Part shown: piece by piece, positions 1 to 40,250 of the stretch
Numbering within the stretch: position 1 is the first letter of the stretch
Layout of the letters: each line of letters begins with the position of its first letter
Origin: a virus
Reading direction: 5' to 3' (one strand)
Length of the DNA stretch: 40,250 bases
Virus record (IMG/VR): IMGVR_UViG_3300008262_000200
Location: 1 to 40,250 of that record
Notes under the pieces: generated by a model
Databases searched by the model: none
What the model saw: only the letters and a program-made list of their open reading frames with translations
Told to the model about the DNA's origin: nothing
Translations under genes and position numbers: made by a program

Positions 1-704
1 GCACCAACTTCTGTGCCTGTTCCGGGAGATGGCCCACCACCTGCACCGCCGCCACCAGCGCCACCAGCACCACCAGCGCCGGGGGTCGCTACTGTTCTAT
101 TTCCACCGCCACCGCCACCAGCGTAAGTTACGGAAGAGCCGCTAATGCTGTTTGCAGTTCCAGCCCCACCCGCACCTGCTGTTCCATAAGTTGTAGAAAC
201 ATTACCATTAACACCAACGGCAGAAGCGCCGCCGCCACCGCCACCAGCACGATTAAGCGAACCTCCAGTTGGGCCAGTTCCGCCGTTGTTTCCCTGAGAT
301 GGGGATGTGGATGGGGTGTTTCCTGCTCCACCTGCTCCACCGCTTCCATTCGTACTACCGCCACCGCCACCGCTACCGCCTGAACTACCAGTTATTGTTC
401 CAGTTCCACTACCACCACCACCACCGCCAGTAGATGTAATTGTGTTGAATACGGAGTTATTTCCATTGCCGCCAGCAGAAGCGCTACCGCCAGTACCACC
501 AGCGCCCACAGTAACTGTGTAGGATAAAGTGGGGTTCAAAGATTCTGTACCTGCTCGATACCCACCAGCACCGCCACCGCCAGCATGGTCACTACCACCA
601 CCACCCCCACCAGCAACCACAAGGTATGTTGCCGTGACAGACGACAAGCCAGTCCACCCAAAGGCGGCTAGTGCAGCAGCTCCAACTTTTGATAAACGTG
701 GCAT
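1..704 (-). CDS. Glycine-rich tail adhesin, partial (C-terminus beyond left edge)
   Basis: The frame is open from an ATG at 704 to the left window edge, giving 234 codons with no stop. The protein begins MPRLSKVGAAALAAFGWTG, and at about residue 27 it enters a YLVVAGGGGGG stretch. Long Gly runs then alternate with short Ser/Thr/Asn segments, including GGGGAGGYR and YTVTVGAGGTGG. This YLVVAGGGGGG architecture is typical of the Gly-rich domain of phage tail-associated adhesins, which pack as polyglycine-II-like bundles and contact the host surface. The start is set by AAGGA about 7 bases upstream, just after the tail-fibre stop. It follows the tail-fibre gene by 10 bp, so it is probably a distal tail or fibre-tip component. 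The DNA is strongly repetitive (GGT/GGC codons), which makes both assembly and ORF calling unreliable here. Role inferred from composition and position. Confidence 0.75.
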   Translation of the reverse strand, partial: MPRLSKVGAAALAAFGWTGLSSVTATYLVVAGGGGGGSDHAGGGGAGGYRAGTESLNPTLSYTVTVGAGGTGGSASAGGNGNNSVFNTITSTGGGGGGSGTGTITGSSGGSGGGGGSTNGSGGAGGAGNTPSTSPSQGNNGGTGPTGGSLNRAGGGGGGASAVGVNGNVSTTYGTAGAGGAGTANSISGSSVTYAGGGGGGNRTVATPGAGGAGGAGGGGAGGGPSPGTGTEVG

Positions 705-714
705 CTGCGTGTCC

Positions 715-2592
715 TTATGCGAACTTGGTTTGTGATGCCAACACGGTAAAAGCGGCGCTTCCTGTTTTGATGATTACATAGGTGTAACTATCAATTGAGC
801 TTGCATTGCCTGATGTCGGTGCAGTGCCGCCTTGCCACTTGGGAGTGACAGACGAGCCATCTACTTGCACAGCAGAGTTGTAATAAGCCGTAGCACCATT
901 GGTCACCAAGAAAGTCACAGACAAGGATTCGCCTGTTGCCATGATGGTGTTCAACGATGTGCCAACTGAGCCTCTAAAGTTGACCGTGAAGTTGCCAGAT
1001 GCATTGGTGGTGTAGTACAAGACTGACTGGGTTGTAACATCATAGGCAATCGTGCCTGTTGCCGCAGTCGCAGAGATGGTGTTCACCTCAGCAATGTTTG
1101 GAGTCTTGAATGCAGACTTAGAAGAAGAGCCAGCGGTCTGCAAACCAGAGGTTGGTGAAGTAGTACCTATACCCACATTACCGCTGGAGTCGATACGCAT
1201 ACGTTCTGTGTTAGCGGTATCAAATGCCATGTGATCGCCGCTGTTGTTGTAAAGAACTTTACCTTGAGTGTCTGATGCTGTATCACCAAACAATAACTGA
1301 CAGTTTCCGTCTGTTGCAGAAACCAAAGACACCAAAGTGCTTCCGCCAGCATTGGAGGTGGCAATATCCAAAAGACGACTAGGACTGCTCGTACCAATAC
1401 CCACGTTGCCAGCGGAGTCGATACGCATACGCTCATTAGCGTCTATGCCACCACCAGAGCCGTCCCGTGTACCAAATACAAGTGATGTGTCGGGTGCGCT
1501 GCTTTCAGCAACGCCAGCAACGTATGCACCTACACCAGCGGTTGGAGTGGAATTATCAGACGTATAGAATTGCAAACCACCTGTTGGTTGACCAGTTGTT
1601 ACAGCAGTGTCTGTTTCGGTTATTCGGATAAGCGTGTCACCGTATGTTGGCGAGCCTACTACCGTTCCTGAAGCAAGTGTTTGTGAAACGCTTACGGTGT
1701 ATGTGCCAATACCACCAGTACCAGTGCCAAGAGCAGTGACCCTAGTGTATGGCTGAACACCTGAGCCATGAACTAAATCACCAACAGCAACGCCACTTGT
1801 GGTGACAGCAGACACAGTCATCGTTGTGCCAGTAATAGATGCCGTCACTGACCAAGCAGTGTTATTAGTCCCAGCAATTTCAAGTTTGGTTACGGGGGTG
1901 GTTGTGCCAATACCTACGTCACCAGCAGAGTCAATCCTCATACGTTCAGTAGGCGAACTCGCACCGTCAGCAGTGGTGCTGAATATCAATCGACCGGGCA
2001 TATCGTTTGTGCCGGGTGTGCCGTCTACAGCGGCGGCTATTTGCGCCCCAATTATTCCAGTTGTGCCATCTGCGCCATAAAACTCTAATCTTCCAAGTGC
2101 GTCACCAGAAGCTAAAACAGTAAAATCACCAACCGTTGCACCTCTGCTTTTTAATATGGCGATTGCATTTGAAGTAGCATTTGCAGAAAATCTTGAAAGC
2201 CCTATTTGTGCGGCTCCTGGGGCGTTTACTTGAATGTTTGGTGTAAAACCGCCATAGTTAACAGCCGTTGTTGAGCCAGAAACTACAACACCACTTGCAT
2301 CAATCACAAACGGTGATGAGTCAGGATTCGTGCTGTCCTCAACCAACAAAGCAGCAGCGGTGCCTAGTTGCGTAATACGCAGGGCGGGATAGGTGTTGTC
2401 TGTCACTTGAATGACTTGCGGTGTGACATAAGGGCTACCACCAGCAGCCAGTAATATGACATTGCCACCACCGTCAAGTGTGTATATCTTTTTGTCTGTG
2501 ACGTTGACAGCCAATTCCCCCTGCACCAGTTGCCCAGCGGAGGGAGCGGAAAGTGCAACGGATGAGTTCTTGGTGACTATGGTTGTTGCCAT
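715..2592 (-). CDS. Tail fibre / appendage protein with GIGTxxP repeats
   Basis: This 625-residue protein opens with a segment typical of phage fibre N-termini (GQLVQGELAVNVTDKKIYTL, about residues 20-39), a short motif recurrent in virion-anchored fibres. Three copies of an ERMRIDSxGxVGIGTxxP motif lie near residues 217, 388 and 465. Such repeats are common in beta-structured phage fibres. The rest is rich in Thr, Ser, Gly and Ala, as expected for an elongated trimeric fibre. The start at 2592 has GGAG 6 bases upstream and directly follows the preceding stop. It lies between the connector region and the Gly-rich adhesin, fitting a receptor-binding role. The exact receptor and any enzymatic function cannot be read; no catalytic motif was recognised. 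Confidence 0.8.
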   Translation of the reverse strand: MATTIVTKNSSVALSAPSAGQLVQGELAVNVTDKKIYTLDGGGNVILLAAGGSPYVTPQVIQVTDNTYPALRITQLGTAAALLVEDSTNPDSSPFVIDASGVVVSGSTTAVNYGGFTPNIQVNAPGAAQIGLSRFSANATSNAIAILKSRGATVGDFTVLASGDALGRLEFYGADGTTGIIGAQIAAAVDGTPGTNDMPGRLIFSTTADGASSPTERMRIDSAGDVGIGTTTPVTKLEIAGTNNTAWSVTASITGTTMTVSAVTTSGVAVGDLVHGSGVQPYTRVTALGTGTGGIGTYTVSVSQTLASGTVVGSPTYGDTLIRITETDTAVTTGQPTGGLQFYTSDNSTPTAGVGAYVAGVAESSAPDTSLVFGTRDGSGGGIDANERMRIDSAGNVGIGTSSPSRLLDIATSNAGGSTLVSLVSATDGNCQLLFGDTASDTQGKVLYNNSGDHMAFDTANTERMRIDSSGNVGIGTTSPTSGLQTAGSSSKSAFKTPNIAEVNTISATAATGTIAYDVTTQSVLYYTTNASGNFTVNFRGSVGTSLNTIMATGESLSVTFLVTNGATAYYNSAVQVDGSSVTPKWQGGTAPTSGNASSIDSYTYVIIKTGSAAFTVLASQTKFA

Positions 2593-2820
2593 TTAGGGCT
2601 CCAGCGGCACATCAGGCCGAGTAAATTTAAGGGTAATGTTTTCTGTTTGTCGTGCTGGCAAACGGTAGGGGTCAAGGTCATCAAGGTCATACCTGCAAAC
2701 CATCAACCCAGGACTATTGGGATCTGGGTACAGGTCTTCCAACGACATTTTGATACTGCAACGCCCGCACAGGCCAATGCCATAGGTACTGCGTCCAGAT
2801 GGGTCAAAAAAGATGCTCAT
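2593..2820 (-). CDS. Small conserved phage protein with degenerate zinc knuckle
   Basis: 75 residues. It contains CGRC near residue 18 and a lone VC near residue 42, followed by a Pro/Arg-rich tail (DPYRLPARQTENI). It resembles a short zinc-ribbon-like protein often found next to connector and fibre genes in podovirus-like phages, where a CxxC pair is followed by a second CxxC pair. Here the second pair reads VCRYD, so the fourth cysteine is missing. The start ATG overlaps the stop of the connector gene (ATGA), indicating translational coupling. Function is unknown, and zinc binding is doubtful because of the lost ligand. Confidence 0.7.
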   Translation of the reverse strand: MSIFFDPSGRSTYGIGLCGRCSIKMSLEDLYPDPNSPGLMVCRYDLDDLDPYRLPARQTENITLKFTRPDVPLEP

Positions 2821-3803
2821 CTTGTGTAGACCCCAATATTGGGTGTAAAGTAAATGGGTGAATTGTCCCGCTCCTCCATCTCTGCCTGATTCAAGGCGCG
2901 CAACGCCTTTTGATCGAGGATTTGGATGAGGGAAGGATCCACGGTAGGGGTAATCTCAGCCAAGGCAGCTGCGAGGAGATAAACAAGGGCGTTGAACCAG
3001 CGTTGTGGCACTTCAATTTCTTCAGTCAGCGTTCCCACATCCATAATGTACCGCTTGGTGTAGGTTGTAATTTGAGAAAGGGTGAAAGCGGCATTTGGAA
3101 CAGGCCAAATGTACATAAAAGGCTGGTTGAGTTGACGGTCTAGCCAAAATTGAAGGGGCCTACCTTGGAAAGTCTTGTCGGGCAAATTGTTGTAGCTGTC
3201 TCGATTAAGGCGTGCCATTACAATTTCGTTAGGTGTATTGCCAAAATTGACCGTTGTTGCACTCAATGTGCCACTTGTCACCCGAACACGCCAATAAAGT
3301 GCAGTTACTGACCCGTCAATGTCAGTCCATGTCCATTCGCCTGCCACTAAACTTGGGTTTGCAACTGTTTCTATGGTTGTCCATGAGGAACCATCGGCAG
3401 AATACTCAATGACAAAGGGTTGTGAGGCGGCAGACCACAGAATTCCAACGGTTGTAACGGTATTTGCAGTGGACAACTGCAAAGATGAGGTGGTCGACGT
3501 GCTTGCTGTGGTACCAGAGAGGTACTGGATGGTGCGAAGATTGGTGTTCAATAAGTCTACTGTACCCACAGGGACAGGGACTTGAGCCATGTTCTCGTAC
3601 ATGGGCAGAATGAGCCGCTCAATGCACCACAGTTGCAGGCCGCGGTTGGCAAGATCGGACATGATGAGGTAGAGGTTTTCCTGCGCCACCTCCAACAACT
3701 CAGCACCCACACCTTGTGGCGGCACACGGCAACGACGAAAGGCGTGGTCAATCACCTTTCGTGTGTTAAAAACTGTCTGCGATACGGTTCCTGAAACTGC
3801 CAC
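2817..3803 (-). CDS. Putative head-tail connector, T7 gp11-like (328 aa)
   Basis: The N-terminal ~60 residues (TRKVIDHAFRRC through NLYLIMSDLANRGLQLWCIE) resemble the helical start of T7 gp11/P22 gp4-type adaptor proteins, where a helix bundle is followed by a phrase on a residue range being replaced by a strand. The C-terminal third (QRWFNALVYLLAAALAEI through AEMEERDNSP) is again helical, as in that family. Between them is an insertion of about 90 residues rich in Ser/Thr and aromatic residues (FVIEYSADGSSWTTIETV), which looks like a beta-sandwich or discoidin-like fold. Such adaptors ring the portal exit and dock the tail. The gene uses GTG as start, with GGAG 7 bases upstream. Position after the capsid block and before the fibre genes supports the call; the family assignment is by pattern only. 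Confidence 0.5.
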   Translation of the reverse strand: MAVSGTVSQTVFNTRKVIDHAFRRCRVPPQGVGAELLEVAQENLYLIMSDLANRGLQLWCIERLILPMYENMAQVPVPVGTVDLLNTNLRTIQYLSGTTASTSTTSSLQLSTANTVTTVGILWSAASQPFVIEYSADGSSWTTIETVANPSLVAGEWTWTDIDGSVTALYWRVRVTSGTLSATTVNFGNTPNEIVMARLNRDSYNNLPDKTFQGRPLQFWLDRQLNQPFMYIWPVPNAAFTLSQITTYTKRYIMDVGTLTEEIEVPQRWFNALVYLLAAALAEITPTVDPSLIQILDQKALRALNQAEMEERDNSPIYFTPNIGVYTR

Positions 3804-3875
3804 TTTTGTTCTCCGTTAAGCCGCAGTTCGCTGGACCAGCGACCTCGTTGACCAATTATAAGGATAATTCCGGTT

Positions 3876-4298
3876 TTAGCACACCTTGGGTGAGCGATTA
3901 AATGCGGGCACTCCACCTTTTTTCAATTTAGTCATAGGCTTGCCTGGGTGCATGTGTGATTCATGCTTATGAACGGCTTTTTTCATCGCTGCCTTGTCCA
4001 TTTTCACATCTTCATGCACTTTGCCGCCTTTTTTCATCATGCCGGGAGGTGCCATGGGGGCTGCTGCGGCAAGAGGCGACATAGGCGCTGCCATGGTTTC
4101 AGGCATCTCAACTTTTCGAAGCATGGCAACTTCTTTTTTCATCACACCTTTGGGTGCTGCCTTGGCTTTTGCCTTTGCCTTGCCACCTTTTTTCATTGGT
4201 GTAGGCGCATCAACTTTGCCACCATGCGCGTAACCTGGCATGCTTGCCCGCTCTGTTGGTTTATTAAAAGTGTATTCACCGTATGCTGTCTTTCCCAT
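3876..4298 (-). CDS. Basic Lys/Met/Ala-rich small virion-type protein
   Basis: 140 residues, very rich in Lys, Ala, Met, Pro and Gly. MKKGGK-like motifs recur (residues about 35, 91 and, as KLKKGG, 124), and a His/Lys stretch (KKAVHKHESHMHPGK) lies near the C-terminus. No enzymatic motif is visible. KKGG-repeat proteins of this type occur among structural genes of many aquatic phages. Their high positive charge suggests contact with packaged DNA or a surface, but no function is established. The start has TAGGAG well placed upstream. A 72-bp gap follows it, holding a 6-bp hairpin (3828-3842) without a T-run. Confidence 0.65.
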   Translation of the reverse strand: MGKTAYGEYTFNKPTERASMPGYAHGGKVDAPTPMKKGGKAKAKAKAAPKGVMKKEVAMLRKVEMPETMAAPMSPLAAAAPMAPPGMMKKGGKVHEDVKMDKAAMKKAVHKHESHMHPGKPMTKLKKGGVPAFNRSPKVC

Positions 4299-4311
4299 GA
4301 TGTTCTCCTAA

Positions 4312-6345
4312 TTAGGCCCAAGAGCCGATGCTTGTGTCTGTTGTGATTGCTGAAATAGGGCTCAAAGGCCACACTTGCGCGTTTGATCCTGCGATGACGG
4401 TTACCACTGTGCCTACTGCTGTCAAACCAAATTGGAAGTTGACGGTGCCCTGTCCGCCTGCCAAAATATCGAATGTTCCACGAATTCGCAACACAAAAGC
4501 ACCCGCTGCTGCTCCTGAGGCAGCAGAGATTGACACCAAAGTGGCAAAACCAGAGGTAATCCTGTTTTGCATCAATGTGGATGCTGTCGGAGTTACTGCA
4601 GAAGCCGCAAACATGGCAATTGACTCGTAGTCGTGCGCTGCCAATGTTGCTGTACCAGCGAGTGCGTACTGAAAGGTTTTTGCTGTCGCTGCTGTGTTGG
4701 TGACAGTAAAGTTAAGCTCATAGGCGTAACGTGTTGACGCTGCCACACTTACCGCTTTGTTGAATAGCGTTTGCGTTGTAGTAATTGCACCGTTAGCGGT
4801 GTAGTCGGCACCAAGCTGATATGTCTGCATGCTTGGAATCAAACCGCGTTGCAACGCCTGAGGTGAGAAGTACATGGAGGTGCCATCAAACTCTTGCGCC
4901 CCTTGAAAGGTAGTGGTCAGTAGGGTACCTGGGTCCCAGTCAAACGGCGCCCTTGTTGCTGTACCAGCAGCAATGTGTAGCCAACCAATTGTGTCTGCAG
5001 TAGTGCCCACACCCAATGGAACGGCTGAGGTGATAAAGTCACCAACACGCAACTTTTCAGTTGCTGCTGCACCAGCACTCATAGTGGCAATGACAAAGTC
5101 AAATGCCTCAGATGCAAGCGTTACAGCTGTTGCCACACTAGACAACACAACGCCTATTTCATTGACACCATTGGATGTCTCAGTTTCTAGTTCAATAGAA
5201 TTGCCAATTCCAATTGCCGGCACACCACTGGTGGTGTGCGTCAGGCGAAGCATTGAACTGACTGTGTTTGTTGCTGTGTCATTCAGCACAGGTTGCAGGG
5301 TGACTGCAGGTGTGGTTGTATTGATACCCACACGCGCGGTTTCTGTCGCTGTGCCACTTTTCAAGCGCATGACCTCTGTACTCGCCACGCCTTGTTGCAT
5401 AACAGCAAGGCCCATGTCAAAGTTTTCAGAGCCAAGGGTAACAGCGGTTGCAGTAGTGTAAATGGCACCGCCTAATTTATTGGTGCCACTGGTTGTTTCT
5501 GTTTGAAAATCAATTGCTGTGCCAATGCCTACAGCAGGTGTTCCACTGGTTGTGTGCGAAAAGCGGCCTGCAGAACTAATGGCGTTGGTTGAAGCATCAT
5601 CAACCACTGCTTCAATAGCAGCACCGGGTGTGCTTGTGCCAATGCCCAACTTCTTGTCTTGTGTAAACCTTGCAACCTCAGCTACCGCTGCCCCACTGCT
5701 CATCAAGTTGACTGCTAGTTGGAAGTCTTCCGCACCTGAACTCACACTGGTTGTGACTGCAGAAAGTGTAGCACCCAATTCATTGTTGCCAGCTGCTGTC
5801 TCTGTTTGAAACCCAATTGCTGTGCCAATGCCAGCACCTGGGACACCTGATGTGGTGTGCGTTGCCCTGATAACCTCAGTTACTGTGTTGTTGTTTGCGT
5901 CATCTGTGACTGCTTGCACCGCTGTTGCAGGACTTGCTGTGCCCACACCCAACCGCTTGGTTGAAGTTATGCGGGCTACCTCAGTAAGTGTGCCCCCAAG
6001 CGTCCGGACCACTACATCGAACGCCTCATTGGGCGCAGTAAGGTCGGTAGACACAGATTGAATGACAGAGCTTGTCTGTACACCCGACAACGATTCAGTT
6101 GCAAATGCAAGCCCGGTACCAATACCAATTGCAGGCGTGCCAGTTGTTGAATGGGTAATGGTCACCACATTGGTGACGCCATTGGTGACGCCATCATCAA
6201 CGGTGAAGTTGGGTTGTGTGCTTGTAAAAGTCTTGATCTGCGTCGCTGTCAATTTGACAGAGGTTGCTGACTGCACTGCCTCAAATTGCTCAAGCCCTGT
6301 TAAGGCTGTGCCTGAAGGTAAACTGGGTATCGTTACGTATGCCAT
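4312..6345 (-). CDS. Large repeat-containing virion appendage protein (677 aa)
   Basis: The N-terminus (PSLPSGTALTGLEQFEAVQS) is followed by four tandem repeats of about 100 residues. Each contains a TxTxTxxGxPAxGIGxxIxFxTET segment, an ExFDxxxxxMxxGAAxxEVxRxxxxKxLGIGTxTP segment and a short Asn/Thr linker. The LGxGTxxP motif also occurs in the fibre gene at 715-2592, suggesting related beta-helical folds. The C-terminal ~200 residues are not repetitive and include TMQ/FQYALAGTA-like beta segments, possibly a trimerisation or receptor-facing domain. The start overlaps closely with the upstream gene and has no strong ribosome site, so it is probably translationally coupled. Role as a second fibre, spike or capsid appendage is inferred from position and repeats. 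Confidence 0.65.
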   Translation of the reverse strand: MAYVTIPSLPSGTALTGLEQFEAVQSATSVKLTATQIKTFTSTQPNFTVDDGVTNGVTNVVTITHSTTGTPAIGIGTGLAFATESLSGVQTSSVIQSVSTDLTAPNEAFDVVVRTLGGTLTEVARITSTKRLGVGTASPATAVQAVTDDANNNTVTEVIRATHTTSGVPGAGIGTAIGFQTETAAGNNELGATLSAVTTSVSSGAEDFQLAVNLMSSGAAVAEVARFTQDKKLGIGTSTPGAAIEAVVDDASTNAISSAGRFSHTTSGTPAVGIGTAIDFQTETTSGTNKLGGAIYTTATAVTLGSENFDMGLAVMQQGVASTEVMRLKSGTATETARVGINTTTPAVTLQPVLNDTATNTVSSMLRLTHTTSGVPAIGIGNSIELETETSNGVNEIGVVLSSVATAVTLASEAFDFVIATMSAGAAATEKLRVGDFITSAVPLGVGTTADTIGWLHIAAGTATRAPFDWDPGTLLTTTFQGAQEFDGTSMYFSPQALQRGLIPSMQTYQLGADYTANGAITTTQTLFNKAVSVAASTRYAYELNFTVTNTAATAKTFQYALAGTATLAAHDYESIAMFAASAVTPTASTLMQNRITSGFATLVSISAASGAAAGAFVLRIRGTFDILAGGQGTVNFQFGLTAVGTVVTVIAGSNAQVWPLSPISAITTDTSIGSWA

Positions 6346-6347
6346 GG

Positions 6348-6746
6348 TCAGCTGTAAGTCTTAATGACTTCCATCACAACTGAATAGGTGTCACCGGCAC
6401 CAACATCCATGGTGGTAAACGAAATATCTCCTGTTTTACCTGTGCCTGAGTTATTGGGTATCCCACCAAACATACTGTAGTCCATGAAGTAGTTAGTGTT
6501 TTGGGGCAAAGTAATAATCATCAAAGGTGTAGTAGCAGCCCAAAGCATTTGTACTTCACAACCATGAGTTTGTGCCCAAACTCGATTGAGTTTACAACCG
6601 GTGCAGGCTAACGCGCCTTGTGGGTTTAGTGTAGATACATCAACTTTGACTACGGCTGTTTCTGTTGTATCAACGAAACCTGTGACCTTGATAATGGCAA
6701 GACGCTCGCCATCAAGGATTGTCTGAGTTGTCAGTGTGTTTGCCAT
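6348..6746 (-). CDS. Conserved small virion-associated protein
   Basis: 132 residues, opening MANTLTTQTILDGERLAIIK and predicted to be mostly beta-strand. It contains an isolated ACTGC motif near residue 48 and ends in a strand (TYSVVMEVIKTYS). Similar short proteins starting with an xxTQTILDGxRxxIIKxxG pattern are found in the structural clusters of aquatic podovirus-like phages, without assigned function. The start is supported by TAGGAG 6 bases upstream. It sits downstream of a terminator-like hairpin and upstream of the repeat-containing appendage gene, so a decoration, head-completion or appendage-attachment role is plausible but unproven. Confidence 0.65.
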   Translation of the reverse strand: MANTLTTQTILDGERLAIIKVTGFVDTTETAVVKVDVSTLNPQGALACTGCKLNRVWAQTHGCEVQMLWAATTPLMIITLPQNTNYFMDYSMFGGIPNNSGTGKTGDISFTTMDVGAGDTYSVVMEVIKTYS

Positions 6747-6764
6747 CTATAGCTCCTAAAAGAA

Positions 6765-6785
6765 AAGGGGCATGGTTAGCCCCTT
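6765..6785 (-). terminator. Intrinsic terminator-like hairpin
   Basis: On the minus strand a perfect 7-bp stem AAGGGGC/GCCCCTT with a 7-base loop is followed by TTCTTTT. It lies between the genes ending at 6790 and starting at 6746, so it could partly reduce expression of distal appendage genes relative to capsid genes. Confidence 0.6.
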
Positions 6786-6789
6786 CCCA

Positions 6790-7248
6790 TTACTTCATTG
6801 CGTAAACAACAGTCACTAGCCACACACCTTGTGTAGTCACAATTGTTCCGTTGGGATCAACAGTTGCAAATACTGAGGTGTTGGTGCTGACATTTGACAT
6901 TGCTGTCACTTGTGCTGCTGTGAAAGCCAAAGCTGTACGACCTGCAGTAAAGCAGTTGGTGCTAGACAGATACTGTGTGCCAGCTGCTGCTGTACCAATT
7001 GTGATTGGCGCAGTAGTTGCTGTACCAGCACCTGCCACTGGTGCAGTCAATGTGTCAACAAAAAAGTTAACGATTTGAGAGCCAGCGGGAATCGAAATTG
7101 ACCCACTAACTGCCAAACCGTCAGCTGTACTTGTCAACGAAATTGTCTGCATTAGCGTAGCATAACCACCATTGGCGGCTTCTGTCAACGCATCTCCGGC
7201 CACCAAAGTGGAACCGAAGTAAGTGTGAGTCAAACTTGGTGTAGACAT
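6790..7248 (-). CDS. Hypothetical beta-rich structural protein
   Basis: 152 residues, rich in Thr, Ala, Ser and Val, with few charged residues and alternating hydrophobic patterns typical of a beta-sandwich. It opens MSTPSLTHTYFGSTLVAGDA and ends VWLVTVVYAMK. It has no cysteine-rich, catalytic or membrane motif. The gene is bracketed by two strong hairpins (7269-7290 upstream and 6765-6785 downstream) and is second after the major capsid gene, a position often held by head decoration or head-fibre proteins. AAGGAG lies 7 bases before the ATG. Specific function not recognised. Confidence 0.6.
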   Translation of the reverse strand: MSTPSLTHTYFGSTLVAGDALTEAANGGYATLMQTISLTSTADGLAVSGSISIPAGSQIVNFFVDTLTAPVAGAGTATTAPITIGTAAAGTQYLSSTNCFTAGRTALAFTAAQVTAMSNVSTNTSVFATVDPNGTIVTTQGVWLVTVVYAMK

Positions 7249-7268
7249 TGCGTTTCTCCTTGTTGGGA

Positions 7269-7290
7269 GCTAGGGGCCGAAGCCCCTAGC
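7269..7290 (-). other. Strong UUCG-capped mRNA hairpin after capsid gene
   Basis: A perfect 9-bp stem (GCTAGGGGC/GCCCCTAGC) is closed by a TTCG loop on the transcribed strand, giving a C(UUCG)G tetraloop, one of the most stable RNA loops known. It starts 8 bases downstream of the major capsid stop region and lacks a T-run, so it is more likely an mRNA 3'-end stabiliser or processing barrier than an efficient terminator. Confidence 0.7.
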
Positions 7291-7297
7291 AATTTAA

Positions 7298-8341
7298 TTA
7301 CAGACCGGAGGTACCGTAAACGGTACGAGGATCTGTCCAACCTGGAATGTAACGCTCTGTTGCTTTGTAACGCATGGAGTCGGTTTCGAAATCGCCTTCC
7401 ATAGATTTTTCCAAAGCACGGCGCATCATCAATTGCAGGCCAACCTTTGCGTCTGTCTGCACCCACCATGCGGTGGTTGAAGTCAGACGAGACAGGTTTG
7501 CTTGACCGCCATTCAACATGCCCATTGACTTAATTGGGTTGATGTCGTTGTTTGCGTTACCTGTACGCAACACCGATTTCAACAACACTTCAGCTTGGAA
7601 GACGTTGGAGGGGCTCACAACCAGCTTCTCAGGGTTCAAACGAATACGCTTGCCGTTGTTGTCAACTGCGTTGCGGATTTGAATGAGCATCTGTTCAAGT
7701 GAGGTTTGTGATAAAGCAGCAGCGCTTGTCAGCAAATTGCTGAAGGTACCAGCTGCAATGGGGTGGTTGTTAGCAACCAATGCAACACCGTCACCACCAA
7801 CATAAGCACCGCCGGTGAAGGAACGGTTCAAAATGTTGGCGCAAAGAGTTTCTTTGGTTTCAATCAACGATTGTGCCAAGTGTTTGGCGTAGGTTTGACC
7901 GATGGAAATGTGATCGCCATCTTCAACCAAGACTTTGGTCAAGGCAAAAGCCAAGCCGTAGACTTTGTAGACATAGCGAGCATTGAACAGCACACCACCT
8001 GCTTGATAGGTGACAGGCATGCCATCGGGCAACTCAGGAGCTGCACCAAAGCCGTACAGGACGGGTTCTTCATGGTAATTACGGGGAATACCGCGACGCT
8101 CTGAGAAGACTTGCTTCCACTCATCGGCGCGTTGGTCGTAAATGCCATCAAACTCTTCATTCAGAATTGGTTCAACAATTGAGCGGAAATCCGTGGAACG
8201 CATTGGAACAGCGCACAGGATCATGCCACTTCGGACCATGTGTCCAAAGAGCATGTCGCTCAGTTTTTGGCCTAAACTCCAAAGGAAGTTTTTGGTGCTA
8301 GTACTAACCGTGTTAAACACGGACAAAAGTTTTTGTTTCAT
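7298..8341 (-). CDS. Major capsid protein
   Basis: 347 residues, the expected size for an HK97-fold capsid subunit. The body shows capsid-like features: EWKQVFSERRGIPRNYHEEP (residues about 75-94), a central segment with helices flanking YAKHLAQSLIETKETLCANIL, a loop with LVANNHPIAAGTFSNLL, and a C-terminus ending RYIPGWTDPRTVYGTSG. That ending matches capsid proteins of aquatic podovirus-like phages. The ATG at 8341 has AAGGAG 8 bases upstream, supporting the full N-terminus. The gene follows the scaffold, a conserved small gene and a decoration-type gene, and a very stable hairpin follows its stop, as expected for a highly expressed message. Assignment is from pattern and synteny; the fold was not modelled. 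Confidence 0.85.
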   Translation of the reverse strand: MKQKLLSVFNTVSTSTKNFLWSLGQKLSDMLFGHMVRSGMILCAVPMRSTDFRSIVEPILNEEFDGIYDQRADEWKQVFSERRGIPRNYHEEPVLYGFGAAPELPDGMPVTYQAGGVLFNARYVYKVYGLAFALTKVLVEDGDHISIGQTYAKHLAQSLIETKETLCANILNRSFTGGAYVGGDGVALVANNHPIAAGTFSNLLTSAAALSQTSLEQMLIQIRNAVDNNGKRIRLNPEKLVVSPSNVFQAEVLLKSVLRTGNANNDINPIKSMGMLNGGQANLSRLTSTTAWWVQTDAKVGLQLMMRRALEKSMEGDFETDSMRYKATERYIPGWTDPRTVYGTSGL

Positions 8342-8353
8342 GTCTGTTACTCC

Positions 8354-8917
8354 TTAGAACGCGACTTTATCAGCAACATATTGATGCTCGGAGATCTCGA
8401 CTTGACAGATCACATAAGTATCACCGAATGCGTTATCTGGGCCGGGTGTAATGCCGATCAGACGCATTTGCGCGCTAGCTGACGTAGTGACAGTGCTAAC
8501 ATCCAAAACAACTGCACTCAAACCAGTGGTTGTTGAACCAGCGGTAATTGTACCTGTGTTGAATTGGTTGCTTATGTTGGTTACGTCGATAGCAGCGTTT
8601 GACTGAATCTCATAAACAATCATTGGGTCAGTAGTTGCATAAGCAACAATTTGAGTGCCAGTTGTGCTAGCAATCCACTTGTTCGATACGCGACGACGAC
8701 CGTCAGAGTCGGTGAACTCAACACCTTGGAATGTTCCAATGAAGGGGTCACCAATTGCTGCGGGAGCCAGTGTTCCATCGGCTGCAAGTTTCACAGGCTG
8801 ATTCTGTAGCAATGTGGCGCTATAGTTATCAGTCAATGTGAAAGCCTGTGGACGCACAGAACCACTGGGGTGGTAAGCGGGACGAAGCCCGAAAGGTGCA
8901 TTTACAGTATTCGACAT
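8354..8917 (-). CDS. Putative head decoration / minor capsid protein
   Basis: 187 residues. It opens MSNTVNAPFGLRPAYHPSG, then AFTLTDNYSATLLQNQPVKL, followed by GTFQGVEFTDSDGRRRVSNKW, a pattern shared by small capsid-associated proteins encoded directly before the major capsid gene in many phages. Much of the sequence is predicted beta-strand with Thr-rich turns, and no catalytic motif is present. Such proteins sit on or stabilise the capsid shell. AAAGGA lies 8 bases upstream of the ATG. The gene ends 12 bp before the capsid start, and the stop runs into the capsid ribosome site, so expression is coupled. Confidence 0.65.
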   Translation of the reverse strand: MSNTVNAPFGLRPAYHPSGSVRPQAFTLTDNYSATLLQNQPVKLAADGTLAPAAIGDPFIGTFQGVEFTDSDGRRRVSNKWIASTTGTQIVAYATTDPMIVYEIQSNAAIDVTNISNQFNTGTITAGSTTTGLSAVVLDVSTVTTSASAQMRLIGITPGPDNAFGDTYVICQVEISEHQYVADKVAF

Positions 8918-8956
8918 GTTTGTTTCCTTTAAGAGAATGTCGTTCGAGGTTTTGAG

Positions 8957-9487
8957 TTAGTCAGTAAAAACTGGCTTACCCGGTGCTTTACGCAAGTCCT
9001 GCATACCATCACCCTCGATAATGCTTCCACCAGCAGCCATAATGCCATCCTTCATCTGGTCCACCATGGCTTGAAGTTTCTCATCTTCGCGCAGGGGTGC
9101 GCTGTAATGTGCTTCAGTCATGTAGGTCTCATAGAGACGCAACGGGAGTTTAAAGGCTAGCATTTCGTTGACACCTACCATACCCGAGTATTCGCCAGTC
9201 TTGATCGTGGCGTATTCCCAGCCCGGAACATCTTCAGGCTTGATTGGTTCGTAGCCGAGACGCATACGACCTTGAATGGAATCACGTGGGTTTGTAGTGG
9301 TCAGCCAGCAACTGTGGTAACCGGGGATTTTTGGTAAATCAGGCAATGCGCTCTGGAAGAACTGCTGCCTAAACATTTCGACTCTATCGTCGTCCGACAA
9401 TTCCCTTGCCTCTTTGGCTGCGCGGTCTAACGCTGCCCTGGATTCGCGTGCGGGATCGGAAGTTTTCTTCAGTCGTTCATCGGTCAT
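8957..9487 (-). CDS. Conserved phage protein between scaffold and capsid genes
   Basis: 176 residues from the ATG at 9487; a GTG at 9496 would sit inside the ribosome site, whereas AAGGAG is 8 bases upstream of the ATG. The N-terminal ~50 residues are charged and helical. A conserved-looking core follows: PGYHSCWLTTTNPRDSIQ, MRLGYEPIK and WEYATIKTGEYSGMVGVNEM. Proteins with this PGYHxCWLTTxNxxDSI pattern occur at the same place in other aquatic phages without known function. It could be a head-assembly factor or an internal head protein. No enzymatic residues recognised. Confidence 0.65.
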   Translation of the reverse strand: MTDERLKKTSDPARESRAALDRAAKEARELSDDDRVEMFRQQFFQSALPDLPKIPGYHSCWLTTTNPRDSIQGRMRLGYEPIKPEDVPGWEYATIKTGEYSGMVGVNEMLAFKLPLRLYETYMTEAHYSAPLREDEKLQAMVDQMKDGIMAAGGSIIEGDGMQDLRKAPGKPVFTD

Positions 9488-9505
9488 GGTGCTCACTCCT
9501 TAGTT

Positions 9506-10444
9506 TCAGCGAGTTGAATTTTCTTTATCCCACTTGGCATACTGCTTGAGGTAGCGTTGCCTTGCGGTAGGATCGTCCCAGACGCCAGCATCAATCATTG
9601 CTTGCTTCCGTTCTGGAGACACGTATACTTCGTTGCGAGTACTGCGTGGGGCATGTTCACGGCTAGAGCCAAGGGGTGGACCTCTTCTGCCTGACCGTTG
9701 CATGTTGTCATCATTTAATGCTTCCACTCGTTTATCCAGCTCTCGCCAGTACTCCAATGTGTTGGGATTATATCCTTCGTTCGCCATGCCTTGGTCAATT
9801 TTCAAAACTTTGTCTGACTTTTCATCACCAGAGTTTGGCTTATACCAAGGGTTCATTTTCATCCAGTCCTGTGCCAACTGAGTGGCTAAGGCCTGTGGCT
9901 GGGTGTTTTGAGTTGGCTGAGTGGTTGGATTTTTGAAGTTGCTTTTGGCATGTTCAAGTTGACGAAGCTTGTCCTTTGTCTCATCTCGAATGCGCATTGC
10001 CTTGGCAACGTCATCACCATTACCAGCTTCTACCGCTCTTGCAATGATGTGCTCAACTGCCTTCGCCTCCTCCTGCACCTGTTTCAACTGCTGATCCAAT
10101 GAAAGATACTCAGAAGTTGCGCTCTTGTGCTCAATGCTTTGCATTCGGCGCATGAGTTCTTCATTCTGCTGTTTTAGGTATTGAAGTTCCGCTTTGTCCC
10201 GCTCAATGGCGAGTTTGCGCCTTTGGGCACGGTCAGCTTTTTCTTCACGCCTGCGCCTACGCAGGTCTTCCCGATCCTCATTGTCAGGTGCTAAGCGACG
10301 ATCTTCCTCATCATCATCTACTTCTGGCTTTTCATCAACCGGAATTAACTCTTGTTCCTTTGTCTTCGATGCCTGCTGCTCCTGCTCATCCAGGTCATCA
10401 TCATCAATCTCTTCTAACACATCGTCTTGTGCTTTCTTATTCAT
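9506..10444 (-). CDS. Capsid scaffolding protein
   Basis: 312 residues. The N-terminal ~60 residues are extremely acidic (EEIDDDDLDEQEQQ, DDDEEDRR), followed by an Arg/Lys-Glu-rich segment (EDLRRRRREEKADRAQRRK) and a long predicted coiled coil (about residues 75-170). A Thr/Gln/Pro linker follows, then a C-terminal helical and basic tail (SPERKQAMIDAGVWDDPTA). Acidic N-terminus, coiled coil and basic tail are typical of phage scaffolds, which direct capsid assembly and then leave the prohead. The gene lies two positions upstream of the capsid gene. Start supported by AAAGGAG. No protease motif is visible. Confidence 0.75.
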   Translation of the reverse strand: MNKKAQDDVLEEIDDDDLDEQEQQASKTKEQELIPVDEKPEVDDDEEDRRLAPDNEDREDLRRRRREEKADRAQRRKLAIERDKAELQYLKQQNEELMRRMQSIEHKSATSEYLSLDQQLKQVQEEAKAVEHIIARAVEAGNGDDVAKAMRIRDETKDKLRQLEHAKSNFKNPTTQPTQNTQPQALATQLAQDWMKMNPWYKPNSGDEKSDKVLKIDQGMANEGYNPNTLEYWRELDKRVEALNDDNMQRSGRRGPPLGSSREHAPRSTRNEVYVSPERKQAMIDAGVWDDPTARQRYLKQYAKWDKENSTR

Positions 10445-10463
10445 TTCAAGCTCCTTTCAGCTT

Positions 10464-10883
10464 TTAGATAAACGCACGGATTTTGGTGGGGTCACCAGTG
10501 ACTTTGCCGATGATGTCGAGGTCGTTGAAAATCACAAACTCAATTTCTTCATCGCCATTCTTCACTGTCCACCTGTCACCGCCATACTTGGGTGTACGCA
10601 CAAAATCGCCTGGGTTGCACCAAGCGCCTTCAGGCCACATGTCCATGGTGTTGCGGTTCTTAAAAGCCAATGGACCTACAAGCGCAACTTTGGACACTTG
10701 CGTGTTGCTGGCTTCGGTCTTGCGGGCTTCTTCTGGGATGTAGATCCCACCACTTGTTTGCGACTTGGCACGGCGAACTTGCACCATGACCCGTGAACCA
10801 AATGGGATGATGCCAGGATCCACAGTGGGGAAGGCATCTTCTAGAGAGTCATACGACATTGACAAAGGTACTTCAAGTAGCAT
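10464..10883 (-). CDS. Phage GroES-like co-chaperonin
   Basis: 139 residues. After a short N-terminal leader it follows the Cpn10 plan: IPFGSRVMVQVRR (strand), KSQTSGGIYIPEEARKTE (mobile-loop equivalent, with IYI where bacterial GroES has an IVL tripeptide), QVSKVALVGP (strand), and GDFVRTPKYGGD (the strand preceding the roof-like turn). It is longer than bacterial GroES (about 97 residues) because of an insertion around LAFKNRNTMDMWPEGAW. Phage Cpn10 proteins such as T4 gp31 replace host GroES so that GroEL can fold a capsid subunit. The place between portal and scaffold genes fits. No GroEL gene is in the window, so the host chaperonin would be the partner. GGAG is 6 bases upstream of the ATG. 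Confidence 0.8.
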   Translation of the reverse strand: MLLEVPLSMSYDSLEDAFPTVDPGIIPFGSRVMVQVRRAKSQTSGGIYIPEEARKTEASNTQVSKVALVGPLAFKNRNTMDMWPEGAWCNPGDFVRTPKYGGDRWTVKNGDEEIEFVIFNDLDIIGKVTGDPTKIRAFI

Positions 10884-10903
10884 TCGCTTCTCCGATTGCT
10901 GGG

Positions 10904-11098
10904 TTAAAAATCACGCTCGTCTTGATCTTTCAAGACTTGCTCCACTTTTGAGAGGGCAGCTTCAAGGCCTTGGTAGTAACCTATTGACTTCCCGTACTCA
11001 AACTCTACGCTCTTGTCCGGCCCCGGTGGAACTTTCAGGGCACGATGAGCAACACTGTTCTGCTCTTCTTTCAGCAGACCGATGAGCCTAGCAAACAT
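10904..11098 (-). CDS. Small conserved hypothetical protein near portal
   Basis: 64 residues, mostly helical (MFARLIGLLKEEQNSV; YYQGLEAALSKVEQVLKDQD). It follows a pattern found in other phages next to portal genes (an ALxxPxGxxxxFEYGxxxGxxxGLExAL-like core). The start lies 4 bases after the preceding stop and has no strong ribosome site, so it is probably coupled. Function unknown; possibly a small head-assembly factor. Confidence 0.55.
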   Translation of the reverse strand: MFARLIGLLKEEQNSVAHRALKVPPGPDKSVEFEYGKSIGYYQGLEAALSKVEQVLKDQDERDF

Positions 11099-11101
11099 GT
11101 A

Positions 11102-11284
11102 TCAACCGCCGCTTGTTGCGCGCTTGGCTGGCATTGCTGCTTGACTCTTCGACATTTTAGGAAATTGTTTTGCTGTGCCTGTAGGCTTGGCAGGTGTAGG
11201 TGCTGGGTCTTTGCCTGATCCTGACATACTTGTTGGGTAGCTTTTACCCATTGCCATTTGTTTGTGTAAGTTGACTGCTTCCAT
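11102..11284 (-). CDS. Small Lys/Pro/Ser-rich protein after portal
   Basis: 60 residues, rich in Lys, Ala, Pro, Ser and Met, with KQFPKMSKSQAAMPAK near the C-terminus and no predicted stable fold. The reading frame is supported by AAGGAG 6 bases upstream of the ATG, immediately after the portal stop, and by tight packing with the next gene. A longer frame in another phase over the same bases lacks such a start. It may be an unstructured head protein. Function unknown. Confidence 0.55.
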   Translation of the reverse strand: MEAVNLHKQMAMGKSYPTSMSGSGKDPAPTPAKPTGTAKQFPKMSKSQAAMPAKRATSGG

Positions 11285-11293
11285 GATAGCTCC

Positions 11294-13804
11294 TTAAGGA
11301 TTGGGGTTGATGCCTGTGCCGGTTGAGTAGCCAATTTTCTCGCCACTCTGAACTTCAAGTGCCGCCAATTGCTTGGCAGTTTGGTTGTCTTCTGAGTTTG
11401 TGAAGATGCGGGTTTGGTTGTCTACATCGTTGCGTGCATCTTCTGCCTGTTGGCGCATTTGTTCGCGTGCCAATTCTGCTTGTTGACGCTGCTGTTCCAT
11501 GGCAAGCAACGCTTGGCGCTCTTCTTGCTTGTCTGCCATTTCTGCCTGCTTGATTGCCATGTTGGCCTGATCTGCTGCCTGTTTGCGTTCCACTTCCTGT
11601 TTGGCAATGTCCGCTTTGGGATCGCCCATGTTGGGAGGTGCCATGGATTGCAAAACCTGCACTGCCTGTTCGATGATGGGCGGCAATGCTTGCAATGATT
11701 CGTTGACTTCCTTCACCACTGATTGACTTGCCGCTGCCATGACTTGGTCGAAAGCTTTCTTCTCCTCTGTGCTTGCCTTGACCAGCAGCTTCTCAATGGG
11801 TTGACCAGCAGCTTCTGATGCCACATCCACCATTCTACTGACATACCACAGCACCATGTGCTCCCGCAAATGCTCAAGTAGGATGGGAATGGCTGTGGGT
11901 GCTGCTACTCTGCTTGCCCCGAGCACAGGGCTGGTCAAGAAGTCAAGGTGCACTTGGATGTGGGCAAGGTGATCTTGTTCTGGGAATGCTGCAACAGGTC
12001 TACTCATACTAGCTGCCACATTTTCATTGACTGCATTCATTTCTTTTACTTCAGGCTGTGGCAGGAGCAAAGATTCACCGTCAGGCACTTTGAGTTGCTT
12101 CAGCAACATCTTTTCAACTTCACGCGCGTTGTACAAGCCTGGGTGAGTATCTGAACGCTGAACTATCGTTTGCACCTGAGCAAAGCGCTGAGTGTCACTG
12201 TAAATGTTGGGATCAGATACGGGCACCACATTCATTGGGCCTTCAAAGTCCTTGCGATACGCCAGCAGCTCACCCGCGTCATCATAGATTTCTTGCTCAT
12301 CCATGTAGAAGCGGTTGATGCGGTAGAGGACATTTAACAAGCGACCCATCGCGTCATGCACTCGCATGTGGATGGCAGAGAACACAGTCATGCCCTGTTC
12401 CATGCGCGCAAGTGTAGTGCCAACAGGTGTGTTGGCGTTGCTGTCCGCTAAGTCCTCAAATGTCGTTCTGACTACGCCTTTGCCTGCGTCAATCAAAAAG
12501 CCCATCAACTGAAATAGTACAGCAGAGGGTGGGTTGAATGGCATGGGCATCATTACTTTGCGAATGTCATCCTGCCCAAACGAGCCCTCTATCTCATGCA
12601 CCTCAGTTGGGTCAATCCGGTCTGTCTGCCCACCAGAGCCACCTTTGAGTTTGAGTAGGCCTGGGAAGTTGTTGATATGGGCTGAGTCAAGCAAAGAGCG
12701 CAAAGCGCCAGTGGATGCTGCTGACAAACCACCAATCATGTGAGTCAGGCCAATGGGGTAAGCTCCGCGCCATGGAACAAATGGGAATTCGATGATGTGC
12801 ATCAGCTCATCCATCAACTTATCTTCCTCTTCCCAATTGCGGTAGATGGCTAGCACCTTTTGTGTGCTCTTGTCTACTGAAATGATGTATGGGGCTGGAC
12901 CATCTGTGTCATCTTCCACATCGTAGTAAACAGCAATCTCGAAAATGGTTCGCAAGCCATCGGTGTTATACCCATCTGACTGGCGTCCTTCTATTTTGTC
13001 ATTTGCTGTCTCTGCCTTAGATACTTCTGGGGTATGGGGCTCAGGAGTCAGCTCGATGTCTCGGTACATGCCTGACTTCACCCGTTGACCATACTCCAAC
13101 TTGGTGATGTACTGCACATGCGTCTTGCGTTCTGCTGTGTAGAAGTTGGTAGCAGCAAATGGCAGCAAAATGTCGTCTGATGAGACGAACATGGGCAATG
13201 GGCGTTTGCGTTTTTGGTCCCATGTGAGTTTGATGTACTGCACACCAGACAACGGCATTTGGGTGGACATCTGCTCAAGCTCTGCTCTAAACTCTGGCAT
13301 CTGTTTGGTCATTTGCCAGTTGAGGAACTTGGTGATGCGTTCTGCCTTCTTGTACTTGTCTTTAGTCACACTGCCAATGATGTCTTGGCGAGCTGGACCT
13401 GTGGGTGGAAAGATCTCTTTCATCACCCGAGCAGAAAAGTCAACGCATGCCTCTGTCAGCATGGGATGCACTACTTTGGATGCACCGGTGAATGAGGCGC
13501 CACCTGGGGCGTCATCACCTAAACCTGTTCGCCTAATGCCTTCCTCATACTGCTCATCCCGACGCTTCCGCGCCTCTTTATCCTTCTCAACCAACTCACA
13601 CAAGTCAGCACCTATGATGGCAAGTTCGCCCTCTGGCATGTCCTCTGCTATGTTGGCATAAAACTCTGACTCACCAAGCAATGGTGCTTGGCTAATCTTA
13701 ACCATTGCACCACCATCTTCTGTGTCCTTCACATCTTCATCATCGTTCTCAATGGGCATCATCTCGCCCAGTTGGTCTTCCATTGTGTCGTCTGTGTCAG
13801 CCAT
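11294..13804 (-). CDS. Portal (head-to-tail connecting) protein
   Basis: 836 residues. A strongly acidic N-terminus precedes a core that resembles large podovirus-like portals: LEQMSTQMPLSGVQYIKL, AATNFYTAERKTHVQYI, GLTHMIGGLSAASTGALRSLLDSA (stem/wing helices), FPGLLKLKGGSGGQTDRIDP, and GMTVFSAIHMRVHDAMGRLL. The C-terminal ~120 residues form a Gln/Glu-rich coiled coil (QAADQANMAIKQAEMADKQEE, about residues 720-800), as in portals with a long barrel. Portals are dodecameric rings through which DNA is packaged and ejected. The gene directly follows the large terminase. AAAGGA lies before the ATG. Confidence 0.88.
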   Translation of the reverse strand: MADTDDTMEDQLGEMMPIENDDEDVKDTEDGGAMVKISQAPLLGESEFYANIAEDMPEGELAIIGADLCELVEKDKEARKRRDEQYEEGIRRTGLGDDAPGGASFTGASKVVHPMLTEACVDFSARVMKEIFPPTGPARQDIIGSVTKDKYKKAERITKFLNWQMTKQMPEFRAELEQMSTQMPLSGVQYIKLTWDQKRKRPLPMFVSSDDILLPFAATNFYTAERKTHVQYITKLEYGQRVKSGMYRDIELTPEPHTPEVSKAETANDKIEGRQSDGYNTDGLRTIFEIAVYYDVEDDTDGPAPYIISVDKSTQKVLAIYRNWEEEDKLMDELMHIIEFPFVPWRGAYPIGLTHMIGGLSAASTGALRSLLDSAHINNFPGLLKLKGGSGGQTDRIDPTEVHEIEGSFGQDDIRKVMMPMPFNPPSAVLFQLMGFLIDAGKGVVRTTFEDLADSNANTPVGTTLARMEQGMTVFSAIHMRVHDAMGRLLNVLYRINRFYMDEQEIYDDAGELLAYRKDFEGPMNVVPVSDPNIYSDTQRFAQVQTIVQRSDTHPGLYNAREVEKMLLKQLKVPDGESLLLPQPEVKEMNAVNENVAASMSRPVAAFPEQDHLAHIQVHLDFLTSPVLGASRVAAPTAIPILLEHLREHMVLWYVSRMVDVASEAAGQPIEKLLVKASTEEKKAFDQVMAAASQSVVKEVNESLQALPPIIEQAVQVLQSMAPPNMGDPKADIAKQEVERKQAADQANMAIKQAEMADKQEERQALLAMEQQRQQAELAREQMRQQAEDARNDVDNQTRIFTNSEDNQTAKQLAALEVQSGEKIGYSTGTGINPNP

Positions 13805-13816
13805 TTGCTGTGTCCT

Positions 13817-15289
13817 TTATGCGGCGTATGGGTTATGGCGGGCGATCACTGGCTTGCGAGGTCTAGCTTCTTTGACGGGCAAGGTGACAGCCATTTGGTT
13901 GCGGTCAGCAAGTAGGCGGAGGGCTTGAGTAGTAGCATCAACAAAGTCATCATGCTTGATTGAACCTTCACCATGGAAACTGCAAACCTGAGTGATTAAA
14001 GGATCTGCCCAGGAGCGTGGCATGCCAGGACGCTTTTCCGATTCCACTACCCAGACATGTCCATGAGCAAAAAGGTGAGATACGGCATGCAGTCGCTGAA
14101 GTTTGTCTGCCCTGCCTGGATTATAAGGGTATGCCAAGATATCTTCACGCGCAAGCATCTGTCTCAAAGAAATCCCTGACCCTTTGTCCTCAATCACCAG
14201 CAGGTCAACTGACTTGCCACCTAGGAGTGATTGCTTAGGACCAACCAATGGTTGAATCATGGGCCTTAAATCCTCATCTCCGTATTTGACTTTATACTCT
14301 TTCTTTACCCGTTCAATGAGGTCTGGCAACCCAAGGTGATCTTGCCAGCAGTCAAGTAACAGGAAGTTCGGTCGCTTGTCATGCCGGAACAATCCCCAGA
14401 CAGAGCATGCTGTTGGGTCTGAGTCATGTGTCTTTTTGTCCGTTGTCTTTTCAGTGAACGCTGTGTCCAACGACATGACTATGTACTCGAAGCCTGGCAA
14501 TGGCTTGTCTGCAGGCCATAACTTGAACTGGCTTCTCTTCACTATGCCTGACTCTTCTGGGTCTATGACCTCAGCATAGATCTCTTGTCTTCCCAACTGT
14601 GTGCCCTCATACTGCGACAGCTGGTCAATGAATGACTTGGCTAAGTTGTCTTTGTTCTCATAGGTTGACCCGCGAGTCACATAGACAGAGCCTTTCTTCT
14701 TCTCTCCATCCTTAATAAGTTTCCTTACCAACTCAATAGGCCTTGGAGTGGTTGTGACTACTACCTGTGGGTGTTCGCCCAGGCGCAATCCAAACTTCAT
14801 CATGTCCCATGTCTCATCTGCATATTGCCATGCTGCCAACTCATCGCACCACACACGGTGATGCTGTGGGCCACGAAGTCGATCTGGTTCCTGTGCTGAA
14901 AAACCTTTGATGACTGATCCATTCTCTAAAATGATTTCTGATATCGTTCGGTTGTAGGACCTGATGATGGTTTCAGGTAGCACAGACAGCATGCCTGATT
15001 CACCCTCAATGCAGGTGTCTCGAATGTCACCAGAGGTTGGTGCAATGATGGAACAACGGGAACCTGGGTGTTGGGTAGCATACCAAGCGGTGTCCTCCGC
15101 CCCTGTCCTTGTCTTCCCAAACCCTCGGCCTGCCAAGATCAACCAGACATCCCAATCACCAGCAGGTGTTCGTTGATTGTCCCTTGCTGTTGCTAGCCAT
15201 CTCATGCGCCATGCCAACAGCGTCAGATCAAACACCGACAACTCAGCAAGTGAGCTGTCTAAGTTGTTTGGGTCAATGGCTACTGTCAC
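13817..15289 (-). CDS. terL: Terminase large subunit
   Basis: 490 residues with both packaging domains. ATPase: Walker A GRGFGKT at 54-60, Walker B with acidic pair VWCDE at 146-150, and the coupling motif TTTP at 179-182. Nuclease (RNase H-like): SLDTAF with D275, VIEDKGSG with E367-D368, and HDDFVD at 446-451. It pumps DNA into the prohead through the portal and cuts the concatemer. The gene starts with GTG, whose GTGA overlaps the stop of the small-subunit gene, so translation is coupled. Adjacent portal and small terminase complete the packaging module. The catalytic residues all appear intact. Confidence 0.95.
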   Translation of the reverse strand: MTVAIDPNNLDSSLAELSVFDLTLLAWRMRWLATARDNQRTPAGDWDVWLILAGRGFGKTRTGAEDTAWYATQHPGSRCSIIAPTSGDIRDTCIEGESGMLSVLPETIIRSYNRTISEIILENGSVIKGFSAQEPDRLRGPQHHRVWCDELAAWQYADETWDMMKFGLRLGEHPQVVVTTTPRPIELVRKLIKDGEKKKGSVYVTRGSTYENKDNLAKSFIDQLSQYEGTQLGRQEIYAEVIDPEESGIVKRSQFKLWPADKPLPGFEYIVMSLDTAFTEKTTDKKTHDSDPTACSVWGLFRHDKRPNFLLLDCWQDHLGLPDLIERVKKEYKVKYGDEDLRPMIQPLVGPKQSLLGGKSVDLLVIEDKGSGISLRQMLAREDILAYPYNPGRADKLQRLHAVSHLFAHGHVWVVESEKRPGMPRSWADPLITQVCSFHGEGSIKHDDFVDATTQALRLLADRNQMAVTLPVKEARPRKPVIARHNPYAA

Positions 15290-15627
15290 TTGCCGCTCAG
15301 TTTGCTCATTGCTTGGGAGATCTCATCTATCAGCTTTAGGCGAACCTCAATTGGGTTTCCATCAGCACCTGTGACCTCTATCGACCTGCGCTTGGAGTGC
15401 CCATACTGGACAACCTCTTTCAGCGCATCTTTCCTAACAGCAACAGGAAGGTTTTTGTCAAAAGCGATTTCGGCAAGCTCAGTCAATGGATCACCAAACT
15501 TGTCAATGATGGATTCCCAAGTGTCTTGCTGTGTCTTGCGCTTGGATGTGCGCGCAGCTGGGATGCCAGGAGTAGCAGCAGATAGTAGTGAAGCAGCTGG
15601 CTTCAAGTCAGGTGGCATTTTATCCAT
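15286..15627 (-). CDS. terS: Putative terminase small subunit
   Basis: 113 residues. A Lys/Arg-rich N-terminal part (RTSKRKTQQDTWESI) is followed by a predicted helical segment (DPLTELAEIAFDKNLPVAVR, DALKEVVQYGHSKRRSIE) and a C-terminal helix (LIDEISQAMSKLSGK). Size and composition fit a DNA-recognition small terminase, and the gene overlaps terL by 4 bp in the usual order. A PLxxLxxIAxxxxxPxxxRxxAxKExxxYxxxKR-like pattern is seen in other small terminases of this type. It is the first gene after control region A. Assignment rests on position and general pattern. Confidence 0.7.
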   Translation of the reverse strand: MDKMPPDLKPAASLLSAATPGIPAARTSKRKTQQDTWESIIDKFGDPLTELAEIAFDKNLPVAVRKDALKEVVQYGHSKRRSIEVTGADGNPIEVRLKLIDEISQAMSKLSGK

Positions 15628-15658
15628 ACGACAAAAGGTGTGAAGTTAATTTCGTGCC

Positions 15659-15664
15659 ATTATA
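15659..15664 (-). promoter_or_regulatory. Putative -10 element of structural-operon promoter
   Basis: TATAAT on the minus strand, embedded in TATAATGG, lies about 32 bp upstream of the small terminase ATG. The region B promoter has the same TATAATGG. The -35 position (GCAATT at 17-bp spacing) is poor, suggesting activated transcription. Confidence 0.45.
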
Positions 15665-15783
15665 ACTACAACTTCAAACAAATTGCTACCACCTTATACA
15701 CGTACGTGAACCAAACCATAAAATTTTTTATATCACCACAAGAAAAAGCGTTGCAGCTAAGCCATTGTTAGCAATCAGTAACA

Positions 15784-15863
15784 TATTAGTACTTATTAGC
15801 ATTTATTAGTACTGCTATTAGCAAATAATCTTTGTTTCCGTGCATATTATTAGCATATTAGCA
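15784..15863. repeat. Phased TATTAG(T/C)A array, copy A
   Basis: Six near-identical 8-bp boxes TATTAGYA start at 15784, 15794, 15804, 15816, 15848 and 15856. The first three are exactly 10 bp apart, about one helical turn. Omitting the extra box at 15848, the spacing series 10, 10, 12, 40 is the same as in copy B. This pattern suggests binding of several protein subunits on one face of the DNA. Confidence 0.85.
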
Positions 15864-15948
15864 TTTTCAACTTTTTTCTGAAAAAAAAATAATTGGTGTT
15901 CTCTTTCTTCACGTGTATAAACCACTAAAAAACTTTCCCCACCCATCA

Positions 15949-16383
15949 CTAAATGCTTGATTTATATGAAACGGCCTCAAACCCCTCACAAAGACTTAAC
16001 ATAAATGCCCTCAATTCCACCTCCCAATTCACCATCTCAACCATGGAATATTGATTGATTTCGCCTGCCAAACTGCCAGGAATTGCAAAAAAACGGGTAT
16101 CCAACTGCACTAAAACCCAACTTTTGCCGCCATTTTTGGTCTGATTGAAGTGCCAATTGACCTGTTCCTGTGTCAATCCACGCTGACTTTTGAACACTAT
16201 AGTTTCCTTTTTGGCGGGCACCTTACCATGTTTAAGCTCTATCCATCCCTCCATCCCTTTCACACAAAAGTTGGCATCTGGCATACCATCAATCACCCCG
16301 TTCTCCACCCTCTCCCATCTTCCCGGCAAATCTTGTTTGCGGACGATATCCCTCAAACGGTTCCACAATAACTTTTCTGACAT
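15949..16383 (-). CDS. PD-(D/E)XK / VRR-NUC-like endonuclease
   Basis: 144 residues. The active-site signature is visible: VIDGMPDANF (PD at residues 35-36), then WIELKHGK (E49, K51), giving a PD-(D/E)XK pattern. A conserved-looking helix LTQEQVNWHFNQTKNGGKSWVLV follows in shortened form, as in VRR-NUC and Holliday-junction-resolvase-like phage nucleases. The likely role is cutting branched or concatemeric DNA during replication and packaging, or degrading host DNA. It is the last gene of the replication operon. The start at 16383 has AAGGA 8 bases upstream and lies inside the preceding membrane-protein frame, giving a 116-bp overlap if both genes are full length. Substrate unknown. Confidence 0.7.
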   Translation of the reverse strand: MSEKLLWNRLRDIVRKQDLPGRWERVENGVIDGMPDANFCVKGMEGWIELKHGKVPAKKETIVFKSQRGLTQEQVNWHFNQTKNGGKSWVLVQLDTRFFAIPGSLAGEINQYSMVEMVNWEVELRAFMLSLCEGFEAVSYKSSI

Positions 16384-16498
16384 CTGGCTTTTCCTTATTC
16401 ATTGCCAACAAAATAGCCACCAAGCACACCCAAAAGGCAACCCCTGACACCATGAGTACAAAGATGCCAACTGATGCCACTGCTTCTATAAGTGTCAT
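16289..16498 (-). CDS. Small single-pass membrane protein
   Basis: 69 residues from the ATG at 16498; its ATGA overlaps the stop of the upstream zinc-finger gene and GGAGGGGAAGG lies just upstream. One strong transmembrane segment spans about residues 5-32 (VASVGIFVLMVSGVAFWVCL), followed by a charged cytoplasmic-type tail (NKEKPDVRK). The last third of the frame overlaps the nuclease gene in another phase, so the true C-terminus is uncertain only if translation stops early, which nothing indicates. A holin-like or membrane-inhibitor role is possible, given the neighbouring lipoprotein, but not shown. Confidence 0.5.
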   Translation of the reverse strand: MTLIEAVASVGIFVLMVSGVAFWVCLVAILLAMNKEKPDVRKVIVEPFEGYRPQTRFAGKMGEGGERGD

Positions 16499-16659
16499 AC
16501 CTTCCCCTCCATACATGGATGCTCATCTGCCGCTCTTTTGTTGAGAAAGATCATTTTGCATTGAGTACAGCGCCACAACTGCCCCTCCTCTATTACTGTG
16601 CGCCTTGCCCCATGCTGCCCTCTCACCTTGCCAAAGAATGTTTTGATTGTCTCAATCAT
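16495..16659 (-). CDS. 54-residue zinc-finger protein
   Basis: This small gene starts at the ATG at 16659, 8 bp before the end of the lipoprotein gene, and stops at a TGA overlapping the next ATG. The sequence contains WRCTQCKMIFLNKRAADEHP followed by C, i.e. a C-x2-C-x12-H-x-C arrangement (residues 31-49) like a single zinc finger. The N-terminus is basic (KVRGQHGARR), consistent with nucleic-acid binding. Both ends fit the overlapping style of the operon, which supports it as a real gene despite its size. A role in regulation or as a host-targeting peptide is possible; none is established. Confidence 0.6.
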   Translation of the reverse strand: MIETIKTFFGKVRGQHGARRTVIEEGQLWRCTQCKMIFLNKRAADEHPCMEGKV

Positions 16660-16948
16660 TTTTTCTAATCTCAACTGCTGAACAAATCACATCTATGACC
16701 ACTGGCACTCGTTGACCATTGAGCATGGTGTGGCTGTAGATCATGCGGGGGCGCATGTTGCTGTTCCTGCACTCCTGCACTGCCTCTATCGACGCTGACC
16801 TGTCCATCGGATGCACCTCTCTCTGCACCACCATTTCTTGGAAATGTGATGGCTTGGGTGGTGGCTCCCGGTACACCACAGGCGCAGGGGCAGGTGGTGT
16901 GGACGAACATGCGCTCACAAAGGCGCAAAGCAATATAACTGTTCTCAT
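16652..16948 (-). CDS. Small phage lipoprotein, possible outer spanin
   Basis: 98 residues. The N-terminus MRTVILLCAFVSAC is a short signal peptide ending in a lipobox (VSAC, Cys14), so the mature protein should be lipid-anchored. A Pro-rich stretch follows (STPPAPAPVVYREPPPKP), then a mixed helical/beta region (ASIEAVQECRNSNMRP, VPVVIDVIC). Proline-rich lipoproteins of this size resemble Rz1-type outer spanins, which fuse inner and outer membranes at lysis in Gram-negative hosts. No typical inner-spanin partner is evident, and the gene sits in the replication operon, so the role is uncertain. GGAG lies about 10 bases before the ATG. A lipoprotein supports a Gram-negative host. Confidence 0.6.
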   Translation of the reverse strand: MRTVILLCAFVSACSSTPPAPAPVVYREPPPKPSHFQEMVVQREVHPMDRSASIEAVQECRNSNMRPRMIYSHTMLNGQRVPVVIDVICSAVEIRKND

Positions 16949-16950
16949 CT

Positions 16951-17127
16951 CTACTGTACTCCTTTAATCTCTAACCCAACCTGCAACCCATCGGCATACC
17001 CCTTTGAATACGCCGCCTCCAACGCCTGTTGCAACACCACAATCTGCGTCCGCATCATCGTCTGTTCCTGCAACACTTTATCTATCTGCGCATCCAAATC
17101 GTCCATTACTTTTGTCATTTCACTCAT
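16951..17127 (-). CDS. Small coiled-coil protein
   Basis: 58 residues from the ATG at 17127, chosen because its ATGA overlaps the upstream stop and AGGAG lies 8 bases before it; a longer frame would run into the neighbour. It is predicted to be nearly all helical, with heptad-like hydrophobic spacing (MDDLDAQIDKVLQEQ, IVVLQQALEAAYSKGYADGL). No cysteine, signal peptide or catalytic motif. Function unknown. Confidence 0.5.
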   Translation of the reverse strand: MSEMTKVMDDLDAQIDKVLQEQTMMRTQIVVLQQALEAAYSKGYADGLQVGLEIKGVQ

Positions 17128-17765
17128 ATGCTTTTCTCCTGTATATCGTAGAACCAATCATCGCCTGCCGCCCATTTCCGTGTCCCATCTACCGACCAAA
17201 AAACCTGTGCTGCCTGAAAATCTGGAAACTTGGTTTCCGCTGCTATCAATGATTGGTCATACCAAAGGCAACGGTTGTTGGGTTGGCAGGCAAACTGTCC
17301 ATTGTCCAGCTTAATCCAGTTGAACGACTTATGCTCCTCTGCCTGCTCTGTAAACCCTGTGTCCAAATCCATGCCATCAGCGCAGAAATCAACTGTAAAC
17401 ATGTACTGCCCAAAGTGCCATTGCTTGTCTTTGCCCAAGAACTTCACACCCAGATTGCGCAAACCAATCTTCTCAATGATGGTGAACCTGTATCCCATAC
17501 AGTCCCACAGTTGTAAGGTGTCAATGGGCAAGTAAGGACCCTGCGAATCCTCTGTGTGCCAAACATAGGCATGGATAGGCAACTTGTCGTACAGCGCACC
17601 ATACGCTGGCAGCAACGATTCAATGCGAAACACCTGCCCCCTCAACGCCTTAAGGCTCACCCAAATGGCTGGCTCCAATTCACCATGCCCCTTTTGAAAG
17701 TTGTAAAGGAATTCCCGCTTCACAAAGCATTTGATGGGCGGCAATGCTGCCACTATGTAACTCAT
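17124..17765 (-). CDS. Conserved phage protein of unknown function (213 aa)
   Basis: 213 residues, rich in aromatic residues and acidic patches, with a globular soluble profile. Recognisable stretches include LPPIKCFVKREFLYNFQKGH near the N-terminus, WDCMGYRFTIIEKIGLRN, FLGKDKQWHFGQYMFTVDF and QFACQPNNRCLWYDQSL near the C-terminus. It has no membrane segment and no known catalytic signature. Similar proteins seem to occur in freshwater phages, but no function is recognised. The start has AAGGAG 9 bases upstream within AAGGAGAAGAATACATGA, a ribosome-site cassette shared with nearby genes. Confidence 0.55.
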   Translation of the reverse strand: MSYIVAALPPIKCFVKREFLYNFQKGHGELEPAIWVSLKALRGQVFRIESLLPAYGALYDKLPIHAYVWHTEDSQGPYLPIDTLQLWDCMGYRFTIIEKIGLRNLGVKFLGKDKQWHFGQYMFTVDFCADGMDLDTGFTEQAEEHKSFNWIKLDNGQFACQPNNRCLWYDQSLIAAETKFPDFQAAQVFWSVDGTRKWAAGDDWFYDIQEKSI

Positions 17766-18238
17766 GTATTCTTCTCCTTTGTAGTGCGCATTGCTTCTTT
17801 GAAAGCGGCAATTCTGGCTTGATGCTCAGGCGTATATTGCGGTTCTGTAGAAGGCGGCAGGTCTAAGATTTCACTCATCAAATGCACCCCACCATCCGGT
17901 CTTTCAATGCAGGCAACCACGCCGATGCGTCCGTCTTTTTCCCAATACGCCTTGAACGAATACTTGGGTGGCTCTTGCTCTGTGCGCTGTGCTGGCGCTT
18001 GCATTGAGTATTGACACATACACCCTTGCAATATGCTTGAGTGAAGACCTGCTACCTTTCCGCAGTTTGGACAAGTGTTCATGTGTTCTTCTCCTTGAAG
18101 CTGTTCAATGTACTCACGCAGTTCGTCAATTTCTTCATGCAACCTCTGTTGAATCATTGAGTTGCTAATCATTCCGCTTTGATGGTCAGGGTGTTCTTCA
18201 CAGCGTTGAGAGAAGTATTTGATGTCTTCGTATTTCAT
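17762..18238 (-). CDS. Small protein, probable in-frame fusion of two modules
   Basis: 158 residues from the ATG at 18238, where ATGA overlaps the preceding stop. The N-terminal ~50 residues are helical and acidic (YEDIKYFSQRCEEHPDHQSG, QRLHEEIDELREYIEQL). A Met at residue 53 (18082) begins a second module MNTCPNCGKVAGLH with a CxxC zinc knuckle. It then runs through a QRTEQEP linker to a C-terminal domain, YSFKAYWEKDGRIGVVACIE. That internal Met has its own near-perfect ribosome site (GGAG, 8 bases upstream), so the second half may also be made alone. The TEQEP linker recurs in the next gene and in other Burkholderiales phage proteins. Function unknown. Confidence 0.5.
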   Translation of the reverse strand: MKYEDIKYFSQRCEEHPDHQSGMISNSMIQQRLHEEIDELREYIEQLQGEEHMNTCPNCGKVAGLHSSILQGCMCQYSMQAPAQRTEQEPPKYSFKAYWEKDGRIGVVACIERPDGGVHLMSEILDLPPSTEPQYTPEHQARIAAFKEAMRTTKEKNT

Positions 18239-18588
18239 GTGTTCATCTCCATTGGTGGTGTGCAAGTATGAATGCTGTCTATGCCACCCACTCGCTTCCC
18301 GCATCGTGAGCAAAAGTTCTGCTCTGTGCGCTGTGGTGCAACGACACCATGCACTGATTCAAACTTCATTGTTCTGCCGCAAGTGCAGTTGTATTGAAAT
18401 ATCTTTAGAGGCTCTTGCTCAGTCTGTGCCAAGGCTTCTTTAATGGCGGTGATGGCTTTGTCTGCTTTGTCTTCAACCTTGTGATATTTCCACGCATCTT
18501 GTGGCGGATCGGACATAAACATGATGCCGTGATATCTAACAGCGTTTTCCAACGCATCAAGTGCCAGCTTCAATGCTTCTTGTGTCAT
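18235..18588 (-). CDS. Small zinc-ribbon-like phage protein
   Basis: 117 residues. It opens MTQEALKLALDALENAVRYHG and continues with AITAIKEALAQTEQEPLK, a combination very common in small proteins of Burkholderiales phages. The C-terminal half has two cysteine pairs, CTCGRT and CSRCGKR, likely forming a zinc ribbon. The stop overlaps the next ATG. The protein shares the QRTEQ linker with the gene at 17762-18238. Possibly nucleic-acid binding; function unknown. Confidence 0.55.
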   Translation of the reverse strand: MTQEALKLALDALENAVRYHGIMFMSDPPQDAWKYHKVEDKADKAITAIKEALAQTEQEPLKIFQYNCTCGRTMKFESVHGVVAPQRTEQNFCSRCGKRVGGIDSIHTCTPPMEMNT

Positions 18589-18806
18589 GTGTAGTCTCCC
18601 TCCTCTGTGTGCTCAGTCAGTCTTGCCATCAGCCGTGCAATGCGTTGTTCGTTGTACTGTATTGCCGCATTCGCATACTCAGCCGCAGTCTCAGCTTCCA
18701 GCTTGCGTAGGTGTGCTTCACGCAGTTCGGCGGCAATGACTTCGTGAATCGTCCTAGCCCTCAACACCTCTTTGATGTATTTGACGGTTGTTGATCTGAA
18801 GCTCAT
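18585..18806 (-). CDS. Small helical phage protein
   Basis: 73 residues, predicted almost entirely helical (YIKEVLRARTIHEVIAAELR, LEAETAAEYANAAIQYNEQR, RIARLMARL). An AELxEAHLxKLEAExxxEYAxAxxxYNxQRIARL-like pattern is widespread in small hypothetical proteins of phages. The stop overlaps the next start by 4 bp, showing translational coupling. No enzymatic residue or membrane segment. Function unknown. Confidence 0.55.
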   Translation of the reverse strand: MSFRSTTVKYIKEVLRARTIHEVIAAELREAHLRKLEAETAAEYANAAIQYNEQRIARLMARLTEHTEEGDYT

Positions 18807-19057
18807 TTTTTCATTTCTCTGATATAGATTGCAAAACTGCTGATGGTGTCGTTGCCAAACGCCTTGAACTTTTCTATCTCTCTGGCTACCTCCTCAATCA
18901 CTGCGTTCCGCAACTCATCGTAAAACTCCTGCTGTGTCTTGACTTCAAGCTCTGTTGACTGCCCAATGTCATCCAACACCTCATAGGCCTTTTCAATGTA
19001 CCCATCGCGCAACAATTCTTTGGCGGCCAACACCGCCATTATCTGCCGCTTCCTCAT
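18803..19057 (-). CDS. Small conserved phage protein (84 aa)
   Basis: 84 residues; helical N-terminal half (MAVLAAKELLRDGYIEKAYE) and a C-terminal part with EFYDELRNAVIEEVAREIEK and SFAIYIREMKK. This EFYxExRNxVIxEVAxE pattern is seen in small accessory proteins of phages of several Proteobacteria. ATGA overlaps at both ends link it to its neighbours. No known function; no catalytic motif. Confidence 0.5.
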   Translation of the reverse strand: MRKRQIMAVLAAKELLRDGYIEKAYEVLDDIGQSTELEVKTQQEFYDELRNAVIEEVAREIEKFKAFGNDTISSFAIYIREMKK

Positions 19058-19305
19058 TTGAGTGTGCTCTTGATGTAGTCACCCGCTAAATCAATCAGAC
19101 CATACCAATCAATGCCTGCCGCCTCTACCACCTTCTCCCCCGCCTCAAGCAGCTCTGCAATTTCATTCGCACTCAAATCGTCCAAGTCATACTCAACGCC
19201 GTTGACTAAAAACACATTACTGTCTTCTGTCCGCGGGTCATTGGGATGCCCGGTGCATGGTCCCCATGTTGCCTCATCGCCTGGTCCTGCTGTAATTCTG
19301 CTCAT
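19054..19305 (-). CDS. Small acidic protein
   Basis: 83 residues, acidic. It opens MSRITAGPGDEATWGPCTGH, followed by VFLVNGVEYDLDDLSANEIA and a helical end (LLEAGEKVVEAAGIDWYGLI). An AGGAG site lies before the ATG and the stop overlaps the next gene, supporting real coding. Acidic small phage proteins can be nuclease or host-factor inhibitors, but no evidence for that is visible here. Confidence 0.5.
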   Translation of the reverse strand: MSRITAGPGDEATWGPCTGHPNDPRTEDSNVFLVNGVEYDLDDLSANEIAELLEAGEKVVEAAGIDWYGLIDLAGDYIKSTLK

Positions 19306-19311
19306 ATCTTT

Positions 19312-19566
19312 TTACTCCTCTTTCTGTGGTTTTGGACAATTCTCTGGCACCTTTACCAGAACGTAAACAGCGGCATACCCACCACCCCTTTTCAATGGCT
19401 GTTGCCACCTATCAATGTAGACATCAGGCATCTGGCGAATGATGTTGGAGATGCTTGCATACGCCCTCCCCGTCACCCCCTCCAACTCCCTAATGGTCAT
19501 CCCATCCTCTGTCTTCCTAAGCGCACGCCTAATGGCTTTAATGGTTGCAGGTGAATCAGGATTCAT
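19312..19566 (-). CDS. Winged-helix-like small DNA-binding protein
   Basis: 84 residues from the ATG at 19566; the longer frame from 19656 is rejected because a TTG-started peptide gene ends there with ATGA overlap. The sequence has a HTH/wing pattern: SPATIKAIRRALRKTEDGMT, IRELEGVTGRAYASISNIIR (recognition-helix region), then RWQQPLKRGGGYAAVYVLVK (wing). Likely a small transcriptional regulator within the operon. DNA target unknown. It is one of three wHTH-type proteins encoded here (also 27510-27722 and the N-terminus of QueF). Confidence 0.55.
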   Translation of the reverse strand: MNPDSPATIKAIRRALRKTEDGMTIRELEGVTGRAYASISNIIRQMPDVYIDRWQQPLKRGGGYAAVYVLVKVPENCPKPQKEE

Positions 19567-19640
19567 TTGTAGACATCCCAAAGCAAAAACACACAGCCCA
19601 ATAGGCCAACAATGGTCAACAAGGTGTCTAAGGTATCCAA
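19563..19640 (-). CDS. 25-residue membrane peptide with TTG start
   Basis: Starting at TTG 19640 with GGAGG 7 bases upstream, this frame encodes a 25-residue peptide (DTLDTLLTIVGLLGCVFLLW core, ending VYK) that is one hydrophobic segment with a charged end. Its TGA overlaps the ATG of the wHTH gene (AAATGA), fitting the tightly overlapped operon and redefining that gene's start. A single-pass membrane microprotein could act in lysis regulation, superinfection exclusion or membrane sensing; its role is not known. Confidence 0.45.
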   Translation of the reverse strand: MDTLDTLLTIVGLLGCVFLLWDVYK

Positions 19641-19735
19641 ACTGGCGCCTCCTCATAATTGTCTGGGTTAAAGGGGACAGGGCGGTTGCCTTTGTCCTTC
19701 GGGTTGGGAAATGGGGGGAAAGGCCAAGTGTTCAT
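19628..19735 (-). CDS. Possible 35-residue proline-rich peptide gene
   Basis: The ATG at 19735 overlaps the stop of the upstream gene (ATGA), and the frame runs to TAG at 19628. The product is Pro-rich and aromatic (MNTWPFPPFPNPKDKGNRPV), with no defined fold. The TTG peptide gene's ribosome site lies inside its 3' end. The overlap style supports it, but no strong Shine-Dalgarno is seen, so the call is tentative. Function unknown. Confidence 0.35.
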   Translation of the reverse strand: MNTWPFPPFPNPKDKGNRPVPFNPDNYEEAPVWIP

Positions 19736-20025
19736 ATTGTCACCATCAGCACATGGGTTTCAATACGGTCAACCACTGATGCATCCTTACCACCAATGTG
19801 CCACATGTACTTGCCCAGGGGTGTTCTTGGCATCTTCCAGTCATAGATCGTTGCCACCTGACCATCGCCAAATGTGAGAACCCATTCGCATGTCGTCTTG
19901 TCCCCATTGCGCTCATACGGCAAACCAAAAGCCTCAATGAGGTCCTCATACGTTGTCTCCACATACCCCACAAGGCCTGTGCCATTGCGTTGACCACCGC
20001 GTGTGAATTGCATTGACTTTTTCAT
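19732..20025 (-). CDS. Conserved phage protein with DGxxATIYDWK motif
   Basis: 97 residues. The core reads GLVGYVETTYEDLIEAFG, CEWVLTFGDGQVATIYDWK and KYMWHIGGKDASVVDRIE. This YVxTTYxxLxxAFG...DGxVATIYDWK...WHIGG pattern is seen in small proteins of many phages of several bacterial groups, with no assigned role. The gene starts after a short intergenic gap with its own putative promoter (20059-20084) and an AAAGGATAGAAAG ribosome leader shared with the gene at 28735-29046. It may be the first gene of an internal transcription unit of small accessory proteins. Confidence 0.65.
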   Translation of the reverse strand: MKKSMQFTRGGQRNGTGLVGYVETTYEDLIEAFGLPYERNGDKTTCEWVLTFGDGQVATIYDWKMPRTPLGKYMWHIGGKDASVVDRIETHVLMVTI

Positions 20026-20058
20026 TTCTTTCTATCCTTTCTGTTGATGTGAGATTTA

Positions 20059-20084
20059 ATTGTATGGTATTTTTCATTTGTCAA
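20059..20084 (-). promoter_or_regulatory. Putative sigma70-type promoter, internal
   Basis: On the minus strand TTGACA (20079-20084) and CCATACAAT with -10 TACAAT (20059-20064) are separated by 14 bp, shorter than ideal. It lies in the 48-bp gap before the gene at 20025. The CCATACAAT block and the following leader are also found at 29046-29099, supporting a functional element. Confidence 0.45.
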
Positions 20085-20469
20085 CAAGTGTTTTTGTTTT
20101 TTCTTGTAAAAGTTTTTTTGCCTCTCTTGCGCTCATTCTTACATGCGTCTTTCTATTTTCTTTCTGTGTTTTTCTTTTTTCCTCTGCAGCAGCAAACTTT
20201 GCGTGCCTTTTATGTGCCTTTTCTGCATCCTTGGGCAGCATCAATTCTGGGTCTTCCATTCGCAACACAAACTGTCCCTCATCCACATACCTTATGGATG
20301 CGCGCTTGATGAGTTTGCGCAGGAATGTTGCCTCCACTTCATAGGTAGAGAAGCGGTCAAGGCAATCGTCACTCAAACAATACCTGCGCCTCCATTGCAA
20401 ATTGTCTTTGGGCGCGGAAAAAGCAACCCTTGTCAACCCACCGCATGTGATGCATTTGATTCCAGCCAT
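20074..20469 (-). CDS. Ogr/Delta- or NrdR-like zinc-finger protein
   Basis: 131 residues. The N-terminus has a zinc motif: CITCGG (C6, C9), then RRRYCLSDDCLDRFSTYEVE (C31 and C36, a C-x4-C). This C-x2-C...C-x4-C plus (F/Y)xTYE arrangement is like Ogr/Delta late-gene activators of P2-type phages and the zinc ribbon of NrdR. The middle part is helical (ATFLRKLIKRASIRYV), and the C-terminal 50 residues are very basic (EEKRKTQKENRKTHV), suitable for nucleic-acid binding. It could activate transcription from the control regions, for instance of the structural operon; this is inference. It follows the DNA polymerase gene by 2 bp. Confidence 0.55.
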   Translation of the reverse strand: MAGIKCITCGGLTRVAFSAPKDNLQWRRRYCLSDDCLDRFSTYEVEATFLRKLIKRASIRYVDEGQFVLRMEDPELMLPKDAEKAHKRHAKFAAAEEKRKTQKENRKTHVRMSAREAKKLLQEKTKTLVDK

Positions 20470-20471
20470 TG

Positions 20472-22412
20472 TCAGTTCACCTCACCCCATGAAGGACCAA
20501 ACTCTGCATCCACCAACAACGGCACCCTCAGCCCTTCAATGGATTGAGTCATAATGCGTTCTATTTCTTCCACCTCTTGCTCCTTGCCCTCAGGAATGGA
20601 GAAGCACAACTCATCATGCACTGTCAACAGCATGGGAATGTCATTCAACACATCCGATGCCTGCAGTTTGACCATTGCCATTTTGATGAGGTCAGCGGCA
20701 GAACCTTGAAGGAGGCGGTTAAGTGCTTTGTGGGTAAATGAACGCCTGATCTTGTTGCCCCATTTCTCTTTGGCGGCCTCATACGGCAGCGCCTCAAACT
20801 CATCCTTCGCACTCGTTGGTTCCCACATGTCAAACCTTGAATACCTACCTGCAAACGTCCTGATGAATCCCCTTTGTGACGCCCGTTGGCTTGCGAGGTT
20901 GTAGATGTCTTTGACAAAGGGAAAAGTGCTGTGGTATTGATTGAAGAGTGGTTTTACATCAGCAAGCTCTCGCCCCAAGTTAGCAGCCAGCGCCTTTTCG
21001 CCCATCCCATACACCAAGCCAAAGTTGATTGACTTGGCTTCCTTTCGTGGCACCCCTGTCAACTCACTCACAAACGCATGGAAATCAGTGTCTGGATTCG
21101 TTCTGTACTGACTGCGGGCAAGGTCTGCTGTCTCCCCTGCTCCGTAGTGTACGAGCATCCGGTATTCGATCTGACTGTAGTCGAAGGATCCCCATCGAGG
21201 ATGATGAAGATCAGGAACAAACAGAGAGCGTATAAGCGGACCCAGTTCGGGGTCGCGCGCTGGAATATTTTGTAGGTTAGGAGTGCTACTAGAGAAGCGA
21301 CCAGAAACAGTCCCAGACTCATCAGAGCGAAGTGGATGAAATTGTCCATGTATGCGTCCATTTATGTGTGAATTGGTGATGTAAGAGCGGAGGAAGGTGT
21401 CACGCGCTTTGGTGAGTTTGCGGCATTCAGCAATTTCTGGTATGTTCTTCTCCAACCAGTCAGACCTGAATGAGGGGGCGCCTTTGGCAGTTTTGGGATA
21501 AGACAAATGGCGGCTCTTGGCAAGCCGTTCCACATCTTGAGCAGCGTAGATGTTCAACCCACCTAGCGACTTCTCAATGGTTTCAATTCGTGCACTGAGC
21601 CCGTCATCAATCGCCTGCAACTTGTCAAGGTCAACCCTTACCCCATGCCGCCTCATCTGCAACAGCAATGGGATTAAAGCAGTTTCTAGGTTGAACAGTT
21701 CAACCAAGTCATCACGTTGCAAGATTTCTTTTTGTGCATTCCAAATGCGGATAGGCAATGAGGCATCAGCTTCTGCATATGGGCCCACAAGTACAGGTGG
21801 GCAGCGGTAGATGTTGGCTGCTTGTTTCCGGTCTGCATTGCCACCATACGCCCTGCTTGACCAGTCGTACAAAGCGCTCTCAAGTTTTGTTTCGCCCAAG
21901 TACTTCTTTGCCAATGCATTGAGTGAGTAGCTCTGCGCGTTCTCATCAATGAGGGGCTCTGCCAACTGAACATCACAAATGGGCCCAGCCACATGCACAT
22001 CTAAAGTGGACAACCAACCCAGGTCATACTGGGAGTTGGCGAAGATGTATTCACGCGCTCTGTCAGACAAGACATCTTGCAAGAAATTGATAACCTGTTC
22101 CTTGTTCTGATTCTCACCCATGGTGTGAGCAATTGGGAAGTACCAAGCGGCATCAATAGTTGCAATGGAAATGCCTGCCACATACCCATGCCCCGTTGCC
22201 CACCCAGGACCCAAGTCAATCAATTTGGGGTCATAGGTTTCTGTATCTACACCCAGCTGAACCACACTGTCTAAATTCGGGAATTCTCGCAGTTGCCAGC
22301 CCGTGTCCGGTATGGAAGGTAGTGCGCGGTTAGTTTGTTGCTTCGCGCCGCCTTTGGCTGGTTTGACGACCTCAATATCTTCCCAGAACAATCCAACTGA
22401 ATCATGTCTCAT
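20472..22412 (-). CDS. polA: Family A DNA polymerase with 3'-5' exonuclease
   Basis: 646 residues. The exonuclease domain has motif I DTET (56-59), motif II NSQYD (126-130) and motif III YAEAD (212-216), all intact. The polymerase domain has motif A DYSQIEYR (411-418), motif B RKEAKSINFGLVYG (456-469, K460 and Y468) and motif C VHDE (598-601). It lacks the 5'-3' exonuclease domain of bacterial Pol I, as usual for phages. This is the replicative polymerase. It is translationally coupled (ATGA) to the clamp-like gene upstream, so polymerase and processivity factor are made together. It must copy or tolerate the modified DNA predicted from the adjacent 7-deazaguanine genes. Confidence 0.97.
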   Translation of the reverse strand: MRHDSVGLFWEDIEVVKPAKGGAKQQTNRALPSIPDTGWQLREFPNLDSVVQLGVDTETYDPKLIDLGPGWATGHGYVAGISIATIDAAWYFPIAHTMGENQNKEQVINFLQDVLSDRAREYIFANSQYDLGWLSTLDVHVAGPICDVQLAEPLIDENAQSYSLNALAKKYLGETKLESALYDWSSRAYGGNADRKQAANIYRCPPVLVGPYAEADASLPIRIWNAQKEILQRDDLVELFNLETALIPLLLQMRRHGVRVDLDKLQAIDDGLSARIETIEKSLGGLNIYAAQDVERLAKSRHLSYPKTAKGAPSFRSDWLEKNIPEIAECRKLTKARDTFLRSYITNSHINGRIHGQFHPLRSDESGTVSGRFSSSTPNLQNIPARDPELGPLIRSLFVPDLHHPRWGSFDYSQIEYRMLVHYGAGETADLARSQYRTNPDTDFHAFVSELTGVPRKEAKSINFGLVYGMGEKALAANLGRELADVKPLFNQYHSTFPFVKDIYNLASQRASQRGFIRTFAGRYSRFDMWEPTSAKDEFEALPYEAAKEKWGNKIRRSFTHKALNRLLQGSAADLIKMAMVKLQASDVLNDIPMLLTVHDELCFSIPEGKEQEVEEIERIMTQSIEGLRVPLLVDAEFGPSWGEVN

Positions 22413-23377
22413 TGACGGACCCCCACAATCATCCCCCGCATCCCCTCCGGGCCTGTGAAAGGACTCGGCGCTGGATACGTGCTCAGATCCATCTTGGTTG
22501 CCTCATTGAGCACCTTGCAGATCATCTCCGCCCTAAACCTCGCCTCTGGCAACTCCATGCCTTCAACCGACGCTTTGTGTTCCCCATCCATTGTGTGTAC
22601 CCCATCTGCATTGAACACCACCACTGGGAACTTAGGATCTGGATGAAAGTGAGATATCTTGTCTACTGCATCCCGCAACTGTCCGGGAATGGCTGGCAAG
22701 GCGTTGTAGTCATACTTGGCAAGCATCTTTTCAATGTCAGGCCAAGGCAGGCTCATGGGCAACACCCGGCACCAGAAGCCATCGTAGATGAAATAGGTGT
22801 TCTGATCTTTCTGCACCATGTGCTTGGGATCTTGATTGATGCGCAACAACTCATCCACAGAGGCAGTGGGCAAGGAAAAAGTGTAAGGAGACACAAAAGG
22901 CACAGACACCACAACCACATTGTTGGTTGCATACATATGCGTCTTGTCCACAAGAATGGAGCAGGACCAGGGCCTACTCGCATCCTCTGAAATAAATGGT
23001 GCAATCCGTTTGAGTGCTTTGATGAACCCAGGTGCTACGGGCGTTGGCTCAACTCCCTCTGGTGGCCCGCCAACCTTTGGGTAGTCAGCATTTGCCATGA
23101 GGGGCAAGACAGCTTTAAAGCCAGCTCGTTTGATGGTCAGTTTGTTGTTCTTCTCTGTAATGACTGGTTCCCCATCGCAGGCGTTGACAGCACGCAGAAA
23201 GCGGGATGCAGGCACAGTTGCATTGACGCCTTTCAACTTCTCACAAAAAGCATCAATAGCAGTGCACCGCCCATCATTGCCCTGGATGTGACCATCGTAG
23301 ATGTGGATGTGGCTGAAGGCAGGCACCAAGGTCTTGTCTGCCACCGTTCCCGCTACCAATTTGATTGTTTCTAGCAT
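22409..23377 (-). CDS. Putative sliding-clamp-like processivity factor
   Basis: 322 residues from the ATG at 23377, directly after the dpdA stop; a longer frame would extend into dpdA. The N-terminal segment (TIKLVAGTVADKTLVPAFSH, then a YDGHIQGNDGRC strand) and alternating strands with short helices resemble the repeated domains of DnaN-type clamps. The LTIKRAGFKAVLPL segment (about residues 79-92) resembles the LxIxxGxxxxxL strand of the beta clamp. Its immediate coupling to the DNA polymerase gene (ATGA overlap) supports a processivity role. A recognisable three-domain repeat is not obvious by eye, so the fold is inferred. No ribosome site is strong, hence probably reinitiation after dpdA. 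Confidence 0.6.
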   Translation of the reverse strand: MLETIKLVAGTVADKTLVPAFSHIHIYDGHIQGNDGRCTAIDAFCEKLKGVNATVPASRFLRAVNACDGEPVITEKNNKLTIKRAGFKAVLPLMANADYPKVGGPPEGVEPTPVAPGFIKALKRIAPFISEDASRPWSCSILVDKTHMYATNNVVVVSVPFVSPYTFSLPTASVDELLRINQDPKHMVQKDQNTYFIYDGFWCRVLPMSLPWPDIEKMLAKYDYNALPAIPGQLRDAVDKISHFHPDPKFPVVVFNADGVHTMDGEHKASVEGMELPEARFRAEMICKVLNEATKMDLSTYPAPSPFTGPEGMRGMIVGVRQ

Positions 23378-23378
23378 C

Positions 23379-24317
23379 TTATAACTCGAAAAGTGAATCT
23401 TGGAACATGTGATTAGGCTCTGGTAAGGAGTTGTGCCAAGACACAAACTCAAGCCCCGACATCAATCGTCGTGCGTTTTGATCGGTCACAATCTGTTCGA
23501 GTGTCAGACCGTAACTTGCTGCCCTGTCAATGATTGCTTGTGCTGTGCCTGGGGGCATGTTGCAGATGTGCATTCCTGCATTGTGCCTGTCTGGGCTCTG
23601 GTCAGAGGTTGCAATAGCAGTCAGTCGGCCGTTGTCGTTGAAGTTGACGCGACCCATCACAGCAGTGTAAAGCCAAGTAGCAGAATCTACTGAATACCAA
23701 GGCACTTGTTTCAACATGGTGCCACCAGTAGCAGCCAAGCCGTGGCATTTCTTCCCAGGCAACTTCCGGTGCACGTAGTTTGACCAATTGACACGAGTCC
23801 ATTCAGGCAAATCGTTCCTAGGTGAGACACAGATGTAGTCAGCCATTTCTGCAACCTCAAACATCCGTTCCTCTGACTCATTCTGGTGAAACACCGGCAA
23901 CACAATGTCCCCAAACTCCTCCTTCAATATTTTGAAGTTCTCATCTGACGTTTTGATCGCTTGCGCTATTTCCTCAGGCCCCGCTGTCACCCCAGGCGAT
24001 CCTGGAATCACATCTAAGTTGATGAGCCACACCTGCACATGCTTGGGAATGAGGGACATGATGTTCTTGTAGACAGAAATCAAATGCTTCAAGTCAACCC
24101 GTTTACCCTTTGACCAAGCGGTGAAGGCGCCACTATCCAACATCATTTCTTGAATAGCAGCGCCATCTATCTTGCACAGGTCTGCCCAGATCTTCGCCTC
24201 CTTCACATAAGCATCGTGGCAGGAGCAGAGGCGATGGGTGAACGCCCTTGCAAGGCGCTGCTTCATCTCATCTGAGCCACCGGTGGTGCCGGAGAAGAAA
24301 AGTTTGACCTTGGACAT
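23379..24317 (-). CDS. dpdA: DpdA-type DNA-guanine transglycosylase
   Basis: 312 residues. It carries the marks of the TGT-like DpdA family that inserts 7-deazaguanines into DNA: LDSGAFTAWSK (60-70, D61 matching the TGT active-site Asp), VLPVFHQNESEE (139-150), ADYICVSPRN (159-168), HGLAATGG (192-199) and SVDSATW (209-215, D211 in the position of the TGT nucleophile). It swaps guanine for preQ0 or preQ1 in DNA. In the same operon are folE, queD, queE, queC and queF, so precursor and inserting enzyme are made together. The modification would protect phage DNA against host restriction. The preferred sequence or base and whether modification is complete cannot be read from sequence. Confidence 0.88.
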   Translation of the reverse strand: MSKVKLFFSGTTGGSDEMKQRLARAFTHRLCSCHDAYVKEAKIWADLCKIDGAAIQEMMLDSGAFTAWSKGKRVDLKHLISVYKNIMSLIPKHVQVWLINLDVIPGSPGVTAGPEEIAQAIKTSDENFKILKEEFGDIVLPVFHQNESEERMFEVAEMADYICVSPRNDLPEWTRVNWSNYVHRKLPGKKCHGLAATGGTMLKQVPWYSVDSATWLYTAVMGRVNFNDNGRLTAIATSDQSPDRHNAGMHICNMPPGTAQAIIDRAASYGLTLEQIVTDQNARRLMSGLEFVSWHNSLPEPNHMFQDSLFEL

Positions 24318-24322
24318 CTCTC

Positions 24323-25024
24323 TTACTCGCCTTCGTGCCAGTATTCAAAGGTGGGCCAGAAGGGAATGCCACCTCTGGGTGTGAACTGCCCCTCTACCTT
24401 CAAATAATTTGGTTGCAACAAGTCAACCAAGGCCTGAGCAATATGTGTCACGCAGGCTTCGTGAAACTCACCTGTCTGACGAAACGAGCCCAAATACAAT
24501 TTCCATGCCTTTGACTCCACACACCATTCGCGTGGCTGATACTCCACCACAATGGTTGCAAAATCGGGTTGCCCAGTCAAGGGGCAGAGCGATGTGAATT
24601 CAGGCGACACAATTTTGATTCGTGTTTCGGCATGTGCGCCTGGGTGGGAAACTGTCAACTTCATTGGGTTGGGAAAGCGTTCAAGCAAAGATGCATCTGC
24701 ACCTTCATACTTGTACCCCGTTTCCTTGCCCAGCGACTGCAGGTGGTCAGCTTTTGAAAGCTGGATTGCGCTATGTGTTGCCATAGGTTCAAAGTCCTTA
24801 AAAAGTGGAATATCAATAGGCCCAGGCACTGCCTCAAGCCCCTCTTTATGCCAAATCCACAAACAGTGCTTGCCTGCTTTGTATTTTTTGACATACCCTT
24901 TCTCACCCAGTGCCCAAAGTGACTTGGACACAAGATCTGATGACAATTGCAGTCTTGCTGCTATGTCTTGATTGGTTAGCCAGCCGTGGGGTCCATGGGA
25001 TAGGAACCAACGGATGCGGTTCAT
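24323..25024 (-). CDS. queF: 7-cyano-7-deazaguanine reductase with N-terminal winged helix
   Basis: 233 residues from the ATG at 25024, whose ATGA overlaps the folE stop. Residues 1-75 form a winged-helix pattern (GWLTNQDIAARLQLSSDLVS, then a basic wing). Residues about 81-233 are a unimodular QueF: SPEFTSLCPLTGQPDFATI (catalytic C147, D154), VESKAWKLYLGSFRQTGEFH (169-188; the ESK motif binds NADPH/substrate) and FTPRGGI (214-220). QueF reduces preQ0 to preQ1 with NADPH. An internal ATG at 24784 (residue 81) has AAGGA 10 bases upstream and would give a protein of the usual 153-residue length, so either a fusion or a dual start is possible. Such an N-terminal domain is not part of the standard enzyme. 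Confidence 0.9.
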   Translation of the reverse strand: MNRIRWFLSHGPHGWLTNQDIAARLQLSSDLVSKSLWALGEKGYVKKYKAGKHCLWIWHKEGLEAVPGPIDIPLFKDFEPMATHSAIQLSKADHLQSLGKETGYKYEGADASLLERFPNPMKLTVSHPGAHAETRIKIVSPEFTSLCPLTGQPDFATIVVEYQPREWCVESKAWKLYLGSFRQTGEFHEACVTHIAQALVDLLQPNYLKVEGQFTPRGGIPFWPTFEYWHEGE

Positions 25025-25578
25025 CGACGAACCAGGTCTAACAGTTCTTCTTTGGCGGATCTGTCCCATTCGAAGAGCCCTTTCATTGCTGAGGTTACAG
25101 TGGAGGCACCTTGTCGTTGGATGCCACGAGATTCCATGCACATGTGGCGGCACTCAATAATGACCCCAACCGCTTTGGGTTGGAGTGCATCTTGAATGGC
25201 ATTTGCCACCTGACTGGTAAGGCGCTCTTGCACCTGTAGGCGTCTAGCAAACACATCCACTACACGCGATAGTTTGGAGAGACCTACAATCTTTCCATCT
25301 GGGATGTAAGCAACATGAGCCACACCAAAGAAAGGCGCTAGGTGGTGCTCACAATGACTGTAGATGGGAATATCCTTCACCAAAATAATCTGGTTATAGT
25401 CCTCCGCCCCATCCTCAAACGTCTTGAGTATCTCCGCTGGGTCCTCCTTGTACCCGCCCGCCCAATGCTGCCACGCTTTAGCAACACGGATAGGTGTCTC
25501 AATCAAACCGCCCCTGTTCGGGTCTTCCCCAATGACCACTTTTAACAGGTCAGCAACAACAGTTAACTTATCAGGCAT
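25021..25578 (-). CDS. folE: GTP cyclohydrolase I
   Basis: 185 residues, a standard FolE length. It contains the zinc-site segments [13 protein letters not shown] (C76, H79) and RHMCMESRG (C147), plus [20 protein letters not shown] and GVAHVAYIP, all typical of type IA enzymes. It converts GTP to dihydroneopterin triphosphate, the first step of both folate and 7-deazaguanine synthesis. Its place between queC and queF indicates the second use. It overlaps queC by 8 bp and has TAAGGAG 7 bases upstream. The zinc ligands look intact. Confidence 0.96.
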
Positions 25579-26365
25579 GCCGCATCTCCTTAATTTCGTA
25601 GATCAACTGACTGTAAAAGTCTTCGTTCTGCAAATAGTTGTCGGTGCCTGGCAACTGCATCAACCCATCCATCCATGCGCGGATGACCAAGGGGTCTGGC
25701 AACTCCGCCTCCTCAAACCCCTTTGCCCGCAACACATTGGCATGGTTCATGTCCGTTGGTGGGTACTTGCCGTCATAAGATGTGTGGGTGTAAGCAAGAG
25801 CGGCGTAGCCTCCTGCCTCTCTCATCATCCTGATGCTGTCCGCTTTTGTGCTGTCAATCAACGGGGCGATAAGGTGCAGGTGAGCAATGCCCAGCGACTC
25901 GTTAGCCATTTGCTCGTACGAAAGTCTAAAATCGTCAGTGCAATCGGGGTAGTTCGCGTTGTCAGCTTGGCATATGCCAGTAACAAGGGTGAAGCAATCA
26001 GCAACAATGGCACGATTGGCAGCAACGGTAAAGAAGAGTGTATTTCGCATCGGTACGAAGGTGAGTTCCACCCGGTTGCCAATAATTTTGTCCATAGTTT
26101 CGTAGTCATCATATTGCTCCAAAAGTTGAGAAGAATCGGTCAGTGGTGAACGCCCTTTGAGGATGGGACCGAGTTCCACTACCTCATGGGATGCACAGCC
26201 AGCGATTCGGGCAACCTTGCGTGCTGCCTCTATCTCCAAACTGTGGCGTTGGTTGTAGTCAAAGGTGACAGCATGCACTTCCTTGTAGTTTTGCTTTGCA
26301 AGGAATAAGCAGGTTGTCGAATCTTGTCCGCCAGACAAGATGACCATCGCTTTTTGTTTCAACAT
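25571..26365 (-). CDS. queC: 7-cyano-7-deazaguanine synthase, variant lacking zinc cysteines
   Basis: 264 residues. The PP-loop ATP-binding motif SGGQDST is at 11-17, and [10 protein letters not shown] (103-112) and the NYPDC segment (138-142) follow, as in QueC. It converts CDG to preQ0 using ATP and ammonia. The typical zinc cluster near the C-terminus, with SCY...CGxCxxC, is replaced at 193-215 by a cysteine-free [16 protein letters not shown] stretch, so no zinc site can form there. The flanking LRAKGFEEA and DPL motifs are kept, so the protein is not truncated or frameshifted. No glutamine amidotransferase domain is fused. Activity is probable but unproven. Confidence 0.9.
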
Positions 26366-26369
26366 ATCT

Positions 26370-26825
26370 TCAGTTTCCTTTTCCTAAGTAAATTGCTGAA
26401 TTCGCACCGTGTTCTCTCACCTCTGCACTCACCACTCGGCAACGTGGCTCATACCCCGCCTCTCTCAACCACTCATAGGCCAAGCCGTAGGCAAACTCTG
26501 CAAACTTCTCACACCCAATCTCATCCATGACGATGATATCTGCAATGCCCCTTTTCTGAGCCTCCACATACCAATCCATATTGGGGTCATCTTTGGCAAC
26601 CAGTGTCCGGTGGTCAAAGTAGTGCTCAAGCTTGGCACGCAACTTTTTCAAGCTACCAAAGTCAACCACCCAATGGTTCTCATCTAGCTCTGTTGCCTCA
26701 AACTCAAACTTAATGGACAAGGCGTAACCATGCAGTTTGTTGCAATGGCTTTTCGCCCGCCATTGACGGAAACAAGCGCTGAGGCCAATCTCATGCCCGT
26801 AGGTCTTTGTGGATCTGAAAGTCAT
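26370..26825 (-). CDS. queD: QueD-like 6-carboxytetrahydropterin synthase
   Basis: 151 residues from the ATG at 26825, which overlaps the queE stop. The core [20 protein letters not shown] (15-34) aligns with the active-site region of QueD: catalytic Cys28 and His32 are at the correct spacing. The first zinc His position is occupied by C18 or shifted, and the HGH motif reads HGY (Y34). Later FDHRTLV (70-76) and [11 protein letters not shown] (136-146) match the other conserved parts. It converts dihydroneopterin triphosphate to CPH4, the second pathway step. Similar FRQWRAxSHCxxLHGY forms are known among phage homologues, so the variant probably still functions. Confidence 0.88.
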
Positions 26826-27526
26826 GGTAGTCCAATCATTTTGTGAAGTTGTAAAGTTAGGCGGTGCCCATGGGTCATGCAAAGGGCAGCCGCGTATTCA
26901 GTGTTCTCTTTCGTCTTATCCCAATCAACAGTTTTGTCTTCATGGTACTCCATCATCGGTTGCAACCACACAGTGCCTTTGCGTGCTCTGTAAAGCATCA
27001 ACTCTTTGTGATCTTGTGTAGACATGTTGGGCAACCCATCTGCCTCACTGCATTCGCCTTTTCGCACAATGTACTTCCAATCAAAGCAGTAACGAACAAA
27101 GCCAGAATGGACAGTGCCCGTTTTTGGAGAACAGACAATGCTCACAAGTTTTGCCTCCACCAAGTCCTCCATCCCATCTTGCCACAAAGTGCCCGCTGTC
27201 TCAATCTGAATCTTCACATTGTTTGCCGCTATCAACACATTGCAAAGGTCGAGAAGGTTTTGACGGAAGGGCTCACCACCTGTGATGACCACGAGATCGC
27301 ACTTGTAGGCGGCGCACGCCTCGGCAATTTCCTGCGCTGTCATGTAGGTAGTGGAACTCTCAAAATCGGTATCACAGAAGTGGCACCGGAGGTTGCAACC
27401 ACCCAGTCGGACAAACACCGCTGGCATTCCCGCCAATGGTCCCTCTCCCTGAATGGTGTAGAAGATTTCTTGCACCCAGAAGGTGTCTTTAATCTCCCTT
27501 TTCATAATCTTATTCTTCCCGAACAT
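26822..27526 (-). CDS. queE: 7-carboxy-7-deazaguanine synthase (radical SAM)
   Basis: 234 residues. QGEGPLAGMPAVFVRLGGCN (26-45) opens the radical SAM domain, with the iron-sulfur cysteines C44, C48 and C51 in CNLRCHFC. TGGEP is at 82-86 and IETAGT lies around 108. It converts CPH4 to CDG, the third step, using S-adenosylmethionine, Mg2+ and a 4Fe-4S cluster. The start at 27526 has AAGGA 7 bases upstream and overlaps the preceding gene by 17 bp. It is the first gene of the 7-deazaguanine block and is translationally coupled to queD. All key residues appear present. Confidence 0.94.
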   Translation of the reverse strand: MFGKNKIMKREIKDTFWVQEIFYTIQGEGPLAGMPAVFVRLGGCNLRCHFCDTDFESSTTYMTAQEIAEACAAYKCDLVVITGGEPFRQNLLDLCNVLIAANNVKIQIETAGTLWQDGMEDLVEAKLVSIVCSPKTGTVHSGFVRYCFDWKYIVRKGECSEADGLPNMSTQDHKELMLYRARKGTVWLQPMMEYHEDKTVDWDKTKENTEYAAALCMTHGHRLTLQLHKMIGLP

Positions 27527-27722
27527 GGATGAATCCTTTTCTTAATAAAACTGAGAGGTGCCGGTTGATGTCTTTCTCCTCCATTCCAAATCCAACCCGC
27601 GCATATCTTACCAAATCTTTCTGGTCAATGCCAGCAGCTCCTGCCGCCTGTACCTTGTCCAACACTATCCTTGAATCACCGTTGCCAGCACGGATAGGTG
27701 GACGGGAGAGATAATACCTCAT
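27510..27722 (-). CDS. Small winged-helix DNA-binding protein
   Basis: 70 residues from the ATG at 27722 (a GTG lies just before it). The pattern ILDKVQAAGAAGIDQ-like helix, DLVRYARVGFGMEEKDINRH recognition part and LSVLLRKGFIHVREE wing resembles a winged helix. It directly precedes queE and overlaps it by 17 bp, so it may regulate the 7-deazaguanine block. No DNA target can be proposed. Confident as a gene; moderate for the fold. Confidence 0.55.
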   Translation of the reverse strand: MRYYLSRPPIRAGNGDSRIVLDKVQAAGAAGIDQKDLVRYARVGFGMEEKDINRHLSVLLRKGFIHVREE

Positions 27723-27738
27723 CACCCCCGCCCTTTCC

Positions 27739-28716
27739 TTACGCTGCTACCAATTGGTTGGCAAGGTTGACTGCCAACTCCTTAGTTGTCTGACCGTCAC
27801 CAAACCATGCACGGTCGATGCGAACATCATCAGTGCGACCACGGTGGTGATCTACATGCTCAGTCACAGCATTGATGAGGCCCCAAACTGTCTTGCGTGC
27901 TGCCTCCAAATCTGAACCCATGCCGCGACCTTGATACAAGTCAAACAGTGCGTCAACTGTCTTGGGGCTAACTACCTCATCACCTTTCTCATTGGTGTAG
28001 GTGGAAACTGCGCTGAAGAAATTGTGCGCCTGGTCATTGTCAACTTTTGTCTTGCTCCACACATCCACTGACTTGATGAATGAATCCCATGAGGTAGCAG
28101 CCAGACCCAACTGCGCCTTGACCTTGGTCTCGTTGAAGTTGCTTCTGTGGTTGATGCGGACAATGCGTTGGCCTTTGTTTGCACCGGTACCCTCAACTGC
28201 GAAAGTCAATGTGTTGTTGCACACCACACGGATGCTTGTGAACATAGCGACAGTTGACATTGAACCGTCACAGGCTGTGCCCAACAACAAGTAGCCCTTG
28301 ATTGTGTCGTCCAACACCTTTGCCTCTTGACCCATATTGGCAAGTGCCCAGTATTTGCGACCATCGCGCAGGACACCAGCAGTCTCCATTTGAAAACCAG
28401 CGCTCTCAGTCAAGTCGCGATAAAACTCCAACACCTCACCTGGTTGCACAACTTTGTAGTTGCGTGAAACCACACCAAGTGCTTTCTGGTTGTCAGAGCG
28501 GACCAGCACCTTGCGGTCAGGCACTGTCAAGATGTTGCCATCATTTGTTTCGAAGAGCACATCTTTGCTCTCCAAGCTGAAGTTCATGCCAGCAGCATAC
28601 TTCCATTCGTCAATTGTCTTGCCAGCTTCCATTTTCTGACCCAGGCCATGCCAAGGTGTTTCGCCTACATAGGCCATTGCTGCTTTGCCAGTGGTGAAGT
28701 CGATTTCGTGTGCCAT
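27739..28716 (-). CDS. DUF932 / phage-plasmid-like protein
   Basis: 325 residues. It follows the DUF932/TIGR03299-type plan: WHGLGQKMEAGKTIDEWKYA near the N-terminus, VSRNYKVVQPGEVLEFYRDL (residues about 83-102), GRKYWALANMG, LLLGTACDGSMSTVAMFTSI and RVVCNNTL in the middle, and a helical C-terminus. Proteins of this family occur in many phages and plasmids, usually among replication or recombination genes; their biochemical role is not settled. TAAGGA lies before the ATG. It stands between the coiled-coil gene and the small wHTH/queE genes. Confidence 0.85.
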   Translation of the reverse strand: MAHEIDFTTGKAAMAYVGETPWHGLGQKMEAGKTIDEWKYAAGMNFSLESKDVLFETNDGNILTVPDRKVLVRSDNQKALGVVSRNYKVVQPGEVLEFYRDLTESAGFQMETAGVLRDGRKYWALANMGQEAKVLDDTIKGYLLLGTACDGSMSTVAMFTSIRVVCNNTLTFAVEGTGANKGQRIVRINHRSNFNETKVKAQLGLAATSWDSFIKSVDVWSKTKVDNDQAHNFFSAVSTYTNEKGDEVVSPKTVDALFDLYQGRGMGSDLEAARKTVWGLINAVTEHVDHHRGRTDDVRIDRAWFGDGQTTKELAVNLANQLVAA

Positions 28717-28734
28717 GATGATTTTCCTTAAAGA

Positions 28735-29046
28735 TTAGTAAACAATTTGAACATTTGCGCGAGGGGTAGTTTCTGCAGACATAATGTCTTTAGTCACTGT
28801 GGTGTACTTGGTGACAAGTTCTTCTGGAGCGTTGAGCTCTTTGGCAACCTTTGCCCATGCAACAGATTTGCGCTCCGCTGTGTGCTTAACAGTAGTAGTG
28901 AACAGGTCACCCACATATGTACCTGCACCCAACAACTTGATCTGGTTTTTCAAATCTTCTTGCTGTTCGCGTAATTGCTCAATTTGGTCCTCAATGAGGC
29001 CCAGGCGATCTACTAATTCCAAAGTGTTGCTTACTGCGTGTGACAT
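28735..29046 (-). CDS. Coiled-coil protein, early operon
   Basis: 103 residues from the ATG at 29046, which has AAAGGA 8 bases upstream; the longer frame starting at 29073 would begin inside the leader. The first half is a coiled coil (LELVDRLGLIEDQIEQLREQ, QEDLKNQIKLL), and the second half has a strand segment and a helix (AWAKVAKELNAPEELVTKYT). Phage proteins with this shape, often near recombination genes, have unknown roles. Its own promoter candidate lies at 29094-29121. Confidence 0.6.
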   Translation of the reverse strand: MSHAVSNTLELVDRLGLIEDQIEQLREQQEDLKNQIKLLGAGTYVGDLFTTTVKHTAERKSVAWAKVAKELNAPEELVTKYTTVTKDIMSAETTPRANVQIVY

Positions 29047-29093
29047 CTTTCTATCCTTTCTGGTTTCTGACATTTACTTTGTCATTGCTGTCC

Positions 29094-29121
29094 ATTGTAT
29101 GGCAAAAAAGGTATACATCAA
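29094..29121 (-). promoter_or_regulatory. Putative sigma70-type promoter, internal
   Basis: On the minus strand TTGATG (29116-29121) and TACAAT (29094-29099) are 16 bp apart. It is in the 115-bp gap before the coiled-coil gene. The CCATACAAT block and the CAGAAAGGATAGAAAG ribosome leader that follows both occur again at the 20025 gene. Confidence 0.5.
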
Positions 29122-29161
29122 TAACTTTTTTGATTATTTTCAACAATTGTTTTTATCGTCT

Positions 29162-30700
29162 CTAGATTGGCAATTGGAAAAACCTATTGGTCTGGGGCTG
29201 GACAATGTGCAAGCACCTCCGTGCACGGGTAACTCCCACATACATCACCCGCCTCTCTGCATCTGGATTTGCCAGGTATTCGAGGTTGGTTTTTCTTGCC
29301 TGATCTAAATGCAACACCACATTCTCCGCCTCCCCTCCCTTCACCCCGTGAATGGTGTTCACATGCACCTCTGGTTTGCTTGTAAATGCCTCCGATCCGT
29401 AGATGCGAAGTATGGACAAATAGTACTCAATGTCATCCGATGAGATGGCCTTGAATGCATCATGCCAAATGGCATCTGTTAACAGACCAAAATTGTCCAC
29501 CAACTCCTGCATGGTGTAGGTGGTATTGTCTTCCATCTTGCTCAGGGATTTGAAGCCTCTTTTTACCTCATGCCCAACACGAAATTGCTCATACACTTTT
29601 TTGATAGCAACGCCTGCCTGATAGTGCCCTCTCCGCAACTTTTCCCAGCACCTAATTGCTTGCAGGTGTGTTTGATTAACTGACCATGAGCCGTGACGCC
29701 TGATGTAGGGGATACCCATGAGGCGCAAGTTCTTTTCAATGTTGGACAAGGCGTAGGTGTTGCGCACCAAAATCAACCATGAGCCCTTGGTTGGGTCAAT
29801 GGGTATGCTGTCTGGGTCATTGTGGAATTCAATCGACCCCTCCTCATTCCTTGGCACCACCGCCTTCTCATACCTGTGACTGACTTGTTTAATGATGCGT
29901 TGGGACAGGTCAAAGATGCTCCTTGGCATCCGGTGTGAAATGCCCAGCACCTCTTTTTCACCCTCAAGGGCAAGGAATGTCTTGATGTCTGCCCCTGACC
30001 ATGAGTAAATGGCTTGGTCATCATCACCTGCTATGTACACCCAGCGGCAATGCGCGAACGCAACCTTCAACACCTCCCACTGCAATGTGGACAAATCTTG
30101 TGCCTCATCAATGAAGGCGATGTCGCAGTTGACAGGTGAGCCATGGGCAACAAACTTTTCCAAGATGTCGGTGAAGTCCAACACCCCCGCCTCCTGCCTG
30201 TACCTGTCATAGGCATCAGCGATTTGTTTGAACATGTGCCAAGTAAATGCTGGTTGGGCAAGCTCTTGGTACACCTCCTCCAACGGCGCCCTCCTGACCC
30301 GCGCAAGTGAGGCGTAGAAAAGCATCTCATCACCAAGGGTGGCGCCAGCAGCCAAGCCAGTGGAATCATCTATGTTGGCGCTGAAAGGCATGCGCATGAC
30401 TTTGGAAAACTCAGCCATGTTGGCAGGGGTGACCAGTTCGTTCTTTTTAACCGCCAGTTCTCGGTAGCAAAGAGCGTGGATGGTTTTGAAGTTGTACAGG
30501 TCAGACTTTTGATACTCAAACTGCTCACATGTGCGCGAAATGGCTTCTTGTACGGCTTTTCTAGTGAATGAGACAAATGCAATGCGTCCAACAGGCGTTC
30601 CAAAGGCGATCTCCTGCCCCAGCAGCTTCAAAAGGCTTGTGGTCTTACCACACCCAGGGGCTCCTAGGATCAACCGCTGCTCGCCCATTCCAATCTTCAA
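29162..30700 (-). CDS. UvrD/Rep-family SF1 helicase
   Basis: 512 residues. Walker A GAPGCGKT is at 13-20, VSFTRKAV (43-50) is the Ia region, FIDEAQD (196-202) is the Walker B, GDDDQAIYSWSG (225-236) is motif III, HVNTIHGVKGGEAENVVL is motif V and RVMYVGVTRARR is motif VI. It should unwind DNA 3'-5' in replication or recombination. The start is TTG at 30700, with GGAG 8 bases upstream, overlapping the primase stop (TTGA); an ATG four codons later lacks a good site. It follows the primase gene in one unit. Confidence 0.93.
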   Translation of the reverse strand: MKIGMGEQRLILGAPGCGKTTSLLKLLGQEIAFGTPVGRIAFVSFTRKAVQEAISRTCEQFEYQKSDLYNFKTIHALCYRELAVKKNELVTPANMAEFSKVMRMPFSANIDDSTGLAAGATLGDEMLFYASLARVRRAPLEEVYQELAQPAFTWHMFKQIADAYDRYRQEAGVLDFTDILEKFVAHGSPVNCDIAFIDEAQDLSTLQWEVLKVAFAHCRWVYIAGDDDQAIYSWSGADIKTFLALEGEKEVLGISHRMPRSIFDLSQRIIKQVSHRYEKAVVPRNEEGSIEFHNDPDSIPIDPTKGSWLILVRNTYALSNIEKNLRLMGIPYIRRHGSWSVNQTHLQAIRCWEKLRRGHYQAGVAIKKVYEQFRVGHEVKRGFKSLSKMEDNTTYTMQELVDNFGLLTDAIWHDAFKAISSDDIEYYLSILRIYGSEAFTSKPEVHVNTIHGVKGGEAENVVLHLDQARKTNLEYLANPDAERRVMYVGVTRARRCLHIVQPQTNRFFQLPI

Positions 30701-32049
30701 AACTCACTCTCCACCTGCGGCACTGCAAAGTCCTCGTTCTGCTGTGCAAACTCATCTATTGACCAGCACTGCACGCACTTGCCTTTGATGTTAAATTGGT
30801 GGTGGGAAGAACCCGCTCGCCTAAGCGCTGCCCATTGCTCTTTGTTGGTAAGCTCGCGGAAATGTTGTTGATCCAGAAATCGAGCAAGATCGACTGATCT
30901 AAAGTATGTTCGTTTTTCATTTGTCCAGGGTTTGCCTGCCAGTAACTCATCTTGATGCCTTGCTTGTGCTTGTCCAGTGCAGAAGGCCTCAACCAACTGC
31001 ATAAATCTTCCCTCTGTTGATGCATCGGGTGGTGCCTCTATCAACTCCACATGCTCCAACTTCTCCTTCACCATCTTTTCCCACCTGTGCGGTTTAATCC
31101 GGTTGGGCAACTTGTTGATCTTTTCCATGCAGATTTTGCGGAACTTTTCTTGCGACAACAAGTCATCAGTATTCAACTCCAACCTGACCCCGTCAACATC
31201 AATTATCCAAGTGGGCGGATCGGACAATATTTTAACCAAAGTGCCCACATTGATGGACGGTTCATCTGAATCGTTTTGCCCAATGCCAAACTCCCTGTGC
31301 TTGCACAATTCTTTGTTGCAAAGCCCTACAATGGGTGACTTGGTACAGGGGTAGAAATAGCTCTTTCGATTAAGTGACTTGATGACCATGCCAACTTCTT
31401 TGAAAGGCAAAGGTGGGTCAACATAAAGACGGTTGTATTCTGTGACCTCTGTCTCCCAATCATCCCCAAACTTCATCCTAGCGTAAACACCTAGAGCAAA
31501 GAGGCCTTCATTCCTTTGCCCCTGTGGTATTTTGTTGAGTGAGAGCGCTTGCAGGCAAGGTGGACCATCAGCAAATGATTCGGTTTCTTTGATGGCAAGG
31601 GTAGCTAGTTTTTCCTCTGTTAGCGCAGATTTTATCTGTTCTGCCCGTTTGAGGAATTGAAGTACAGAAGCTTTCTTGCCCCCAATGATGGCGTAGCGAT
31701 CTGTCTTGTCAGCGTTGAAATGCGCGCCACCTGACTTAGTGCGGCAAGGCACAAGAGGTAAATTCATGTCTTTCAACTTGGCCTCTAACGCTGGAATGTC
31801 CAGAGGGTAGGTGTCAATGTCTATGGCACCCCAAGAACATGTTGCGTCATCTCGAATAGGAATTGAACCCACACCCAACTTGCCATTCAAATGGTCTTCC
31901 CACCTGTCCAAGGTCAACGGCTCCAACACCGTCAACGCTCTGCCTGAAATCTTTTTATCCCCAAGCGATGCATCATTGATACGGTATTGCCCGTGTGCCC
32001 GGTGTAGCCCTTCAAACAGGGCTTGAAATCTTTCTGCTACTTGTCTCAT
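30697..32049 (-). CDS. AEP-type primase, missing motif III region
   Basis: 450 residues. It has the archaeo-eukaryotic primase motif I (GAIDIDT, D77 and D79) and motif II (SGGAH, 106-110), followed by a C-terminal part with PQGQRNEGLFALGVYARMKF, DPPLPFKEVGMVIKSLNRKS and a cysteine cluster FYPCTKSP...LCNKELCKHREFG (C235, C244, C249). In relatives about 60 residues containing the third catalytic acid (an EIFPK-like segment) and a GNWxNxPYF-like strand lie between SGGAH and FNADKTDRYAI. Here SGGAH runs straight into FNADKTDRYAI in frame. The enzyme would make RNA or DNA primers, but the missing motif may inactivate it. Placed next to the SF1 helicase gene. Confidence 0.8.
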   Translation of the reverse strand: MRQVAERFQALFEGLHRAHGQYRINDASLGDKKISGRALTVLEPLTLDRWEDHLNGKLGVGSIPIRDDATCSWGAIDIDTYPLDIPALEAKLKDMNLPLVPCRTKSGGAHFNADKTDRYAIIGGKKASVLQFLKRAEQIKSALTEEKLATLAIKETESFADGPPCLQALSLNKIPQGQRNEGLFALGVYARMKFGDDWETEVTEYNRLYVDPPLPFKEVGMVIKSLNRKSYFYPCTKSPIVGLCNKELCKHREFGIGQNDSDEPSINVGTLVKILSDPPTWIIDVDGVRLELNTDDLLSQEKFRKICMEKINKLPNRIKPHRWEKMVKEKLEHVELIEAPPDASTEGRFMQLVEAFCTGQAQARHQDELLAGKPWTNEKRTYFRSVDLARFLDQQHFRELTNKEQWAALRRAGSSHHQFNIKGKCVQCWSIDEFAQQNEDFAVPQVESEF

Positions 32050-32139
32050 GCTTTCTTTCTAAGGGGTGGGGGTACTCGCTACACTGCTTACTTTGCGCTT
32101 CACTTCAGAGTCACGCAGAATCCACTTTCCCCCCGAAAA

Positions 32140-32361
32140 TCACACAATAGTCAACGCTTCTTGCAAAGTGTCAACAGTCGTTTGATTGACAACCATAAAG
32201 GTCATTACATCAAAGGCGTGCTCATCACTGTAGTTCTTTTCCTTCTCATAGAACCCTTTGATGATGGTCAACACACACCAAGGACCTTCAAGCGTAGCCC
32301 CAAATTCGAGTGCTTCGGCCTTGGTAGCAAAGCCACCAAAGAAAATGATTTCTTTTGGCAT
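32140..32361 (-). CDS. Small hypothetical protein after SSB-like gene
   Basis: 73 residues from the ATG at 32361, selected because TAAGGAG lies 7 bases upstream, right after the SSB-like gene stop; a longer frame would include that gene's 3' end. It opens MPKEIIFFGGFATKAEALEF, followed by GPWCVLTIIKGFYEKEK and FDVMTFMVVNQTTVDTLQEA. It appears to be a small alpha/beta protein. Function not recognised. A 90-bp gap follows, in which no gene or terminator was seen. Confidence 0.6.
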   Translation of the reverse strand: MPKEIIFFGGFATKAEALEFGATLEGPWCVLTIIKGFYEKEKNYSDEHAFDVMTFMVVNQTTVDTLQEALTIV

Positions 32362-32371
32362 GCTTTGCTCC

Positions 32372-33157
32372 TTAGAAAGGTATATTGTCTTCAGCAACAG
32401 TTTCAACAGGGGCGGCAGGTTTTGCCTCACCACTCTTGACTGCATCACGGAATGACTTGGCAGCACCGTACAAAGCAGCATCTTCTACTGCCCCTGCTGT
32501 CTCAATCTTCCAACCATACCATGAGCCCTGATCGTTCTGTTCTGGCACAGTGGTCAGGTGGTACATGTGAGAGAACATGGGAGGAGTGAAGAGCTGACCA
32601 GCAGCGTTCTTAAACTTGATACTCTCCATCCGCGTCATCCATTGACGGCTCTTCTTCACCTGTGTGCTGCTCATGCTGATGAGGGCAGGAGTAAACAAAC
32701 CTGTCGCCTTGTCAACAACCAACACGTAGTGTGTGCGAGTATCAACTAGGTTGTTGCCATTGGCTAATACCAACTGATTCTTGGCATCACGCTGGCAATT
32801 GGTGACTGTTGGGTCGGATGCCAAGTGCTCACCTGCCAACCCACCTCCGCCTGCTGCCTCGCGGGGCACCCATTCAACAAAGCGCCGGGTAAAGTAACAG
32901 GGAATGACCAAAAGGCCTGTTTCCCCGTTCACAATCTCCTGACTTACAGAGTTAAACAGAAAACCTTCCTCCGCCCCTTTGATGTAAGCGCCATCTGATT
33001 TCTTCACCTGCGGTGACCCCGATTGCAAAATAGCAATAAAGGGTATGGAATAGGAATCGCGGTCTGCGTTCTCAAATCCGGCACCGACATCTTGCTCATA
33101 CATTGAGGCAAGGGCTGGCAGGTTTTCCTGCTTTACTGCAACTTCATTTTTCGCCAT
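32372..33157 (-). CDS. Phage SSB-like protein with DNIPF tail
   Basis: 261 residues from the ATG at 33157, where TAAGGAG lies 7 bases upstream. The central part (SIPFIAILQSGSPQVKKSDG, FLFNSVSQEIVNGETGLLVI, THYVLVVDKATGLFTPALIS) looks like an extended beta domain found in phage ssDNA-binding/recombination-associated proteins. The C-terminus is an acidic tail ending DNIPF, close to the DDDIPF tip by which bacterial SSB recruits partners. It probably coats ssDNA at the replication fork and interacts with host or phage factors through this tail. It is adjacent to the helicase/primase genes. Confidence 0.7.
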   Translation of the reverse strand: MAKNEVAVKQENLPALASMYEQDVGAGFENADRDSYSIPFIAILQSGSPQVKKSDGAYIKGAEEGFLFNSVSQEIVNGETGLLVIPCYFTRRFVEWVPREAAGGGGLAGEHLASDPTVTNCQRDAKNQLVLANGNNLVDTRTHYVLVVDKATGLFTPALISMSSTQVKKSRQWMTRMESIKFKNAAGQLFTPPMFSHMYHLTTVPEQNDQGSWYGWKIETAGAVEDAALYGAAKSFRDAVKSGEAKPAAPVETVAEDNIPF

Positions 33158-33169
33158 TTTTGGCTCCTT

Positions 33170-33205
33170 AAAAAACACCGGGCTAGTTTTTACCCTCCGC
33201 CCAGC
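33170..33205 (-). terminator. Possible intrinsic terminator / attenuator
   Basis: On the minus strand a 7-bp stem GCTGGGC/GCCCGGT (two G-T wobble pairs) with a 15-base loop is followed by GTTTTTT. The T-run merges into the AAGGAG ribosome site of the SSB-like gene. It would weaken read-through between the genes at 33215 and 33157. Confidence 0.4.
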
Positions 33206-33214
33206 TCAAGAGGT

Positions 33215-33727
33215 TTACTTCACTGTCGCCTTGGTAACCTGATAGGCACCGAAAAGCTCCAATGGAATATTCTTACCCTGCGCCAACTGCTCTTTCACAA
33301 AGGCTTTAAGGGTTGCTGAATGCACTGACCGTTTGTCCTCTGGGTTGAGGCCTAGGCTTTGTGCTGCCGCTATCAATTCTTTCGCCCTTGCATCCTCCTC
33401 CTTCCCAAACGACGCTGACACCACATGCTTGATGATACCACCAAAGCCATTGGTGTTGAGCCATGCAAACGCTGTACTTTCTTTGTCCTTGGGAATGGAG
33501 GCATAAACATCGTCTTTTGTTGACACCTTCATCCCATTGTCTAGTGTAAAAGAACTAACGCCTGCCTCAAACATAGCGGTTGGCAGGTCAACTTCTGACA
33601 CTACCCGCAAGTCTTCATTCAGTTGTTTAAGCTCTGCCTCCACTAGTTCAATCTTTTGCAACAAATCGACTTGTCGCTGTGCTAAATCTGCAATTTGTTT
33701 GATGCTGTCGTTGCTTGGAATACTCAT
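33215..33727 (-). CDS. Conserved phage protein, coiled-coil N-terminus
   Basis: 170 residues. The first 50 form a coiled coil (IADLAQRQVDLLQKIELVEA, LKQLNEDLRVVSE). The core reads DLPTAMFEAGVSSFTLDNGM, FAWLNTNGFGGIIKHVVSAS and SVHSATLKAFVKEQLAQGKN. This core (LPxxMxExGxxxFTLxxG...AxxWLxxxGxGGIIKxxV...VHxxTLxAFVKExL) is typical of proteins near SSB/recombination genes in phages. Function is not assigned. The ATG overlaps the stop of the preceding gene. Confidence 0.65.
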   Translation of the reverse strand: MSIPSNDSIKQIADLAQRQVDLLQKIELVEAELKQLNEDLRVVSEVDLPTAMFEAGVSSFTLDNGMKVSTKDDVYASIPKDKESTAFAWLNTNGFGGIIKHVVSASFGKEEDARAKELIAAAQSLGLNPEDKRSVHSATLKAFVKEQLAQGKNIPLELFGAYQVTKATVK

Positions 33728-34071
33728 ACCGCTTTCCCCGATGTGTCTAGTTGAATAGAAATATAGTCATGCTCCATCCGATCCCATTTAAGGATCTTCA
33801 CCCGCCCGTTGTTCCTCTCCCCTGCAATCATGGCAGCAGCCGCGATGACTGACGGGTCACCCACTGTGAGCAAATAGTCGTCGTCAGAAAAATCTGCCAA
33901 CTTCTCTTTTAGCGTTCGGATAGTCAGGACAGGGGCAAAGAGCGCCCGCCCCGCTGGTATCAACACCTCCATCTTCCCGTATTTCAAAGCAGGCGTCAGA
34001 TCAAATTGCTGGACAAAGTCACCAGCAATATTTTTCCGCATCTTTTCTTGTGTGATAAATACTTTTGACAT
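33724..34071 (-). CDS. Conserved phage protein with GDPxxI and LKWDR motifs
   Basis: 115 residues from the ATG at 34071; a GTG at 34086 lies inside the helicase gene. It opens MSKVFITQEKMRKNIAGDFV, then FDLTPALKYGKMEVLIPAGR, LADFSDDDYLLTVGDPSVIA, AGERNNGRVKILKWDRMEHD and YISIQLDTSGKA. This SKVFxxQE...YGxxxxLxPxG...DDYLLxVGDPxxI...RNxGRxKxLKWDR pattern is recurrent in phages of many hosts, but no function is established. It probably acts in the early replication programme, judging from position after the first helicase. Overlaps the next gene by 4 bp. Confidence 0.7.
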   Translation of the reverse strand: MSKVFITQEKMRKNIAGDFVQQFDLTPALKYGKMEVLIPAGRALFAPVLTIRTLKEKLADFSDDDYLLTVGDPSVIAAAAMIAGERNNGRVKILKWDRMEHDYISIQLDTSGKAV

Positions 34072-34076
34072 TTTCT

Positions 34077-35561
34077 TTATATCCACTCCAGTTTAGGATC
34101 CCCAGTTACCAATGACGCAATATCTTGTTTATCTCTTAGTGCTTTTACTATCGCTTTGTCTATCGTGCCGACTGCTTCCACGTCAATGTAGGTTACGCTT
34201 TCGTCTTGCCCTATTCGGTGCGCTCGATCTTCGCTTTGAAGTCGAGTCTCGAGAGAGTAATCGTTCGAGTAGTAAATAACGGTTTTTGCCTTAGTAAGAG
34301 TCAACCCAATACCACCTGAATGTGGCTGACCTACAAAGAAGCGTGCATCACTTGCTTGAAACTTGTCCACTGCATCTACTCTGTCCTGCTGTTTAACTTC
34401 TCCAAAATACTGCACCACCGAATCATCGCCATACTTGGCTTTGAGAGCGGCACTAATGGCTTTGATTTCTGCTACAAAGCGTGCCCAAATGATGACCCCG
34501 CCCTGTATCTCTTCTAACGCCTCCATCATGGCAGCGATGCGTGGGTTTTTCTCGGGTGTCTCAAAATAGCTTTTGCTTTCCCCGTCATGCCCACCCACTA
34601 CCTGTTGTAGGCGCAGAATAGACTCCATCTTGGTGAGCACCTTCACATCCCCACTCTCCATCTTCATCCTCAACTCATCCTTGATGTACTTGTACGCCTT
34701 TTCCTGCACCGGCTCCAACTCATGGTACAGGCGTTGGTAAATCTTGGGCGGCAAATCCAGACATTCAACTTTCCGCTTACGGTATGAGTAAGGGGCGAGT
34801 AAGGCTTGCAACTTGTCAAGGTTCCGCCATATGGGTCTACCGTTCTTGTCCTTGGCAATGACCTGTGGGGTAAACTTAGAGCCTGTTCTTGCAACAATGT
34901 GCCGCATGAGCCCATGGTTGGCTGGCAACAACTCAGAATACTCAGCCTTAAAGGCATAGTAGCTGCTGGTCCTTAGGATATTCTCATCAAGAAACGAAAA
35001 TTGCGCGAAAACATCCGTTGGACCTTGCGTCACTGGGGTACCCGTCATTATTCTTCTGTAAGGCGCAAGTTTGGCAAGCTTCAAAATATTCTCGGTTCTT
35101 TGTGCCGTTGGTGTCTTGATTCGCGATGATTCATCAATTACGAATAGCACCTTGTGTGTGCGAAGCCAGTTCTCAGCCATTTTGCGCCCCTTTTCAGAAG
35201 AGAACGCTTCGACGTTGAGGGATAACCAACGAAGACCTACAAACTTGGGATCTGACAGGTTCTCTAGAGCCTTCTTTTCTGCCTTGGTTGGCGTTGATGA
35301 CCAGTAGGTGGCGATGTGGGGAGCCCAGTCCGGATGATGCACCGGCAACTCATTGTGAATCCAATTGCGGTGAACACCGTTGGGAGCAACCACAAGCACA
35401 GCATCAATCCGGCCTAGCCCAAACAAATGGGCAGCGGTATCAATGATGACTTTTGTCTTCCCTGTACCTTGTTCCATCAACAAGGCAAATGATTCCACCT
35501 CACAAGACAGGTTAAATGCCTCTAGCTGATGGTCATAGGGTTTGGTTTTGAATCTCTGCAT
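34077..35561 (-). CDS. SNF2-like SF2 DNA helicase
   Basis: 494 residues from the ATG at 35561. The upstream ATG at 35594 is rejected because the -10 element TATAATGG overlaps it and transcription would begin downstream of it. From the chosen start, GTGKT is at 32-36, DESS at 143-146 (a DEAH-like Walker B), TGTP at 173-176 and RAHRIGQ at 446-452. QxxRxxRxGQ, DVFAQF and LxPxIY-like parts are also seen. It is a dsDNA translocase/helicase of the SNF2 type, common in phages at the head of the replication operon. It is first after control region B. The chosen ATG has AGAAAGA upstream, like other leaders in the operon. Confidence 0.9.
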   Translation of the reverse strand: MQRFKTKPYDHQLEAFNLSCEVESFALLMEQGTGKTKVIIDTAAHLFGLGRIDAVLVVAPNGVHRNWIHNELPVHHPDWAPHIATYWSSTPTKAEKKALENLSDPKFVGLRWLSLNVEAFSSEKGRKMAENWLRTHKVLFVIDESSRIKTPTAQRTENILKLAKLAPYRRIMTGTPVTQGPTDVFAQFSFLDENILRTSSYYAFKAEYSELLPANHGLMRHIVARTGSKFTPQVIAKDKNGRPIWRNLDKLQALLAPYSYRKRKVECLDLPPKIYQRLYHELEPVQEKAYKYIKDELRMKMESGDVKVLTKMESILRLQQVVGGHDGESKSYFETPEKNPRIAAMMEALEEIQGGVIIWARFVAEIKAISAALKAKYGDDSVVQYFGEVKQQDRVDAVDKFQASDARFFVGQPHSGGIGLTLTKAKTVIYYSNDYSLETRLQSEDRAHRIGQDESVTYIDVEAVGTIDKAIVKALRDKQDIASLVTGDPKLEWI

Positions 35562-35592
35562 TTCAAATCTTTCTGTTGCTTTCTGAGCCTCC

Positions 35593-35619
35593 ATTATAGC
35601 CCAATCACAGCAATGTCCA
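35593..35619 (-). promoter_or_regulatory. Putative promoter of replication operon
   Basis: On the minus strand the -10 element TATAAT (35593-35598, perfect consensus) has TGGACA (35614-35619) 15 bp upstream, or TTGGAC at 16-bp spacing. It lies just downstream of the box array of control region B. The -10 overlaps the first ATG of the downstream frame, so the start site lies about 7 bp beyond it. Confidence 0.6.
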
Positions 35620-35708
35620 ATTGTTTTTTCCTATGCCATACACGTGCGTGATAGGGAACAAATATATTTTTCATTTCCCAAAACCGAAACCGTTGCAACA
35701 AAGCATTC

Positions 35709-35717
35709 TGTGGATAA
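35709..35717. other. Perfect DnaA-box match
   Basis: TGTGGATAA is the reverse complement of the consensus TTATCCACA. It sits 9 bp from the first TATTAG box of region B. Region A, otherwise similar, does not have it at the corresponding place. Confidence 0.55.
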
Positions 35718-35725
35718 CTACGAAA

Positions 35726-35805
35726 TATTAGCTGTTATTAGCACTTATTAGTACCCATATTAGTAAAAAGTCAATGACTACGTGTGTTTTATCAACATAT
35801 TAGCA
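35726..35805. repeat. Phased TATTAG(T/C)A array, copy B
   Basis: Five boxes start at 35726, 35736, 35746, 35758 and 35798, four reading TATTAGYA and the first TATTAGCT. Start-to-start distances of 10, 10, 12 and 40 bp equal those of copy A. The last box lies in the 24-bp block shared exactly with copy A. Confidence 0.85.
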
Positions 35806-35867
35806 TTTTCAACTTTTTTATGAAAATAAAAAAATGACCTAAGGGTTCGCGCACGTGTAAAGCGCAC

Positions 35868-35897
35868 AAAAAAAGCCCCACCGGTTAGGGCAGGGCT
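35868..35897 (-). terminator. Intrinsic terminator after large virion gene
   Basis: On the minus strand AGCCCTGCC, loop CTAACC and GGTGGGGCT form a 9-bp stem (with two G-T pairs) followed by seven T (the last A of the stem pairs with the first). It stops transcription from the large virion gene about 45 bp after its stop, separating it from control region B. Confidence 0.8.
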
Positions 35898-35942
35898 ATG
35901 AGGCTCCGGGCAACTGCATAATATCGCTGGAGAACAGATATT

Positions 35943-38900
35943 TTAATGCAAATATGCGTTGTACCTATAAGCAAGGTTAGCGAGTTGAGGGTTTCTCAGC
36001 AATGGGCGTACCAAACCACCTCTTGCAAGTCCTTCTGGGTTTTGACGCAACTGCTCCTGTGCATCCCGCAACTCTTCAACCTTTATTTCAATCAAGTTCA
36101 TCACTGCTCTTTCTTGGCCTTGCATTTGCGGGAATTGTGCCATGAAGTCATTGAAGAACAGTTGTGCCTGAGCCGGGTCGCGTAACTGAGCCAAATAGGT
36201 ATTGTGCAAACGGTCAAGCAAGTCATTTTGCTCTGGTGTGGCATTTTGTCTTGCAGGAAGTGCAGGAGCGTTGGCTGGGTGTCCAGGATCTGGCTCAAAC
36301 AAATTCAGGTCATCCACATTGATTTCTGCCGGTGGTGCAGGCAACTCGTTGTATCCTTCTGGAGGTATCCTTCCTTCCATAAAGTCCGGTATTGGATGAC
36401 CTTGCTGTATTAGCCTTTGTGCCATCAACCACACAACTTCTCTTTGTGCTTGCAAATTTTCATCTGCATTCATCCCATGTTCTCGAAAACCAGGATAATC
36501 AAGCTCTCCGTTAACCAAGGCGTACATAGTGTCGTGAACAGCGGTCAAGTTCATGCGACCATCAGGATGCACATCTTGGGTCAACAAGTCATCTGCTGCT
36601 GTTTGAGGGTCAAAAGCAAACTGCTGCCCTGCTTCACGCTCATAGCGTTCAACATATTGCTCAAGTTCCGTTGCCAAATTAAACATGTCATTTTCGTTTT
36701 GACCCATTTCACGGTGCAAGTGTTGAACACCCCCGTTATTGCGCAAAGAATAAGCATAGTGCCTTAAAGAATCAGCATCAATTTGCCCAGTTTCAAGTCT
36801 AGTAGTTAAGTTGTCAAAACTTTGCTGGATGTCTTGAGGTTCAACGGGGTATGGGTTGTCTTGACCAACCATTTCTCTGGTTCGTGCATCCCTAATGGCA
36901 TTTTCCATGTTTGCTAAAGCATCAGTCAACTTGTCTTGCAAGTGCAGGTAACCGTTCCGAGTCAAACCCATTTGAGTAGGTGTTCTGAAACCTTCATTCA
37001 ATGCTTGTAAGTTTTTAAACGCCCCATCTTTTACTGCTTGATAGCGGGCTGTGTCTGTAGCGGCATTTCGGTATTCGTCAGAATTGCGAATGTCATCCCA
37101 GATGGAGGTCAGGTATTGTTGCGTTCGTTCTCCTGTGTCCATAGATGCCACAAACTGAGAACTCATCCGCCTTTCACCAACTTCACCAACTGTTTCTTGT
37201 GGTGCATCATATGCCAATTGCCTTGTAACAGGTACATCTATAAACTCTGGAACCTTGATGTTTTCCCCTGCAGTAAATGCTTTTGCCACCAAATACCCTT
37301 CAGTTCTTGAAAGCGGTGCAATCAACGCACGAACTACTGGGTCATTTTCATACTTGTTGATTATTCCTTGTATTGAGGTGTTGTTTCTGTAATCAGGTGA
37401 ATCGTAAAACCGGGTGCCAGGAGGTGCATTTTGCAACCTGTCAAAATGCTCATGTATCTGGTCAAGCACATCTCTTGCCTTTCTTCGCATCTCTACAGAA
37501 GATGGTTCTGTCAACAAGCGTGATTTTTCCTCTGCCAAAGCAGCATGCAATTTTTCTAAGACTTGATCCCTGATTTGATTAAACTTTGTTTGTTGAGCAA
37601 CGCTTTGTTGAGGCAACACATCCATACCAGATACTTCAAACAATCTACCCGTACTGGTGTTGTTGGTTAGTCTGTCAATGACATTTTGCAAAGAATCAAC
37701 ATCTGGGTTGCCGTCATGCCCTTTTGCATAGTCTAACAATTTACCAGCAGCGTCATCAGTTGAAAAATCACGGATTCTTGACTCCACCCAAGCGTCTTTT
37801 ACCTTGTCTGCATACTTACTAAAACTGTTTGCATCGTGTACATTCTTAAAACCCTCTTTTTGGTTGGTGTTAATTTGATAGGCGCGGTCGTATATGTCGC
37901 GAGCACGTTTAAGTTCTGAGTTTAATTCTTGCGGTGTCATTTGAGCAAGCTCAGCATCGGTTTTAAGTGGTGGTGCAAGTGTGGACATGGGCATACCGTA
38001 TTGACGGGCAGCTTCCAGTACATCTTCCTCTCCAATAAACCGCTTATCACCCAGCCCACTGATTAAAGCCTCATTGCGTCGGTTGCGGTAAATGTTCCAC
38101 ACCTTATCAATGTCTTTTGAAAGTTGATCGGTCAACTTTGCTGGGTCAAGCGCTGCCATGAAAGTGTTTTTGCTGTCATTACCAAGTGCCTCACCTACTA
38201 CCTCATGTATCCAATCTTGGAAATCTTCACCCGGTGGGACAAGGTTGGGGTCACCCGCATTGTCTATATATGTGACTAGATCCATTTGCGCCTCACGCCG
38301 CGCTTCATCCGCTACCTCTGTCATCAAGTCATCTACTGCGTGGTGGTCAAACAGGGGGTTAAATTTGACAGCATCCCGTTGATGACTTTCCCCCAAGTCA
38401 ACGGTGTTGGGAAGGTTGTGCTTGTCATTGACATTGCCGTCTAATTTGTCTTTGTTTTGATTTAACCATGCGCGAATGGGTGCCTCAAACCTTGGGTCTA
38501 TTCTACTGTTATTTTCACCCTTTATCTGATCTATTTTGTAGGTAGTCTTGTCGTCCATCAATTTCTGAAGTTCAGGCATTTCAGCAACAGCAGTTCGCCA
38601 ACCCATCCCTGTCTGTATAAACCTCTGCACCCCAACTGGCAAGGCATTAATTTGATTCATGCCGTTGTTTAAAAGATAGCGCTTTACGTCCTGCTGTATA
38701 TCATCTGGGTTGGGGCTGTGTAGACGCACCTGCATTGCACCCTGCGCTGAGCCGTCAGGGGCGTAGACAGCAGGAAACATTTCTCGACCCGCCACTGCCT
38801 CATCAATGTAGCCAGAGGAGGTGGTGTCGTTGCCTCTTGGTACAAGACCTGTGTGCGGTTCAACCAAAGGGGCGTGGCCGGGATAATCAGGTGTACCGTG

Positions 38901-40250
38901 ACCACCACGCGCAAGGCAGAAATTCAAGTCTTTGGTGAGAACTGAAAAATCTCGGATGTACATGTCAGGGTTAGCATCAATGAATGCTTTGTCAAACACC
39001 ACTACCCTTGACCCTGCAGGTGTAATGCCAACCGGATTTGTAAAAACAACAGAAGCTGGATATTCTTGAACACGGTTGTAGCGCCAGTCACCATATGCTT
39101 TCTTGCTGTTCTGCCTTGCTTTTTCTTCTGCCTTCTGTTGTTTGTGCGTCAAGTTGATGGCAGCTGTCATATCAACTTTTTTCAAGTCTTCCGGTGCAAT
39201 TTCACCTTTCAACAGGCTTCTAAAAACATTTTTTCGCACATTTTCCAAGCCAAATTTATCTACGTAGCGGTCATTTATGTCGTAGATCGGAACATCATCT
39301 GGAACTTTGGACATGTAAGGGTAGTCAGGACCTGTGTAGCCCTCATCCTTTAGCAACTCATTGTGCCACGCTTGTGCATCTGCCTCATCTAGAAATGCAG
39401 AAGCTTTTACATCCGTTGAGTTATTCCCCCGCCTTGATACCCACCGTTGCCCGTAGCCCGGTACATTCTCTAACGCAATGCTTGGAGGTTCTTGTGCTCT
39501 AACCCTATCATCATCCCAGTGGCTAGAGGTAATGGAGGCGTCACTCATGTTTTCAACTTTTTGACCCAATGGGGTAGTTGCAGTTTGAGTACCGATTTCT
39601 GGATTCTTTGCCAAAGTGTCAGCAGAATGGGTACTGACGGCGTATTGACGTTCGTTTTCACCCCTGTCTTGTGCCCGGCTGTAGTAGCTAGAATCCGTCA
39701 CAAAATCACGGTCACCCACAAACACATCTTTTTCTGCCGCTTTGACAAATGGGTCGTTCTTGGTTCCAGTGCCCATTTGTTTGGTGATGTAGTTGAGGTA
39801 GGGGCCTTTGGTAATCCAGCCATAATAATCCTCAATTACCCTGCCCACATCCAAGGAAGACCCCGGGATTTGTGCAAACGGTGAATCTGCGTGTTCTGCA
39901 TTCCATTGCTTTGTAAATGCATCACTTGCTGAGTTAAGAATGACGTTTTTAACATCTTTGGGCAAGTCATAGAAGTCAATTTTAGCAGGCAAGCCAGGTG
40001 TGTTTTGTAACTTTTGCACTTCTGGCTGTTCAATAAGAGCTGGGTACTTTTGTATCCATTCTTCCAACGGTTTTGACTCGTTTTTTACCTCTTGTCCAAG
40101 AAACTCATCAAAAGCATTTCTCTGACCTGAGTCAAGTACATTCTGTTTCCATTCAATAAAATGGGTTTTGCCAAGGCCTGGAATTTCACTGACGGGAGTG
40201 TAGTTGAGGTCAGGGGCAACTGAATGTAGGTGGCTGTATACAGGAGAGGT
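35943..40250 (-). CDS. Very large virion-type protein, partial (N-terminus beyond right edge)
   Basis: The frame is open from the right edge to the stop at 35943, 1435 residues. No start is needed inside the window; a TTG at 40067 is not a convincing start because the frame continues upstream of it (SVAPDLNYTPVSEIPGLG). The middle (nucleotides about 38490-39120) contains a QKAEEKARQNSKKAYGDW helix, an EYPASVVFTNP strand, an LNFCLARGG segment, AVYAPDGSAQGAMQV and DQIKGENNSRIDPRF. This set resembles the conserved central module of giant internal or structural proteins of podovirus-like phages. The C-terminal ~500 residues are helix-rich and acidic, ending EGLARGGLVRPLLRNPQ. A transglycosylase or protease site is not evident. 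It is probably packaged with, or ejected before, the DNA. Confidence 0.7.
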   Translation of the reverse strand, partial: TSPVYSHLHSVAPDLNYTPVSEIPGLGKTHFIEWKQNVLDSGQRNAFDEFLGQEVKNESKPLEEWIQKYPALIEQPEVQKLQNTPGLPAKIDFYDLPKDVKNVILNSASDAFTKQWNAEHADSPFAQIPGSSLDVGRVIEDYYGWITKGPYLNYITKQMGTGTKNDPFVKAAEKDVFVGDRDFVTDSSYYSRAQDRGENERQYAVSTHSADTLAKNPEIGTQTATTPLGQKVENMSDASITSSHWDDDRVRAQEPPSIALENVPGYGQRWVSRRGNNSTDVKASAFLDEADAQAWHNELLKDEGYTGPDYPYMSKVPDDVPIYDINDRYVDKFGLENVRKNVFRSLLKGEIAPEDLKKVDMTAAINLTHKQQKAEEKARQNSKKAYGDWRYNRVQEYPASVVFTNPVGITPAGSRVVVFDKAFIDANPDMYIRDFSVLTKDLNFCLARGGHGTPDYPGHAPLVEPHTGLVPRGNDTTSSGYIDEAVAGREMFPAVYAPDGSAQGAMQVRLHSPNPDDIQQDVKRYLLNNGMNQINALPVGVQRFIQTGMGWRTAVAEMPELQKLMDDKTTYKIDQIKGENNSRIDPRFEAPIRAWLNQNKDKLDGNVNDKHNLPNTVDLGESHQRDAVKFNPLFDHHAVDDLMTEVADEARREAQMDLVTYIDNAGDPNLVPPGEDFQDWIHEVVGEALGNDSKNTFMAALDPAKLTDQLSKDIDKVWNIYRNRRNEALISGLGDKRFIGEEDVLEAARQYGMPMSTLAPPLKTDAELAQMTPQELNSELKRARDIYDRAYQINTNQKEGFKNVHDANSFSKYADKVKDAWVESRIRDFSTDDAAGKLLDYAKGHDGNPDVDSLQNVIDRLTNNTSTGRLFEVSGMDVLPQQSVAQQTKFNQIRDQVLEKLHAALAEEKSRLLTEPSSVEMRRKARDVLDQIHEHFDRLQNAPPGTRFYDSPDYRNNTSIQGIINKYENDPVVRALIAPLSRTEGYLVAKAFTAGENIKVPEFIDVPVTRQLAYDAPQETVGEVGERRMSSQFVASMDTGERTQQYLTSIWDDIRNSDEYRNAATDTARYQAVKDGAFKNLQALNEGFRTPTQMGLTRNGYLHLQDKLTDALANMENAIRDARTREMVGQDNPYPVEPQDIQQSFDNLTTRLETGQIDADSLRHYAYSLRNNGGVQHLHREMGQNENDMFNLATELEQYVERYEREAGQQFAFDPQTAADDLLTQDVHPDGRMNLTAVHDTMYALVNGELDYPGFREHGMNADENLQAQREVVWLMAQRLIQQGHPIPDFMEGRIPPEGYNELPAPPAEINVDDLNLFEPDPGHPANAPALPARQNATPEQNDLLDRLHNTYLAQLRDPAQAQLFFNDFMAQFPQMQGQERAVMNLIEIKVEELRDAQEQLRQNPEGLARGGLVRPLLRNPQLANLAYRYNAYLH

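Follow-up and report, generated by a model that had tools for sequence, protein, structure and literature searches.

Iterons of plasmid origins and of P1 oriR are about 19-22 bp long and placed nearly in tandem, and the operators of phage lambda are 17-bp palindromes, with the repressor gene located between divergent promoters. A plan with two origins has been described for the lytic Bacillus phage SPP1, where gp38 binds two distant origins, each made up of direct repeats plus an A/T-rich region (PMC6316719). The environmental phage DNA analysed here resembles SPP1 oriL/oriR in having two distant, similarly organised sites with direct repeats, beside which A/T-rich stretches may correspond to the A/T-rich region of SPP1. 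Its repeats are short TATTAG boxes in a fixed register, and literature searches on the motif layout found no description of such a layout.

Two Phased Arrays in the Window

The window, that is, the whole stretch of DNA under analysis, is a 40,250-base IMG/VR record. It contains two arrays of TATTAG boxes on the plus strand (CTAATA in gene sense, the major window genes all being on the minus strand), one on the helicase side and one on the terminase side. In the helicase-side array (35726-35803, array region 35726-35805), exact TATTAG starts at 35726, 35736, 35746, 35758 and 35798, and the +64 position (35790) holds a degenerate TATCAA. The terminase-side array (15784-15861, array region 15784-15863) has six exact boxes, starting at 15784, 15794, 15804, 15816, 15848 and 15856 (0/10/20/32/64/72). 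The register common to both copies, 0/10/20/32/72, is the one that a first-pass annotation had read from the sequence, and the one extra box mentioned there is the +64 box of the copy starting at 15784. The two copies aligned gap-free across approximately 240 bp around the arrays, with 34/36 identical positions in the box columns and 24/42 in the inter-box columns (Fisher p = 1.2e-4).

Chance clustering of the boxes was ruled out by dinucleotide simulations, since no more than 2 boxes per 84 bp appeared in 100 simulations of the window, and no more than 3 in 3,000 of the 349-bp gap. Analysis of helical phase at 10.5 bp (six boxes; R = 0.87, p = 0.016; weaker at 10.0 or 11.0) supports the earlier proposal that the boxes share one face of the DNA, with modest statistical significance. 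Ungapped duplication alone would also keep the spacing within one genome, and therefore any conclusion about spacing required independent lineages.

Conservation of the Register in Related Phages

TATTAG-form arrays were found in three lineages, namely the window phage and two relatives, G004 and G005, which were identified through helicase searches (helicase identity 75 and 74%, respectively). Both relatives are known as contigs, so that gene absence there may be missing sequence. The terL and terS genes of G005 are 56 and 57% identical to those of the window, and its terminase-side copy is flanked by the genes for the VRR nuclease and the small terminase subunit. Between this element and the VRR nuclease gene, G005 has AACCCATTGATTCACCG repeated directly three times (L306, 3650-3740), a feature absent from the corresponding window gap. 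A G004-like terminase-side copy is carried by contig L329, from the same metagenome as G004; the shared sample, the terL relationship and the similarity of the elements suggest that it belongs to the G004 phage.

For a held-out test, the register was defined from the window only and then scored on the copies of the relatives. The terminase-side copy of G005 matched at 34/36 positions, a score never reached in 1 Mb of random sequence with the composition of the elements, and the G004-like copy (L329) matched at 31/36, likewise absent from 1 Mb of random sequence. On the helicase side, the G004 copy gave 23/36 matches (p ~3e-5), with a 1-bp shift of its final two boxes, and the G005 copy gave 16/36, which is not significant, its middle boxes being replaced by two inverted boxes. 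Comparison of the terminase-side copies of the window and G005 revealed that 34/36 box positions were identical against 16/42 of the inter-box bases (p = 9e-8), and neither the G005 nor the G004-like terminase-side copy contains an indel inside the array. The claim that the spacing is under selection was thus supported by the terminase-side copies of two lineages outside the defining set, which kept boxes and register while the bases between them diverged. Exactness of the spacing did not extend to the helicase-side copies, given the 1-bp slip in G004 and the rearrangement in G005.

A scan of IMG/VR with TATTAR at 0/10/20/32 gave matches confined to this family of three lineages, and the register was found in no other indexed viral contig. 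Across 84,980 genomes of bacteria and archaea the same pattern occurred 9 times, never with the full family register and in no case together with homologues of window proteins, and a host-encoded binder with sites in the host genome was accordingly discarded. Among cultured phages, those closest in polymerase or terminase, Stenotrophomonas phage Bhz54, Pseudomonas phage PSASB_03 and Caulobacter phage GB2A, are distant, and when phage records were searched directly with the element's DNA, the only hits were short fragments lying on the terminator or next to it.

The Array Is the Core of a Larger Inverted-Flank Unit

In all six elements the array forms the core of a 190-240-bp unit and is bracketed by inverted, outward-facing flank motifs, CACGTGTATAA-like in the window and G004 and CTATATATAAAAC-like in G005. 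At the helicase side of the window, the promoter-proximal flank (CACGCACGTGTATGG in sense; 35624-35651, minus strand) and the distal flank (35847-35874, plus strand) form an inverted repeat of 28 nt with 75% complementarity. Those of the terminase side (ACGTGTATAA in sense, 15694-15703, minus strand, and 15911-15920, plus strand) form a perfect 10-nt inverted repeat. The distal flank is located 130-138 bp from box 0 in 6/6 elements. The distance from the array to the promoter-proximal flank is matched between the two copies of a genome (82/82, 103/101 and 58/58 bp in the three genomes), but that to the -10-like box is not (127/119, 123/148 and 69/97 bp), indicating that the promoter lies outside the unit. 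Exact DNA looping of the two flanks on one face was rejected, because the flank-to-flank distances of 172-234 bp are not whole helical turns.

For each lineage, the copies sharing a genome were more alike than copies at the same site in different genomes (alignment scores of 161, 180 and 144 versus 56-118). By these distances and alignments, flank, array and flank behave as one unit inherited as a block. Gene conversion, or joint evolution with a single protein acting in trans, would keep its two copies matched. That both copies have been replaced together in different lineages points to the same two possibilities, co-evolution of site and protein or conversion of one copy by the other, and makes a candidate protein searchable by co-variation.

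Genomic Context of the Two Elements

A near-identical contig, G001, runs approximately 16 kb beyond the right end of the window; this extension contains only minus-strand genes, with matches to holin, tail, ejection and structural proteins. The most parsimonious map is a circularly permuted genome, presumably closing into a circle, that carries two operons of the same direction. The early order is the helicase-side element, then helicase, primase, 7-deazaguanine genes, DNA polymerase and VRR nuclease; the late order is the terminase-side element, then terminase, portal, capsid, tail and giant proteins, and the helicase-side element again. Each element therefore occupies the gap that precedes one operon, upstream of helicase or of terminase.

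The first early gene (34077-35594, minus strand) encodes the helicase (PHROG 62, E = 1.1e-112). The first late genes (13817-15627, minus strand) encode a terminase small-subunit-like protein (15286-15627), so called from its position and because the gene preceding terL in G005 is 57% identical, and the large subunit (13817-15289). TATAAT -10-like boxes on the minus strand were recognised from the sequence at 35593-35598, where GCTATAATGG is kept in the helicase-side copies of all three lineages, and at 15659-15664, upstream of the small terminase gene. The intrinsic terminator of the preceding late operon is located at 35874-35897 (minus strand). Because the conserved TATAAT at 35593-35598 overlaps the ATG of the annotated-length ORF 34077-35594, and close relatives align only from approximately residue 10-12, the true helicase start is probably the ATG at 35561.

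Other features of the window were recorded. A gene for a DpdA-like protein (queuine tRNA-ribosyltransferase family), followed by FolE-, QueC-, QueD- and QueE-like genes, occupies 23379-27526; the resemblance of the latter four is by order and by similarity to Stenotrophomonas phage Bhz54, and the region is a probable 7-deazaguanine DNA-modification cluster. In the primase ORF (30697-32049), around 31720, the window is about 155-159 bp shorter, with a 4-bp overlap at the join, and the primases of G001, G004 and G005 have about 53 residues more. ORF 35943-40067 has 1374 aa, is cut by the window end and reaches at least 1670 aa in G001; it gave no family match, and G005-like phages (L423, L424) have a weakly related ORF between terL and portal.

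Candidate Binding Proteins

The spacing kept in distant relatives, with changed bases in between, makes it very probable that a protein array binds the boxes. Three window proteins had been put forward as binders, and only that encoded at 20074-20469 (minus strand) is shared with G005, at 56% identity; no homologues of the proteins at 19312 and 27510 were detectable in the 29-kb part of G005 that was compared, which includes the array. The shared protein is NrdR-like, with a zinc ribbon (Pfam Zn_ribbon_NrdR, E = 2.8e-5, below the curated cut-off). As the only one of the three shared with G005, it may be considered the first candidate among them, although sharing does not identify the binder. 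A search for single-subunit RNA polymerase (PF00940) gave no match in 10 records, nor in the control sequences, and the giant ORFs gave no polymerase match; T7-like promoters at the flanks were accordingly set aside with the polymerase not found in this weak search.

Elements of the ~56-kb Relatives

The relatives G006-G011, six phages of 55-58 kb with terL approximately 75% identical to that of the window, have no TATTAG arrays. All six carry instead a CTATAG...TTTTG element in two copies (e.g., G006 19365-19534 and 40486-40650), one upstream of the small terminase gene and the other at the late/early junction before a DUF932 gene. These elements are like the TATTAG units in their equivalent genomic positions, two copies and outward inverted flanks, with both outward-facing motifs found for each copy in 5/6 relatives, at a separation of roughly 130-156 bp; the exception is G010, where the search at one mismatch missed one of its four motifs. 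They differ in that there is no TATTAG array and that several have a ~50-bp inverted repeat and a central GAGCGAACGA motif, and the early gene order of these phages is unlike that of the window.

A conserved protein of 146-148 aa with a CxxC-x3-CxxC motif, encoded divergently from terminase, adjoins the terminase-side copy (L049:1411-1854 and approximately 35 relatives). Its AlphaFold model (pLDDT 86) had no fold match in the PDB and the name DNA-binding protein was therefore withheld; no homologues were found in the window or the compared TATTAG relatives.

Possible Origin Features and GC Skew

An exact DnaA-box consensus, TTATCCACA, adjoins the helicase-side array at 35709-35717 (minus strand), and exact TTATNCACA occurs a single time in the window, beside this array. 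In the six elements taken together, 11 DnaA-like sites were observed versus 3.2 expected (~3.4-fold enriched); the box is exact only at the helicase-side copy of the window, with one-mismatch sites elsewhere, and is thus not common to all six. An A/T-rich stretch, possibly an unwinding region, lies between the helicase-side array and its distal flank (35804-35846; 78-80% A+T in 40-bp windows), and another is located on the distal side of the terminase-side array (15862-15910). The relatives reach up to 90% A+T per 40 bp, so the 80% of the window is less extreme. GC-skew extremes were found near the elements and are equally well explained by early and late gene composition, and this ambiguous measure was dropped as an origin test.

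Discussion

Both alternatives named by the first-pass annotation, a switch or an origin iteron set, are retained here, with the array now seen as part of a larger inverted-flank unit. We tentatively rank first, at somewhat less than an even chance, a two-copy iteron-type initiator site organised like SPP1 oriL/oriR and placed beside operon promoters. A phage-encoded protein would form a regular oligomer over the six TATTAG boxes, on one helical face and anchored between the outward-facing flanks; such loading of the iterons would bend the DNA and promote opening of the A/T-rich stretch next to it, at the helicase-side copy with the help of host DnaA, and recruitment of the helicase and primase of the phage would follow. 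The two copies may represent a main origin and a second (late or fork-arrest) origin, like oriL and oriR. This reading is favoured by the register kept in the terminase-side copies of two other lineages, the phasing of the boxes on one helical face, the inheritance of the unit as a block, the DnaA-like enrichment and the A/T-rich sides, and by the different element that the ~56-kb relatives carry at both equivalent boundaries. Against it count the location of the elements directly upstream of -10-like boxes, as operators would be, the DnaA box not being present in all six, the A/T-rich stretches of the window being less extreme than those of the relatives, the rearranged helicase-side array of G005, and the fact that no initiator gene was identified.

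The main competitor, ranked second and a plausible though lesser possibility, is an operator or enhancer pair, in which a phage regulator polymerises on the boxes and switches the early and late operons together or in turn. Each copy is indeed the only regulatory gap heading one operon, every copy is followed by a -10-like box, with GCTATAATGG retained in all helicase-side copies, and the small Cys-rich gene of the ~56-kb relatives is conserved and divergent beside the terminase-side element, as regulators often are. That protein, however, has neither a fold match nor a homologue in the window or the compared TATTAG relatives, and the flanks face outward on both sides, yet nothing divergent lies on the distal side in the window phage. 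The array-to--10 distance varies from 69 to 148 bp and is unequal even within one genome, unlike class I/II activators with their fixed geometry, which disfavours a contact activator. This unfixed distance, together with the origin-like features (register, A/T-rich sides, DnaA sites and two copies), tentatively places the initiator site first.

The remaining explanations are all improbable. A pac/cosB packaging site, at which an oligomer of the small terminase subunit reads phased boxes beside its own gene, agrees with the copy directly upstream of terS and with phased repeats, which are typical of terminase-binding sites; it has little probability, because the site beside the terminase genes is not the only one, the unit recurring ~20 kb from it at the helicase operon in all lineages with both regions seen, and because the ~56-kb relatives differ in sequence at the terminase-side site despite terL being 75% identical. 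Slightly less probable still is an element read as repeated UACUAAUA boxes in leader RNA. The boxes are on the gene strand in most copies, but the -10-like boxes downstream of the arrays and the terminator upstream of the helicase-side copy probably place the arrays outside the main transcripts, and the G005 helicase-side copy has inverted boxes. Least probable of all is recent ungapped duplication conserving the spacing without a binding protein. It would account for copies that are gap-free over ~240 bp and evolve in concert within genomes; as the sole cause it is largely refuted by the simulations and by the G005 and G004-like terminase-side copies, which keep the register with no array indels, the inter-box bases having diverged in G005 (16/42).

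The arrays provide a base-pair-exact, independently conserved signature for a putative binding site in otherwise unstudied environmental phages. A broader proposal, which we regard as unlikely but worth stating, is a lineage-wide system of two concerted nucleoprotein sites per genome where the early and late operons meet, which would coordinate the start of replication with early and late transcription and whose recognition sequence would be replaced as a matched pair. Confirmation of an origin function would add these phages to SPP1 as a second lineage organised around two origins, and would open their early-to-late (theta to concatemer) switch to testing.

With respect to known systems, the two elements resemble lambda OL/OR as two regions of repeated sites that, if operators, would control two transcription units, but differ in their non-palindromic boxes, co-directional operons and lack of a repressor gene at the site. 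Iteron-type plasmid origins and P1 oriR share direct repeats with them, and also have a DnaA box and an A/T-rich region, to which the exact box at the helicase-side copy and the A/T-rich stretches may correspond; here, however, boxes of 6-8 bp are spaced at 10, 10, 12, 32 and 8 in two copies, and no counterpart of the Rep protein was recognised in the phage. In SPP1, one protein (gp38) binds both sites; these are separated by ~13 kb, oriL lying within gene 38, and those of the window are ~20 kb apart, both in operon-boundary gaps. Beyond the comparison with SPP1, the elements described here have inverted flank motifs and evolve as matched copies within each genome.
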